From: Deltaproteobacteria bacterium
GTDB lineage: Bacteria; Myxococcota_A; Polyangia; JAAYKL01
Length of the DNA: 64,000 bases
Reading direction: 5' to 3'
Assembly: GCA_016935665.1 (NCBI GenBank)
Contig: JAFGQN010000077.1
Coordinates: forward strand, 36,456-100,455
The translations under genes and the position numbers were made by a program. The notes under the pieces are model-generated. The model had not been told where the DNA came from and searched no databases. It was given only the letters and a program-made list of their open reading frames with translations. This document shows positions 1 to 64,000 of the stretch, piece after piece. Within the stretch, counting starts at the first letter, position 1. Each line of letters opens with the position of its first letter.

Positions 1-1173
1 GAGACAACCGACGCGGATGATAACGATGATGATGATGGCGACGATGGTGACGATGACGATGATGACGATGATGAGACGAGTGACAGCGATGACAGCGATG
101 ACAGCGATGACAGCGATGACAGCGATGATGAGGACGATATCGATGTCGATGATAAAAAGGATTCAGACACTTCCTTGCTCATTCATTCGGACATGGATGG
201 TGATGGGTTTACACCGGCAGAGGGGGATTGCGATGATTCTGCACCACTGATAAATCCACTGGCCCTCGAAATCATTGAGGAAGCAGATCCCGTGGACAAT
301 GACTGCGATGGCAGCTTCGCAACGCGCTCTGCCTGCGACCTGGAAGCGTCCGGAAATGATGCATTGTCACTGGCAGCCGCGATGAATCTGTGCGATGAGC
401 GATTTCTGATTGGGGCAAAACGGGTATTTTCGGCAGAGAAAGGCGATGTCGCATATGCCACTGCAGAGTATCTGGGCAGCAATACCTGTCTGGTTCCACG
501 GGAAGGCGCGCGCATGGCACTGATGGGGACGGGCCCGGTTGATTCATCAAATCCCAACAACAATATGCCAATAGATGGTTTGACGTTTATCGATGACAAC
601 GGCGTCAGCAGTGTTCTGAAACCCGATTTCGATGACCCTCAACCCCTCTATCAGGCAAACACCCCTTCCACTCCGGGCATGGAAGATGTGGATATTTGCG
701 ATGTTTCACAACTGCAACTGACGTTACGTGCGCCTTCCAACGCTGCGGGCTTCAGTTTCGATTTTGTTTTTGCATCATCCGAATACGATGAATGGATTGA
801 TCAGGGATTTAACGACACCTTCTATGCCATTCTCGAGTTTGACGGATTAAATGATGGCGCCACAACCAACATCTCTTTTGACAGCAATGATAACGAAATT
901 GAGGTGGACAGTAACTTCTTCGAAAACGCCGAGTTCACCTGCGATGAAAGTGGTTCCGGATGGTCTCCAACAGTAACTGACAAAGCGGGTTCCACGGGCT
1001 GGTTGCGCACCAGCTGGCGATTGAACGCGCCTGGTAAACCATTTACCCTCACCTTTTCCATCCATGATGAAGGCGACTGTCTCTGGGATTCCGCTGTATT
1101 TCTGGACAATTTTCAGTGGATAACCGATGACGTGGAAATAATTCCGGAAACCAAACCAATCATTCTTGAATAA
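1..1173 (+). CDS. Secreted Asp-rich protein, 5'-truncated by the window edge; MopE-like putative metal-binding motif plus choice-of-anchor-L-like domain
   Basis: Frame 1 is open from base 1 (ETTDADDNDDDDGDD...DSDDSDDSDD...) and continues into the 175..1173 ORF. It contains DMDGDGFTPAEGDCDDSAPLINPLALEIIEEADPVDNDCDGSF, typical of MopE-type repeats, and FDFVFASSEYDEW...FNDTFYAIL, typical of choice-of-anchor L proteins. Confidence 0.8.
   Translation, partial: ETTDADDNDDDDGDDGDDDDDDDDETSDSDDSDDSDDSDDSDDEDDIDVDDKKDSDTSLLIHSDMDGDGFTPAEGDCDDSAPLINPLALEIIEEADPVDNDCDGSFATRSACDLEASGNDALSLAAAMNLCDERFLIGAKRVFSAEKGDVAYATAEYLGSNTCLVPREGARMALMGTGPVDSSNPNNNMPIDGLTFIDDNGVSSVLKPDFDDPQPLYQANTPSTPGMEDVDICDVSQLQLTLRAPSNAAGFSFDFVFASSEYDEWIDQGFNDTFYAILEFDGLNDGATTNISFDSNDNEIEVDSNFFENAEFTCDESGSGWSPTVTDKAGSTGWLRTSWRLNAPGKPFTLTFSIHDEGDCLWDSAVFLDNFQWITDDVEIIPETKPIILE
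82..126 (+). repeat. Five perfect tandem copies of the 9-bp unit GACAGCGAT (encodes Asp-Ser-Asp)
   Basis: Direct reading: gacagcgat x5 at 82-90, 91-99, 100-108, 109-117 and 118-126, inside a wider GAT/GAC-rich tract (about 17-130). Confidence 0.95.
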
Positions 1174-1357
1174 CCCGCTGAACACCGCGCATCATTTAAC
1201 CCACAAGAACGCTACTGCACAATGGAACCAATGTTTATGCACCTCCTTATGCGCATTTAACGAATAAAATTGGAATAGCACAAAATTGTCCTGACAAGTT
1301 GGAGGATTCTACGGCAAACAACTTTGGGGATAATTCATGGAAGGGAGGAACAGTAAA

Positions 1358-1699
1358 TCAGCCTATGGCTTCTTCGCCTTCTTCGCCTGTACGGATGCGG
1401 ATGCACTCAGGCAAATCGAGAATGAAAATTTTGCCATCGCCAATAGTGTCCGTTCGCGCCCCCTTTATGATAGCGTCGATAGTGGCCTTTTTAAATTCAT
1501 CATTCACGGCGATTTCCAAACGCACCTTTTTGAGCAGATTTACTTCTATTTCAACTCCGCGATAATGCTCCGCATAGCCACCCTGCGCACCGCAACCAAG
1601 CGCGTTGGTTACAGACATTTTTTTAATGTCGGCCGCGTACAAAGACTGCTTTACATCATTGAGGCGTTCCGGCTGAATATATGCGATAATTAGTTTCAT
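1358..1699 (-). CDS. glnK: Nitrogen regulatory protein PII (GlnB/GlnK family)
   Basis: 113 aa; [20 protein letters not shown]..., T-loop region [15 protein letters not shown]-terminal [27 protein letters not shown]. Confidence 0.93.
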
Positions 1700-1749
1700 T
1701 GTTCTATCTCCTTTGAAAAATCAGTTGGTTTCATCTCGTTTGGGGTAAA

Positions 1750-3102
1750 TCACTGGTTGAGATAAATCTGAAAGCCGGCATAGGCTTCGGAACCATGCTC
1801 TGACAAATCCAGACCTTTTATCTCTTCTTCTTTGCTTACGCGCAGACCAACTGTCTTTTTGATTGCGAAGAACAGTATGAAACCAACAATGAATGCCCAT
1901 CCGAAAGCGGCGGCCACACCGATGGCCTGAACGCCGAGCTGATGCGCACCACCGCCATAAAACAGACCGGTGTTGGCTTCACCGATACCCAATGCTGCTT
2001 CCGCATTAAATAGCCCGGCTGCCAGCGTTCCCCATGCACCGCAAACACCGTGCACACTAATGGCGCCGACCGGATCGTCCACTTTAAAAATGGCATCAAA
2101 AAGGAGAATGCTGAAAACTACAATCACACCAGCCACAAGACCGATAAGGATGGCGCCCATGGGCGTAACGGTGGCGCAGGGTGCAGTAATACCTACGAGC
2201 CCGGCCAGCGCACCGTTCAATGTCATAGATGCATCGGGTTTTTTAAACAGAATCCAGCCTGTTATTAACGCGCCAATCACACCAGCGGCGGCGGCGAGGT
2301 TGGTTGTCACTGCGATACGACCGATAGAACCGTCGCCAGTGGTGGTGGAACCGGGGTTGAAACCGAACCAGCCAAACCACAGCAGGAACACGCCCAGTGC
2401 GGCGAATGTCATATTGTGCCCCAGAATCGCCCTTGGCTTTTTATCGGGGCCATACTTGCCCAAACGCGGTCCAATAACGATAGCGCCAGCCAATGCCACC
2501 CAACCGCCTACGGAGTGAACCACCGTTGAACCAGCGAAGTCAACAAAACCCATCCCTTCCAGCCAGCCGCTGCCTTTGAAAAGACTTCCCCATGCCCATG
2601 AACCAAAAACCGGATAGATGAGCATGGTGACAATAACGCTGTAAATAAGATAAGAACCGAACTTAGTTCTTTCCGCCATGGCACCCGAAACGATAGTGGC
2701 TGCCGTCGCAGCAAAAACGGTCTGGAACATCAGAAATGTATAATCCCAAGCGTCTCCAGTGGCTTCGGAGAGCATGAAATCCGTGGTACCGAAAAGCCCA
2801 TTGGTGGCACCAAACATCAATCCAAACCCTACAAAAAGAAAACCCAGTGAACCGATGGAGAAGTCCATCAGATTCTTCATAATGATATTGACTGCGTTTT
2901 TAGCGCGTGTGAAACCAGCTTCCACAAGGGCAAAACCTGCCTGCATGAGGAAAACGAGAAATGCAGCAACAACTGTCCAAACAACGTTCAAATTGGTCTG
3001 AACCTGTTCTGCAGCAGCCGCAGCATCAGCTTCAGCAGCAAAAGAGGTCGTGCTAAGTAGCATCAGTATACCTGCCAACACTAAGGCGAAATAACGTTTC
3101 AT
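1750..3102 (-). CDS. amtB: Ammonium transporter (AmtB family)
   Basis: 450 aa with signal peptide; Amt signatures (FVFQTVFAATAATIVSGAMAERTKF, VDFAGSTVVHSVGGW, FNPGSTTTGDGS); adjacent to the PII gene. Confidence 0.95.
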   Translation of the reverse strand: MKRYFALVLAGILMLLSTTSFAAEADAAAAAEQVQTNLNVVWTVVAAFLVFLMQAGFALVEAGFTRAKNAVNIIMKNLMDFSIGSLGFLFVGFGLMFGATNGLFGTTDFMLSEATGDAWDYTFLMFQTVFAATAATIVSGAMAERTKFGSYLIYSVIVTMLIYPVFGSWAWGSLFKGSGWLEGMGFVDFAGSTVVHSVGGWVALAGAIVIGPRLGKYGPDKKPRAILGHNMTFAALGVFLLWFGWFGFNPGSTTTGDGSIGRIAVTTNLAAAAGVIGALITGWILFKKPDASMTLNGALAGLVGITAPCATVTPMGAILIGLVAGVIVVFSILLFDAIFKVDDPVGAISVHGVCGAWGTLAAGLFNAEAALGIGEANTGLFYGGGAHQLGVQAIGVAAAFGWAFIVGFILFFAIKKTVGLRVSKEEEIKGLDLSEHGSEAYAGFQIYLNQ

Positions 3103-3225
3103 GATTTCACACTCATCCTTTCCTTACATTTACGGTGTTGAGCATAAATGCAAAATGGTTTTCGATGTCGATAAGTCCTGAACGAACGTCCCGCAGGTAC
3201 CGCGTCAGGAACGCACTTCCATATC

Positions 3226-3241
3226 AGCAGTTGCCGTGCCA
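3226..3241 (-). promoter_or_regulatory. Putative sigma54 (-24/-12) promoter of amtB-glnK
   Basis: Minus strand reads TGGCACGGCAACTGCT: a perfect TGGCACG -24 element with GG-N10-GC spacing; about 125 nt upstream of the amtB start codon. Confidence 0.55.
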
Positions 3242-3446
3242 TCTTCGTCGCACACAATATAATATTCTGATATCATTTGACTTTTTACTGTTTACAAAAA
3301 ATGTTCAACAGTGTAATCACGCTACATTTTTGTACTTATCAGTAATTAAACAACATAATTGTAGCGACGTTCCGATAAAAAACCTAAAACACAACAACAA
3401 AATCGACATATGATTTAAAACAGTTTTATAATGACCAATTTTGTGT

Positions 3447-3986
3447 CTAAATCTGACCGAATGCCCACAACCATTTCAGCATGAGTCCCATTTCATGTGC
3501 GATACCATGAGCATCCAACGGAAAGGTGAAAATTGGACGATAATACACCTGGAGAAACAAAAGGCTGCCGCGACGCGGGGTATATACCGGAAAGGACAAG
3601 CCAACGAACCCATTCCAGAGATGTCTTCCCATTGTGTCCGGCAAACCAAATGCATAGCCGGTTCCAATGTTAAACACTGCCACATTCACCCCAAGCTCCA
3701 CAGTAGGCAATACAACCGTTTCGTCGCCATTGGTAGCGAATTTACCACCTCCTGTGACCCACCACGAAAATGGGGACCACATCTTTTGAAACCAGGTAAA
3801 CTCCAGCCCCTGCAAATAGGCGTTGGAAAGATTCCCTCCACGCAGATACGCAAAACTGCCACCCAACGTAATGCCTGGGCCCGGCTTCCATCCGCCCTGT
3901 GGTGGTCTTCCCGAGGGGTGCAACGCCAATGCCACCGATGACCAGAACAAAACAATTGCGAATATTGTAATCTTAAAAAATTTCAT
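3447..3986 (-). CDS. Hypothetical secreted/outer-membrane protein
   Basis: 179 aa with an N-terminal signal peptide (MKFFKITIFAIVLFWSSVALA) and aromatic/Gly-rich beta-strand-like segments. Confidence 0.6.
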   Translation of the reverse strand: MKFFKITIFAIVLFWSSVALALHPSGRPPQGGWKPGPGITLGGSFAYLRGGNLSNAYLQGLEFTWFQKMWSPFSWWVTGGGKFATNGDETVVLPTVELGVNVAVFNIGTGYAFGLPDTMGRHLWNGFVGLSFPVYTPRRGSLLFLQVYYRPIFTFPLDAHGIAHEMGLMLKWLWAFGQI

Positions 3987-4064
3987 ACTTTTATCATTGT
4001 AACGAATAATACGGTTTTTTCTAAATCTTTAGACATCTGTACTCAGGTTCGGTAGAAAGAAACA

Positions 4065-4793
4065 GTGAACAACTCTAATAAAAAAAACTCCAAAATCAAC
4101 AGGAGCCAGTCCATCGTCGCGGAACGCGACCCCATTTCTGACATCCGCGTTCCACTGATGATTCTGTTTCTTTGGGCCGCCGTTTCCAGTTTCTATATCG
4201 ACTTGCCTTCATGGGTAACCCTTCCCGTAGCGGCAGTGGTCGCAGCAACATGGGCAATCATCCGAGAACGTGGATTGATTATCGCCCTCTCGATAAACTG
4301 GAAAACTTATTGGGTTCTGCTTGCACCCATCGTTTCGTTTTTACTCTATGCATTGCTGGATGTGGCTATTCAATCCGTCAGCGTCTCGCTCATCAGCGGT
4401 GGCGGCCTCAACGGAAACAGAGAACTGCCTGCCCTTTTTACATGGCTCGTCTCTCTCAGAGCTTCGGCGGGAGACATTCCTCCAGTGCTTCTCGGTCTTG
4501 GCGGCGCCATCGTCCTTGGAATCGGGGAAGAATTCTTTTGGCGTGGTTTTGTCCAGACAAGACTAATGCTCGTAATTGGACACGGCACAGCTTCGCTTAT
4601 TACAGCCATATTATACGGCGTATTTTATCTGTTTGCGCTGGGCACTATGGCTGCTGTGCTTTCGTTGTTCCTTGGTATTGTCCTTTCCATGTTCACACTG
4701 CGTTCAAGGTCGCTTCTGCCAGCCATTTTGTGTCATGCCAGTTTTCTGATTTTCAGTCTGTGGCTGCGCCCCGACATTTCGGGGATCGTGTAG
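4065..4793 (+). CDS. CPBP family intramembrane glutamic endopeptidase
   Basis: 242 aa polytopic membrane protein with the EExxxR-type motif GIGEEFFWRGFVQTR and a C-terminal LCHASFL segment. Confidence 0.8.
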   Translation: MNNSNKKNSKINRSQSIVAERDPISDIRVPLMILFLWAAVSSFYIDLPSWVTLPVAAVVAATWAIIRERGLIIALSINWKTYWVLLAPIVSFLLYALLDVAIQSVSVSLISGGGLNGNRELPALFTWLVSLRASAGDIPPVLLGLGGAIVLGIGEEFFWRGFVQTRLMLVIGHGTASLITAILYGVFYLFALGTMAAVLSLFLGIVLSMFTLRSRSLLPAILCHASFLIFSLWLRPDISGIV

Positions 4794-4945
4794 TCGCGGA
4801 CATAAGAGAATACCAATTGGGGCATTGTCAATTAATCCAAAGCGGCATATGGAAAACAAACGGATTGATTCATATATCGTTTATTCAATACATCTGGAAC
4901 GGTATGCGACATCAGATGACAAATACTACCCACATGGAGTTCCCA

Positions 4946-5470
4946 ATGAATATTTTTAAACTGTTTCAAATTGTACCTGAGAAAAAACAGGAATTCGGAC
5001 AGTTGTTTGACCGCATCTCCCAGCTGGGCGAACAGTTGTCAGATACGGACTTAAAAAAGGTTACTGCCACAGCTGGCCTGTATGGACGTATCGCGTATGC
5101 CGATACGGAAATCACACCGGATGAAGTTGAAAAAATAAAATCTATACTGGCCACCGACACCGGACTTTCAAAAAAATCGAGCGCTATTGTGACAACGCTG
5201 ATGCTGGAAAACAAAGTGGAGTTGCTGACTCTGGAAGAACACTTTTACACCAGGCTGGCAAATGAATGCATGACTGTCGATGAAAAAAAGTCTCTTTTAA
5301 AAAAAATGTTTCAAATCGCTGCGGCAGATGGAACTATTTGTCTTGAGGAAGAAAATCAGCTCTACGGTGTTGCCAGCCACTTGAAATTGTCCAGACAGGA
5401 AATTGTCGAGCTGAAACGAGAATTCAAAGAATACCTATCCGTTTTCCAATCCGGAAGCCAACAACGTTGA
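4946..5470 (+). CDS. TerB-like (tellurite resistance TerB family) protein
   Basis: The C-terminal 175 aa of the 4172..5470 ORF, from ATG at 4946 preceded by GGAG. AGLYGRIAYADTEITPDEVEKIKSIL and AAADGTICLEEENQLYGVASHLKL are TerB-like helical repeats. Confidence 0.7.
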   Translation: MNIFKLFQIVPEKKQEFGQLFDRISQLGEQLSDTDLKKVTATAGLYGRIAYADTEITPDEVEKIKSILATDTGLSKKSSAIVTTLMLENKVELLTLEEHFYTRLANECMTVDEKKSLLKKMFQIAAADGTICLEEENQLYGVASHLKLSRQEIVELKREFKEYLSVFQSGSQQR

Positions 5471-5484
5471 AGATAAAAAAGTGC

Positions 5485-6696
5485 TTAATCGTGGTGATGT
5501 TGTTTTCTGATAAACGCAGGAATGTCAAGATCGTTGCCATGTGGCATGGACGCGCGCGGAACCGCAGCTGCTGAACGCGTCATATTTTGACCGCCACCAC
5601 TCACGGACGAGGCGTCCTGGGGTTCGCGCGCACCACTTGCAGACGGAATCGAAGGGCGATTGCTCTGCGCGACACAGGAATCCTTATATGCCGATTGAGG
5701 TGAGTAGCTGTTGCGATATCCCCCATGGTGCATCATGGATTCCTCCTGTTGAAATCCAGTTGCGATAACTGTGCATTTTACCTCTTCACACGGTTCTTCC
5801 AAAGTCACGTATCCAAAAATGATGTGAGCATCTTCATCTGCAGCTTCTTCAATCATGGTGACCGCATCCGCCACTTCATTCATGGTCATGTCCGGTCCAC
5901 CCGTAATATTAATCAAAATACCAGTGGCGCCATTGATTTTCACATCATCCAACAGCGGGCTGTTAATTGCCATTTCGGCCGCTTCCACAGCACGATTCGG
6001 TCCTTTACCATATCCCGTTCCCATCAGTGCGCGACCACGATTGGTCATAATTGTGCGAACATCAGCAAAATCCACGTTGATCTGTCCGCGAATAGTGATG
6101 AGATCAGAGATACCCCGTACGGCATTGCAAAGTACCTGATCGGCGAAGCAGAACGCGTCATTAATGGTCAGATTCTGTTCCAGCGACAGGAGGCTTTCAT
6201 TGGGAATCACAATCTGTGTATCCACTTCTTCGCCCAGTGCCATGATTCCCTCTTCGGCAAAGCGAGACCGCCGGCGACCTTCAAAGCGGAAGGGTTTTGT
6301 GACAACCCCAACAGTTAATGCATCAACCTCTTTGGCCACCTGAGCGACGATTGAGGCAGCGCCAGTTCCAGTGCCACCCCCCATTCCGGCGGCGATAAAA
6401 ACCATATCTGAACCGCGAAGGATTTCTTCCAGAGTGGAAACGTCTTCCAGTGCTGCCTTGCGTCCAATTTCAGGGTGACCACCTGCGCCAAGTCCTTTTG
6501 TCAAATTGGTGCCAATTTGAATTTTGTTGGTCGCTGGATTGGCTTCCAGCGCCTGATGGTCGGTATTGACGACCACAAACTCGACTCCTTCAATTTGCTC
6601 TGCGATCATATTTGCCACGGCGTTTCCGCCACCACCGCCCACACCTACCACTTTAATTTTGGCATGCTGGTCCATTCCGTCTAATTCAAAACGCAT
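5485..6696 (-). CDS. ftsZ: Cell division protein FtsZ
   Basis: 403 aa; GVGGGGGNAVANMI, tubulin signature GMGGGTGTGAA, C-terminal conserved peptide DLDIPAFIRKQ. Confidence 0.98.
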   Translation of the reverse strand: MRFELDGMDQHAKIKVVGVGGGGGNAVANMIAEQIEGVEFVVVNTDHQALEANPATNKIQIGTNLTKGLGAGGHPEIGRKAALEDVSTLEEILRGSDMVFIAAGMGGGTGTGAASIVAQVAKEVDALTVGVVTKPFRFEGRRRSRFAEEGIMALGEEVDTQIVIPNESLLSLEQNLTINDAFCFADQVLCNAVRGISDLITIRGQINVDFADVRTIMTNRGRALMGTGYGKGPNRAVEAAEMAINSPLLDDVKINGATGILINITGGPDMTMNEVADAVTMIEEAADEDAHIIFGYVTLEEPCEEVKCTVIATGFQQEESMMHHGGYRNSYSPQSAYKDSCVAQSNRPSIPSASGAREPQDASSVSGGGQNMTRSAAAVPRASMPHGNDLDIPAFIRKQHHHD

Positions 6697-6785
6697 GAAA
6701 TCCTCCCGAATTCCTATTCAATTTTTTTGCCGTATTTGCTACAACCACTGCCGGTGAAACACCGCGCCTCGCAGCAGTTGCACAG

Positions 6786-8021
6786 TTAAAATATTTCTCT
6801 AAACCACCCGGACATACGCCCGAGTACTTTTGAATACACTTTGTCTTCTCTGACACGAATGACTGTTCCGGTCGTATCGGTGTCATGCATCGCGCCATAA
6901 TTCACCAGTCCCGCGCCCGTGGCGTAAATGGGATTGGCCACCATATCAGCCATTCCCCCAAAACCGAATGGGATGCCACGACGCACTGGCATCCCTGTCG
7001 TTTCTTCTGCCATCTCCGGTAACCCTTCGAGCAGAGTGGCGCCACCGGTCACAACCAGACCACTGGCCAATAAGTCCGCATATCCGCTCTCCAGAATCGC
7101 CCGATGAACGAGCATAAAAATTTCTTCAACTCTAGGCTCAATAATGTGGGCCAGAACTTCTCTGGGTTGTTCAATGGGGGGACGTCCACCCACTGAAGGC
7201 ACCAGGATTGTTTCGTCCGGATCCACCAGTTTCACCATGGCACAACCGTGATTCTGTTTAATGCGTTCCGCTTCGGCTTTGGGAGTTCTTAAGCCCATCG
7301 CCACGTCAGACGTCAGATGCTTGCCGCCAACAGATATAACCGACGTATGCGCCACAGCACCATCCACATAAATAATAAGGTCCGTTGTACCACCGCCGAT
7401 GTCCACCATTGCGACACCGAGTTCTTTTTCGTCATCATGTAAAACGGATTCGGCCGAAGCGATCTGCTCCAATACAATGTCCGCCACATCCAGACCACAA
7501 CGCTGCGCACATTTAACAATGTTCTGCGCGGATGTCACAGCGCCGGTAATAATGTGAACGCGGCCTTCAAGACGAACGCCATTCATTCCCACCGGGTTTT
7601 TAACCCCTTCCTGATCGTCCACCACATAGCCTTGCGGTATCGCATGAATCACTTCCCTGTCCAGGGGAATTGCCACCGCTTTCGCCTGCTCAATGACTCT
7701 TTCCACGTCGCCCTGTGAAATTTCCCTGTTTTTTACCGCCACAATACCATTGTTATTGAACGAAGAAATATGTCCGCCGGCAATTCCCGCATACACGGTT
7801 GAAATCTCAACCCCCGCCATTTGCTCCGCTTCTTCAATGGCCCGGGTGATCGAATTGCAGGTGGCGTCTATGTTTACAACCACGCCTTTGTGCAATCCCG
7901 CGGAAGGATGCGAGCCAATACCAATAATGTCTGTCCCCTCTTCATTCACTTCACCAACAACGGCTGCCACTTTCGTCGTTCCAATATCGAGTCCTACGAT
8001 AATATCACCGCATTTTGCCAT
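6786..8021 (-). CDS. ftsA: Cell division protein FtsA
   Basis: 411 aa; VGLDIGTTKVAAVVGEV, MVDIGGGTTDLIIYVDGAVAHT, VVTGGATLLEGLPEMAEE; upstream of and co-directional with ftsZ. Confidence 0.97.
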   Translation of the reverse strand: MAKCGDIIVGLDIGTTKVAAVVGEVNEEGTDIIGIGSHPSAGLHKGVVVNIDATCNSITRAIEEAEQMAGVEISTVYAGIAGGHISSFNNNGIVAVKNREISQGDVERVIEQAKAVAIPLDREVIHAIPQGYVVDDQEGVKNPVGMNGVRLEGRVHIITGAVTSAQNIVKCAQRCGLDVADIVLEQIASAESVLHDDEKELGVAMVDIGGGTTDLIIYVDGAVAHTSVISVGGKHLTSDVAMGLRTPKAEAERIKQNHGCAMVKLVDPDETILVPSVGGRPPIEQPREVLAHIIEPRVEEIFMLVHRAILESGYADLLASGLVVTGGATLLEGLPEMAEETTGMPVRRGIPFGFGGMADMVANPIYATGAGLVNYGAMHDTDTTGTVIRVREDKVYSKVLGRMSGWFREIF

Positions 8022-8736
8022 TCAAATTACCTATCCTTCTTCAGCGAATCGCGCCACCGATCGGCTGTTTATCCAGTCTGATCATTTCGGCATAAAAACA
8101 ACTTTTAACTGGCGGACTGTTAACCTGTTGTCCCGGGGCTGAAATACAGGAACGCAAGATGCCTGTTTTAAATTATTTCTCCTGCCCCGTGCCCTTTCCG
8201 TTTTTCAACTGAGCGCATTTGACAGAATTCCGATTCAGCCTATCGAGCAAACCGAAATAATCGCTTAGGTGTCACAGTGGCATGTCAGGATAATCAGAAT
8301 CAAATTTTTGACCCAAAAAAAATGACAAAACCCCGTTTCCACACAACTCCCCAATTCAGAATAATCTCTTCACATTATCGACCGTTAGAGTGATTATCAA
8401 ACAACACATCAATATCATTGAAAAAAGGTGTAAGGGCGCATCAAAACAGGTCATCAGCTCTTTTATCTGTTCCCCAAAAAATTGAATTTTGTGTTGAAAC
8501 TGAATTCTGATGAAAAACACTACCTATTCATCTTGAAACCGATTGCTCCCCGCGAAATCAAACGCCCGAGAATTGGTTGCACGATTAACACAGATAAAGT
8601 CATCCGATGCGAGAAACGGTCAGGCGCTTTCCAAGCGTATTGATACTGATGAAAATTGAATCAGATGAACAACAGATATATTGCAAAATATTCATTACTA
8701 AAATGGGGAATATAAAACAAAGCGAGGATAGAAGAA

Positions 8737-10599
8737 TCAGGCGTGTTGCTTCAATACTGGCTGTTCCATGGAAAAATCTCTAGCTTCCGAAATTACCATG
8801 CCAATAGCACTCAAAAACTCATCAATATGAATTTCCTCCAGCGCCCCCATGTTGGCAACCTGGAAATACGAACCAGCCAATTCCCCTTTGCTCTCATAGA
8901 CAATGTAGCCACGGCTCTTCAATCCAAGATATATGTCCGCATACGTCATACCATCGGGCACTTTGACAATCGTCACGCTATGGGAGGCACGCTCGCTATC
9001 CACAAGCAACTCCATTCCCAGCGACCGCAGGCCACTGCGCAATCGGGAACTTAAATTCTGATAATGTTCCATACGCGATTCGACTCCCACGTCCAGCAAT
9101 TCATCCAGCGCGGCATTCAAGCTCATCATTGTATTCACACCGGGTGTAAATGGCGTCTGGGACCTTTTTTTCATGAATTCACGATATTTGCGCAAATCAA
9201 GATAATAACTGCGAGGTTGCTCATCCTGAATGTTTTTCCAGACACGCGGATGCACACAAACACTGGCCACTCCGGAAAACGCATGCAGACATTTATTTGC
9301 GCTGCTGACGCAAACATCAATGTTATCGCTGACCACATCCAGTTGCTCAGCACCCAGACTTGAAACCGCATCAACAATCAGCATGCGCCCGTTTTGGCGA
9401 ACCACACCGCCAACTTCATTCACCGGATTGAGAACTGCCATCGACGTTTCGTGGTGAATCATACCAACAGCAGCAATGTCCGGATCCGCCTTAAGCGCCG
9501 CATCAAGTTTTTCCACAGGCAATGCCTGTCCCCAAGGGACAAAAAATGGCACAACAACAATGTTATGAACTTCTGCAATTTCTCGAAGTCTCTCGCCAAA
9601 AGCCCCATTACTCAACACCAGAAACTTCTTGCCGAGAGGCACAAATGTACTGATCGCGGATTCCATGCCGCCAGTGCCCGAAGCTGTGATAACAAAAACG
9701 TCATGCTGCTCGGTCGCTTTGAAAACACGACGCAATTTGCGCTGGAGAGAATCGAGCAGGCTCGAGAATATTGGCTCGCGATGGCACATATCTCGCGCCC
9801 CAACCGCCGCTTTAACCCGAGGGGTGGTAGTCACTGGGCCAGGATTCAGCAGCATCGCGTGCTCGCCGTCATAGCTGGTTTCCAGAGTATCGCCATGGAG
9901 TTGAATCAATAATTCAGCATAACGACGCGCCTGAGGACTGGAAATTGAAATCCATCGCACATTTTTAACGTCGAGCATTCGAACTCGGCCACGTCTGGCC
10001 ATGGCGCGGAGACTGTCAACCAGTGATATTTCTACGTCTTCAAGAAGTCGTTTAAGTTTATCTACCAGAACGGGCGAAATACGAACGATTCCCGGACACA
10101 CGCCATCCGGCCGTTCGATATTCATGCCAATATCCGAAATACTATTACCTTCAAGGTGAACCTTTAGACACTCTTCCTGATCGAACACATCATCACAACG
10201 CCGATCCACTGCCAGCACAACCGAATCCACCGGCGCCGGCGAATTTAAAATACGTCGAATCAGCGATGGCGGATACAAATGGTCGGAAGGAACAAGTACC
10301 ACCTGCTGATCAATCCAGCCGGATGCAGCAATGATGGAATGGGCACTTCCGTGCTTCCAGTGCTCATTGTGAACGACTGTGACCGGAATATCGAGATGAT
10401 AGCTGTCCAGAGCCCATCTGATTTTCTCAGATTGATACCCGGTGACCACTATTGCTTCCTCAATGCCCGCGGCATGCAAAGTCCGTAAATTACGGATAAT
10501 TAAAGGCAGCCCCGCCACTTTGGCCAGAGCCTTTACATGCCCGGAACCATTTACAACCCGCTCGCTTCGCTCATCTGCAAGAACAATTGCTCTTTTCAT
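8737..10599 (-). CDS. Bifunctional nucleotidyltransferase-like domain / 2-aminoethylphosphonate-pyruvate transaminase-like (PhnW/AEPT) fusion, possible PntC-AEPT
   Basis: From ATG at 10599 (GGGAG upstream). N-terminus: AIVLADERSERV...VKALAKVAG...VLVPSDHLYPPSLIRR (NTP-transferase fold). C-terminus: MLLNPGPVTTTPRVKAAVGARDMCHREPIF...ITASGTGGMESAIS...VDAVSSLGAEQ...SSANKCLHAFSGVA (class V aminotransferase, PhnW type). Confidence 0.8.
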   Translation of the reverse strand: MKRAIVLADERSERVVNGSGHVKALAKVAGLPLIIRNLRTLHAAGIEEAIVVTGYQSEKIRWALDSYHLDIPVTVVHNEHWKHGSAHSIIAASGWIDQQVVLVPSDHLYPPSLIRRILNSPAPVDSVVLAVDRRCDDVFDQEECLKVHLEGNSISDIGMNIERPDGVCPGIVRISPVLVDKLKRLLEDVEISLVDSLRAMARRGRVRMLDVKNVRWISISSPQARRYAELLIQLHGDTLETSYDGEHAMLLNPGPVTTTPRVKAAVGARDMCHREPIFSSLLDSLQRKLRRVFKATEQHDVFVITASGTGGMESAISTFVPLGKKFLVLSNGAFGERLREIAEVHNIVVVPFFVPWGQALPVEKLDAALKADPDIAAVGMIHHETSMAVLNPVNEVGGVVRQNGRMLIVDAVSSLGAEQLDVVSDNIDVCVSSANKCLHAFSGVASVCVHPRVWKNIQDEQPRSYYLDLRKYREFMKKRSQTPFTPGVNTMMSLNAALDELLDVGVESRMEHYQNLSSRLRSGLRSLGMELLVDSERASHSVTIVKVPDGMTYADIYLGLKSRGYIVYESKGELAGSYFQVANMGALEEIHIDEFLSAIGMVISEARDFSMEQPVLKQHA

Positions 10600-10861
10600 A
10601 ATTCTATAACCTGCTCCCTCAAAAACCGGAAAACCTAAATTTTCAACAAAATAAGAAAAGCAAAAAAGTGCAACAAAAACACACTGTATAAAAAAGGCAA
10701 CAAATAGATGTTGCAAAAAATACACATAAACGACGTACAAAATAGACATTCACGCTTAATTATTCGACCACTCAGCCGTTTAACGTTTAATACGTCTTCA
10801 CCAGCACGTCTGCTCGGCCGTCTAATAAGCAATTCGCATGCCACCATCAAATGTTAATTTA

Positions 10862-11827
10862 TTATAGATTTCGAAGTTTTTGCAGTGCAGACTCAAAAGT
10901 CGCCGGGGGCACACTCTCGAAACGCATCCGTTCTCCCGATACAGGATGGTTGAAACCAAGTAATTCCGCATGCAACGCCTGCCCCGGAAGCGTGTGATGG
11001 ACGTCCGCCAATTCTGGAGCCAGTTTTTTAGGGCTATACATTGGATCGCCCAGCAACGGAAAACCATTGTCGTAACAATGGACGCGCACCTGATGCGTTC
11101 TCCCCGTGTGCAACGTAACACGAACCATCGCCGCACCAGGAAATCGCTCGAGTGTTTCTATTATGCTGATGGCCTCTTTGCCCCTGGACACTTTCGATGA
11201 AAACATTTTTCGCTCGCTGGGCCTGCGCCCATGCAACGTTTGCAGTGTAATCCGTTCCGGCGGATTACCGGTCACCAAAGCCAGATATCGTCGATCCACA
11301 CTGTGAACCTGAAACTGCTCCGTCAGCCGCCTCAAGGCATCCTCCGTTCTCGCCACCACCATCAGGCCCGACGTATCTTTATCCAGCCGATGCACCAATC
11401 CGGGACGTAATGAATCCCCGGCGCTGATGGCAAAATGATGAACGAGACCATTTACCAGAGTGCCACCGGCGTGCCCCGGGGCCGGATGCACCACCATTCC
11501 CTGTGGTTTGTTCAACACCACCACCGCGTCATCTTCATACCGAATATCCAGAGCCATTTCTTCAGGATTTGCATTCAGAGGTGTTGGAGGTGGAATTTCG
11601 AGAACAATGCTCTGGCCCGTTTTTAATTTGCGGGACGGTCGGGTTTCCACCTGACCGTCGATTTTGACAAAACCGTCTTCGATAAGCCTTTTCAATTGAG
11701 ATCTTGAGGGCTCAATATCGTTGTCGCTCAACCATCTATCCAGTCGCTGACCATTGGCGTCTGTTCCAACCTCCCATTTCTCAATGGAATTTGAGGAATC
11801 AACATCATTTTTTATGAGATTGCACAT
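10862..11827 (-). CDS. RluA/RluD family pseudouridine synthase with S4 domain
   Basis: 321 aa; GQRLDRWLSDNDIEPSRSQLKRLIEDGFVKIDG (S4), LRPGLVHRLDKDTSGLMVVART catalytic motif, LHTGRTHQVRVH. Confidence 0.93.
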   Translation of the reverse strand: MCNLIKNDVDSSNSIEKWEVGTDANGQRLDRWLSDNDIEPSRSQLKRLIEDGFVKIDGQVETRPSRKLKTGQSIVLEIPPPTPLNANPEEMALDIRYEDDAVVVLNKPQGMVVHPAPGHAGGTLVNGLVHHFAISAGDSLRPGLVHRLDKDTSGLMVVARTEDALRRLTEQFQVHSVDRRYLALVTGNPPERITLQTLHGRRPSERKMFSSKVSRGKEAISIIETLERFPGAAMVRVTLHTGRTHQVRVHCYDNGFPLLGDPMYSPKKLAPELADVHHTLPGQALHAELLGFNHPVSGERMRFESVPPATFESALQKLRNL

Positions 11828-11878
11828 GGATTATAGCGGAGATTGCTTTTAAGAATCTAAACGGGTAGTGTTTGCACG

Positions 11879-12142
11879 CTACCACAATTTGCACTTGATG
11901 TGCCCCTTGGATTTGATGAGCAGGTCGATGATGGCTCGATCATAAAAATTCTTTTCCTTCAGCTCTGGAATCACGCGGCTTTCAAACAGCTCGCGCCCTT
12001 CTTTTATTTCCTCAGACAGAATATCGTAGAGATTATCCGCCTGCAGTCCTTCCAGAATCTTTTCCTCATTATAAAGAGATAAATCAGATGCAATCGCACG
12101 CGCCAATCGCCTGGCTGCCTGTTCTGTTTCGATAATTCTCAT
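11879..12142 (-). CDS. DUF507 family protein
   Basis: 87 aa; the whole protein resembles DUF507 (RLARAIASDLSLYNEEKI...LYDILSEEIKEGRELFESRVIPELKEK). Confidence 0.75.
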   Translation of the reverse strand: MRIIETEQAARRLARAIASDLSLYNEEKILEGLQADNLYDILSEEIKEGRELFESRVIPELKEKNFYDRAIIDLLIKSKGHIKCKLW

Positions 12143-12175
12143 TCCAACCTCCCAAAAAGCGAATTAAAAGGTATC

Positions 12176-13165
12176 ATGCTCATCACGGGTGGTCAATTTT
12201 GCTACCGTTTTATTTCACCACCAATGGACTATTTTTTTCGAATGCACTTTAGAGGATACTTTATGACTTTTGCGCAATTGCCACTGCCAGGTGCTCACCA
12301 GCAATCAACGGCACATCCGCGAAAAACCCCTTTGCTTATTTCCGCCTCTCGCAGGACTGACTTGCCCGGATTTTATCCAGGGTTGTGTGCGCAACTCATT
12401 CGTGACAAGGTTCAAAGACTTCGCACCCGTTTTTTGTACGGAGTGATGTTCTGGACCAAACAACCCGTCTCCTTTCTCACAGAACCGTCTTTGCGGAGTC
12501 TGGTTGAGGAGTTGGAAAATCCCACGGTACAACTCACAATTACCGGTCTGGGCAGCTCGCGTCTGGAACCGGGAATTTCATCTGCGGCAGAAACCGTGAA
12601 AATTTTGCCACAGCTCATCTCACTTTTCAAAGGAGACCCCAGACGAATTCGGTGGCGCTTTGACCCTATTTTGAAAGACTTCAATGGGCTATCTCATTTT
12701 GAGCAACTGGCTGCGCCTCTCTCTCACTTTGGTATCACGGAGTGCACCATCTCATTTCCGACCTATTTTAGCCTGAAGGGCAATCTGGACACTCAATTTG
12801 AACAGGCGAGGATTCCCAAATGGACCCCCAGTGAACAAAAATTTTTTTTAGCGGATCTTACATCCATGGCCGAAAAATATGGCATTCAGCTCTTCGCCTG
12901 CGCCCAACCGTCCATCACCGGGATGCAGCCGAATATCCGCGCTGCGTGTTGCATTGACGGGGCGCTGTTTGAGGCGCTCCACCCCGCACATATACCGCTG
13001 TCATTGCCCAAGGACAGGAGCCAGCGTAAACAGTGCCATTGCGTCCAGAGTGACGACATTGGCGATTATGACACCCATCCGTGCGGCGGCGGATGCGTCT
13101 ACTGCTATTCCAGAGCGGGGGGCCCAAAAAAAGAGCATTGCATTGAACGTTTACCCAAACAGTAA
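12176..13165 (+). CDS. DUF1848 domain-containing protein
   Basis: LLISASRRTDLPGFYPGLCAQ...GVMFWTKQP...CVYCYSRAGG Cys-rich C-terminus; start may be the internal ATG at 12263. Confidence 0.75.
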   Translation: MLITGGQFCYRFISPPMDYFFRMHFRGYFMTFAQLPLPGAHQQSTAHPRKTPLLISASRRTDLPGFYPGLCAQLIRDKVQRLRTRFLYGVMFWTKQPVSFLTEPSLRSLVEELENPTVQLTITGLGSSRLEPGISSAAETVKILPQLISLFKGDPRRIRWRFDPILKDFNGLSHFEQLAAPLSHFGITECTISFPTYFSLKGNLDTQFEQARIPKWTPSEQKFFLADLTSMAEKYGIQLFACAQPSITGMQPNIRAACCIDGALFEALHPAHIPLSLPKDRSQRKQCHCVQSDDIGDYDTHPCGGGCVYCYSRAGGPKKEHCIERLPKQ

Positions 13166-13174
13166 TCGCCAGGT

Positions 13175-14398
13175 TTACAGTTGTTTCAACGCGTCTCTGG
13201 CGGCTGGAAATGGGCTTAAAGCGCGGTGAAAGATGCCGAGGCTGTACGCAATCACGAGACCGTAGTTGGTTATGGGGACGCCGGCTTCGCGACATTTATG
13301 CAATCGGCTCAACATGGCGCGCCGGTTAAACATGCAGCCGCCGCAGTGAATCACCAGTTTGTATTCACCGAGATTTTCGGGAAAGTCGTGCCCCTGCACG
13401 GTATGGAAATCCAGCTGGCCACCCACATATTGTGTGAGCCAGCGGGGGATTTTAACACGACCAATATCCTCGCCGATGGGATGATGACTGCAGGCTTCAG
13501 CCACCAGAATCTTGTCGCCGGGGCGCAGAGAGTCCACCGACAATGCGCCTTTGACCTGTGTGGTGAGATCTCCTTTAAAACGGGAAAACAGCACCGAGAA
13601 ACTGGTCATTGGAACATCGGGCGGGGTATCGGCAGCCACTTTTAAAAAGGCCTGAGAATCGGTAACCACCAGCGCGGGCGGCGTTTTAAAGTTTTCCAGA
13701 ACGTGGCGCAGTTCGCGCTCTTTAACCACCAGCGCCGCCGCATCGTTGTCGAGCAAATCGCGGATGGTTTGAACCTGGGGCAGAATGAGTCTGCCTTTGG
13801 GCGCCTCTTTATCAATGGGCACCACCAGCACTGCGGTTTCTCCGGGACGTACCAAATCGGCCACAATGGGAATATTGCCAATATAGTCTTCAGGGGCGAC
13901 CTTCAGCAACGCTTCGCGTACATCGGAAATGCCAATATTATGTACTGCCTGGGTATAGACAACAGGAATCTTTTGTTCTGTAAGCCGAGCAATCACGTGG
14001 GTATCCGGAGTGGCAATATCGGCCTTGTTGAAAACAACCGCCACGGGGACTTCCGCCTCAACAAAGCGGCCCAGCAGCGTCTCCTCAAATGTTGTCCACA
14101 CGCCGTCGGATATAATGACCCCCAAATCAGTGCGGTCCAGCGCACGGTGCGTCTTTTGCACTCTCGCTTCCCCCAGCGCCCCCACGTCGTCCACGCCAGC
14201 GGTGTCCAGAAAAAGTACCGGGCCAAGAGGGAGCAGTTCCATAGGCTTTTCCACAGGATCCGTGGTTGTCCCCGCAACGTCTGAAACAATGGACACACTC
14301 TGCCGGGTGAGCGCGTTCAGCAAACTCGATTTGCCCACATTGCGTCTGCCAAACAGGCCAATGTGCAACCGAAAGCCTTTAAACGTTCTCTTTTTCAT
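13175..14398 (-). CDS. hydF: [FeFe]-hydrogenase H-cluster maturation GTPase HydF
   Basis: 407 aa; GTPase motifs GRRNVGKSSLLNALTRQ, DVAGTTTDPVEKPMELLPLGPVLFLDTAG; C-terminal Cys residues (VIHCGGCMFNRRAMLSR). Abuts aspA. Confidence 0.95.
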   Translation of the reverse strand: MKKRTFKGFRLHIGLFGRRNVGKSSLLNALTRQSVSIVSDVAGTTTDPVEKPMELLPLGPVLFLDTAGVDDVGALGEARVQKTHRALDRTDLGVIISDGVWTTFEETLLGRFVEAEVPVAVVFNKADIATPDTHVIARLTEQKIPVVYTQAVHNIGISDVREALLKVAPEDYIGNIPIVADLVRPGETAVLVVPIDKEAPKGRLILPQVQTIRDLLDNDAAALVVKERELRHVLENFKTPPALVVTDSQAFLKVAADTPPDVPMTSFSVLFSRFKGDLTTQVKGALSVDSLRPGDKILVAEACSHHPIGEDIGRVKIPRWLTQYVGGQLDFHTVQGHDFPENLGEYKLVIHCGGCMFNRRAMLSRLHKCREAGVPITNYGLVIAYSLGIFHRALSPFPAARDALKQL

Positions 14399-15793
14399 CT
14401 ATTCTCCAAGTTTACATACAGCAAAGTGCGATAACAATGCGTCCAGTTCATGCTTCTCGATGAGTTCGTCCGCCAGTACAATATCCTGCAGAGAACGCTC
14501 TGTAACGCGGGCGCGTTTCACCAGGTCTGCCACCACTTCATATCCCAGTCTGGAGACCAGGGCCGTCGCCAATGCCGACGATCGCGCCACATTCTCAGCG
14601 GTCTGTTCCTCATCCACCAGAACGGTTTCGATGCAGTGGCGGCGAAAGATGGATACCGCATTGGCGAGCATCTCCAGGTTGCAAAGCAGATTTTCCGCCA
14701 CGATGGGCAAAAACGGATTCAACTCCAGACTGCCGTTTGCACATGCTGTTTTGATCACACTGTCGTTGCCCATCACCTGCATGGCCACCTGAGTCACCGC
14801 CTCGGGGATGACCGGATTTATTTTGGCGGGCATGATGGATGAGCCCACCTGACGCTGAGTCAGTATCAGCTCTCCGATGCCCGCTTCCGGTCCGCTGGAC
14901 AAAAAGCGAATATCAGAGGCCATCTTCTGCAATGTGGCGGCACAGGCACATATAATGCCGGATACTTCAACATATACATCTGCATTTTGCGTACAGTCCA
15001 CCAGGTTTTCCGCGCGCGCCAGGGGTACCCCCGTTTGCTCCCGAAGCACATCCACCACCTGAAAAATGTATTGTCTGGGAGCACCCAGTCCGGTGCCAAT
15101 CGCAGTTCCCCCCAGATTCACCACACGCAATCGCTCCTGACATTTATAAATGCGCCAGCGATCCCGTCCGGTGGCATCGGCAAACGCACCGAATTGTCTG
15201 CCGACAGTGGTCAGCACCGCATCCTGATACTGAGTGCGCCCCACCTTGACCACTTCAGCGAACTGTTTTTCCTTTTCCTGTAATGACTCCTGAAGCAGCA
15301 GTATCTGCTGTTCCAACTCCTGAAGCAGTCTAATGGCCGCCAGTTTCAGCGCGGTGGGATAGGTATCATTGGTGGACTGATGCAGATTCACATGGTTCAA
15401 AGGAGAGATAACACCGTAGCTCCCAGGTGATTTGCCAAGGCGCAAAAGGGCGGCATTGGCCAGCACTTCATTGACATTCATATTGGTGCTGGTGCCCGCT
15501 CCGCCCTGAAATGCATCCACAACAATGTGTTCAGTAAATTCCCCGTCATCCATCTGCATACATACCGCCAGTAATGCATCGATGGCGGGTGGGCTCAAAT
15601 TCAGTTTGGCAAGGTCTCTGTTGACTGTGGCGGCCGCTCTTTTTACGGCGCCAAATGCGCGAATCAGGGAGGGGTGTGGCGTCCGTCTTGATAATGGAAA
15701 GTTTTCCAGCGCCCGCGCGGTGTGAATGCCAAACAAGGCGTCTTGGGGCACCTGCATTTGGCCGAGGCTATCTTTTTCGGTGCGAAAGGACAT
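14399..15793 (-). CDS. aspA: Aspartate ammonia-lyase
   Basis: MSFRTEKDSLGQMQVPQDALFGIHTARALENFPLS; GGAGTSTNMNVNEVLAN; GSSIMPAKINPVIPEAVTQV (fumarase/aspartase signature). Confidence 0.9.
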   Translation of the reverse strand: MSFRTEKDSLGQMQVPQDALFGIHTARALENFPLSRRTPHPSLIRAFGAVKRAAATVNRDLAKLNLSPPAIDALLAVCMQMDDGEFTEHIVVDAFQGGAGTSTNMNVNEVLANAALLRLGKSPGSYGVISPLNHVNLHQSTNDTYPTALKLAAIRLLQELEQQILLLQESLQEKEKQFAEVVKVGRTQYQDAVLTTVGRQFGAFADATGRDRWRIYKCQERLRVVNLGGTAIGTGLGAPRQYIFQVVDVLREQTGVPLARAENLVDCTQNADVYVEVSGIICACAATLQKMASDIRFLSSGPEAGIGELILTQRQVGSSIMPAKINPVIPEAVTQVAMQVMGNDSVIKTACANGSLELNPFLPIVAENLLCNLEMLANAVSIFRRHCIETVLVDEEQTAENVARSSALATALVSRLGYEVVADLVKRARVTERSLQDIVLADELIEKHELDALLSHFAVCKLGE

Positions 15794-15806
15794 CGTGCGC
15801 CTTTTC

Positions 15807-17210
15807 TCAGCAGTATACATCCCGTTTGCCGTCATGGATTCTGGTCAGTAATTTTTCGGAAATGCGTCGAGGTTCGTCGTCCAATTGGCTCATTGTGTTC
15901 TGAATGCACTGCTCCCCCACCCTGCGTGTTTCCTCTGAGGCGAAATCCTTGAGGTACTCCATGAACGTTGAAATGCCATTGGGATCGCAGTGACGGCGAA
16001 TATCCCCGGGGCGCGCCATATCCATGAAATCAGCGCCAACGCGACCGAGCCGATAGCAGCCGGTGCAAAAGGACGGCATATAACCCATCGAGGCAACGTC
16101 GCGCACCACCTCATCGAGTGAACGGTGATCTCCCAGCGAAAACTGAGAACCGTTGTCGCCCTGGATTTCGCTGTACCCCCCCGGATTGGTTCGACTGCCG
16201 GCCGAAATCTGTGACACGCCCAGCGCAAAACTTTCGCGACGGATATTGGGTGTTTCACGGGTCGACATAATGATGCCGGTATACGGCACAGACAGCCGCA
16301 ATATGGCAACCAGTTTCTGAAAAGATTTATCATCAATTGGCGCAGGTGGTCTCGACGCCATGGGAGAACCGCTGGCGGGTTCCAGCCGTGGTACGCTCAC
16401 CGTGTGAGGACCAATGCCAAATCGTCGTTCGAGGTACTCGATATGGCTTTTCAGTGCCAGCATCTCGTAACGCCAGTCACACAATCCGAACAGCACCCCA
16501 ATTCCCACATCATTAAGGCCCGCCTCCAGGGCTCTGTCAATGGCACTCAGACGCCAGTTGTAATCGGCTTTTTTTCCGGCCAGATGGACCTGACTGTATA
16601 CCTTGCGATTATAGGTCTCCTGAAACAGCTGATACGTGCCGATTTTCCGTTCCTTCAACTGCAAAAACTCGTCCGCCGTTAATGGTGCCACGTTCACGTT
16701 GACTCTGCGGATTTCTCCTGAGCCTTCACGAACACTGTAGATTGTATCTATGGCATCCAGTACGTAGTTGAAACCCTGTTTGGGATACGACTCTCCGGCC
16801 ACCAATAGCACGCGTTTGTGCCCGCTCGAAATAAGAGCAAGAGTTTCCCGTGCAATTTCGTCCTGTGTCAGGGAGCGCCGTTCAATGTCTTTGTTTTTTG
16901 CGCGAAATGCACAATACGTGCATTCATTTTTACACAGGTTTGACACGTACATCGGTGCAAAAATAACGAGTCGCCGACCGTAAATCTCATTTTTCACATA
17001 ACGCGCGGCGGAAAACAATTCATTGAGCAGCGGCTCGCTTTCAATCGCCATGAGGCCAATCATGTCGCTCTGATTTAACCCTTTGAGTTCTCTGGCTTTA
17101 TCCAGAATCTCCCGAACCCAAATGTCATCTTCACTCCGTTCGCGACGGAGTACTTGAGTGATATACTTATCATTTACAATTGGTTCACGCCGGGGCATCA
17201 GCATTGGCAC
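15807..17210 (-). CDS. hydG: [FeFe]-hydrogenase H-cluster radical SAM maturase HydG
   Basis: 467 aa; radical SAM motif CKNECTYCAFRAKN, C-terminal CTGCYRLGRVGADFMDMARPGDIRRHC cluster motif. Confidence 0.95.
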   Translation of the reverse strand: MPMLMPRREPIVNDKYITQVLRRERSEDDIWVREILDKARELKGLNQSDMIGLMAIESEPLLNELFSAARYVKNEIYGRRLVIFAPMYVSNLCKNECTYCAFRAKNKDIERRSLTQDEIARETLALISSGHKRVLLVAGESYPKQGFNYVLDAIDTIYSVREGSGEIRRVNVNVAPLTADEFLQLKERKIGTYQLFQETYNRKVYSQVHLAGKKADYNWRLSAIDRALEAGLNDVGIGVLFGLCDWRYEMLALKSHIEYLERRFGIGPHTVSVPRLEPASGSPMASRPPAPIDDKSFQKLVAILRLSVPYTGIIMSTRETPNIRRESFALGVSQISAGSRTNPGGYSEIQGDNGSQFSLGDHRSLDEVVRDVASMGYMPSFCTGCYRLGRVGADFMDMARPGDIRRHCDPNGISTFMEYLKDFASEETRRVGEQCIQNTMSQLDDEPRRISEKLLTRIHDGKRDVYC

Positions 17211-17224
17211 ACCTCTCCCTTTTA

Positions 17225-18352
17225 TTAAACAGATTGAACGGGAAGCTCCACTTTAAAAGTTGTTCCCTTTTCCCACTCACTGATGGCGCGAATATCGCCA
17301 CCATACAACTGAACGATTTTTTTCACCGTAGACAATCCCAAACCAGAGCCTTCGATATGTCTCGTTTTTTCGTTTTTCATTCGAACAAATTCACCAAAAA
17401 GCTTACCAAGTTCCTTCTCGGTCATCCCGATACCGGTATCTTCGATTTCAACCTGATACCCCCTGGCGTCTTTCAACACTCGCACCATCACCTTGCCGTT
17501 GTCTCGATTGTATTTCACCGCATTGGAAACCAGATTGTTCATCACAATTTCAATCTCGCTGCGATCTCCTTCAAAGATCATATACGGAGCAACTTCCAGC
17601 TCCAGCGAAATTCCTCTGGCATTGGCACTGAATTCCACAAGTTCGAGGGCGCCACGAAGCAGTTCCCCAAGGTCAATCGGCTCAAGTTTGCGCTGTTTTG
17701 TTCCCGCTTCAATCCGAGTTAAATCGAGTAAGTCAAAAATAAGTTTTCGCATGCCCGCCAGCCGGGCGAGGCTGCGCTCCACGATGCGAGTCTGGGTCTC
17801 TTCATCTTTAACGGCACCGCTTCGAAACAGCTCCAGATACCCTTCCACAGCACCGATTGGCGCTTTCAACTCATGGGAAAGCACCGATATAAATTCAAAC
17901 CGAACACGACGCTTTTCATCCGCCAGTTTTTGGGCCTGCCGCTGTAGAATCAAATTTTTGGTAGCCTGGCGCACAGTGGCCCGAAGCTCCTGCGGCGTAA
18001 ACGGTTTGGCCAGAAAATCAAATGCCCCCTGCTTTGTCGCCGATACGGCAATATCGAGGGATGCATACGCGGTCATCATGATCACCAGAGCATCGGGACA
18101 CAGTTTTTTTGCTTCAGATAACACCTCGATACCACTGATTCCTGGCAATTTGTAGTCCAGCAAAAGAAGGTCGTATGAATTCTCCTTCAGTCGCTCCACC
18201 GCTTCCTCGCCGGAAGCGGCCAAATCCAGTTCAAACGAAACGTTGCAATCCAAATCATGAAAGCTGGCCACATATTTGCGCAGTGCCCGCTGCACTCCCA
18301 GGCGCATTCCGTCCTCGTCATCAGTGACAAGTATGCGGGTGACATCGGTCAT
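17225..18352 (-). CDS. Receiver domain-histidine kinase (REC-HisKA-HATPase)
   Basis: 375 aa; REC (VTDDEDG...LLLLDYKLPG...AKPFTP), H-box VLSHELKAPIGAVEGYLELF, N and G boxes (NNLVSNAVKYNRDNG, DTGIGMTEKELG, GSGLGLS). No DNA-binding domain. Confidence 0.9.
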   Translation of the reverse strand: MTDVTRILVTDDEDGMRLGVQRALRKYVASFHDLDCNVSFELDLAASGEEAVERLKENSYDLLLLDYKLPGISGIEVLSEAKKLCPDALVIMMTAYASLDIAVSATKQGAFDFLAKPFTPQELRATVRQATKNLILQRQAQKLADEKRRVRFEFISVLSHELKAPIGAVEGYLELFRSGAVKDEETQTRIVERSLARLAGMRKLIFDLLDLTRIEAGTKQRKLEPIDLGELLRGALELVEFSANARGISLELEVAPYMIFEGDRSEIEIVMNNLVSNAVKYNRDNGKVMVRVLKDARGYQVEIEDTGIGMTEKELGKLFGEFVRMKNEKTRHIEGSGLGLSTVKKIVQLYGGDIRAISEWEKGTTFKVELPVQSV

Positions 18353-18753
18353 ATTTTATCCGTTTTACACAGGCGATGAATTTCGCGTTTGAGTTGTTCA
18401 AAGCGGATGGGTTTAGGCAATATGGCATCGGCCTTAATCCACGATCCCTCTTCGCCCACCGTCCCAAATTCCAAACCGGTTTCACTGGTTACCGCGGTGA
18501 CAAGAATCACTGGAACGCCGGCATCTTTCTTTTTGATATTGTATGCAAGTACGAATCCATCATCGGTTTCATCCATCATCAGGTCCAGAATCGCCAAATC
18601 CGGCGTCACGGTTTCCAACAGTTTCTCGGCTTCCCTGCGCGAATGGGCGGCAACCACTTCATAGTTTTCAGTCTCCAGAAACAACCGGTGCTGCTCCAAA
18701 AAATCTACATCATCATCTACAAGTAAAACGATCTTCTTCAAATTGCTGTTCAT
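18349..18753 (-). CDS. Single-domain response regulator (CheY-like)
   Basis: MNSNLKKIVLLVDDDVDFLEQH...LAILDLMMDETDDG...VILVTAVTS...LPKPI. The stop overlaps the start of the downstream kinase (4 bp). No output domain. Confidence 0.88.
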   Translation of the reverse strand: MNSNLKKIVLLVDDDVDFLEQHRLFLETENYEVVAAHSRREAEKLLETVTPDLAILDLMMDETDDGFVLAYNIKKKDAGVPVILVTAVTSETGLEFGTVGEEGSWIKADAILPKPIRFEQLKREIHRLCKTDKI

Positions 18754-18823
18754 GGTTGTCCTCTTTATTTCGTTTGCAGTAATTCCACTGGATGCTTCCA
18801 TTCCAGGACGGAAGCATCAACGA

Positions 18824-20845
18824 CTAACTGGCGCCTGAGCGCCTTGGAATACTGACTGTAAATTTTGTTCCGGTAGGCCCCCCTGACGCATCCGCGTTGG
18901 AGCTTACTGAAATTTGTCCCCGGTGCATTTTCACGATGCCATATGACACGCTCAATCCGAGTCCCGTTCCCTTTCCAATTTTCTTGGTAGTAAAAAACGG
19001 TTGAAACACCTTGTCGATATTGTCTTTAGCGATGCCCACGCCAGTGTCCTTGAAAGTAAATTTAACTCTGGACGAGTCATCTTTGGTGCAAATGGTTAAT
19101 TGGCCTCCATCCGGCATTGCCGCATAGGCGTTGGCAATAATATTGGTAAATACCTGCGTCATCTGATCCGGGTCCATTTCGCAAATGGAATCGGCGTGTC
19201 CAAACTTCATGTCCACCCCAATGTTCTCGGGTCTGGGAATGCTTTCCACGCATTGACGCAGATGCTGCTCCAGATTCACTTCTTCAAACAGCACCTTGTT
19301 TTCCCGGGCAAAATCAAGCAGATTGGAAACGATTCGCTTACTGCGCTGCGCCTGATCTGCAATGAGTTTGAGGTCTTCGTACATCTCTGACTGAGTGTTG
19401 ATTTCATCCAGCAGAAGATGAGAGTACATCAGCACCACCCCAAGTGGATTATTCAACTCATGGGCCACACCAGCGGCCAGCTGTCCCATGCTTGCCAGTT
19501 TTTCCGATTGAATCAACTGATCCTGTGCATTCGCCAGCCGCTTGTCGGAAACAGACAAATCATTAATGGTCTGCTTCAGCCGTTCAATCACGTAAGGCAG
19601 GCACATTTCCTCCTCGGCCAGCCCTTTGTGAATGGCAATGGCATGGGCGCGACAGGTGGGATATCCGCAGGCGCCGCAATTGAGTTCGTCAGAATAATCC
19701 TTTTTCCCCAGACGTTCCAGAATATCGTGCAGTTCATCGTATGATGGCGTGGGAATACGCTGATCATCCGGTGAAAATTCGCGAGACAAATCCAGCGATG
19801 CAAATCGATTCATATCCTCATGGTGCTGTTGTTTTTTTGACTGATAGTTGCGAAACCGCACGTATTGACTCACCCGGGAACGGCGCCGAAACTGTGGCTC
19901 GGTGGACACCATTCCCGGGCCCATAATACAACCGTTACATGAGAGAACTTCCAGCAGCTTCGCATCCATTTTACTGTCGGCAAATTCCTCGATAGCCTGA
20001 ACAAACTCAATGATTCCATCCGCGGTCACGATTTCATCGCCAACCAGATCCTCATACATATCGGCGGCCTGCAGCATGCCCCGTGTGATGGGGAACAACG
20101 CTCCAAGTCCACCATGAGGCGGATCAAAATCGGAAGTAATTGCGGTTTTCGATGAAATTCTGGCCACAGAAAACATCTCTTTAAGCTCTTTAAACGTGAG
20201 AACTTCATCAATTTCGCCAGCCACGTCATCGCTGCAGGCTTCCGCCTTTTTAGCGATGCAGGGGCCAATGAACACTACCTTTAACTCCGGGCCATGTATC
20301 TCATGTAACGCTCTGGCCAGTGCAATCATAGGTGAAACAATAGGCGCCAGCTGCGGCACGATATTGGAATGGTATTTCTCCACATAGCTGACCACAGCCG
20401 GACAGGTCGTGGCAATATAGCCGCGCACATTGCGCTCCAGCATCAGTCGACGGTAGCGTTCCGCCACCAAATCCGCACCAAATGAAACTTCAGTGACCAA
20501 ATCGAAACCCAGCTCGCGCAACATTCCCACCAGCACCCGAAAATCCATACCTGGAAACTCCGCGGGAAAACTGGGTGCAATGCACGCGACCACCTGTTTT
20601 TCGCTTTTCAAAAGCGTTTCCACAGATTTGGTGGCGCGAACAAAACGTTTCGCCCCCTGACTGCATACCTTGACGCAGTTACCACAGGCAATGCATCGAG
20701 GCGGCATCACTTCGGCCTGCCCATCCTCAATGCGAATGGCTTTGGCGGGACACTCACGGACGCAGGTGTAGCATACTCTGCATTTATCCTTGATGGTGCG
20801 CACAAAACCGGTTTGTGCCGTTGTCAAAGGTTCTTTATTGCTCAT
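18824..20845 (-). CDS. Sensory [FeFe]-hydrogenase-like domain fused to a histidine kinase (2x[4Fe-4S] ferredoxin - H-cluster domain - 4Fe-4S 'Fes' domain - HisKA-HATPase)
   Basis: 673 aa. Ferredoxin motifs CRVCYTCVRECPAKAI and CIACGNCVKVCSQGAK; H-cluster-like motifs TTCPAVVSYVEKY, GPCIAKKAEA, EVLSCNGCIMGPG; CGACGYPTCRAHAIAI...C; H-box LAAGVAHELNNPLGVVLMYSHLL; G boxes DTGVGIAKDN and GTGLGLSVSYGIV. Confidence 0.92.
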   Translation of the reverse strand: MSNKEPLTTAQTGFVRTIKDKCRVCYTCVRECPAKAIRIEDGQAEVMPPRCIACGNCVKVCSQGAKRFVRATKSVETLLKSEKQVVACIAPSFPAEFPGMDFRVLVGMLRELGFDLVTEVSFGADLVAERYRRLMLERNVRGYIATTCPAVVSYVEKYHSNIVPQLAPIVSPMIALARALHEIHGPELKVVFIGPCIAKKAEACSDDVAGEIDEVLTFKELKEMFSVARISSKTAITSDFDPPHGGLGALFPITRGMLQAADMYEDLVGDEIVTADGIIEFVQAIEEFADSKMDAKLLEVLSCNGCIMGPGMVSTEPQFRRRSRVSQYVRFRNYQSKKQQHHEDMNRFASLDLSREFSPDDQRIPTPSYDELHDILERLGKKDYSDELNCGACGYPTCRAHAIAIHKGLAEEEMCLPYVIERLKQTINDLSVSDKRLANAQDQLIQSEKLASMGQLAAGVAHELNNPLGVVLMYSHLLLDEINTQSEMYEDLKLIADQAQRSKRIVSNLLDFARENKVLFEEVNLEQHLRQCVESIPRPENIGVDMKFGHADSICEMDPDQMTQVFTNIIANAYAAMPDGGQLTICTKDDSSRVKFTFKDTGVGIAKDNIDKVFQPFFTTKKIGKGTGLGLSVSYGIVKMHRGQISVSSNADASGGPTGTKFTVSIPRRSGAS

Positions 20846-20858
20846 GATGCGCCATCTG

Positions 20859-22583
20859 TTATTTCAAAACATCTGTCCGCGCCACATAACTCGTATGCAG
20901 CAACCGGTGTGACTTCTCTCCATTGGGCGTTCCCAAAAACTCCTTGTACAGACGGTGAACAGCTGGATTCTGATGACTGGTTCGCAATGTCTCCTCCTGA
21001 TCCAGTCGATACAGCGCCTTCTGACGCTGGCGCACGGTATCGGGAGATAGATTGATTGGCTGGCCGCCACCGGATACACATCCGCCAGGGCAAGTCATCA
21101 CCTCAATGAAGTGAATATCATTTCGCCCCTCTTTTATTTCGTCCAGCAGTTTTCTGGCATTGGCCAAACCACTGACCACCGCTACGCCCAGTTCCAGATC
21201 GCCCACCTGTATTCTGGCTTCCTTGCGTCCTTTGCTGCCACGTACTGCGGGTATTTTGAGGTCCGTCAATTCTTCGGAGGTCACCATGTGATACGCGGTT
21301 CTCAATGCCGCTTCCATAACACCACCGCTACCGCCAAACAACTTACCGGCAGAACTGCGCTCCCCAAACGGGTTGTCCGCGGTTTCGCCCGGGATATTTT
21401 CAATATCAATACCGTGCATCTTTATCAGCTGCGCCAATTCCCGGGTGGTCAACACAAAATCCACGTCCGGAATGTCGTCCACAATCATCTCATTTCGACT
21501 GGCTTCAAACTTCTTGGCCGTGCAGGGCATGATGGACACACTGACGACATCCTTGGGGTCCAACCCTTCCCGTCTGGCAAAAAAACTTTTAATGATGGCG
21601 CCCATCATCTGCTGCGGACTTTTACAGGTGGAGAGATTGGGAATCATTTCCGGATAGTACTGCTCCACAAACTTAATCCAGCCTGGGGAACATGATGTCA
21701 TCATGGGCAACGTTCCGCCATGGGTGAGCCTTGAAACCAGTTCTGATGCTTCTTCCATAATGGTGAGGTCCGCACTGAACGATGTATCAAAGACGCGATC
21801 AAATCCAAGTCGTCTCAACGCGGCAACCATCTCCTTGTCAATATCTGTCCCCGGTTTCACACCGAACTCTTCGGCCAGCGTTACCGAAACACTGGGGGCA
21901 TGCTGAACCACAACGTACTTTCTGGGATCGGCCAGCGCTGCCATCACGTCTTCCACGTTGCGTTTTTCCACCAAAGCGCCAGTGGGGCACACCAGGGAGC
22001 ACTGACCGCAGTTAATGCAGCTGGACACATTCAGCCCCTCATCGAATGACGTGCCCACAGTGGAGTCTGCCCCGCGACCGATAAAATCAATGGCGCCCAC
22101 ATTCTGAATTTCCTCACAAACGCGCACACAACGCCCGCACAGGATGCATTTTTCGGGATCCCGCACCAACGACGGGTTGGCCACATCCACTTTCATTTTT
22201 TTTCGTTCGCCTTTGTAACGACGTTGGCGCACACCCAGTTCCGCCGCCAGCGTCTGTAATTCGCAATTGCCGTTGCGCGCGCAGTAGTTGCAATCATCGG
22301 GATGGCTGGACAGCAGCAATTCCACAATGGTCTTTCGCGCCTGGACGGCTTTGGCGGAGTGGGTGGAAATTTTCATGCCATCTGATACGGGAAAGGCACA
22401 ACTGGGAACCAGATTTCCACGTCCTTCCACTTCCACCACGCACATGCGACAGGCACCGGTGGGATTCAAGCCTTCAACATTGCACAGAGTCGGGACCTTG
22501 ACACCTTCACGGCGCAGCACTTCCAGCAGGGTTTCTCCAATTTTAGCTTCGGCAACTCTTCCATTTATCTCAATCTGACACAT
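20859..22583 (-). CDS. hydA: [FeFe]-hydrogenase catalytic subunit (HydA/HndD-like, bifurcating-type module set)
   Basis: 574 aa; N-terminal [2Fe-2S] (CNVEGLNPTGACRMC), HPDDCNYCARNGNC, two 4Fe-4S motifs (CILCGRCVRVC, CINCGQCSLVCP), H-cluster motifs TSCSPGWIKFVE, MPCTAKKFEASR, EVMTCPGGCVSGGGQP. Confidence 0.96.
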   Translation of the reverse strand: MCQIEINGRVAEAKIGETLLEVLRREGVKVPTLCNVEGLNPTGACRMCVVEVEGRGNLVPSCAFPVSDGMKISTHSAKAVQARKTIVELLLSSHPDDCNYCARNGNCELQTLAAELGVRQRRYKGERKKMKVDVANPSLVRDPEKCILCGRCVRVCEEIQNVGAIDFIGRGADSTVGTSFDEGLNVSSCINCGQCSLVCPTGALVEKRNVEDVMAALADPRKYVVVQHAPSVSVTLAEEFGVKPGTDIDKEMVAALRRLGFDRVFDTSFSADLTIMEEASELVSRLTHGGTLPMMTSCSPGWIKFVEQYYPEMIPNLSTCKSPQQMMGAIIKSFFARREGLDPKDVVSVSIMPCTAKKFEASRNEMIVDDIPDVDFVLTTRELAQLIKMHGIDIENIPGETADNPFGERSSAGKLFGGSGGVMEAALRTAYHMVTSEELTDLKIPAVRGSKGRKEARIQVGDLELGVAVVSGLANARKLLDEIKEGRNDIHFIEVMTCPGGCVSGGGQPINLSPDTVRQRQKALYRLDQEETLRTSHQNPAVHRLYKEFLGTPNGEKSHRLLHTSYVARTDVLK

Positions 22584-22598
22584 CGCAATACCTCATTA

Positions 22599-24596
22599 TC
22601 AGGAAACAATTACAGCGTTCTGTTTGCAGACGTCGTAACAGGCGCCGCATCCAATGCATTTGTCGGGTACAATGTAGTGAGGCGCTTTCTTCGCGCCCAT
22701 AATGGCTTTTGTGGGGCACTTGCGTCCGCACAGCATGCATCCAGTGCATTTTTCAGCATCAATGGTATACGACAATAACTCGCGGCACACTCCGGCAGGG
22801 CATCTCCGCTGGTAAACGTGCGCCTCGTACTCGTCACGGAACCAGCGCAATGTACTGAGCACTGGATTGGGCGCCGATTGTCCAAGACCGCACAGACTGG
22901 TATCCTGAATAACGCGCGCCAGTTTTTCCATTTCGGTGATGCCCTTGAAACGATCGAGCGCTTCCACTTTTTCGTGGCCGCCGCGACCGCTGGTAATACG
23001 CTCAAGGATTTCCAGCATACGCCGGGTTCCCTCACGACAGGGAATACATTTTCCGCAGCTTTCACGCTGGATGAAGTCCATGAAAAATTTGGCCACGTCC
23101 ACCATGCAGGTTTTTTCGTCCATAACCACCAGACCACCGGATCCCATCATGGCGCCGACGGTTTTCAGATTTTCGTAATCAATTTTGATGTCAAGATGCT
23201 CTTTGGGGACGCACCCACCGGAGGGGCCGCCAATCTGAACGCCCTTAAACTCGTTGCCATCCGGAACACCGCCACCGATTTTAAATATGATGTCGCGAAT
23301 AGTTGTACCCATTTCCACCTCGATGAGCCCGGTTCGCTTCACCTTTCCAGATACCGCAAACACCTTGGTGCCTTTGCTGGTAGCGGTGCCGGTTTTTGCG
23401 AATTCGGAGGCCCCCATTTTGAAAAGTCTGGGCAAATTGGCCAGCGTTTCCACGTTGTTTATGCTGGTGGGCTTGCCAAACAATCCACTCACCGCCGGAT
23501 ATGGCGGTCGGGGCCGGGGCATACCTCGCTTACCTTCGATACTGTTGATCAATGCAGTTTCCTCGCCACACACAAACGCACCGGCACCCATCTTCACGAT
23601 GATCTCCAGACTGAAACCACTATCGAGAATATTGCTTCCAAGAAGGCCGTTCTCCTTTGCCTGGGCGATAGCGATATTCAGGTGGCGAATAGCCAGGGGA
23701 TATTCAGCGCGGATGTAAATGTACGCTTTTGAGGCGCCATTGGCGTATGCAGCGATAGCCAGACCTTCGACAAGACAATGGGGATCGCCTTCGATAACGG
23801 CCCGGTCCATGAACGCGCCGGGGTCGCCTTCATCGGCATTGCAAATCATATATTTCTGATCCGCTTCGTTGGCGCGGGCCAGTTTCCATTTGCGCCCCGT
23901 GAGAAAACCACCGCCACCGCGACCGCGCAGACCGGAGAGTTCCACCGCATCACAAAGCTCATCCGGCGTCATCTCGCGAATGACTTTGGCAAAGGATGCG
24001 TATCCCCCCCTTGCAATGTATTCCGCGATGCGAACCGGGCTGATGACACCACAGTTGGCCAGCACCCAGCGTTTTTGCCCCGCGAAAAACGATTCTTCAT
24101 CCATGAACGGCACGCCGCGCCAGGACTCAAAGTCTCTGGAGCGCCACTGAAATATTGTCTTAACATTTTCGGGCAGCTCATGGCCAAACACTGCCGAGAG
24201 CAAATTTTCAATTTTGTCTGCCGTCACTTCTCCAAAGGATACACGGGTGCGACCGGGCATCTGAATATCCACCACTGGCTCCACTGCGCATGCCCCCACA
24301 CACCCCACTTGAATCACATCAGCATCCACGTTGTGATCTTCGAGATATTTGTTGATGGCCTTCAATGTCTGGCCGGCACCGGCGCCCAGACCACATGTGC
24401 CTGTTCCAATATACACCACTGGTTTGGTGATCATGCCTCGCAGCATTTCGCCTTTCCATGCCGATACTTTCATGGCCACATCGTGGTCTTCAAAACATTT
24501 GGGACCACTCTGAAGACAATCCACAAACTGGGGACACGGAGTATCAATCGAGTGGGTGCATCTTTCGTCATCAATAATATTCAGCAGTGCGGTCAT
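22599..24596 (-). CDS. hydB: NuoF-like hydrogenase subunit (HydB/HndC-like), FMN/NAD(P)H and Fe-S binding
   Basis: 665 aa; N-terminal thioredoxin-like 2Fe-2S, NuoF core (GLRGRGGGGFLTGRKW, ICNADEGDPGAFMDR, ESCGKCIPCREGTRRM), C-terminal 2x[4Fe-4S] (CTGCMLCGRKCP, CIGCGACYDVCK). Confidence 0.95.
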   Translation of the reverse strand: MTALLNIIDDERCTHSIDTPCPQFVDCLQSGPKCFEDHDVAMKVSAWKGEMLRGMITKPVVYIGTGTCGLGAGAGQTLKAINKYLEDHNVDADVIQVGCVGACAVEPVVDIQMPGRTRVSFGEVTADKIENLLSAVFGHELPENVKTIFQWRSRDFESWRGVPFMDEESFFAGQKRWVLANCGVISPVRIAEYIARGGYASFAKVIREMTPDELCDAVELSGLRGRGGGGFLTGRKWKLARANEADQKYMICNADEGDPGAFMDRAVIEGDPHCLVEGLAIAAYANGASKAYIYIRAEYPLAIRHLNIAIAQAKENGLLGSNILDSGFSLEIIVKMGAGAFVCGEETALINSIEGKRGMPRPRPPYPAVSGLFGKPTSINNVETLANLPRLFKMGASEFAKTGTATSKGTKVFAVSGKVKRTGLIEVEMGTTIRDIIFKIGGGVPDGNEFKGVQIGGPSGGCVPKEHLDIKIDYENLKTVGAMMGSGGLVVMDEKTCMVDVAKFFMDFIQRESCGKCIPCREGTRRMLEILERITSGRGGHEKVEALDRFKGITEMEKLARVIQDTSLCGLGQSAPNPVLSTLRWFRDEYEAHVYQRRCPAGVCRELLSYTIDAEKCTGCMLCGRKCPTKAIMGAKKAPHYIVPDKCIGCGACYDVCKQNAVIVS

Positions 24597-25078
24597 TTGT
24601 TGTCTCCCTCTTTGGCAGCCTTTTTGTATTCCTTTACAATTCGAGACGCGTCATCGTCGACCAGTTTGGCGTGGAACTCACCGTTCACGGCGATAACCGG
24701 TGCGAGACCACAGGCGCCAATGCAGGACACCACTTCAAGGCTGAACATGCCGTCCCTGGTGGTTTCACCATCGTTGATTTTCAAATCGCGACAGAACCGG
24801 TCGAATACGCCGGAAGACCCTTTCACGTGACATGCGGTTCCGCGACATACCTGTATGTGGTGTTGTCCCACCGGCTGAAACCGGAACTGGTTGTAAAATG
24901 TGGCGACTCCGTAAATTTTACTGGTGGGGAGATTCAAATACGCCCCAATCTGAATTACGGCCTCCTTGGAAAGATACCCGCAACTGTCCTGAACATCCTG
25001 CAAAATGGGGATCAGCGCATCGCGTTTGGCATCTTTGTACCTGGTCAAAATCTCGTCAACTTTCGCTTGTGTTTCCAT
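24593..25078 (-). CDS. hydC: NuoE-like hydrogenase subunit (HydC/HndA-like)
   Basis: METQAKVDEILTRYKDAKRDALIPILQDVQDSCGYLS; 2Fe-2S ligands CRGTACHVKG...CIGACGLAPVI; overlaps the hydB start. Confidence 0.93.
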   Translation of the reverse strand: METQAKVDEILTRYKDAKRDALIPILQDVQDSCGYLSKEAVIQIGAYLNLPTSKIYGVATFYNQFRFQPVGQHHIQVCRGTACHVKGSSGVFDRFCRDLKINDGETTRDGMFSLEVVSCIGACGLAPVIAVNGEFHAKLVDDDASRIVKEYKKAAKEGDNK

Positions 25079-25082
25079 CGGT

Positions 25083-25727
25083 TTACCTTTCCTTCTCCGC
25101 GCTCTGGCCGGCAAAATAGGCAACTTTCTCAAGAACGGTACTAATGTTCAGATTTTCAACAAATACGTGACTGGGGACTCGCAATTGCACCGGTGCAAAG
25201 TTCAGTAAACCTGTGACGCCACTTTCCACCAGCGTCGATGCCACATCCTGAGCGGCAGATTCCGGAACGGTAATAATTCCCATTTGCGCCTGCATTTCTG
25301 CAACCACCTCACCCATCACTGAGACAGGGTAGCAGCGCACGCCGTGAATCACGCGATTCACCCGCATTTCATTCACGTCAAAAGCGGCACACAATACAAG
25401 TTTGGGATTGCGGTCAACGAAGAAATCCAACAGCGCGCGCCCCAGATGGCCAATTCCCACCAGCACCATGCGGCGCTCCTCACCGAAACCAAGAAAATTG
25501 GTGACGTTTTGCAGCAGCTCCGGCACGTCGTAACCGCGGGCACTGCTGCCACTGAAACCGATATTCATCAAATCGCGGCGCACCTGAGCCGCGGTAACGC
25601 CACAAAGTTTAGCCAGGTCATGGGAATATATGTTTCGATTGCCGTGTATATCGATTTCTTCGAGCGTGGTGCGATATTCACTGAGTCGCTCGATAATACG
25701 TTTGGATATCTTTGTTTTGTCAGGCAT
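25083..25727 (-). CDS. rex: Redox-sensing transcriptional repressor Rex
   Basis: 214 aa; winged helix (YSHDLAKLCGVTAAQVRRDLMNIGFSGSSARGYDV) plus Rossmann (VLVGIGHLGRALLDF), GLLNFAPVQLRVP. Confidence 0.95.
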   Translation of the reverse strand: MPDKTKISKRIIERLSEYRTTLEEIDIHGNRNIYSHDLAKLCGVTAAQVRRDLMNIGFSGSSARGYDVPELLQNVTNFLGFGEERRMVLVGIGHLGRALLDFFVDRNPKLVLCAAFDVNEMRVNRVIHGVRCYPVSVMGEVVAEMQAQMGIITVPESAAQDVASTLVESGVTGLLNFAPVQLRVPSHVFVENLNISTVLEKVAYFAGQSAEKER

Positions 25728-25752
25728 AGCAAATCATGTGATTTCTGTAACG

Positions 25753-25770
25753 CTGTGAATTTTTTCACAG
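25753..25770. promoter_or_regulatory. Putative Rex operator (ROP) upstream of rex-hyd operon
   Basis: CTGTGAATTTTTTCACAG: 7-bp inverted repeat CTGTGAA/TTCACAG around a TTTT core, close to the TTGTGAAnnnnTTCACAA Rex consensus; 26-43 bp upstream of the rex start codon. Confidence 0.8.
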
Positions 25771-25783
25771 TAAGACTACAGGT

Positions 25784-25811
25784 AGTATGGCTGTTTTTTT
25801 TTACAAGTCAA
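25784..25811 (-). promoter_or_regulatory. Candidate sigma70-type promoter of the rex-hyd operon
   Basis: Minus strand TTGACT-16 bp-CATACT; the Rex operator lies just downstream of the predicted start site. Confidence 0.45.
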
Positions 25812-26259
25812 GTCCTTTTTGGATGGAGACGTTGACAACAATGTAACATCTTGCTTAAGCCATTAAAACAATTGTATTTTCTCAAGCAGAGCCGTTCCCA
25901 AAAAACGACAATCGGCGATATTGCGCTGACGACGTCAACAAACTGACAAATAGGGCTTTGGGGTTTAAATGACGCGGTCTTCAGGGAATAGCCGGGCGCA
26001 TTCATGGACCGTTCGTTTTGTCTACTCACGCCACTGTGACAATATTCACATAACATAGGCACCGGCGAGATACTGTTCATCCTATGGGACAACGGCTCAT
26101 CCAACAGAAGACCATGTAACGAAAAACACCAACAGGCAATGACGAACCAACTTGCATTTCCAATTCCAAAGGCGTTATACCCTCCCCAAATGGAAGGATG
26201 GGCAAAGGGGAAGGCCAGCAAAGTTGAACATTGATTAAAATTAAAAGGGGGCACGCATC

Positions 26260-29200
26260 ATGGCCCACAAAATATATCGCGAAATTCCTTACAATTATAC
26301 ATCCGCGGAGGACAAACGTATTGTTGAACTGCTGTTCTCCGAAGATATCTGGCAGCGACTGGACAACCTGCGCTCGGTCCGGAAATCCGGCCGTTCCGCA
26401 CGGTTATTACTTCGGATTATCGGCGAATTGTTTATTTATTTTCGTAACCCATACCTCTTTACCCATTTGTGCCGCTCTAAAAGTCGACGACATCATTTTT
26501 TTGCACAAACGGACCACGACCTGGGCATTATCCGTCGATTCGCGCAGGGTAACGGTGATGTCATAGCAGTCATTGCCGCGGTGGAAGAGAATCTCCAGCA
26601 GCTGAAAACGGACATCCGAAAAAGTCGACACCAGAATGAAAAGCTGGTTCGCGCGCTGGGTGGGGTGATTGGGAAGGAAAATGTGTCCATGAATCCCATG
26701 GCCATTATCTCCCATATTACAGACGCCACCGACTGGCGCCTGTACGCTCCGGTGGGCATCGCCCGCCCCTCCCTTTGTGACCAGATGCCCGCTCTGGTGC
26801 GGACAATTGTACAGCAGGGATATCAGATCATTGCCAGAGGCGCCGGGACAGGTTTGACTGGCGGAGCTGTACCGGCGGATTCGAAATGCATCGTCATAAA
26901 CACGGAGCGACTGAATCGAATATATCCCATTGAAAACAGGACACTGGATACCCCCGAGGGTTCTGTGGCATGCAAGGTGGTGCGTGTGGAAGCCGGGGCC
27001 ATCACTGAAAACGTCATGAAACACGCCGCCGCCGAAAAACTGGTGTTCGCATCGGACCCCACCAGTGCGTGGGCCTCCACCATCGGCGGAAACATTTCCG
27101 AAAATGCGGGAGGCAAAAGCGCTGTCAAATGGGGAACCACAATTGACAATGTACTATCGTTTAACATTGTCACCCCCAATGGTGAAACCCTGCTGGTGGA
27201 AAGAATCGCACACCCCCTTCGAAAAATAGTCCCAGGGGATACGGTGACGTTTCAGATTACCAACCGGGACAGACAGGTGGTCAAGCAGATTTCACTCCAA
27301 TCCGACGAAGTACGCAAGCCGGGTCTCTGGAAGGATATAACCAACAAAGCGCTGGGCGGCGTCCCTGGAATACAGAAAGAAGGCACCGATGGCATTATCA
27401 CCGAAGCCGTTTTCGTTCTGTACGACGCCTACCCCATTCGAAAAACGTTCTGTCTGGAATTTTTTGGCGACAATTTTAATGAGGCCAGCCGTGTCATTGA
27501 ACAGATTACCACAGCATTTTCACTGGAAGATGACGCCGCTCTGGTGGCACTGGAACACTTTGATGGCGAGTACATCAAGGCCATCCAGTACAAGGTGAAA
27601 TCAAACGTCTCCCACTCCCCCAAAGCGGTACTGCTTATTGACATGGCGGCGCATCATGAGACGGATTTGGAACTGGGTGAGAAAAAAATAACCACCATTA
27701 TTTCGAGAAGCGCATCCACCGAGGTTCACGTGGCGCAATCCCCAAAAGAAGCAGCCGCCTTCTGGCACGATCGCCATCAGTTGGGCGCCATTGCCAAACG
27801 AACCAACGCGTTCAAGCTCAATGAAGACATTGTGTTGCCCCTGAAGTCGCTCGCGCCGTTTACCGATTGGGTGGAGCGCATCAATCTGCGCGAGGAACGT
27901 TTCGTGCAAAACAAGGCCATCAACCAGCTTTTGGCACAGCTGCAAAGGGTACAGCAGCGCGCAGGCACTGTTGACATTTCGGAGAAGATTCCCGCATTGC
28001 TGAATCGATGCACATCGGCGGCGGCCGCACTCGCAGATGTTGCAGACACGCAGTTGCCGCTACGCACTGCCATGAGCATGCTGCGAAAGAATATCCAGGA
28101 CATCCTGAGTGGCTACGACAAATGGCAAAACACATTCTTTGCCATTCTCGACGATACTCTCAACACAGTTCTGGTGATGGCCACCCACATGCACGCGGGA
28201 GATGGCAATGTCCACGTCAATATTCCGGTATTCTCCAACGACGCGGAGATGATGGAACGGGCGGAACTGCTGGTGGACGAACTGATGGCCCAAACCATCG
28301 AACTGGGTGGTGTTGTCAGCGGCGAGCACGGCATTGGCATTACCAAAATCAAGTACCTGGACGACGATATAATCACATCGCTGAATCACCACCGGGCACA
28401 GTATGACCCGCAGCGCGTCATGAATCCGGGGAAGCTTGACAGTAAAACCATTTTGCAGCGTGTATTCACTCCGTCTTTCAATCTGCTCGAACTGGAAGCG
28501 CGAATCCTGAAGCGCGGTAAACTGGAAGAACTTGCCAATCACATCGCCCACTGTGTTCGCTGTGGCAAGTGCAAAGGAGACTGCTGTGTTTTTCATCCGC
28601 AGCAAAACCTGTACTTTCATCCCCGCAACAAGAATCTGGCCATCGGTGCACTCATTGAAGCCATCCTGTTTGATGCGCAACGGAACCGGGATACCGAATT
28701 TGAACTCCTCAGGGAACTGGAGGAAATCGCCGACCACTGCACCATCTGTCACAAGTGCGCCAAACCATGCCCCGTTGATATTGATACCGGCGAAATCTCC
28801 ATTCTGGAGCGCAATCTGCTGGAAGAGAGAGGCATTAAACACTCGGCCTCGGCAACGAAATTGACGCTTAGATATTTATCTTCCACATCGGGGGCGTTCA
28901 ATTCACTTGTGCATGGCAGCGTGCTGTTCATGGGCAGCCGTATGCAGGCCCTGGCGACCGCGCTGACGAAGCCACTTCGAAAAATTAAACCATTGGCACA
29001 AACCTATCCGCTGCAGTTGCTGGATGCGCCCATGTTGCCGGCGCCAATGAAGACCCTGCGCGATGTTCTGCCCGCGTGCGGACCGAACCAGGTGCTGGTG
29101 TTCGAAGGAGACGAATCATCGGAAACCACAGTCTTCTACTTTCCTGGCTGTGGCTCCGAACGGATGACCGCAGACATTTCGCTGGCAGCGCTGTTCCTTC

Positions 29201-29862
29201 TGTTAAATGCGGGCCATCGGGTCATTTTGCCACCGCCGTTCCTGTGCTGTGGATTTCCCATCAGTGTCAATGCCAAGCGGGAATTCCACAATCGGCTGGT
29301 TTTGAGAGATACGATTATCCTCAGTCAGATCCGCGAAATGTTCAGCTATCTGGATTTCGCCGCAGTGGCCATCACCTGCGGAACGTGCAAAGAAGCACTG
29401 GAACAAATGGGAATTGGCGCCATTTTCAAAGCGCCCATCCAGGATGTAATGGCCATCATGGATATTCAGGTCGCAAACGCAGCGGGGAGCGTGTTGTACC
29501 ACCGCCCCTGCCATGACTCGCTGGAAGACGCCGGCCCTGAGATTATTGAACGCATGGGATGTTCAGTGTCCACCATCCCCCACTGTTGTGCAGAAGCAGG
29601 CACACTCGCGCTCAGCAGACCCGACATCTCGGCTGCCATGCGTGCAAAAAAGCGCGCGGCCATCGAGTCGGTGCTGTCCCAGACAGGTGCCCGTTCCATT
29701 TTGACCAATTGCCCTTCGTGCGTCCAGGGACTGGGAAAGCAGCGTTCGTTGGGAATCCAGGCCACCCACATGACCGTCTACGCAGCCATGCAGGTGGGCG
29801 GCAAGGACTGGAAGAAGCAACTTCTGGCACGTTTGAAACAATATGAACGCGTGACGGTATGA
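26260..29862 (+). CDS. DUF3683 / FAD-linked oxidase (GlcD-like) / 4Fe-4S ferredoxin / CCG-domain (GlcF-like) fused oxidoreductase
   Basis: 1200 aa; N-terminal DUF3683-like segment, FAD_binding_4 (ARGAGTGLTGGAVP), FAD-oxidase C (HMHAGDGNVHVNIPV...SGEHGIGITKIKYL), CVRCGKCKGDCC, CTICHKCAKPCP, CCG motifs (CGSERM...CCGFPIS; HRPCHDS...CCAEAG). Confidence 0.9.
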   Translation: MAHKIYREIPYNYTSAEDKRIVELLFSEDIWQRLDNLRSVRKSGRSARLLLRIIGELFIYFRNPYLFTHLCRSKSRRHHFFAQTDHDLGIIRRFAQGNGDVIAVIAAVEENLQQLKTDIRKSRHQNEKLVRALGGVIGKENVSMNPMAIISHITDATDWRLYAPVGIARPSLCDQMPALVRTIVQQGYQIIARGAGTGLTGGAVPADSKCIVINTERLNRIYPIENRTLDTPEGSVACKVVRVEAGAITENVMKHAAAEKLVFASDPTSAWASTIGGNISENAGGKSAVKWGTTIDNVLSFNIVTPNGETLLVERIAHPLRKIVPGDTVTFQITNRDRQVVKQISLQSDEVRKPGLWKDITNKALGGVPGIQKEGTDGIITEAVFVLYDAYPIRKTFCLEFFGDNFNEASRVIEQITTAFSLEDDAALVALEHFDGEYIKAIQYKVKSNVSHSPKAVLLIDMAAHHETDLELGEKKITTIISRSASTEVHVAQSPKEAAAFWHDRHQLGAIAKRTNAFKLNEDIVLPLKSLAPFTDWVERINLREERFVQNKAINQLLAQLQRVQQRAGTVDISEKIPALLNRCTSAAAALADVADTQLPLRTAMSMLRKNIQDILSGYDKWQNTFFAILDDTLNTVLVMATHMHAGDGNVHVNIPVFSNDAEMMERAELLVDELMAQTIELGGVVSGEHGIGITKIKYLDDDIITSLNHHRAQYDPQRVMNPGKLDSKTILQRVFTPSFNLLELEARILKRGKLEELANHIAHCVRCGKCKGDCCVFHPQQNLYFHPRNKNLAIGALIEAILFDAQRNRDTEFELLRELEEIADHCTICHKCAKPCPVDIDTGEISILERNLLEERGIKHSASATKLTLRYLSSTSGAFNSLVHGSVLFMGSRMQALATALTKPLRKIKPLAQTYPLQLLDAPMLPAPMKTLRDVLPACGPNQVLVFEGDESSETTVFYFPGCGSERMTADISLAALFLLLNAGHRVILPPPFLCCGFPISVNAKREFHNRLVLRDTIILSQIREMFSYLDFAAVAITCGTCKEALEQMGIGAIFKAPIQDVMAIMDIQVANAAGSVLYHRPCHDSLEDAGPEIIERMGCSVSTIPHCCAEAGTLALSRPDISAAMRAKKRAAIESVLSQTGARSILTNCPSCVQGLGKQRSLGIQATHMTVYAAMQVGGKDWKKQLLARLKQYERVTV

Positions 29863-29884
29863 CCATATACCCGGGTGCACCATC

Positions 29885-31423
29885 GTGACTGACCAGATAT
29901 CCAGAGTTGTGTTGACCGCCATCAATGCCAAATACATACACAGTTCGCTGTCGTCGAGATACCTGCTTGCAAATCTGGGTGAGTTTGAACCGGCAACGGA
30001 ATTTCTGGAGTTTACCATTCTGGAACGCGCCCAGGACATTGCGGAACAGATTCTTGTCAAGCAGCCGGATTGCATTATTTTTTCCTGTTACATCTGGAAC
30101 ATCACACTCACCGAAGAAGTGGTCTGCATCATCAGAGCAGTGAGGCCGCAAACCCTTATTGTTCTGGGAGGACCTGAAGTCTCGTACCCGGAGTATGCAC
30201 CAGCTGTCAATGCTAAGGCCAATCACGTTATCTGTGGCGAAGGAGAAGAGGCCCTGCCGAACCTGTTGCGCTCGCTCAACGCTGGGCTGCCGGTTGCCCA
30301 CACCATTTTTGCCAGTCCGGTGGCCCTCTGTGACATCGCATTGCCCTATCATCTCTATTCTGATGCAGATATTGCGCATCGTATAATTTATGTGGAATCG
30401 TCGCGCGGGTGCGCGTACGGTTGTGAATTCTGTCTATCCAGTCTGGATGAAAAAGTACGACATTTCGACTCTGCACGAGTGATTGAAGCGCTGGATAGGC
30501 TCTGGCAGCGCGGCGTCCGGCAGTTCAAATTCATTGACAGAACAATTCATTTTTCAAAGGCCAAACCAATCCTTCGTTTTTTTCTGGATCGCCTTTGCCC
30601 CGAACTTTTTCTCCACTTCGAAATTGTCCCTGATCGCATCACCGATTCTCTGATTGAGCTGCTTCAATCCTTCCCCGATGGCGCAGTACAACTGGAAGCG
30701 GGCGTCCAAACAATGAACCCGGATGTTTCCTGCAGTATTGGACGCCGGCAGAATATGGAAAAAACGGTGCGCAATATTCGCCGTATTGTCGAGGAAACAG
30801 GGGTTCACATCCATTCGGACCTGGTGGTGGGGCTTCCAGGAGAAACCATGGAGAGTCTGGCAGAGGGATTCAATTGTTTGCTGGACACCGGTGTACACGA
30901 AATACAGGTAGGCATTCTCAAACGCCTGCGAGGTGCACCTATTGACCGCCATACACTGGAATCGGGAATGATTTACCGGGAAACACCGCCGTATGACATT
31001 CTGCAGAATGCGCACATTTCATTTATGGATATGCAGCGACTCAAGCGCTTCAGTCGATACTTTGATATTGTAGTCAATAACGGAAACTTCAAGTTCACCG
31101 CGCCTCTTATATGGAAGGATCGCTCCCCATTTTATGGTTTTCTGGCGTTTTCCGACTGGCTTTTCGAACAATCTGAACGGACTGCCGGAATTGCGCTGGA
31201 CCGACTGGCAGAATATCTTTTTGATTATCTGGTCACCGTGCAGCTCATGGACAGTAGCCATTGCGCGAATACGCTGCGCGACGACTATGCGGCCAACGGG
31301 CGGCCACGTCTGCCCAAATGTGTTAGAGAATTTGCCAGTACGCCACAAAACGCATATTCTGAGTCGATGAAAAAACAAAAGGCATCTGGAATTCCGGAGC
31401 GACAGAGACGACACAGGCAATGA
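29885..31423 (+). CDS. B12-binding domain radical SAM protein (DUF4080-like)
   Basis: 512 aa (GTG start); B12-binding-like N-terminus (IIFSCYIWN...LGGPEVSYPE), radical SAM motif ESSRGCAYGCEFCLSSLD. Confidence 0.88.
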   Translation: MTDQISRVVLTAINAKYIHSSLSSRYLLANLGEFEPATEFLEFTILERAQDIAEQILVKQPDCIIFSCYIWNITLTEEVVCIIRAVRPQTLIVLGGPEVSYPEYAPAVNAKANHVICGEGEEALPNLLRSLNAGLPVAHTIFASPVALCDIALPYHLYSDADIAHRIIYVESSRGCAYGCEFCLSSLDEKVRHFDSARVIEALDRLWQRGVRQFKFIDRTIHFSKAKPILRFFLDRLCPELFLHFEIVPDRITDSLIELLQSFPDGAVQLEAGVQTMNPDVSCSIGRRQNMEKTVRNIRRIVEETGVHIHSDLVVGLPGETMESLAEGFNCLLDTGVHEIQVGILKRLRGAPIDRHTLESGMIYRETPPYDILQNAHISFMDMQRLKRFSRYFDIVVNNGNFKFTAPLIWKDRSPFYGFLAFSDWLFEQSERTAGIALDRLAEYLFDYLVTVQLMDSSHCANTLRDDYAANGRPRLPKCVREFASTPQNAYSESMKKQKASGIPERQRRHRQ

Positions 31424-31725
31424 AGTACTTTGTAGCAGACACCTCGTCAGAAATGGGCATTCGGCAACTGGGGGAAGAAAAAGTAACGCTGCTCGCAAAC
31501 GGTGCGCTCCAATACCGTCACCCGCAAACAGGAGAACTGCGAACTGTGGATTCTGAATTGTGGGCAACGGACTGGGATAAAACCGCCATGGGCGCCTACA
31601 ATCAGTTAAACGATGCCATTGCAAAAGTGGAATCTCAACTTGAGCGCCTGAAATGCACGAGGGAGGAACTGGTTCAAAGCTCTCCCCGATTGCAGCGCAT
31701 CGCCAAACAGTTAAAGCTGTTCTAA
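31420..31725 (+). CDS. Hypothetical protein, translationally coupled to the radical SAM gene
   Basis: 101 aa ORF; ATG overlaps the upstream stop by 4 bp (ATGA); coiled-coil-like C-terminus. Confidence 0.6.
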   Translation: MKYFVADTSSEMGIRQLGEEKVTLLANGALQYRHPQTGELRTVDSELWATDWDKTAMGAYNQLNDAIAKVESQLERLKCTREELVQSSPRLQRIAKQLKLF

Positions 31726-31767
31726 CATCTATCAATAGTTCAGGCGATTGTCACAAGGCGTGCATTG

Positions 31768-32874
31768 TCAGAACTGAATCTGGTAGATAAAACCGCCGTA
31801 GTCCGGCGAAAGCTGAGGAAGGAATGCACTCTCCAACGCTCGAGCGCGAGCCGTTTTCTTTTTAGACACAACCATCAGCAGCGGCGCAGCGGTCATTGCA
31901 GCAATCCCCAGAACCAACAGACCAACAGACCCTTTTTTCATGTCTTCCTGATCGCTTTCCTTCTGCTCCAGATCTTCTGCACAACCTGAGTTGACATTGC
32001 CAGTACAAACGATTTTGTCATTCTCATCTTTTTGCCTTTTCGCGGCCCAAAGCCCCAGCCCGCCCAGGGTTGCAATGCCGGCACCGACGCCCAGCGTAAT
32101 CCATCCGGCAATTTTGAATTTTTTGGATTGCCGATGGTACGCTCTGATTTTCGCTTCTTTGCGAATTTTCTCAACATCATCTTTGGGGGCGACGACAGCC
32201 GGTTTCGCCACATTGACCTCTTCTGTCTTTCCGAGACGAACGACCAGAGTTTCCTGACCACCCACCACGATTTTCTGCGATTCCAAAAGCGTATCGCCAT
32301 CCCGAAGTTCGATGACGTGTTCCTGGCTGGCGGCCACACGCAGACGCCCCACCAGAGGCGTAGTCCCTCGAACTATTCCATCCACCACCACCTGGTAGCC
32401 GTTTGGCGCCTCCAATTCAATGGCGCCAACAATCAGCCGCAATCGCTCCACTTCACGCAACACTTCATCTCTGCGTGCCACAGGGATTTCATCACCACCT
32501 TCGGTCAGATATTTTTCAAATGCCGCAATAGCAAGCCCCTGCCTTTTTGCGGACGCTTCCGCCTGGCCAATGTTGTACAACAACTTCCATGATGGTTTGA
32601 GCAAATAGGCTTCATTGAATTTTCGGGCAGACGCGTCAAACTTCCGATCCTTGTACAAAATGGTCGCTTCGGTGAACGCCGCTCGAGCAACTGCTTCCGC
32701 TGAATCCTCGGAAACAGCATCCACACTATCCGCAGACGCTGTGTCCCCTGTCGTATTCTGCTCACCTGTCTCTGATAGTGTCACATCTTCTCCCCCCTCA
32801 TCGGCGCGAACAGTGTTGACCCCCCAAAGGCTCAAACACATCAAACAGACAATAAGAATGTTTTTGTTTTGCAT
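31768..32874 (-). CDS. Secreted TPR-like / PEGA-domain protein
   Basis: Signal peptide (MQNKNILIVCLMCLSLWGVNTVRA); TPR-like ATILYKDRKFDASARKFNEAYLLKPSWKLLYNIGQAEAS; PEGA-like YQVVVDGIVRGTTPLVGRLRVAAS; C-terminal TM segments. Confidence 0.7.
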   Translation of the reverse strand: MQNKNILIVCLMCLSLWGVNTVRADEGGEDVTLSETGEQNTTGDTASADSVDAVSEDSAEAVARAAFTEATILYKDRKFDASARKFNEAYLLKPSWKLLYNIGQAEASAKRQGLAIAAFEKYLTEGGDEIPVARRDEVLREVERLRLIVGAIELEAPNGYQVVVDGIVRGTTPLVGRLRVAASQEHVIELRDGDTLLESQKIVVGGQETLVVRLGKTEEVNVAKPAVVAPKDDVEKIRKEAKIRAYHRQSKKFKIAGWITLGVGAGIATLGGLGLWAAKRQKDENDKIVCTGNVNSGCAEDLEQKESDQEDMKKGSVGLLVLGIAAMTAAPLLMVVSKKKTARARALESAFLPQLSPDYGGFIYQIQF

Positions 32875-33136
32875 ATGTTCCTTTTCCATCCAATCAAATT
32901 TAAACTTTTAGTTGATGCAATTTTATGCCTATTTTCGTTTTGGGCCAAGTCATTCAACGACAATTCTCACAGAAAAATATCAGGATGCATCCTGAATTAT
33001 AAACACAGCCTGTACATGCCATTCAATTGATCCGCTATAGATATCTTGTTGTTAAGGAAGGTTCGATTCCACGAAACAACGCGTTTTCTAATAATTCAGA
33101 GAGGGATTGATTTATGGGGAAAAACGAAGTCGAAAG

Positions 33137-35320
<2,184 letters not shown>

Positions 35321-35545
35321 GTTAATTTAGCCTTTCCTTTCCACAAACAACAGTCTGCGTGCATTAAGGTACACAATTATTTGCCGGTATTATTCAGGAT
35401 GTAGGACCGAACACGTAAGGGCCGTTACGCGTTCAGCAAAATTCAAACGAAACTTGTATAAGTGTTCTGAATAGTCCCGTCAAGAGTTTTGAATGAAGAA
35501 ATCGGGCTTTCGGCGAAAAGAATTTACGCAGACGAAGAAAGAAAG

Positions 35546-36967
35546 TCAGCCTTTTGTCAGATACCGATCGATGGCATCCGCAACGAGACGCCCCTGCTTA
35601 ATGGCTCTTAGTACCAGAGATGCCCCCATTACCGTATCTCCAGCGGCAAACACCGATTCATTGGAAGTTTGGAACTCATCGGAAACCACAACGTTGCCAC
35701 GGCCATCAAGCGCGAGATTCAAATCATCAATCAGCCCCGCATGCACCGGATGCACAAAACCCATTGCCAGCAGAACCAAATCCGCTTTCAGCTCGAATTC
35801 GCTGTTGGGCACCTCGTTCATCACCCATCTGCCATCCTCTTTAACCCAGTCCACTTTCACGCATTTCAAAGCTCTAACAGCGCCTTTTTCCGCAATGAAT
35901 TCTTTGGTCAATACGCTCCATTTGCGATCACATCCTTCCAGATGCGAAGAGGAATTGCGCATAATTTTTGGCCATTCCGGCCAGTGATTCTCCGGGTCGG
36001 TCCCCTCTGGTGGTTTGGGTAGAATTTCAATCTGTGTCACTGATGACGCCTTTTGTCGCAACGATGTCCCCACACAGTCGCTACCGGTGTCACCGCCACC
36101 AATAACAACCACATGTTTATCGCTAGCCAGAATGTCCGGCTCGCTAAACACTTCGTTCGAAACGCGCTTGTTCTGTTGGCTCAAGAATTCCATTGCCATG
36201 AAGATACCGTTGGCCTCGCGTCCGGGAACGGGTAAGTCGCGGGGTTGTCCTGCCCCAATTGCAATACAGGTCACATCAAACATTTTTTGCAGGTATCTCG
36301 CTGAAATGTCCTCCCCAACTTCCACACCCGAACGGAACACAACGCCCTCGGCTTCCATTTGCTTCAGTCGTCTGTCGATGACATATTTATCCAATTTAAA
36401 ATCGGGAATACCGTACCGAAGCAAACCGCCAATTTTTTCATCTTTTTCGAAAACGGTCACATCGTGACCGAAACGCGCCAATTGCTGCGCAGCCGCGAGC
36501 CCCGCTGGACCTGACCCCACCACTGCAATCCGCTTTCCGGTTTTTTCTTTCGCAGTCAGAGGAACCACCCAACCTTCCTCAAATGCACGCTCCGCAATCT
36601 GGCACTCGATGTGGCGAATCAATACTGGCTCCTGGTGCACATTTAAAGTACAGGCCATTTCACACGGCGCGGGGCAGATGCGACCCGTGAATTCAGGAAA
36701 ATTATTTGTGGAATGAAGTGTTTCCGAGGCCATTTTCCACTGCCCTCTGTAAACGAGATCGTTCCAATCGGGAATACGGTTGTCCAGCGAGCAACCCGCG
36801 CCCTGACAAAATGGAATACCGCAATCCATACATCTGGAAGCCTGCGTTGTTAAATCATCGGGAGTTAAAAAAACTTCAACTTCCTGATAATCCTGAACCC
36901 GCTCCGCTACCGGTCGGTAGGAGACACTCTTTCTCTTATGTGTTATAAAACCCTTGGGATCACCCAC
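35546..36967 (-). CDS. gltD: Glutamate synthase small subunit
   Basis: GTG start at 36967 after AGGAGG; VGDPKGFITHKRKSVSYRPV; CxxC motifs SRCMDCGIPFCQGAGC; NAD(P)/FAD Rossmann motifs (VVGSGPAGLAAAQQLARFGHDVTVFE). Overlaps the gltB stop. Confidence 0.95.
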   Translation of the reverse strand: MGDPKGFITHKRKSVSYRPVAERVQDYQEVEVFLTPDDLTTQASRCMDCGIPFCQGAGCSLDNRIPDWNDLVYRGQWKMASETLHSTNNFPEFTGRICPAPCEMACTLNVHQEPVLIRHIECQIAERAFEEGWVVPLTAKEKTGKRIAVVGSGPAGLAAAQQLARFGHDVTVFEKDEKIGGLLRYGIPDFKLDKYVIDRRLKQMEAEGVVFRSGVEVGEDISARYLQKMFDVTCIAIGAGQPRDLPVPGREANGIFMAMEFLSQQNKRVSNEVFSEPDILASDKHVVVIGGGDTGSDCVGTSLRQKASSVTQIEILPKPPEGTDPENHWPEWPKIMRNSSSHLEGCDRKWSVLTKEFIAEKGAVRALKCVKVDWVKEDGRWVMNEVPNSEFELKADLVLLAMGFVHPVHAGLIDDLNLALDGRGNVVVSDEFQTSNESVFAAGDTVMGASLVLRAIKQGRLVADAIDRYLTKG

Positions 36968-39900
36968 GGAACACCTCCTCTGTAAGAGAAGTGCTGTCTG
37001 CATTTCTCTCTTCTGCTTCTCTCATTCGCTGCAAGACTTTTGCATATTCAACAGGCATCACTTTCACGAAGCGGCCGATCATATCGTCCCATTTTTCAAG
37101 AATCCATTCCGCACGCCGACTGCCGGTCCACTTATGATGTTTTTCAATCAGTGAACGCAACAGAGTCACATCTTCCACGCGCCATACATTCTCGAGATCA
37201 ACCATCTCCAGGTTGCAGTTGGTGTCGAACAGTTCCATTTCGTCGAAAACATAGGCCACTCCGCCACTCATACCTGCCGCAAAGTTACAGCCCGTCGTGC
37301 CAAGCACCACAGCAGTCCCCCCGGTCATGTATTCACAGCCATGGTCGCCAACCCCTTCCACCACAGCAGTCACGCCGCTGTTACGTACGCAGAATCGCTC
37401 GCCAGCCACGCCATTGAGGAACGCTTCTCCTCTTGTAGCGCCGTAGAAAAGCGCGTTGCCCACTGCAATATTCTGATGCGCAATGTACCTTGCAGCAGCA
37501 GGTGTTTTAACGATGATACGGCCGCCACACAGGCCCTTGCCCAGATAGTCATTCGTATCGCCTTCCAGGTTGAGCGTGATACCAGGCGCCAGGAACGCAC
37601 CGAAACTTTGACCGGCAGTGCCCGTGGCGTTGACCATAATAGTATCATCCGGGAGCCCCTTGGGGCCGTGCGCCAGAACCACTTTGTTACTCAAAATGGT
37701 ACCCACGGTTCGATTCACATTTCGAAGTTTCACATTAATGTTAACCTTGTCGCCCTTCTCAATGGCTGGCAGCGCCTGTTCAATGAGATTCCAGTCAATA
37801 TGGTCACCCAGTTTGTACGGCTGTTCCGTGAGCAGACGGGTACCGGTTCCCTCCGGTACTTTGGGTTGATGCAGAATCGCTGACAAATCCAATCCCTGTG
37901 TTTTATAATGATCCAGTGCTGTATTCATTTCCAGCAATTCAGAATGTCCAATCAAATCTTCGAATTTTCGAATTCCCAGCTGCGCCATCAGTCGGCGCAC
38001 TTCTTCGGCCAGGAACATAAAATAACGCGTGATATATTCCGGTTTTCCATGGAAACGGGCGCGAAGTTCCGGAATCTGAGTGGCAATACCATACGAACAA
38101 GTGCCGATGTGACACTTGCGCAACAGTGTACATCCCATGCAAACGAGTACAGCTGTTCCGAAACCAAACTGCTCAGCTCCCAGTAACGCACCAATCACTA
38201 CATCTCGTCCGGTCTTCATTCCTCCGTCCGCCTGCAGGCGCGTCCGATCCCGCAGCTTGTTCATCACCATCACCTGCTGCGCTTCGGCAATGCCGAGCTC
38301 CCATGGACAACCCGCATGTTTGATTGAAGACAGTGGGCTGGCGCCAGTGCCACCGTCGTGGCTGCTGATGAGGACTTCATCCGCGTTACCTTTGGCCACG
38401 CCTGCGGCAATCGTTCCAACACCCACTTCAGACACCAGTTTTACAGAAACCTTGGCCCCGGGATTGGCGCATTTCAAATCAAAAATAAGCTGTGCCAAAT
38501 CCTCAATCGAGTAAATATCATGATGCGGTGGCGGAGAAATTAAAGTAACTCCTGGCGTGGAATAACGCAATCTGGCAATTTCATCGGAGACTTTGTATCC
38601 TGGGAGCTGGCCCCCCTCACCGGGTTTCGCCCCCTGAGCCATCTTAATCTGAATTTCTTTGGCGTGGGCCAGATAGTTGATTGTCACACCAAATCGACCG
38701 CTGGCCACCTGTTTAATGGCGCTGTTTTTGGAATCCCCATTGGCTTCGGGAACGTATCGCTTCTCGTCCTCTCCGCCCTCACCTGTATTGCTCATACCAC
38801 CAATTCGGTTCATAGCCACAGCCATACATTCGTGGGCTTCGGCACTGATGGAACCATGGCTGATGGCGCCTGTGCAGAATCGTTTAACAATCGATTCTGC
38901 CGATTCGACTTCATCAAGCGGTATAGCATCCGTCTTCTTGAATTCGAACAAACCGCGAATGGTGTTCAACGCTTTGGATTCATCGTTACAAGCCAGGGCA
39001 TATTCATCGTATGCTTTTTGGTCGTCGTTGAATACTGCATGCTGCAATTTGGAAATGGTCGTGGGATTCCACTTGTGGCCTTCGCCATCGTTACGATAGT
39101 GATACCGCCCACCGTGCTCCAAATCCATCTCCCCGGGACGCGGATCCGTGTACCCTCTCTTGTGCCGGCGGATCACATCTGTAGCGATGTGATCCATGCC
39201 AACGCCACCAATACGAGACGTAATGCCGGGGAAGAACCCATCAATAAAACTGCGATTGAGGCCGATGGCTTCAAACAATTGCGCTGTATGATAGCTGCGC
39301 AGGGTGCTGATGCCCATCTTACTCATGGTTTTCAAAATGCCCTTCTTGATGGCACTGATGTAGTTGTCGACTATTTTTGAGGCGGTCATGTTCTCAGGAA
39401 TATCGCCCTGCTCCTGCAACTGCATGTACGCTTCAAAAACCATGTATGGATTTACCGCGTTGGCGCCGCACCCTGTCAACAGACAGAAATGCATTACTTC
39501 GCGAGGCTCTCCACTTTCCACAATAATCCCAGCCTGACTGCGCAGATGCTTTTCAATCAGCTGATTGTGAAGGTAGCTGGTTGCCAGCAGGGAGGGAATC
39601 GGCGCTTTGCTGTTAGAAACGCCACGGTCACTGACGATAATCAGGGACGCATCGTTGGAAATGGCTTCCACTGCGCTGTCGATCATCTTCTCCAGACCAT
39701 CCTTCAAAGCTTTTTCTGGATCTTCAGATGTTGCGTCAAATAACGCGTCGACTGTAAACACCTTAAAATCATCCCGATTCACCTGGCGAAGATGTTTAAT
39801 GTCTTCGTTGGTCAAAATAGGATGAGGCAGCTTCAACTGCTTGCAATGCTCAGGTGTCTCCTCCAGCAGGTTGCGTCTGCGCCCTGTAAAGCTCATCAGG

Positions 39901-41522
39901 CTCATCACCAGAGCTTCCCGGAGTGGATCAATCGGCGGATTGGTCACCTGAGCGAACAACTGTTTAAAATAATCAAACAGGAGTCTGGCCTTTTCAGAAA
40001 ACGCCGCGAGAGGTTCATCATTTCCCATTGAACCAATGGGTTCCTGACCGTTCAACGCCATCGGCAGCAATACAGTACCGAGATCCTCCTCGGTGTAACC
40101 AAATACGCGCATGCGGCTGGTGTAGGTTTCATGATCCATGGGCAGTTTTTTCGAGGCATCAAACAGCCCACGCAATTCGATGCGATTATCTTCGAGCCAG
40201 CGGTGGTACGGTTTCTGCCGTGAAATTTTTCCTTTGATTTCATGGTCAGTGATTATTCGTTTTTCCTCGGTATCCACCAAAAACATTTTGCCCGGTTTTA
40301 AGCGTCCCTTCTGTGCCACCATCTCCGGCGGAAATTCCACTACGCCGGTTTCACTCCCCATCACAACAAGACCATCGGTGGTCACAAGATACCGTGCGGG
40401 ACGCAAGCCATTGCGATCCAAAGTTCCTCCCAACATGCGCCCATCGGAGAAAATCATTGCTGCCGGACCATCCCATGGCTCCATGATTGAGGCGTGATAC
40501 TCGTAAAAAGATCGTTTGTAACTGCTGATGTGATACTTGGGGCCAAATGCTTCCGGAATCATCATCATCATTGAATGGGGCAGGCTTCGCCCATTTAATT
40601 CCATGAATTCGAGCATATTATCAAAGCAGGCAGAGTCACTGCCAGTGGCATTTATCACCGGCAGACACTCATTCAAATCATCGTGAAACACACGACTCCT
40701 GATGGTTGTCTCTCGAATTTTCATATGATTGATATTTCCGCTGAGCGTATTTATTTCGCCATTATGTGCGACATAACGGAACGGTTGGGCTAAACGCCAA
40801 TTGGGCATGGTATTGGTACTGTATCGCTGATGCACCAATGCAAGTGCCGACTTCACCCGTTCGTCATTCAGATCCGGATAATATTCGAACAGCTGGCGAG
40901 CCATGAACATCCCTTTATAGCAAATTGTGCGGGATGACATGCTTGTCAGATAAAAATCTTCGCCTTCTTCTCCAAAATGTTCTTTCACCAGACGCTCGGC
41001 GCGACGTCTCGCCAGATACAACTTTCGCTCCAGAGCAAGGCCCTCCAGACCATTTCCGCCAATGAAAATCTGCTTGCAATCCGGCTCCGCTTCCAGAGCT
41101 ATCTCCCCAAGGCAGCTCGGATTCACCGGCACCTGGCGCCACCCCAGGACTTCCAGACCATGATACTTAATCGCGTCTTCAAGGATTTGGTTACAGGCTG
41201 TCTGAATCCTCTCAATTTTTGATCCAAAAACGAAGCCAACACCATATTTGTTCGCGTCCGGCAAAGTGACGCTCATTTTTGCAGTTTCCTCTCGGAGAAA
41301 TTCATCGGGGACCTGAAATAAAATACCGGCGCCATCCCCTGTAATATTATCGGCACTGGCAGCGCCACGATGATCGAGGTTCAGCAGAATTTGCCTTCCG
41401 AGTTGAACTATTTTATGCTGCTTCTCCCCGGATATATTCGCAACCGCGCCAATACCACAGGCATCATGCTCTCTTCTGGACTCGTATAATCCTTGATCCT
41501 TAAAATACTCAGACATCTTCAA
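36960..41522 (-). CDS. gltB: Glutamate synthase large subunit
   Basis: 1520 aa; N-terminal ...HDACGIGAVANISG (Cys nucleophile at 21 after leader), EGGQLPGYKV, SHDGGTGASPLSSIKHAG, CxxxxxC 3Fe-4S region CMGCTLLRKCHIGTC. Confidence 0.97.
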   Translation of the reverse strand: MKMSEYFKDQGLYESRREHDACGIGAVANISGEKQHKIVQLGRQILLNLDHRGAASADNITGDGAGILFQVPDEFLREETAKMSVTLPDANKYGVGFVFGSKIERIQTACNQILEDAIKYHGLEVLGWRQVPVNPSCLGEIALEAEPDCKQIFIGGNGLEGLALERKLYLARRRAERLVKEHFGEEGEDFYLTSMSSRTICYKGMFMARQLFEYYPDLNDERVKSALALVHQRYSTNTMPNWRLAQPFRYVAHNGEINTLSGNINHMKIRETTIRSRVFHDDLNECLPVINATGSDSACFDNMLEFMELNGRSLPHSMMMMIPEAFGPKYHISSYKRSFYEYHASIMEPWDGPAAMIFSDGRMLGGTLDRNGLRPARYLVTTDGLVVMGSETGVVEFPPEMVAQKGRLKPGKMFLVDTEEKRIITDHEIKGKISRQKPYHRWLEDNRIELRGLFDASKKLPMDHETYTSRMRVFGYTEEDLGTVLLPMALNGQEPIGSMGNDEPLAAFSEKARLLFDYFKQLFAQVTNPPIDPLREALVMSLMSFTGRRRNLLEETPEHCKQLKLPHPILTNEDIKHLRQVNRDDFKVFTVDALFDATSEDPEKALKDGLEKMIDSAVEAISNDASLIIVSDRGVSNSKAPIPSLLATSYLHNQLIEKHLRSQAGIIVESGEPREVMHFCLLTGCGANAVNPYMVFEAYMQLQEQGDIPENMTASKIVDNYISAIKKGILKTMSKMGISTLRSYHTAQLFEAIGLNRSFIDGFFPGITSRIGGVGMDHIATDVIRRHKRGYTDPRPGEMDLEHGGRYHYRNDGEGHKWNPTTISKLQHAVFNDDQKAYDEYALACNDESKALNTIRGLFEFKKTDAIPLDEVESAESIVKRFCTGAISHGSISAEAHECMAVAMNRIGGMSNTGEGGEDEKRYVPEANGDSKNSAIKQVASGRFGVTINYLAHAKEIQIKMAQGAKPGEGGQLPGYKVSDEIARLRYSTPGVTLISPPPHHDIYSIEDLAQLIFDLKCANPGAKVSVKLVSEVGVGTIAAGVAKGNADEVLISSHDGGTGASPLSSIKHAGCPWELGIAEAQQVMVMNKLRDRTRLQADGGMKTGRDVVIGALLGAEQFGFGTAVLVCMGCTLLRKCHIGTCSYGIATQIPELRARFHGKPEYITRYFMFLAEEVRRLMAQLGIRKFEDLIGHSELLEMNTALDHYKTQGLDLSAILHQPKVPEGTGTRLLTEQPYKLGDHIDWNLIEQALPAIEKGDKVNINVKLRNVNRTVGTILSNKVVLAHGPKGLPDDTIMVNATGTAGQSFGAFLAPGITLNLEGDTNDYLGKGLCGGRIIVKTPAAARYIAHQNIAVGNALFYGATRGEAFLNGVAGERFCVRNSGVTAVVEGVGDHGCEYMTGGTAVVLGTTGCNFAAGMSGGVAYVFDEMELFDTNCNLEMVDLENVWRVEDVTLLRSLIEKHHKWTGSRRAEWILEKWDDMIGRFVKVMPVEYAKVLQRMREAEERNADSTSLTEEVFRG

Positions 41523-41723
41523 TCACCTGTCTAGTCTCATAGCTCACACTATAGATTATTTGTTATTTTTTTCGGCGGAACGCTATGCTCATGGGCCGAA
41601 TGAGTGGCGTCCTCGACAGCTCAGAACTCGCTCTTTAATATATTAGAACGTTACTTGTAAAGGAAAATAGTCACTGATTCGCGCGAAGTCCAGTTGCTAC
41701 CGGTGGTTCGTTTTGGGAATGAC

Positions 41724-41757
41724 AAAAAAATTCCCGGCAATTTTACTAGCCGGGAAT
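41724..41757 (-). terminator. Rho-independent terminator downstream of the bamA-ompH operon
   Basis: Perfect 9-bp stem ATTCCCGGC ... GCCGGGAAT followed on the minus strand by a T7 tract. Confidence 0.85.
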
Positions 41758-41795
41758 CCCATTAAATCGTTTCAGGAAACATAAGTTCCCCAACG

Positions 41796-42353
41796 TTACT
41801 TGTATTGCGCGTTGTACATCTGGATAAGTTGGTCCGTTAAGTCCAAATGCGCCGGAGCCCACACCACCGCTCCAACAGAACGATCATAAATCATCGTATA
41901 TCCGTCTTTTTTCCCAATTTCCGCAACAATTTTCTCCATTTTGATGAGGATTTCCTGAGTGGCTTTCATTTCCTTTTGTGCCAATTCCTGCTGAAACTGT
42001 CCATAACTCTGCTGAAGTTCCTGCACAGATTGATAATACTCCTGTGCCTTTTTCTGGAGCGCTTCCTGGCTCAAAATGCTCTGCTGCTCCTTCAGCTTTT
42101 CCTGCATCGCCATGATGCTTTTTTCTTTTGTATCTATTTTTTTCTGCAGTTTATCTTTTTCTTTCTGCAGTTTTTTCATGGCCCGCTTTCCTTCATTTGT
42201 CTCATTGAGCGCTCGTCGAAGGTCAACGAAAGCAATCTTTACTTCTTTTGCCGAAGATTTCTGCGTAATGGAAAATACCATTGCAGCACATAGAACAACC
42301 CAAAACAACTTCTGTGTATTTTTTACTACTCTCATAATCTCCTCATTGTTCAA
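41796..42353 (-). CDS. OmpH/Skp family periplasmic chaperone
   Basis: 185 aa; signal peptide, KIAFVDLRRALNETNEGKRAMKKLQKEKDKLQKKID, Lys/Glu/Gln-rich coiled coil, downstream of bamA. Confidence 0.88.
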   Translation of the reverse strand: MNNEEIMRVVKNTQKLFWVVLCAAMVFSITQKSSAKEVKIAFVDLRRALNETNEGKRAMKKLQKEKDKLQKKIDTKEKSIMAMQEKLKEQQSILSQEALQKKAQEYYQSVQELQQSYGQFQQELAQKEMKATQEILIKMEKIVAEIGKKDGYTMIYDRSVGAVVWAPAHLDLTDQLIQMYNAQYK

Positions 42354-42474
42354 ATGACCAGGCTCATCCCCGCTTGGACACCTTGATTACCAAATTATTT
42401 AGAAAAAAATAACTTCTAAATTTTTCCAAATGCTGTCCCTTTTACGAGTTGGCACTCCATTGAAACGTTCTGGC

Positions 42475-45003
42475 TTAGAAGAAATTTCCGAAAGTGAATT
42501 CAAACAATGCATTATCTTCATCTTCATATCGCTTCAATGGGAATCCCCACTCAAATCGAAGTGGTCCCATTGGAGAGAACCACCTCAATCCAAAACCAAC
42601 AGAGGTTCTCAGATAGATGGGATTCCTGTTACAGGGGTCCGTATATTTTGTGATACCGCGACCAGTCCCGCCCTGGCACCACGAATCCTCAAGATTAAAC
42701 GAGTTACCGGCATCAAAGAAAACGACCCCATTTATATTGGCCATTTCGATAATGGGAAACTCAATCTCTGTATTGAACGTCACTCGCATATTTCCACCAA
42801 TTCCTATACCGCCCGGAATGGGTTCCGCATTGGGATTGAATTTTTGTGGAATTGACAATTTGGGTCCCAGGGACATGGGGGAGTAGCCGCGAACGTCCAT
42901 AATCCCCCCCGAACGATAGCGCAGTGATATGGGGAGTCCCTGGCTGTTATTGGAATAAATCAGCCCCAGATTGGCATTGAACCGAAACACAAACTTCCAA
43001 AGCAGGGGGAAATACCATTTAGAGTTAAATGTGTATCGTGTATAATCGAAATCCGACCCCAGATATTTGCTTGCCCACTCCATCCCAACTGAATTGTAGG
43101 ATCCCTTGGTTGGGAAAAGCCGGTTGTTGCGCAGGTCATAAACCAGTCGCCCGTTCACCGAAGAGCTCCATCCCTCCTGGAACAGGTACGCTAGAGGCAA
43201 CTCGTTGAAACCACTCGATGTTCGTTGCCCGCTAATCAATAGGCCATCGTTGGAACCCAGGTTTATTTTATCGTATTGCAAATCATAGCTGAGATACAGC
43301 CGTAAGTCCCGAAGAATCAGAGAATGCCCGAGTGTCAGCTCCCCACCCGTCGATGTTTTCGCGTAGTCGGTCAGCCCCACGGTGGTGTTGAACAATTTGA
43401 ACGCGAACGTCCAGTCAGTGTCCAGAAAGTGCGGTTCCCAGAAGTCGAAATTAAACATCTGTCGCATCCTTGAAAGCTGCGCCTGGAGGGACACCGTCTG
43501 TCCATTTCCCATAAAGTTCTGCTCAGTAATTCGAGCCTGGGCAATAAAATTCTCAACAGTGCTGAATCCCATTCCCACCTGAAACTGGCCCGTATGCTTC
43601 TCCACCACTTCAACGGTTGCGATAACTTTGTCCTGGTTGCTGCCCGGACGAGTCGTCAGTTCAACCGACTCGAAGAATCCGAGTTGCGTAACTCGGGCCT
43701 TGGAAATATCAATACCGGTCTGACTATATTTATCGCCTTCGTATATATCCAATTGATTTCGAATTACCCTGTCTCGGGTTTTCGTGTTGCCATGCAGTTC
43801 AATTCGCTCAAAATAAACCAGAGGCCCCCGAGTAACTTCGAGTACCAAATCCACTATTCTGGTTTCTTCATTGGTGATCGTTTTCAATTCCACGTTGGCA
43901 TACGCAAAGCCGGCGTCCTGGTAATGCCGCGTAATCCGATCCACATCTTCCATGATGGACGTTCTGGAAAAATATTCGTCGCGTTGCGTATGAACCATAG
44001 CGCGAACTTTTCGTCGGCCTCCCAGAAGCTCTATCTTCTCCCCCGCCACATTGCGCTCCACAACATTGATTCGCCCGACTTTATATCGCGGACCTTCAAC
44101 AATAGGAACTGAAAGGAAGATATACCTACGATCCACAGACAGTTCCACCCTTGGAGTTCCCACCTGAATATTAATGTATCCCTGATCCCAATAGAGTGCC
44201 TGAATCATGGTCATATCCCGGTCAAACAGTTCGCGATTAAATTTACCGGAATCTGTCAAAGCGGAAAGTGGACCGCCGGTTCTGGTGGCCATATATCGGG
44301 AGATTTCAGCATCGGAGATGGCGTGATTTCCAACAAAAGTGATTTTACGTACTTCCACCTGAGCGTGCTCCGAAATCACGAAAATCACATCAAAAATATT
44401 CTCCCCCCGAGCTTCTTCCAACCGAAAGGTCACCTCCGAAAGGAAGTATCCCTGTTCGGTATACAGATCTCGGATTTTCTGAACATTCCGATGCACTGAT
44501 GGAATATCGAGAGGTGTGTTCTCTTCAAGATCAATGACCTCGAGGATATCGTCTTCATCTATTTCGTCGTTCCCCTCAATGCGTACCTCATGAATCGCCC
44601 GCTTTTCCAGCAATTGAAATCGAAGAAGGACGCCCTGCTCCACCTCGGAGACAAACACCTGCACATCTTCGAAAAAACCGAGATTGTATATCGCCTTCAC
44701 ATCACGACTGATTCGAGCAGCGTTGTATTTCATTCCTTTTCGAGTTCCGATGTTGGCACGAATATCATCCGCCCCCACACGACGATTTCCCACGACTTCA
44801 ATGCCGACAACCGTCTGATCGTGATACTTTTCCCCAATTTTAATGACGTTCTCGAAGGGGCGCGCCTCTTCGGACGGGGGCTCTTCAACAGAAATGGAAG
44901 GCTGATTCAATCGCATCCCGCCGCCGAGTTCCTGAGCAGCAACGGGCCAACTTCCTGCAATTATCAGGAGTAATAGAGCTGTTTTGACATTCTTTATAAT
45001 CAT
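42475..45003 (-). CDS. bamA: Outer membrane protein assembly factor BamA
   Basis: POTRA-like repeats (VVGIEVVGNRRVGADDIRANIGTRKGMKY...), C-terminal barrel (LRYRSGGIMDVRGYS; GLRWFSPMGPLRFEWGFPL...FEFTFGNFF). Confidence 0.95.
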   Translation of the reverse strand: MIIKNVKTALLLLIIAGSWPVAAQELGGGMRLNQPSISVEEPPSEEARPFENVIKIGEKYHDQTVVGIEVVGNRRVGADDIRANIGTRKGMKYNAARISRDVKAIYNLGFFEDVQVFVSEVEQGVLLRFQLLEKRAIHEVRIEGNDEIDEDDILEVIDLEENTPLDIPSVHRNVQKIRDLYTEQGYFLSEVTFRLEEARGENIFDVIFVISEHAQVEVRKITFVGNHAISDAEISRYMATRTGGPLSALTDSGKFNRELFDRDMTMIQALYWDQGYINIQVGTPRVELSVDRRYIFLSVPIVEGPRYKVGRINVVERNVAGEKIELLGGRRKVRAMVHTQRDEYFSRTSIMEDVDRITRHYQDAGFAYANVELKTITNEETRIVDLVLEVTRGPLVYFERIELHGNTKTRDRVIRNQLDIYEGDKYSQTGIDISKARVTQLGFFESVELTTRPGSNQDKVIATVEVVEKHTGQFQVGMGFSTVENFIAQARITEQNFMGNGQTVSLQAQLSRMRQMFNFDFWEPHFLDTDWTFAFKLFNTTVGLTDYAKTSTGGELTLGHSLILRDLRLYLSYDLQYDKINLGSNDGLLISGQRTSSGFNELPLAYLFQEGWSSSVNGRLVYDLRNNRLFPTKGSYNSVGMEWASKYLGSDFDYTRYTFNSKWYFPLLWKFVFRFNANLGLIYSNNSQGLPISLRYRSGGIMDVRGYSPMSLGPKLSIPQKFNPNAEPIPGGIGIGGNMRVTFNTEIEFPIIEMANINGVVFFDAGNSFNLEDSWCQGGTGRGITKYTDPCNRNPIYLRTSVGFGLRWFSPMGPLRFEWGFPLKRYEDEDNALFEFTFGNFF

Positions 45004-45199
45004 AATTGTCGAGTACAACTTTCGTCAGTAGTTCGATCCATTTTTCAAAATCCACTATTATCGAAAACAGAAAATGGAATGCGGTTTTGTACGTTGTGAT
45101 GGGCAGTGAAGTCAACTGCGGATCGGATTAATTTTCATTTAAAATTATCAATAAAATAGCCAAAGGGGTTTTCCGCTCCAATCCGGGACCAGAACGAAC

Positions 45200-45958
45200 T
45201 CAAACGATATCAATTACTGATTCCGATAAATAACGCACAAGAATGGAGATGATTTGCCATAAAAACAAAACCAGAACGAGTTGAATCAGGTATACTCGCA
45301 ATATTGGAATCAATGCGTTTGAACCGCTTCCCACCAGTCGCCAAAGTACACCCATCACTGTTTCAACCAAAATCGCTGTGACGAAAAGCGGAGCCGACAC
45401 CAAAATCCCAAACATGAACGCCGCCGAGAGCAGACGCAGCATCCGGTACAGCAACGTCTCATCAATAAAAGCACCGTCCGCGCCTCCCATGGGCGGAAGC
45501 ATCATTAAATGATGGTGCAACGCCTGAATTAACAGATGATGACCATCAGTGACGAAGAACACGCATGTCGCCAGATAAAAGGTCAAACTGCCATAAAGAG
45601 ATAGCGGTGCGGTTGGCATATCCAAAAAAATCACATTATTCTGCAATCCACCGGCAATACACAGCGCTGTCCAGCACATCCTTAAAGACAAACCAATCAG
45701 CAGACCATAACCGAACTCCGTCGCCAGCAGAAACAGGCCTGTCGGCCACGCAACAGGGACGACGACGCCAGCGGCTTCGATCGTTCCAGGGAGAAAGAAT
45801 GCTGCCAATGCAAGGGAAAAACCGCCCACCACTGCGATGGGCAATGCTCTGACACCCAACGCCGGAAAAAAAACAAGTGCGACAAAAAATCGGATGAAAA
45901 TCGAAGCAAATGTAAAAAGAACCTGCCATTCGGCATCAGGAAATATGTCCGCATACAT
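45200..45958 (-). CDS. Type III secretion export apparatus protein SctT (FliR/YscT family)
   Basis: 252 aa polytopic; EFGYGLLIGLSLRMCWTALCIAGGLQNNVIF, LVSAPLFVTAILVETVMGVLWRLV; directly follows an SctS/FliQ homolog. Confidence 0.82.
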   Translation of the reverse strand: MYADIFPDAEWQVLFTFASIFIRFFVALVFFPALGVRALPIAVVGGFSLALAAFFLPGTIEAAGVVVPVAWPTGLFLLATEFGYGLLIGLSLRMCWTALCIAGGLQNNVIFLDMPTAPLSLYGSLTFYLATCVFFVTDGHHLLIQALHHHLMMLPPMGGADGAFIDETLLYRMLRLLSAAFMFGILVSAPLFVTAILVETVMGVLWRLVGSGSNALIPILRVYLIQLVLVLFLWQIISILVRYLSESVIDIV

Positions 45959-45959
45959 G

Positions 45960-46229
45960 TCACTGCACCACAGCTTGCAGCAACTGCCAGGTTTTCTCTG
46001 TAAAGCCGAGGACGCGCTGCGCTATCCACGGCGCGAATACCAGCAGTCCCGCCAGCACGGCAAGAATTCGCGCCATGCTGCCAATCGCCGGTTCTGAAAG
46101 CTTTGTGTAATGGGATAACCAGCCGACCAGCACACTTGTAAGCAGTGCTGCGGTAAGCACTGGCGCACATAACAGTAACAGCAGAAAGAGCGCCTCTTCA
46201 AACAGCTCAACCAGAAAGGCAGCATCCAT
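45960..46229 (-). CDS. Type III secretion export apparatus protein SctS (FliQ/YscS family)
   Basis: 89 aa, two TM helices; MDAAFLVELFEEALFLLLLLCAPVLTAALLTSVLVGWLSHYTKLSEPAIGSMARILAVL. Confidence 0.78.
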   Translation of the reverse strand: MDAAFLVELFEEALFLLLLLCAPVLTAALLTSVLVGWLSHYTKLSEPAIGSMARILAVLAGLLVFAPWIAQRVLGFTEKTWQLLQAVVQ

Positions 46230-46235
46230 CTCGAA

Positions 46236-47129
46236 TTATCTTGAAGGAGTGAAAACGATGGGGAACTGAACAGATGATGAGTCCGTGGCGGGCGGAAAAA
46301 CCCACCGTTTTATGGCGCCACCCATGCAATTGTTTAACGTGGGAATCCGTGCGCCCGGACCAGTGACACGTACGCCGGTCACTGTTCCGGATTTGCCGAC
46401 AGTCACATGAAATGTGGCTTTCAAATCCGACGAGGTAGGGGCGGTGCCGCTTTTCAATGCCCGCTCATAGCATTGCTGAAGACTGCTACGATGCCTGGTG
46501 ACCACGCGATTCAATTCTGTTGCAGTTAATCCCTGTCTCTTCGCTCCGCCGCTTCCGGCACTTTTACGGCGAGCGTCCACGTTTAAATTGGCCAGAAGCT
46601 CCTGTTTCCGTTCGGCACGCGTGGCAGAACGCGCCTTTTTTCCCTGACGGCTGCCACGAGCCACCTTATCGCGTCCGCTACCCGACAGAGCGTCCGTTTC
46701 TTCCATGTCGCCGGACTCGGACAATGGTCTATCCCGGTAAACTATTTCAGTTTTCGTGACCAGCTTCTCCTTCACCACGGTTTTGGGAGGCATGGCAGAC
46801 ATCACCAGGAAGACCACCAGGGCTCCAATACCAATTCCCGCAATAAATGATATCAGCCACCCGACCCACCGTTTCCCAGAGACAAATTGCTCCGGCAAAA
46901 AAGTGCTCAAACGGCTCAAACGAGACGGAACATCCCAGTGGCTATGCTCCTTGTCGGAAAACCCTGTCAGCGAACGACCCACAACGGCATCAACACTGGT
47001 ATGGACAGCATTAATATCAGAATTAATATCAGCCTCGACCGCAGATACCTGTATATCGAAGAACGACGGTTCACTTTCAGCGGGTCTGGTAAACGAATCC
47101 GCATACTGCTGCTCAAACACCGATTTCAA
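46236..47129 (-). CDS. AgmX/PglI C-terminal (TonB-C-like) domain protein
   Basis: 297 aa with a single TM segment; C-terminus LTATELNRVVTRHRSSLQQCYERALKSG...LKATFHVTVGKSGTVTGVRV...NNCMGGAIKRWVFPP. Confidence 0.75.
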   Translation of the reverse strand: MKSVFEQQYADSFTRPAESEPSFFDIQVSAVEADINSDINAVHTSVDAVVGRSLTGFSDKEHSHWDVPSRLSRLSTFLPEQFVSGKRWVGWLISFIAGIGIGALVVFLVMSAMPPKTVVKEKLVTKTEIVYRDRPLSESGDMEETDALSGSGRDKVARGSRQGKKARSATRAERKQELLANLNVDARRKSAGSGGAKRQGLTATELNRVVTRHRSSLQQCYERALKSGTAPTSSDLKATFHVTVGKSGTVTGVRVTGPGARIPTLNNCMGGAIKRWVFPPATDSSSVQFPIVFTPSR

Positions 47130-47146
47130 AAAAATATCTCCCCCCC

Positions 47147-48529
47147 CTACAGTATATCTATTAAATGCTGCTTTATGCTGTTTCGGGTCTCATCGTCCGG
47201 ACAATAATGCAATGAACGCTCCCAGGTTTCAATAGCTTTAAACTTGAACCCGGCTTTTTGATAGAGGAGCGCCAGATTCTTCATCGCCGGAAAGTAGTTG
47301 GGCTCCAACTCCAGCGTACTTTCCAATTCCCGAATAGCCTGGTAGTTCAACGCCTTTTTTCCAAGCAATAATGCCAGATTGTAGTGGAGTTTGTAGGCGA
47401 GCGGATCGATCTCGAGCCCGCGTTTGAGTAAATCAATCGCCCGGTCCACGTCGCCACCTTTGTACGCTTTAATAGCCTGGGCCAGGATATCCTCGGTCTT
47501 TCTGGTGAGATCTTCCTGGGCTTCAACGAAATCGCTGTTGTCTTCAGCGAGCAACTTTTCCACCTTCTCAATGAACTCTGCCAGCTTGAACGGTTTTTCG
47601 ATAAAATCGTCCACACCATAGGAATCTTTTAAATCCTGTGCATATCGCCATCCCCGATAAATTGCGGATATCATAATTACAGGGATATGGCCGTATTTCT
47701 TGCTTCCTTTAATTTTTCTGCAAATATCGAAGCCGTGCACTTCGGGAAGCATTGCGTCCAGGATAATCATATCCGGTTCTTCGTTCTGAACCATTTGAAC
47801 CGCCTCAAGACCCCGTCCAGCCGTCACCACATCGTAACCCTTTTCAGTCAGCACCCTGGAAATCAATAGCCGAATATCATCTTCATCATCCACAACCAGA
47901 ATTTTCTTTGGCGGCTCCAACTCGGGCTGAGGCTCATCTTCTATTCCGCCAAGCATTCCCAATGGCGGCACCTGCTCGGAAGACGCAAAATCCATCTCCA
48001 ATTCGAGCCCGCCCATGCCGTCCGCATCGTCATTCGGAGTCTCAGAGGTGCGCTTTGCAGCATTGCTGCCAGGCGAAATCGCCGCATCTACCAGTGTATT
48101 AAATGGACCGATGTATTTTCGTCTTCCAGATTCCTTTTCCGAATAACAGATCTCGATCATCTTTATTAACTGAGGTCGCAGTGAGACGCTCGGCATCACA
48201 GTTTTCCCGGAAACAAACTCAATTTCATCGATAATTTTATGGTCTTCAGGCGCTGCCATCGCCAGGTGCAGCATATCACCTGATACGGCAATGGGTAAAA
48301 TCACGTGCTGTTCTGCAATCTCGCGTGGGACAATATCAAGAATGGACAAATCAATTTTCAACGCCTCAAGGTTTACGCCTTGAACCTGTGTCTGGCTTGC
48401 CAGTTTTTCCAATCTATCATTTATGTCAGCAAGCTTTTCCTGGACGTCAGCATCTGACGTGCCAAAGGAACTCGAGGTCGTCCGCGAAAGGTGTATCATT
48501 CCAAGGTCGTTTTTTTTGTCCTGGCTCAT
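47147..48529 (-). CDS. MshEN (GspE N-terminal)-REC-TPR protein
   Basis: Start MSQDKKNDLGMIHL. LSILDIVPREIAEQHVILPIAVSGDMLHLAMAAPED (MshEN-like); KILVVDDEDDIRLLISRVL...MIILDAMLPEVHG (REC); three TPR-like units at the C-terminus. Confidence 0.8.
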   Translation of the reverse strand: MSQDKKNDLGMIHLSRTTSSSFGTSDADVQEKLADINDRLEKLASQTQVQGVNLEALKIDLSILDIVPREIAEQHVILPIAVSGDMLHLAMAAPEDHKIIDEIEFVSGKTVMPSVSLRPQLIKMIEICYSEKESGRRKYIGPFNTLVDAAISPGSNAAKRTSETPNDDADGMGGLELEMDFASSEQVPPLGMLGGIEDEPQPELEPPKKILVVDDEDDIRLLISRVLTEKGYDVVTAGRGLEAVQMVQNEEPDMIILDAMLPEVHGFDICRKIKGSKKYGHIPVIMISAIYRGWRYAQDLKDSYGVDDFIEKPFKLAEFIEKVEKLLAEDNSDFVEAQEDLTRKTEDILAQAIKAYKGGDVDRAIDLLKRGLEIDPLAYKLHYNLALLLGKKALNYQAIRELESTLELEPNYFPAMKNLALLYQKAGFKFKAIETWERSLHYCPDDETRNSIKQHLIDIL

Positions 48530-48786
48530 ACTGCTCTCTTTGACCTGTTTGCCCCCGTAATTAACTGTTAAATATAATTCCAAAAGATTTTTGAAAACAC
48601 ATTACACATACGAATTATGGACCACAAGCTTAAAAAAAAAAAGCCATTAAAATTATAACTCATAATTCAGTACACTTAAACAAAATCAGTACACGAATGC
48701 CAAACCAGAAATATCTGCCAAACGCCCCGGGATATTTGGAAAAGAAACCCGCAAGAACTCGAGAAAATGAATACCTGGCCAATGAA

Positions 48787-49269
48787 CTACATACCGCTTA
48801 AAATCAGAAATCCGTCCTCAGTTCGCTCGAGATCCAGGCGATTGTCTCCGGTGTGATTTTTCCATTTCGTTTCGCCATCAATTGTATACTGAAAACTCAT
48901 GGTATAGGTGTATTCAACATGTAGCACGCTGTTCTCCTCAAAAATAGCGCGATAAATGATTTCCATACGAATGGACTGAATGGGGGAAAAACGGGAGTTT
49001 AGAACTTCTTCCAAACCGGCTTTGTCCACATCGTCGTCCCCGCTGGGTGTTCCACTGTTGTCAAAATATCTGGGCGAGGCAAGGGCCAGCAACATCCCGG
49101 TGTTCATATCTTCCACACCGTGGCGATACCGTTCGCAGAAACTCAAAACATCCCGATTAAAATCATTGTCAATAATCTCTGTATTCGGAATATACTGTTT
49201 CTGACACCCCGCCACCATAACGGAAAAGAACAGAAACACGCCCATGAACAACTGATTGGTAATTTTCAT
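48787..49269 (-). CDS. Hypothetical lipoprotein
   Basis: Lipobox-like FFSVMVAGC; about 160 aa; no recognised family. Confidence 0.55.
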   Translation of the reverse strand: MKITNQLFMGVFLFFSVMVAGCQKQYIPNTEIIDNDFNRDVLSFCERYRHGVEDMNTGMLLALASPRYFDNSGTPSGDDDVDKAGLEEVLNSRFSPIQSIRMEIIYRAIFEENSVLHVEYTYTMSFQYTIDGETKWKNHTGDNRLDLERTEDGFLILSGM

Positions 49270-49331
49270 AAAATCCTCATTATTAAAAGGAAACAATTAA
49301 ACAATACTGACAACAGATAGTTGCACTGTGT

Positions 49332-50432
49332 CTATTCCATTAAAATGGAAAATGATTCAACCCATATCTGCAATAAAAATTTCAACAGGTGCATCCCCGG
49401 ACGTTTTCCTGGCGCCAGAGCACACATTCCATCTCCCCTGCTCAACGGCATCCGCAGAGGATATGTCAATTCTGCGGAAACGGGGATACCATACTCGTCG
49501 AAAGCGGTTACCTGCGCAATGGCATCCGTTCCCACCATCCACCGATACGTCACCTTCTCACCAACCCGACTGTCCCCATCCACAAATCGCCATATCCACT
49601 GAACCGGTTTAAAGGACGCACTGGCACGGAGCGACGTCCATTCCAGCGGGCGCATGCCGCTCCCCATTCCCTCAATGCGCACGCGCCGTCCCGCCACTTT
49701 TTTTGCCGACTTCAGCGCCAACACAAATACATCGCCCTCCTCACTCTCACTCGGTACACGGATCCGCAGCATACGCCGATTATCCGCTTTCCCCTTCACG
49801 CGATGAGATGCCCAGAAAATCCGAAAGTCAGCAGTTCGCTTTCCGTTTATCATCACTCGCACACCGCCGGTTTCTGGCCCCATCACCACATCGAGCGCTG
49901 TCATGGATTTATCGCCAACGGTAATTCGCCATTCGTCTGGCTCAGTCTGCACAACCGCACCGGTAAATTCCTGTTTAACGCTCTTATCCCCCTTATCCTG
50001 CACCAAAATGGACTTCGGCGACGCATACGAAAATCCTGGCCCGGAAATAACCAGGTCGTACTCCCCGTCAGGCTGCCAATACAGCGCTTCAACAAAAATC
50101 TGGTAGTTCCGGTTTTGGGAATTGGGTCTGATTCGCAACAATCGAAGTTCAAACCTTTGCACCTTTGATGTTTTACCAAACGCAATATCTGCCCGACGCT
50201 CCACAAACACATGCCAGTTCTTCCATACAACAGCTTTTTGAACCCCTGGTGGTGGCGTCAGCGCAATGGGAAGTGCCACTTCCACTGAAAAAAGCGCACC
50301 AGGCGTCACCGTCACTGGTATCCTGTCAGATGGAGACATCACACCGAGTGTCCGGGCATTTCCAACGCTGCAAACAGATAGCCCCAACAAACCCAAAAAA
50401 AATGGAAGGACAATGGATTTGCGCGTTCTCAC
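49332..50432 (-). CDS. Hypothetical secreted protein
   Basis: 366 aa; N-terminal signal peptide; beta-rich; immediately downstream of (1 bp from) the S41 protease gene. Confidence 0.6.
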   Translation of the reverse strand: MRTRKSIVLPFFLGLLGLSVCSVGNARTLGVMSPSDRIPVTVTPGALFSVEVALPIALTPPPGVQKAVVWKNWHVFVERRADIAFGKTSKVQRFELRLLRIRPNSQNRNYQIFVEALYWQPDGEYDLVISGPGFSYASPKSILVQDKGDKSVKQEFTGAVVQTEPDEWRITVGDKSMTALDVVMGPETGGVRVMINGKRTADFRIFWASHRVKGKADNRRMLRIRVPSESEEGDVFVLALKSAKKVAGRRVRIEGMGSGMRPLEWTSLRASASFKPVQWIWRFVDGDSRVGEKVTYRWMVGTDAIAQVTAFDEYGIPVSAELTYPLRMPLSRGDGMCALAPGKRPGMHLLKFLLQIWVESFSILME

Positions 50433-50433
50433 G

Positions 50434-53415
50434 TTATTCGGTTCTTCTCACAAAAATGTTCTCAGATGCCACAGTGTGCCTGTCATGACGAGCAATCACC
50501 GACACGACATTCGCTCCAATTTCCAATGGAACATTAAACGCAAACGCCTTTTCCGACGCCGAATCCATCACCTGTTCATATTCAACCTTCTCGCCCCCCA
50601 CAAATACGAGCACATCGCGCAGGCCACTTGGATGCGCCACTTTCCCCTTCAACGAAAAAACATCTCCCTTGACCAGAACCGCATCCTTGCTGTTCAATTC
50701 CACCAGCGGCAACTGAGTCGTCAGGGGCAGAAACCCGCTATCCCCCTTGCCGCCGGGCGCCATCAGTTTGCGTTCCACCCAGCCTTTTGTATTTTTATCC
50801 AGAGACAGGCGGAAAAATTCCCCGACTGTGGCATCCACCTGGAAAGACGCATCCTTTTCAGCATAGCCCAGCACTATGCCCTCGTCCTTTGACGGTACAG
50901 TAAAAATGGGAATCCGGGCATTCTGCACCGTCACGGTGCCACTCGCCGCTTCTGCGCCTGCTTTCTCCGGATATACAGACAGCGCAAAGCTCTGCTGCTG
51001 CAAACTGAGTAGTGACGGCATTTTCATGGGTACCCACTCATCAAAAGTCAAAGATACTTCCACTTTGCGCATTTCTTCCAGCTTCTCAGCCGGCGCGGAA
51101 ATTACAAATACCCCCTTTGCCGATTCCCCTGGCTTCAACGATTTCATCACAAACCGCCCACTCTCGATATCCAACCCAGCTCTGGATGACAAATTCGCTT
51201 CAGACTTGAATGTCGCCCCCTCTCCCTCATTGGTGACCCGCAAATACACAGTGAATTTTTCACCGGGCTCGATATAACCGTTCCCATTCCCTTCATCGTT
51301 CATAGTCCAGTTGTACACCAAACGTGGTTTCCGTCGCCCAGTCACAGGAACATTCACTTCCATTTTTTTGGGCACTGCACCCTCAGTGCTGTAAAATACA
51401 ATTTCCATCGGATCCACCCGTGAACTCACCACAGGCGGCAGGCTCACCGTCGCCGTCCATTTCCGCGTCTTGCCCGGAGCCAGTTTACCGAACACCAAAT
51501 CAATCCCTGCAAGGTAGGGATTGTCACTCACCGTTCTGGCGCGCAAACGATGAATCGCCTTTTGCCCCCGGTTTTTCACCGTCACCGTAAATTTGAAATC
51601 TTTCCCCGCCTCAGCCGCATTGTCGAGCTTCACAGTCGCGTCCAACCCCTGCGAAGCAATCATTTCCGCTGCAGCCACCTCGACGGCATTCTCGGGGTCG
51701 CTCCAGTCCACACCCAGTCGACGCAGCGCCTGCTGCATCGCCTCCAACTCCTTTTTGCCCATATTCTCAATCATTTTACGTGCAGTCACCAGCATCTCGG
51801 CGGTGGTCACACCGGCCGTTTCCGCAATCAAACGGCGCGCAAATTCCACTTCATATTGATTTCGGTACGACTTCCTGTCCATATCCTCGGAGTAACACTG
51901 TTTAAACAACGCCATATCCTCCTGACGCTGCTTCGCCGAAACAAAATACGGCATACGCAACGCCCCCGGCCTGTCGCCCCGTTCAATCTTTGAAGCACGA
52001 ACCAGATGCGCATCCAGACTGGCCTCGGAAAACGTTCTTTCTCTGCGGGAAACCAGCATCTCCTTTTTGTCCACCACCGACGGCACAAATGAAATATCCG
52101 GCGCCACGCCCACAGCCTGAATGGAAATATCGCCAGGAATCAGATACTGCTGAATCGTCAGCCGCATCGCACCGTCGTCCGGCAACGAAATGATATTCTG
52201 CACCGACCCTTTGCCAAACGTCGTTTCGCCAATCAGCAGCGCCCGGCCGTGATTGCGCAACGCGCCGGATAAGATTTCAGCCGCCGACGCCGTGTACCCG
52301 TCAATCAAAATCACAATCGGATACTTGGGCTCGGTGCCCTGTGCATCCGCATTGGTCACATCTCGGTCGTTGCGATTGCGCCCGGCTGTGGTCACCAGCG
52401 TTCCGCTTGAAATAAACAGATTGGCAATATCGATGGCCGCATCCAGAAGTCCTCCCGGATTTCCGCGCAAATCCAGCACCAGCCCCTTCATGTTTTTCTC
52501 GTGCAGTTGCTCCAGCGCGCTCTCCATTTCACCCGCACTTCCCTGCTGAAACGCCGTCAGTTCCATATAGCCCACATTCCCGTCCATCATTTTCCACTTC
52601 ACACTGTCGATGGGAATGCGTTGCCGCACAATATGCAACGTCTTGTGGCTGCCGTCACGCCGCAAAATGCCTACCTTCACCTCAGTGCCCGGCTCTCCGC
52701 GCAGCTGATCCGCCGCCTCTGAAGTCGTGATATTCACAGTGGAATCATCCTCAATCCGAATTATTTTATCCCCCACCTTCAATCCCGCCTTCTGCGCTGG
52801 GGTGCCATCAAACACCTCCACCACGGTCAAATCACCATCGCACGGCGTACGATAATCCGTCGTAATGCGAATACCAATCCCTTCAAACGCGCCACGGGTG
52901 CTCATGCGCAACTCTTCCCACACATCAGGCGTCATGGCACTGGTATGGGGGTCCAACGTGGCTAAAAGGCCGTTCACCGCCGCATACTCAATGGTGCGAT
53001 AATCCAGATTCTCATCCACTGGCAGCTTGTTTTTCAAAAAGGAAAAAATGCGATGAAACGTCTTCGACAATCCCCAGGGACTGTTTACCGCCTCCAGCGA
53101 AACCTCGAGTTTGTTGCCCAGAACCTCAATCGTGGCCGCTTTTGCCGCGTCATACGTCACCTTCACTTCAGCTACCGCCTTGACCAGCTCCCCCATGGCG
53201 CCCTTGAACATCTCCAGCGGCGCAATCCTGGACGAATCATAATAATCCTCCATAACCGCCAGAATCGTCCGGTCCATCACTTCCGCTTTCGCCAGATTAT
53301 GATCCTTCCCATCCGGAACTTTGGATGCCGCCAAAGCCGGCAGTGACCACAAAACCATGCCCAGATTTAAAAGCAGAACACCCCTGAGAACCCCGAAGAA
53401 ACGTTTATTTACCAT
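50434..53415 (-). CDS. S41 family peptidase (C-terminal processing protease) with PDZ domain and long C-terminal beta-domain region
   Basis: 993 aa; TRGAFEGIGIRITTDY, PAQKAGLKVGDKIIRIED (PDZ), MKGLVLDLRGNPGGLLDAAIDIANLF, VILIDGYTASAAEILSGALRNHGRALLIGETTFGKGSVQNI (Ser/Lys catalytic region). Confidence 0.92.
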   Translation of the reverse strand: MVNKRFFGVLRGVLLLNLGMVLWSLPALAASKVPDGKDHNLAKAEVMDRTILAVMEDYYDSSRIAPLEMFKGAMGELVKAVAEVKVTYDAAKAATIEVLGNKLEVSLEAVNSPWGLSKTFHRIFSFLKNKLPVDENLDYRTIEYAAVNGLLATLDPHTSAMTPDVWEELRMSTRGAFEGIGIRITTDYRTPCDGDLTVVEVFDGTPAQKAGLKVGDKIIRIEDDSTVNITTSEAADQLRGEPGTEVKVGILRRDGSHKTLHIVRQRIPIDSVKWKMMDGNVGYMELTAFQQGSAGEMESALEQLHEKNMKGLVLDLRGNPGGLLDAAIDIANLFISSGTLVTTAGRNRNDRDVTNADAQGTEPKYPIVILIDGYTASAAEILSGALRNHGRALLIGETTFGKGSVQNIISLPDDGAMRLTIQQYLIPGDISIQAVGVAPDISFVPSVVDKKEMLVSRRERTFSEASLDAHLVRASKIERGDRPGALRMPYFVSAKQRQEDMALFKQCYSEDMDRKSYRNQYEVEFARRLIAETAGVTTAEMLVTARKMIENMGKKELEAMQQALRRLGVDWSDPENAVEVAAAEMIASQGLDATVKLDNAAEAGKDFKFTVTVKNRGQKAIHRLRARTVSDNPYLAGIDLVFGKLAPGKTRKWTATVSLPPVVSSRVDPMEIVFYSTEGAVPKKMEVNVPVTGRRKPRLVYNWTMNDEGNGNGYIEPGEKFTVYLRVTNEGEGATFKSEANLSSRAGLDIESGRFVMKSLKPGESAKGVFVISAPAEKLEEMRKVEVSLTFDEWVPMKMPSLLSLQQQSFALSVYPEKAGAEAASGTVTVQNARIPIFTVPSKDEGIVLGYAEKDASFQVDATVGEFFRLSLDKNTKGWVERKLMAPGGKGDSGFLPLTTQLPLVELNSKDAVLVKGDVFSLKGKVAHPSGLRDVLVFVGGEKVEYEQVMDSASEKAFAFNVPLEIGANVVSVIARHDRHTVASENIFVRRTE

Positions 53416-53585
53416 GCCATATATTCCTTAATGCAAATTTCACACTCACCGTGAAAGCGTATCCACCTGTCGCTCAATAACCGAAAAATCTCTATAGCAG
53501 CTATTGACCTAAAGCAAAAGACGTCATAAAGAAACAACGTCAAATTTAGCAAAGCGGTTATTATATACCGCAAATTTGCCCAGCT

Positions 53586-53668
53586 GCGAGGATGGCGGAA
53601 CTAGGCAGACGCGCTGGATTTAGGTTCCAGTACCCAACGGTGTGGGGGTTCGATTCCCCCTCCTCGCA
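53586..53668 (+). tRNA. tRNA-Leu (anticodon UAG)
   Basis: Acceptor GCGAGGA/TCCTCGC; anticodon arm CTGGA-TTTAGGT-TCCAG; variable arm TACCCAACGGTGT; T arm GGGGGTTCGATTCCCCC. CCA not encoded. Confidence 0.96.
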
Positions 53669-53675
53669 TAAAAAA

Positions 53676-53706
53676 GCCCCTGAAGAAACCTTTCAGGGGC
53701 TTTTTT
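53676..53706 (+). terminator. Rho-independent terminator of tRNA-Leu
   Basis: GCCCCTGAA-GAAACCT-TTCAGGGGC followed by T6. Confidence 0.9.
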
Positions 53707-54372
53707 ATGCCCGCGACAAATTATTTTGCGAAGCAAAGTCATTGAAAGCGGACGCATACATTCCACGGCCTGTGAATCAATTCAGCAAATTCCTTCCAGT
53801 CGTGACATGACAGATATTCCAGAACTGTTACAAAGTGAACCCACACATATGGTCATGTGGCATTTTTGAATGCTCTCTCGGGAAATCTCGAATACTGCTG
53901 TGGCACTTTCAGTATGCGGGGCAGCCAAATGTGAACGCTTCCCCATTCAAATCTGAATTCTACCCCCTCCATTTGAGTATGGTGACCGCGTTCAGACTAT
54001 GGAATCCCCCCGTTCAGACAGGGGGACAACCCAGGGCGCACATGGAGTTGCGCGCTGTATTTGTACAGGCCGATCCCGGTGTCTGCCCCACCCTTTTCAT
54101 TTTGAACAATTTATTGTTCACAGAAATGCTGTAAGCAACTAATTCTGCATTCCCAAAAGATAACCATTGCAAGCAGCCGACATAAACGCCAATATGCGCT
54201 ACTGTGAATCAGACAAAACGACATCCATGACAGGATTTTTTTAATCAACCCTGCTGGTATATGGCGTTCTGGATGTGACGCTGAAAAAAGCAGGCATTAT
54301 TCGAAAACAGGTCATCCTTTGGTGAAAGAGGAATACCGGCCCTGTTACGGACAATTTGTATAGAAAAAGAAA

Positions 54373-54897
54373 ATGAAACGAGATGCCGCAACTCTGACCA
54401 CATCTTTTTTTGGAAATCGAAATATGAGTAATGCCGCACGAAAAAAAACGAAGCGGATGTTATCTGCCGCAGGTGAAAAGAATGCGGACAGCCCATTTTT
54501 AACCTCCCTGGTGCTGGTGGACAGAACCTGTCTGGGCATTAAGAGCGCGTGTAAGCCGGAAATTTACTCTGCAGAGCAACTTCGCAACCGCCTGGCCATT
54601 TTAGACGACGTGCACCGAATGAAACAGGTCCAGCCAGACGAGGCGCTCTTTGTGATTCATCATGCGGTGGCATACGCGAAAAATCTGGGATTTGATCCTC
54701 ACCGGAATTTTCGTTCCGAAATATTTGAACCACGTCCCGCGCCGCTATTGGATACGCCTCACGCCAATGATGCCAAACCTTTTTACCTCAGCGTCCCCAA
54801 TGATGTGGATTATATTCTGCACCAACTGGACGAACAGGTGAGACGCGATAACTACGACTATACGCTGGGTCTGGAAGGCCAACTGTCACTGTTATGA
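54373..54897 (+). CDS. Hypothetical protein upstream of the SNF2 helicase
   Basis: 174 aa ORF in an operon-like arrangement with SNF2 and SWIM genes; likely start at 54424 (MSNAARKKTKRM). Confidence 0.55.
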   Translation: MKRDAATLTTSFFGNRNMSNAARKKTKRMLSAAGEKNADSPFLTSLVLVDRTCLGIKSACKPEIYSAEQLRNRLAILDDVHRMKQVQPDEALFVIHHAVAYAKNLGFDPHRNFRSEIFEPRPAPLLDTPHANDAKPFYLSVPNDVDYILHQLDEQVRRDNYDYTLGLEGQLSLL

Positions 54898-54954
54898 ACG
54901 AGGCCAAACTGATTGAAAAGCGTTGTTTACTTGAAGCGCAAACACCGGTGATCC

Positions 54955-57689
54955 ATGGCAACTTCCCTGAATAAATCCCCAACTCACCAATCCGGCGATA
55001 CCCTGCTGTTGTCCTGCCGCTTTACACCGACCGGGCATATTGATATCACCCATGATGACGTCAACGCGGTTCAGACCGTATCAGCGAACATCTCGCAGCA
55101 GGTAACGGACGCCTTTGCCCGGGGACAGGGGTATGGTGTGCTGCATCTTGGGGTGGCCCATCTTTCAACTTCGCTGCCACTGTCACTGTCGTTCTGGCGC
55201 GACATAGGAAAAATGTTTGTCAGTGCGGTTTGCGGTGCACTTGACCCGACCTCCCCGTTGGCGGTGGTTATTCCGGAACCGGACGGACAGGAACTGGAAC
55301 AGCTGAAGCAGTCGGTTCCGCCCGTGCCAGGCGCCGAGTATATCGATATTGACGCGCTTCGTAATATCTGGAGACAGATGGGAGAATCGCTGACAGAGGA
55401 AGCCAAACGATTTAAACAGGGTGTTCAGGCATATTTGCAGCAGTACAGCTCCATATGGAACGTGGTGGGGCGCGTCTGCCTGCATCTGGCCGAAAACAGG
55501 CGCAACCCGGAATATCCTTTTGCATTTATCGCCACATATGTTCACAAGGTTTCATCGCAGGCCAAACCGCAGCATCTGCCGCTGGGACGCGCACTAAAAG
55601 AATATTCAGGCGCCCAAAATAAAAAAAAGCTGCTGGAGCTGCTGTCTCCGCTGTCACGGGCATCAGAAAAAAGCGCGTTTATCCGTGAAATGCTCGCATC
55701 AAAGGAAATTTATCATCCCCTGTCGTGGACGCCCAAAGAGGCCCATCATTTTCTGAGCGAAATCCCGCTGTATGAGCAGGCTGGTCTGGTGGTGAGGGTT
55801 CCGGACTGGTGGAATATTCACAAAAAACCGCGGCCGAAAGTGACCGTTTCATTGGGTGCCAAACCACCCGCTTCACTGGGAATGAATGCGTTGCTCGATT
55901 TTGACATAAAGATAACTCTGGATGGAAAAGCGCTTACCAAACGGGAAATCAACGAGCTTCTTAGTGCTGGTCACGGATTGACATTACTCAAGGGAAAATG
56001 GGTCGAGGTCAGCGAGGACCAGATTTCGCAGGTTCTAAACCAATGGCAGGCGCTGCAAAAACGAACATCCGAAGGCGGCATCAGCTTTGGCGAAGCAATG
56101 CGCCTGCTTGCGGGCACGAGCCCAGGCACGCCGCAGATTGTCAGCACTGATGAGTCACCGGAATGGTCGCAGGTCATCGCCGGGAAGTGGCTGTCTAAAA
56201 CAATCACCGAACTGCGGACGCCAGGGCAAATCCAACAGCAGAAAATCAACGCCGGACTCAAAGCGGTGCTCCGCCCATATCAGCGTTCGGGCGTCAGATG
56301 GCTCCAGACACTTTCCGCGCTGTCTCTTGGCGGATGCCTTGCGGATGACATGGGACTCGGTAAAACCATTCAGGTACTGGGGCTGCTCAATACAGCGCGT
56401 GAACGAAAGAAATCATCCGATCTGCTGATTGTACCGGCATCACTGGTTGAAAACTGGCAATCCGAGTGTGAGCGTTTCGCTCCGGACTTAAAACTGCTTC
56501 TGGCGCACCCGTCACACATTCCTTCTTCGCAATTGCTACAGTTGAAAGCCAGTGATGCTGATGCCTGCGATGTGGTGATTACCACCTACGGCACGGCGAT
56601 GAGAACCCCATGGATGTCCCAATACAACTGGCGTTATGTCATCCTCGATGAGGCACAGGCCACAAAAATCCGGGTGCCAAACAGACCGCAGCGATCAAGG
56701 CCATGAAATCAGACTGGAGACTGGCGCTTACCGGCACGCCAGTGGAAAACCGCCTTAAAGATCTGTGGTCCATCTTCGACTTTCTGAATCCCGGGCTGCT
56801 GGGATCGGCAGGCGCTTTTGACACTGCATGCAAAGCCATGGAAAAAAGTGGCAGCGGATACGCACCTCTGCGGCGTCTGGTGCAGCCGTATATCCTGCGC
56901 CGGTTAAAAACCGACAAGTCCGTCATTAACGATTTACCTGAAAAAACAGAGCTGAACGCCTATTGCATGTTGAGTAAAAAACAGGCAGCGCTGTATCAGC
57001 AATCTGTTGAGGAGATGCGAACCGCGCTCGAAGAAAAAAGCGGCATTGAGCGGCGCGGTCTGGTGTTGGCATTTTTAATGCGCTTCAAACAAATCTGCAA
57101 CCACCCGTCCCACTGGCTGGGAGACGGCGGCTTTGCCCCAAAAGAGAGTGGGAAATTTGATCGCCTGAACGAGCTGTGTGAAGAAATTGCCGAACGGCAG
57201 GACAAAGTACTGGTGTTTACCCAGTTTAAGGAAATGACCTCGCCGCTCGCCAATCATCTCACCGGCATATTCGGCCAGACTGGCGCGATCATTCATGGCG
57301 GCACGCCGGTTAAACAGCGGCAAAAACTGGTAACAGCATTTCAGGAAGATGACCATATCCCCTTCATGGTGCTGTCACTCAAAGCGGGCGGGACCGGGCT
57401 TAATCTGACCGCCGCGTCCCACGTGATTCATTTTGACCGCTGGTGGAACCCTGCCGTGGAAAATCAGGCAACGGATAGAGCTTTTCGCATTGGGCAGAAA
57501 AAAAATGTGCTGGTACACAAATTTGTTTGCAAAGGCACCGTGGAAGAACGCATTGATGAACTCATTGCAGGTAAGCGGGCGCTCACGAAGGAAATACTGT
57601 CTAAAGACGCTCAATCCCAATTAACCGAGATGAGCAATGATGAATTAATGGCCATGGTCTCGCTTGATATTCACAGTGCGATGGCGTAA
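54955..57689 (+). pseudogene. SNF2/SWI2-family DEAD/H helicase, interrupted by a 1-nt frameshift at about 56662-56668 (ORFs 54955..56706 and 56703..57689)
   Basis: First ORF holds motifs I-II (LADDMGLGKTIQVLG; RYVILDEAQA). Second ORF holds the rest (DWRLALTGTPVENRLKDLWSIFDFL; LSLKAGGTGLNLTAASHVIHFDRWWNPAVENQATDRAFRIGQ). Restoring 1 nt gives LDEAQA(T/I)KNPGAKQTAAIKAMKSDWRLALTGTP. Confidence 0.88.
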
Positions 57690-57734
57690 TCATTGTGGCC
57701 CGAGAAGGATCACAACAAATAACAGGAACAATAT

Positions 57735-58728
57735 ATGGGTAGATATTACGATAATTTCTGGCCACCGTATGTATCCGTTGCACAGCGCAAACAGGAGGCG
57801 AAGCGGCTGGTTTCCAAATTAAATAAAAAGGGGAAGAAGATTTCCCCCATTGAAATTACCGGGCGTAAAATTACCACCACGTTCTGGGGAGACGCCTGGT
57901 GTGATAATCTGGAAGCATACAGCGACTTTTCCAATCGGCTTCCAAGAGGGCGAATACGTTCGAAACGGTTCGGTCATTGATCTGCAAATCAAAAGTGGCG
58001 TCATAGAAGCATTGGTAAACGGTACAGACCTTTATACTGTGAAAATAAAAATAAAACCGTTGCCCCCCAAAAAATGGATCGACATCAAACAGTGCTGCGC
58101 CGGACAAATCGGGTCTCTCGTGGAACTGCTGCAGGGAAAAATTTCCAGCAGTGTTATGGAAATTGTCACCGAAAAAGGCAATGGACTGTTTCCGTCTCCC
58201 AAAGAAATCAATATGGACTGTTCGTGTCCGGACTGGGCCACCATGTGCAAACATGTGGCCGCCACACTCTACGGCGTTGGCGCCAGACTGGACGCATCGC
58301 CGGAATTGCTGTTTACCCTGCGCGGCATCGATCCGGCAGAACTTTTGACCGCCGCCATCGACCAGCCGAATGCAACCGGTCCCGCACACAACGCGCGCGT
58401 TCTCGATACGGATGACCTGTCCATTTTCGGCATCGACATTGATATGGGTCATCTCACTGCCGAGGAACCCGCAAGCGCTTCTGAAACCCCGACGAAACGC
58501 ACACGAAATGCCTCGAAAAAGAAAAAAGCAACGAAGAAAGTGCCGGCGAAAAGGGTGCCGGCGAAAAAAGCGTCTGCAAAAAAGAAGACTGTGAAGAAAG
58601 CACCGACAAAGAAAGTGCCTTCCAAAAAGAAACCTCCCAAAAAGAAACCTCCCAAAAAGACGGCAGCGAAAAAAACAGCCCGAAAAAAATCTGCTGCAGG
58701 CAAGAAAAAAAATTCCGTTAAACCCTGA
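57735..58728 (+). pseudogene. SWIM zinc-finger protein with Lys-rich histone-H1-like tail, interrupted by a frameshift at about 57951-57955
   Basis: 57735 ORF: MGRYYDNFWPPYVSVAQRKQEAKRLVSKL...TTFWGDAWCDNLEAYSDFSNRLPRGR. It continues in the +1 frame as YVRNGSVIDLQIKSG...MDCSCPDWATMCKHVAATLYGVGARLD (SWIM CxCxnCxH). Confidence 0.85.
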
Positions 58729-59078
58729 CTTTCAGTGACATCTCTTCAATCTTCGCTCAAATGAGTCCTGCAGACATCAATGCCCCGCTGATAGACTGAT
58801 TTCTGCTGGTAGGGCCAGTCGGCAGTACGGCGGCGGTTGAACTTCGGCATCGTTCTGTTTCGGACTTTCATTTTTCGGGGCTGCCATTCGCGTTTGGTAT
58901 TTCTGTTGCTGCCAGGGCCCGTTTTCTTATGCGCGAACGCCCAAAGCACCGCTTTATGAAGCCCGTGGCAGTTTATTTCAGGGGTCTGGACGCCACGAGC
59001 GACGACCTGTCGGATACGTTTTTGCATTTGTTATTAAACGCCGTCATCAGCAGTTTTTACCGCAATGACGTCGCGAGG

Positions 59079-60524
59079 TCACAGATCTCGAAGTACGGCA
59101 AAGATGCGCTGACCGGGCCAGATGTGGCCATTGACAATGTAGCGGGGATTATCACCGGTGGTGAGGGTGTAGGTATTCGTTCCTGGGGTGAGCCGAGGGG
59201 TCCAGCGACCATCCTTTTCCTGCTCGTACCAGAGCTCGGCGAGCATCTGTGCGGGTTCGTCGGGGTTCTTCTGTAAATAGATCTGAATGCGGTAGAGTTG
59301 CTCGCGATTAATAATCACACCAAGCTCTATCATGCGGTCTTTGAGGGCAAGCCAGTTAAAGCCGTCCCCCTGCCCGAAATCGTACCCGTCAATGGCGCAT
59401 CCATTGCGATATGGCATACGGGATTGTCCCGAGCAGGCGCCGTTGACGCAGTCATCGCCCGCCCACCACGATACCTCGTCGGTCTCACGCCCCTTGAGTC
59501 CCCAATAACGGTCGGCATCTTCACCGATGACCGCATAGCCGGGCAGGAACGACTCCGCAGGGTAGTACGCTTCACTTCCGCCTGGCCAAATGGTCCTGGA
59601 CACGGCGACGATATCGCTCGATTTATTGATCACCACACACCGGAGTTCGTCATCCCAGTTTTTATAAGCCAGCTTTAAGTCGGCGGGCGGGGGCGCCTTG
59701 TCTTCCTCCGCCGGAAACGTGATGGGTTGTCGTTTGGGGATATACACATGACCTGTGGCATCGATGTGCAGGCCAAATGGCACATCGTTGTATGCCCCCT
59801 CGGGCCAGTCGGCCGCATCGGGAGAAAACTTGCTGAAAGTGACGCCGCCGGCACTGTTGCTTTCGAAGAGCCAGGTGGGGCGGATACCCACCTGATCCCT
59901 AAACCAGTAACCATAGCGATACCCCGGCCATGTGGTGTATACCCACATCTTGCTGGTGCCCTGGTATTTTTCAACTTCGGCCGAGATATCCTCCTGGATG
60001 GGCCATCCCAGGTTGGGCCCGCGCTCAACCACGCTCGGCTCCGAGTAGCCGGTAACCACCGGCGCATACACCAGATCGTCGGTCAGGCATGGAATATGGG
60101 GAAGCGCAAAATGACTGTCTGCCACATAGTATTCCCCCATATCCTGGACAGGAAATTCCTGGTCCTTATACACTTCCTGAAGCGTGTACCTTTTCGGAAG
60201 AGCCGTTATGACGGGATAGGTCTCGTTCACAAGCACCCTGTTTCCGTTCCCGTCGAGTTCGTAGCGAAGAAAGGCCACCTCGCCCACCTTTCGAATCTGG
60301 TAGGTGCTGAAATTCGGATCATCAACTATCGAGTAGCCATCCTCTGCGGCGTTGGGGCAGTCCGTAGGCACATAACTCGTTCCGTCAGTCGCCGGTCCCG
60401 CACCGTCCGATTCAGCAGGCGTCGTATCGCCACTCCCCTCGTTATCTGATTTTGAGCCACCTCCCGAGCAGGCAGCGAGGATGCAAGGCACGAGCAAAAT
60501 TAAGCAGTGTTGTTTCATCATCAT
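59079..60524 (-). CDS. Hypothetical lipoprotein
   Basis: 481 aa; signal peptide plus lipobox LVPCILAACSGGGS; no recognised domain. Confidence 0.65.
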   Translation of the reverse strand: MMMKQHCLILLVPCILAACSGGGSKSDNEGSGDTTPAESDGAGPATDGTSYVPTDCPNAAEDGYSIVDDPNFSTYQIRKVGEVAFLRYELDGNGNRVLVNETYPVITALPKRYTLQEVYKDQEFPVQDMGEYYVADSHFALPHIPCLTDDLVYAPVVTGYSEPSVVERGPNLGWPIQEDISAEVEKYQGTSKMWVYTTWPGYRYGYWFRDQVGIRPTWLFESNSAGGVTFSKFSPDAADWPEGAYNDVPFGLHIDATGHVYIPKRQPITFPAEEDKAPPPADLKLAYKNWDDELRCVVINKSSDIVAVSRTIWPGGSEAYYPAESFLPGYAVIGEDADRYWGLKGRETDEVSWWAGDDCVNGACSGQSRMPYRNGCAIDGYDFGQGDGFNWLALKDRMIELGVIINREQLYRIQIYLQKNPDEPAQMLAELWYEQEKDGRWTPRLTPGTNTYTLTTGDNPRYIVNGHIWPGQRIFAVLRDL

Positions 60525-60526
60525 GT

Positions 60527-61924
60527 TCAGACTCCCTTTGGCAAACGCAATTGCACCAGCCCGTCGACAAACGGACGGGATAACTCATTCGGCAGCGCCG
60601 GCAGCAGTGAAGTAAGCTCGTCCGGCACATTGTCCGGGTGAATAACCGCCACCTGCACCGTGCGCGTCGCCTCGTCGAGCAGTATCAGGTAGTAACGGTC
60701 GTCCAGCGCGCGCCGCCACATGGGGCCCTCTGCCATCGCGCGATTGTCCGCATCGATGACAGCGCCCGTCGTCATCGCAGTAACATGGTTCGCATCTACA
60801 AGATCCGCGTCGTCAGCGAACAAATCCACACTGCACCCCTGTATGCCGCAGGTGCTGCCCCCAAGCGAACCGACCTGGTACGAGCGAATGCCGGTACTGA
60901 TAACGTCCCTATTTCCCCACTCTGCACCAGACGTTTCGGCAATGACCTCAAAAACATTAATTTGACCGCACCCGTCACCCAGCGCGCCGTTCGTATTCGC
61001 GAAGCAGTGGCAGGGATGGTAGCCGGCCCAGCCGTCACGAATCAGCTCAGAGGCGCCCAGTCCAATCCATGGCGCATCCTGTTCCCGTTCGTCCTCCCCA
61101 TCGGCGATACAGCTTTTGGGAAGGAGTTCCGGGTCCTGCGTATAGGGCATCGCCGCAAGCAACAAGAAGAGCTTCGAACCCGCCCAGCCTTCGTAGTCCA
61201 GGCCGGACCCCGGGCAATATGGCACACTGTCCGGGCCACAGGAAAACGGTTTTTCCTGCATGGCATGAAACGCACAGTTGTTTCCCAGAATCCCATCAAA
61301 ATCGGTGGTGTCGCCTGGGCCAACGAAATGTATATTGAACGGGTCAGTCGAATCCCGATCCCAGTATGACCGAAGCCCCCACGAACCACCTTCTTCGAGG
61401 GGCTGATACACCGCGAACTGCTTCACCTTCAGGGGGCCTTCAATCACCATGGCCAGCTGCTCGTTAAAGGGTGTCAGACGGTCAGACGTCACATTATGAG
61501 TTGTGCGACAGCAGAACTCACTGCCCCCCCATGAATAGTTGAGTGTCTCAGACTGGACATCACACCGGTCGTCGCCAGGTTCCGCCTCAATGCGCCTTCC
61601 CCAATATCCAGGGGCGCCGATGTTGGTAAACGTGATGGTGCCTCCCAAAGTCACCGTTCCGCTGTTCTCCGCCGCGGGCGAGGTATGAGTGGGCGCGGCT
61701 CTGCCATCAAGGTCAGACCAGTTGCCCCCCTGCGTCCCGGTCGGCACATCCGGAACCGTCGAGCCAGTATCGTCGTCCGCCGTCGACGAGCCGGTGTCTG
61801 ACAAACTGTCTTTGGCATGATCGTTCTCGGAACAGGCCGGCAATACGGCCACCAACCAGCCGATGCCAAAGAATACCACCCACCAGAGTCGATCAATGGG
61901 CAGGAATAAAATATGGGTTTTCAT
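60527..61924 (-). CDS. Hypothetical lipoprotein
   Basis: From ATG at 61924 with GGAAAG upstream; lipobox GWLVAVLPACSEND; 2 bp from the next gene. Confidence 0.65.
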   Translation of the reverse strand: MKTHILFLPIDRLWWVVFFGIGWLVAVLPACSENDHAKDSLSDTGSSTADDDTGSTVPDVPTGTQGGNWSDLDGRAAPTHTSPAAENSGTVTLGGTITFTNIGAPGYWGRRIEAEPGDDRCDVQSETLNYSWGGSEFCCRTTHNVTSDRLTPFNEQLAMVIEGPLKVKQFAVYQPLEEGGSWGLRSYWDRDSTDPFNIHFVGPGDTTDFDGILGNNCAFHAMQEKPFSCGPDSVPYCPGSGLDYEGWAGSKLFLLLAAMPYTQDPELLPKSCIADGEDEREQDAPWIGLGASELIRDGWAGYHPCHCFANTNGALGDGCGQINVFEVIAETSGAEWGNRDVISTGIRSYQVGSLGGSTCGIQGCSVDLFADDADLVDANHVTAMTTGAVIDADNRAMAEGPMWRRALDDRYYLILLDEATRTVQVAVIHPDNVPDELTSLLPALPNELSRPFVDGLVQLRLPKGV

Positions 61925-62231
61925 ATGCAGTTGCTTTCCATCTACTGTTTTTACCACACTATTCACAATGTCACCAACGGTGCTTGTCAACAATGACCCC
62001 CAGATATGACTAAAACGGAAGGCTCATTGATGGCCCTGACTCGGCAACATTTGACGAAATTCAACGGAACGAAACGGCATGCACCGGAAGGACAAAAAGC
62101 TATTGATTTTGATATATTAGAACAACACTTGAAACGGGCGCCGTGTCAATGAAGAAGGGGTCTCGCGGCAATGGATTACTCAGAGAACCGGTGAGGAACA
62201 TGGGAACTGAACGATTGCGGTGAACCAGTTA

Positions 62232-63338
62232 CTAATCGCCGTCTACAATCATCTCTGAATCGGTATCCTGGCAACTTTCCCAGTAATTCCCATTTTCGTC
62301 AACGCCCCACGTGCAGGCCGGATCGATAATATCCTCCCAGCACTTCTCACTGCCATCCGCATAGACAGTGCAGCATTGCTTTATGCAGTTACCGTTTTCA
62401 GTATCCTGACAGTATTCATCACACCATGTGTAATCCTCTCCTCCACTGGCATCCTCCATACAGTAGTAGAAGGACTCATAGCAGTGGTCATGACAGAATT
62501 TGTCATCCCAGGCACATTCATCAACACAATAATCGTAGGTCTGTTCACATCTATCCACCGGCACTGGGCCCGGATTCACACATTGATCGTATTGCATGAA
62601 GCACCGATCATCGCATCCATAATTATAGAAACCATCAGAATCGCTACTGATGCAATCCAACGATTCTGAATCAATGTCCCCACCATTATAGACAATTCCA
62701 CAATCCGGGTAAAAATTGCAGGACCACAGACATTCATCCAGTTGCTCTTCGCATTTCTCAACAGGTGGATTCCAACAGTTCTCCAGTTCATATTCGCACT
62801 TTTCAAAGCAGCCTTCTGTGTCCACATCCAGAATCATGCAATCCTCAGAGTCTCCGTCATCCGTCACTGAACACTCCCAGCCTGTGTCCACATCCTTGCA
62901 CTCGCTGACGCACACATCAAACTGCTCTTCGCACTCATTCACGGGTTGTGGCGTCACGCACTGTGGCCAGCTCATTTCACATTCCGTCCAGCAATCCGGC
63001 ATCCAGCCAGTATCGGTATCCACAACTATATCGCTGTCACCGTCCACATCAGTATCCGCATCCACAAAAAATGGGGTCATATCACACCTGTCCAGACAGA
63101 CATAATACCCCTCACAATCAAACTCGGAGTCCGTTCCCTCATAAGGATAAGCTGTCTCGCTGTCCTGTATTGATACAGTATCTGAATCCATTGCCTCCGA
63201 TGCGGTATCCTCCCCTCCTTCCGTATCAAAGAAACCAAATTCGCCAAGATCCTGACAGCCAGCTCCCAAAGCCAGCCAACTCGCGATCATCAGTTGCCCC
63301 AGCAACTTCAATCCATTTTTTTCTTTCTTTTGTTTCAT
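62232..63338 (-). CDS. Acidic, Cys-rich repeat lipoprotein
   Basis: About 368 aa; lipobox WLALGAGCQD; about 37 Cys in regular C-x6-C-x3-C and C-x3-C-x6-C modules; Asp/Glu-rich. Confidence 0.75.
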   Translation of the reverse strand: MKQKKEKNGLKLLGQLMIASWLALGAGCQDLGEFGFFDTEGGEDTASEAMDSDTVSIQDSETAYPYEGTDSEFDCEGYYVCLDRCDMTPFFVDADTDVDGDSDIVVDTDTGWMPDCWTECEMSWPQCVTPQPVNECEEQFDVCVSECKDVDTGWECSVTDDGDSEDCMILDVDTEGCFEKCEYELENCWNPPVEKCEEQLDECLWSCNFYPDCGIVYNGGDIDSESLDCISSDSDGFYNYGCDDRCFMQYDQCVNPGPVPVDRCEQTYDYCVDECAWDDKFCHDHCYESFYYCMEDASGGEDYTWCDEYCQDTENGNCIKQCCTVYADGSEKCWEDIIDPACTWGVDENGNYWESCQDTDSEMIVDGD

Positions 63339-63691
63339 GTCATCTCCCTCTTCAGTCATTGGTTAAAGGCATAAGCTGAGACATGCCCGGTTTTTGTCGC
63401 ATCAATCGTGCAGAACGCCTGACTTCCTTCACAAAGCAAATGACGTACCAAAAAGTACTTTTTAATTTCCATTCACTATTCGCCCTAAAAAAAGGGGATC
63501 TGTTTTATCGTAGCCAGATAAAGCTGTGCCGCATTGTGTCAACCAGTGCAAATTTCCGTATGGAGTAACCTCAGGACTCCTGATCTCACCTAACACTTTG
63601 GGAATCAATTAAGTGCGCGCAAAGCGTTATGGGGCGCAGTTTTCAAAGAAACTGGCAGTTGAAATTCAGATAGAGTCATTGGGAAATAAAA

Positions 63692-63746
63692 ATGGTACCT
63701 TCTTCCCTGCTAAAATCGAAAAAAATCGATAGGAGGAAGGTACCAT
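63692..63746 (+). promoter_or_regulatory. Long inverted repeat / RNA hairpin sequestering the RBS and start codon of the transposase-like gene
   Basis: ATGGTACCTTCTTCC (63692-63706) pairs with GGAGGAAGGTACCAT (63732-63746): 15 bp with one potential G-U wobble. A nested ATCGA...TCGAT lies in the loop. Confidence 0.75.
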
Positions 63747-64000
63747 GCCACAAGCGTGGCTCCCGTTTATACCAGGTGGTTCGACACCGGTCAATGATGT
63801 TTACAGCGTCGTTCAAAAAGAAAAGCAGTGGTTCTACTTTTGCGGCATTAATCCGATTTTTAGTCATGACGCTGGCGACCGGCGTTCTTTTCAGATGTTC
63901 ACGGCTCAGCTGATATGCCATGGGATGTGCAGGCAGGCGGAAATTGTTCGGGCGTTCAGTGTTTCAAAAAACAGCGCAGGGCGGAGCGTTAAGAAATTCC
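63745..64000 (+). CDS. Transposase-like / HTH protein, 3'-truncated by the window edge
   Basis: ATG at 63745 after AGGAGG; MPQAWLPFIPGGSTPVNDVYSVVQKEKQWFYFCGINPIFSHDAGDRRSFQMFTAQLICHGMCRQAEIVRAFSVSKNSAGRSVKKF, open to the window end; HTH-like EIVRAFSVSKNSAGRSVKKF. Confidence 0.6.
   Translation, partial: MPQAWLPFIPGGSTPVNDVYSVVQKEKQWFYFCGINPIFSHDAGDRRSFQMFTAQLICHGMCRQAEIVRAFSVSKNSAGRSVKKF

What the first reader, a model, noticed from the sequence alone, without database searches (positions are those of the whole stretch)
62232..63338. Acidic Cys-rich lipoprotein built from mirrored C-x6-C-x3-C and C-x3-C-x6-C modules
Seen: about 37 Cys in about 368 aa, in regular units. C-x6-C-x3-C units: CEEQFDVCVSEC, CEEQLDECLWSC, CEQTYDYCVDEC. 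C-x3-C-x6-C units: CWTECEMSWPQC, CFEKCEYELENC, CDDRCFMQYDQC, CHDHCYESFYYC. CEGYYVCLDRC is a near match. The alternation suggests helical hairpins cross-linked by disulfides, or metal-binding repeats, separated by Asp-rich linkers. I do not recognise a family.
Basis: seen in the sequence. Interest (0 to 1): 0.65.

Follow-up and report, generated by a model that had tools for sequence, protein, structure and literature searches.

The report
Cysteine-stapled helical-hairpin lipoprotein array
A bacterium of the phylum Myxococcota encodes an exported, probably lipid-anchored protein made of four small helix pairs, each apparently held together by three sulfur bridges; this belongs to a protein family that databases have missed, although similar stapled helix pairs are known from plants and marine worms.

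Summary
The gene is on the minus strand (62232-63338): 368 aa, 37 Cys, an N-terminal signal with a lipidation-type Cys, and an acidic linker. The two Cys patterns are halves of one module, C-x6-C-x3-C / loop / C-x3-C-x6-C, present four times. Two paralogs in the same genome and two distant homologs in another genus give 24 modules in 5 proteins; all 24 keep all six Cys. Position 5 of helix 1 is always a large hydrophobic residue and position 9 of helix 2 is in 22 of 24, as expected for an antiparallel hairpin with a three-rung disulfide ladder. AlphaFold2 gives a confident helical hairpin for compact module 4 (mean pLDDT 91.9); the whole-protein model is poor (46.7). No Pfam or NCBIfam family matches the five proteins. 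The four weak PDB hits of the module profile (none significant) are plant or animal peptides known, or recalled, as stapled helical hairpins. Multi-module arrays occur in 2 of 318 genomes of the class, but single-hairpin lipoproteins of the same style occur across Myxococcota and twice in this genome. Best reading: a disulfide-stapled, protease-hardy surface scaffold, with the strongly conserved CAWDDKFCHDHCYE module as a probable binding site. Ligand and role are unproven.

The parts
62232..63338 (-). Cys-rich hairpin-array lipoprotein gene, 368 aa
   Evidence: ORF and translation; two paralogs in the same genome
63344..63350 (-). Shine-Dalgarno-like GAGGGAG, 5 nt upstream of the ATG at 63338
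   Evidence: sequence
63258..63338 (-). signal peptide, residues 1-27 (Lys-rich n-region, hydrophobic core, LGAG)
   Evidence: sequence; predicted helix 8-25; no signal-peptide predictor was available
63255..63257 (-). Cys28, presumed lipidated Cys
   Evidence: column invariant in all five homologs
63117..63254 (-). acidic Asp/Glu/Ser/Thr linker, residues 29-74
   Evidence: sequence; low-confidence, unstructured in the model
62958..63116 (-). hairpin module 1, residues 75-127 (C-x5-C-x3-C variant; 30-residue acidic loop)
62775..62933 (-). hairpin module 2, residues 136-188 (29-residue loop with one extra Cys pair)
62580..62753 (-). hairpin module 3, residues 196-253 (34-residue loop with one extra Cys pair)
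62460..62549 (-). compact hairpin module 4, residues 264-293, with near-invariant CAWDDKFCHDHCYE (6-residue loop)
   Evidence: structure model pLDDT 91.9; mostly synonymous divergence between copies
62271..62423 (-). C-terminal Cys-rich tail, residues 306-356; truncated form of a second repeat type (C-x3-C-xn-C-[FYWI]-x2-CC) that paralogs A and B carry three times
   Evidence: alignment of the paralogs, read by eye

Best explanation
The protein is exported and probably lipid-anchored to the outside face of a membrane by Cys28. An acidic flexible linker then carries four helix-turn-helix modules and a small Cys-rich tail. Each module is an antiparallel helical hairpin whose two helices are stapled by three nested disulfides (first to sixth Cys, second to fifth, third to fourth) plus a hydrophobic rung between helix-1 position 5 and helix-2 position 9. 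The staples let short, very acidic hairpins with variable loops stay folded outside the cell and resist proteolysis. The array acts as a surface scaffold, and the compact module 4, far from the anchor, with the conserved CAWDDKFCHDHCYE face, is the most likely binding site for a protein, glycan or metal partner. Shown here: modules, conservation, selection, export-type N-terminus, hairpin prediction for one module. Inferred: disulfide pairing, lipidation, surface exposure, protease resistance, binding role. My confidence is about 0.85 for the stapled-hairpin structure and about 0.4 for the scaffold-plus-binding-module role.
For: 24/24 modules in 5 proteins from two genera keep the six Cys while other columns vary (mean column identity 30%). 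Helix-1 positions 5 and 9 and helix-2 position 9 carry a large hydrophobic residue in 21/21, 19/21 and 22/24 modules against about 7, 7 and 8.6 expected. AF2 of module 4: two helices, pLDDT 91.9; the whole-protein model puts helix pairs at all four modules, at low confidence. The only four PDB sequences reached by the module profile at E<=10 are Ole e 6, neurotoxin B-IV, vicilin Jug r 2 and BWI-2c; Ole e 6, B-IV and BWI-2c are described as antiparallel helix pairs or helical hairpins, with disulfides reported for B-IV and BWI-2c (PMC8198727, PMC6410017, PMC7191063); Jug r 2 as a hairpin is from memory. Extra loop Cys come in even numbers in 21 of 24 loops. The genome encodes four VKOR domains on the same contigs and close to Thioredoxin_4 (DsbA-like) domains in frames of the same length, so apparently fusions, and seven further Thioredoxin_4 proteins. 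Copies of the CAWDDKFCHDHCYE core differ by 4-7 synonymous but 0-1 non-synonymous codons of 15.
Against: No disulfide geometry could be measured; the whole-protein model is poor; PDB similarities are not significant (best E 0.12; fold match E 3.0). One homolog, L024, has an odd number of Cys (49) and three of 24 loops hold one extra Cys. VKOR is general in the family (13 of 14 genomes), so it shows capacity, not a link. The lipobox is atypical. No conserved gene neighbourhood supports any role.
Confidence: 0.6

Rival explanations
1. Metal-binding repeats: reduced Cys clusters bind Cu, Zn or another metal as an extracytoplasmic store or buffer, with His-Asp-His of module 4 helping.
For: 37 Cys; C-H-D-H-C conserved in all five compact modules; very acidic; small Tim twin-CX3C hairpins bind zinc when reduced (PMC3759932).
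Against: Export-type N-terminus in a genome with many disulfide-forming enzymes; mirror symmetry of Cys spacing is what a helix-helix ladder needs; only module 4 has the His pair; no Pfam or NCBIfam match; no metal-handling gene recognised next to the window gene or paralog B, and paralog A has only a general RND pump nearby.
Confidence: 0.15
2. Protease inhibitor array: hairpins present a loop to serine proteases, as alpha-hairpinin trypsin inhibitors do, protecting the cell or its surface enzymes.
For: Tandem stapled hairpins; BWI-2c, a hairpin trypsin inhibitor of the type whose reactive Arg lies between the two CX3C motifs (PMC7191063), is one of the four PDB hits; the compact module has an invariant Lys in the same loop (AWDDKF).
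Against: Loops of modules 1 and 3 of the window protein contain no Lys or Arg, and module 2 has only a Lys at the loop's first position; the loops are acidic; similarity to BWI-2c is not significant (E 0.85).
Confidence: 0.12
3. Released effector or toxin-like peptide array: modules are cut free and act on neighbouring organisms, as plant alpha-hairpinin cassettes or worm hairpin peptides do.
For: Plant precursors with up to 12 tandem hairpin modules release antimicrobial peptides (PMC7191063); the only fold-search match is neurotoxin B-IV.
Against: The protein is strongly acidic (94 D+E against 9 K+R in the mature part), whereas PMC11591084 lists positive surface charge as a shared feature of antimicrobial peptides; no processing signal was recognised by eye; a membrane anchor would keep the protein on the cell; the fold match has E 3.0.
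Confidence: 0.08
4. Carbohydrate-utilisation accessory: the array binds polysaccharide or docks degrading enzymes at the cell surface.
For: The window gene lies beside a Tos1-domain (fungal cell-wall family) lipoprotein, and paralog B lies close to a pectate-lyase lipoprotein and beside a CE2/GDSL esterase.
Against: Paralog A and the G009 homolog sit beside unrelated genes (Lon, methyltransferase, RND pump, protein kinase); the base rate of such genes was not measured.
Confidence: 0.15

Closest known systems
Plant alpha-hairpinins (e.g. BWI-2c, vicilin leader modules)
   Same: Helix-loop-helix stapled by disulfides; the inner four Cys of module 4 fit CX3C-X6-CX3C; tandem cassettes exist (up to 12 modules, PMC7191063); weak PDB profile hits
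   Different: Outer rung at x6 on both sides instead of the 4C or CX3CX3C 6C motif; loops of 29-34 residues in modules 1-3; acidic; bacterial lipoprotein; no significant sequence match
Neurotoxin B-IV of the worm Cerebratulus (PF07822, PDB 1vib)
   Same: Helical hairpin cross-linked by disulfides (PMC6410017); C-x3-C-x6-C spacing in the aligned stretch; top or second profile hit and only fold hit (TMq 0.60)
   Different: 55 aa, four disulfides, secreted animal peptide; E-values not significant (0.27 to 3.0; Pfam best 0.016 for 2 of 24 modules)
Pollen allergen Ole e 6 (PDB 1ss3)
   Same: Acidic, six Cys, two antiparallel helices with a short loop (PMC8198727); best PDB profile hit, E 0.12
   Different: Single module, plant, different Cys spacing, function unknown
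TraA Cys-rich repeats TIGR04201 of myxobacteria
   Same: Cys-rich tandem repeats in exported myxobacterial proteins, proposed to be a disulfide-bonded rigid stalk (PMC3325183)
   Different: No NCBIfam match in our proteins; no PA14 domain recognised
Mitochondrial twin CX3C (small Tim) and twin CX9C (CHCH) proteins
   Same: Paired Cys on two antiparallel helices forming nested disulfides (PMC12114033, PMC3759932)
   Different: Two rungs, other spacing, soluble intermembrane-space proteins; no Pfam match

Membership tests
Plant alpha-hairpinins | Cys motif CX3CX4-20CX3C (4C) or CX3CX3CX4-20CX3CX3C (6C), per PMC11591084 | tested here: not met
   Modules are CX6CX3C-X6-34-CX3CX6C; in the window protein the inner four Cys fit 4C in module 4 only
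Plant alpha-hairpinins | helix-loop-helix fold | tested here: met
   AF2 model of module 4, pLDDT 91.9, two helices; a prediction, not a solved structure
Plant alpha-hairpinins | nested disulfides between the helices | not testable with these tools
   model coordinates not returned; needs mass spectrometry
Neurotoxin B-IV family (PF07822) | match to the Pfam model | tested here: not met
   2 of 24 modules, best E 0.016; no match for the full-length proteins
Neurotoxin B-IV family (PF07822) | same helical-hairpin fold | tested here: inconclusive
   Foldseek TMq 0.60 but E 3.0, prob 0.25
TraA-type Cys repeat TIGR04201 | match to the NCBIfam model | tested here: not met
   no NCBIfam family at E<=10 for the window protein nor at E<=1 for the homologs
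Bacterial lipoprotein (kind of protein) | N-terminal signal followed by lipobox Cys | tested here: inconclusive
   Invariant Cys after a hydrophobic segment in five homologs; the -3 residue is Gly, Phe, Val, Ala, Leu in the five
Small Tim / CHCH proteins | twin CX3C or twin CX9C pattern and Pfam match | tested here: not met
   no Pfam match; three rungs rather than two
Single-hairpin mini lipoproteins of Myxococcota (this study) | CX6CX3C ... CX3CX3C single module after the lipobox, profile similarity | tested here: inconclusive
   hhalign between module and mini profiles: probability 76.5, E 2.2e-5 in one pairwise test; helix 1 alike, outer Cys of helix 2 at x3 rather than x6

The most novel reading that the evidence does not exclude
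Myxococcota carry an unrecognised superfamily of disulfide-stapled helical-hairpin lipoproteins: two-rung, three-rung single-module, and mirrored three-rung tandem arrays as in the window. The array's conserved compact module is a dedicated extracellular recognition or inhibitor site, a bacterial counterpart of the plant and animal hairpin peptides.
Probability: 0.3. Interest if true: 0.65.

Novelty: new variant of a known kind. Interest (0 to 1): 0.5.

Why it matters
Stapled helical hairpins are best known as plant defence peptides, animal venom peptides and mitochondrial proteins. A bacterial family that uses the same staple in tandem on a probable lipoprotein, absent from Pfam and NCBIfam, adds a new host group and a new Cys geometry to that fold. 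It would give a small, foldable test case for how bacteria make dense disulfide ladders with VKOR-DsbA enzymes, and an engineering scaffold with tolerant loops (6-34 residues in one frame).

Tried and rejected
Close relatives by DNA pattern: genome contigs and viral-contig scans with the paralog alignment found none; a scan with the G009 protein found only its own record, which named the phylum. Alignment A4 was too diverse for a scan. Whole-protein AlphaFold was too poor to fold-search. Known-family assignment by Pfam and NCBIfam failed for all five proteins. Gene neighbourhoods of three paralogs and one homolog share nothing. Rejected: a chance pattern; the two motifs as separate units. L027 (E 0.0096) is a different lipoprotein with twin-CX3C hairpins, not counted as a module homolog. 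An earlier count said the Shine-Dalgarno spacer is 7 nt; on recount it is 5 nt.

Full report
Observation. The open reading frame lies on the minus strand at 62232-63338 and encodes 368 residues with 37 Cys. A GAGGGAG lies 5 nt upstream of the ATG at 63338. Half-motifs are far beyond chance (9 against about 0.7 expected; no shuffle of 20,000 reached 9), and so are strict full modules (3 against 0.009).

Anatomy. After a Lys-rich hydrophobic N-terminus and Cys28 comes an acidic linker (29-74). Four modules follow: 75-127, 136-188, 196-253 and 264-293, then a Cys-rich tail (306-356). Each module is C-x6-C-x3-C, a loop of 6 to 34 residues, then C-x3-C-x6-C; the first has one residue less in its first half. 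So the two mirrored patterns are two halves of one module.

Relatives. The same genome has two paralogs, 438 aa (L006) and 420 aa (L003), each with five modules and a longer tail. A profile of the modules found two more proteins in another genus of the same family, G009 (L023 and L024). L023 is identical over its full length to a record titled Myxococcota bacterium isolate Prado146, which places the window genome in Myxococcota. In all, 24 modules keep all six Cys. Arrays were found in 2 of 318 genomes of the class; a wider profile added only two weak, non-array hits in the class and in 379 genomes of the phylum (L027, L043). L043 led to small single-hairpin lipoproteins with CX6CX3C ... CX3CX3C: matches in 12 of 52 genomes of another Myxococcota class and in 13 of 308 in the window's class, two of them in the window's genome (L070, L078) and one in each of the two other genomes of its genus. 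Some class members have only two rungs (L068, L069, L071, L075, L076). Module and mini profiles align with E 2.2e-5, probability 76.5, which suggests but does not prove common descent.

Fold. Helix-1 position 5 is large hydrophobic in every module, position 9 nearly always, helix-2 position 9 in 22 of 24; other positions are not enriched, except helix-2 position 6 (15 of 24). With the Cys at 1, 8, 12 and 1, 5, 12 this puts one stripe on each helix, in register for three disulfide rungs and one hydrophobic rung. AlphaFold2 of compact module 4 with the 24-row alignment gives two helices (2-14, 21-36) at pLDDT 91.9. The whole-protein model has mean pLDDT 46.7 but shows helix pairs at the modules. 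The four PDB sequences reached by the module profile at E<=10 are Ole e 6 (0.12), neurotoxin B-IV (0.27), vicilin Jug r 2 (0.67) and BWI-2c (0.85). Ole e 6 is described as two antiparallel helices with six Cys (PMC8198727), B-IV as a disulfide cross-linked helical hairpin (PMC6410017), and BWI-2c as two helices with disulfides Cys11-Cys32 and Cys15-Cys28 (PMC7191063), the nested pairing proposed here for the inner rungs. Jug r 2 as a stapled hairpin is from memory. Foldseek's only match is again B-IV (TMq 0.60, E 3.0). None of these is significant alone; their agreement supports the fold, not homology.

Disulfides or metal. The N-terminus implies export. The genome encodes four VKOR domains, each a few hundred bases from a Thioredoxin_4 domain in a frame of the same length (apparent VKOR-DsbA fusions), and seven more Thioredoxin_4 proteins, so disulfides can be made outside the cytoplasm; VKOR is general in the family and so not specific evidence. 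Extra loop Cys are even in number in 21 of 24 loops; mature Cys totals excluding the lipid Cys are even in four of five proteins.

Selection. The compact module is present once here and twice in each paralog. Its core CAWDDKFCHDHCYE differs between copies by 4-7 synonymous codons of 15 but only 0-1 non-synonymous. The conserved W, D, D, K, H, D, H are not needed for the ladder, so they probably form a site.

Context. Neighbours are a Tos1-domain lipoprotein (window), pectate-lyase and CE2-esterase lipoproteins (paralog B), Lon, a methyltransferase and an RND pump (paralog A) and a protein kinase (G009). There is no shared neighbourhood. Two of three loci near polysaccharide-type lipoproteins is a lead only; the base rate was not measured.

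Verdict. A real, lineage-restricted, unlisted family of stapled-hairpin array lipoproteins. The fold is known elsewhere; its mirrored x6-x3 / x3-x6 tandem use on a bacterial lipoprotein was not met in the libraries or in the papers searched, which are open-access only. Structure claim strong (about 0.85), role uncertain.

Noticed in passing
60527-61924 (-): Lipoprotein with a YJL171C/Tos1 N-terminal domain (Pfam E 2.3e-10), a fungal cell-wall family, in a Myxococcota genome; the next gene (59079-60524) starts 2 nt downstream and is an unassigned lipoprotein.
   Followed up: no
L070:1455-1704 and L078:1386-1692 (own genome), L053-L063, L065: Family of about 70-80 aa single-hairpin lipoproteins CX6CX3C ... 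CX3CX3C across Myxococcota; the two tested had no NCBIfam assignment.
   Followed up: partly
L027:982-1659: Another Myxococcota lipoprotein (225 aa) with twin-CX3C hairpins.
   Followed up: no
L006 and L003, C-terminal regions: Second Cys repeat type, about three copies each (C-x3-C-xn-C-[FYW]-x2-CC-xn-C), shortened in the window protein.
   Followed up: no
L023:1195-2631 (G009), between modules: Hairpin modules alternate with a different Cys module (C-x4-D-C ... G-x-C-V-x-D), so modules seem to be shuffled as units.
   Followed up: no
L045-L048: Four VKOR domains apparently fused to Thioredoxin_4 domains in the genome of the window.
   Followed up: partly
54955-57689 (+): SNF2-type helicase reading frame split in two overlapping ORFs (54955-56706 and 56703-57689), a possible frameshift or assembly error; judged from the sequence only.
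   Followed up: no
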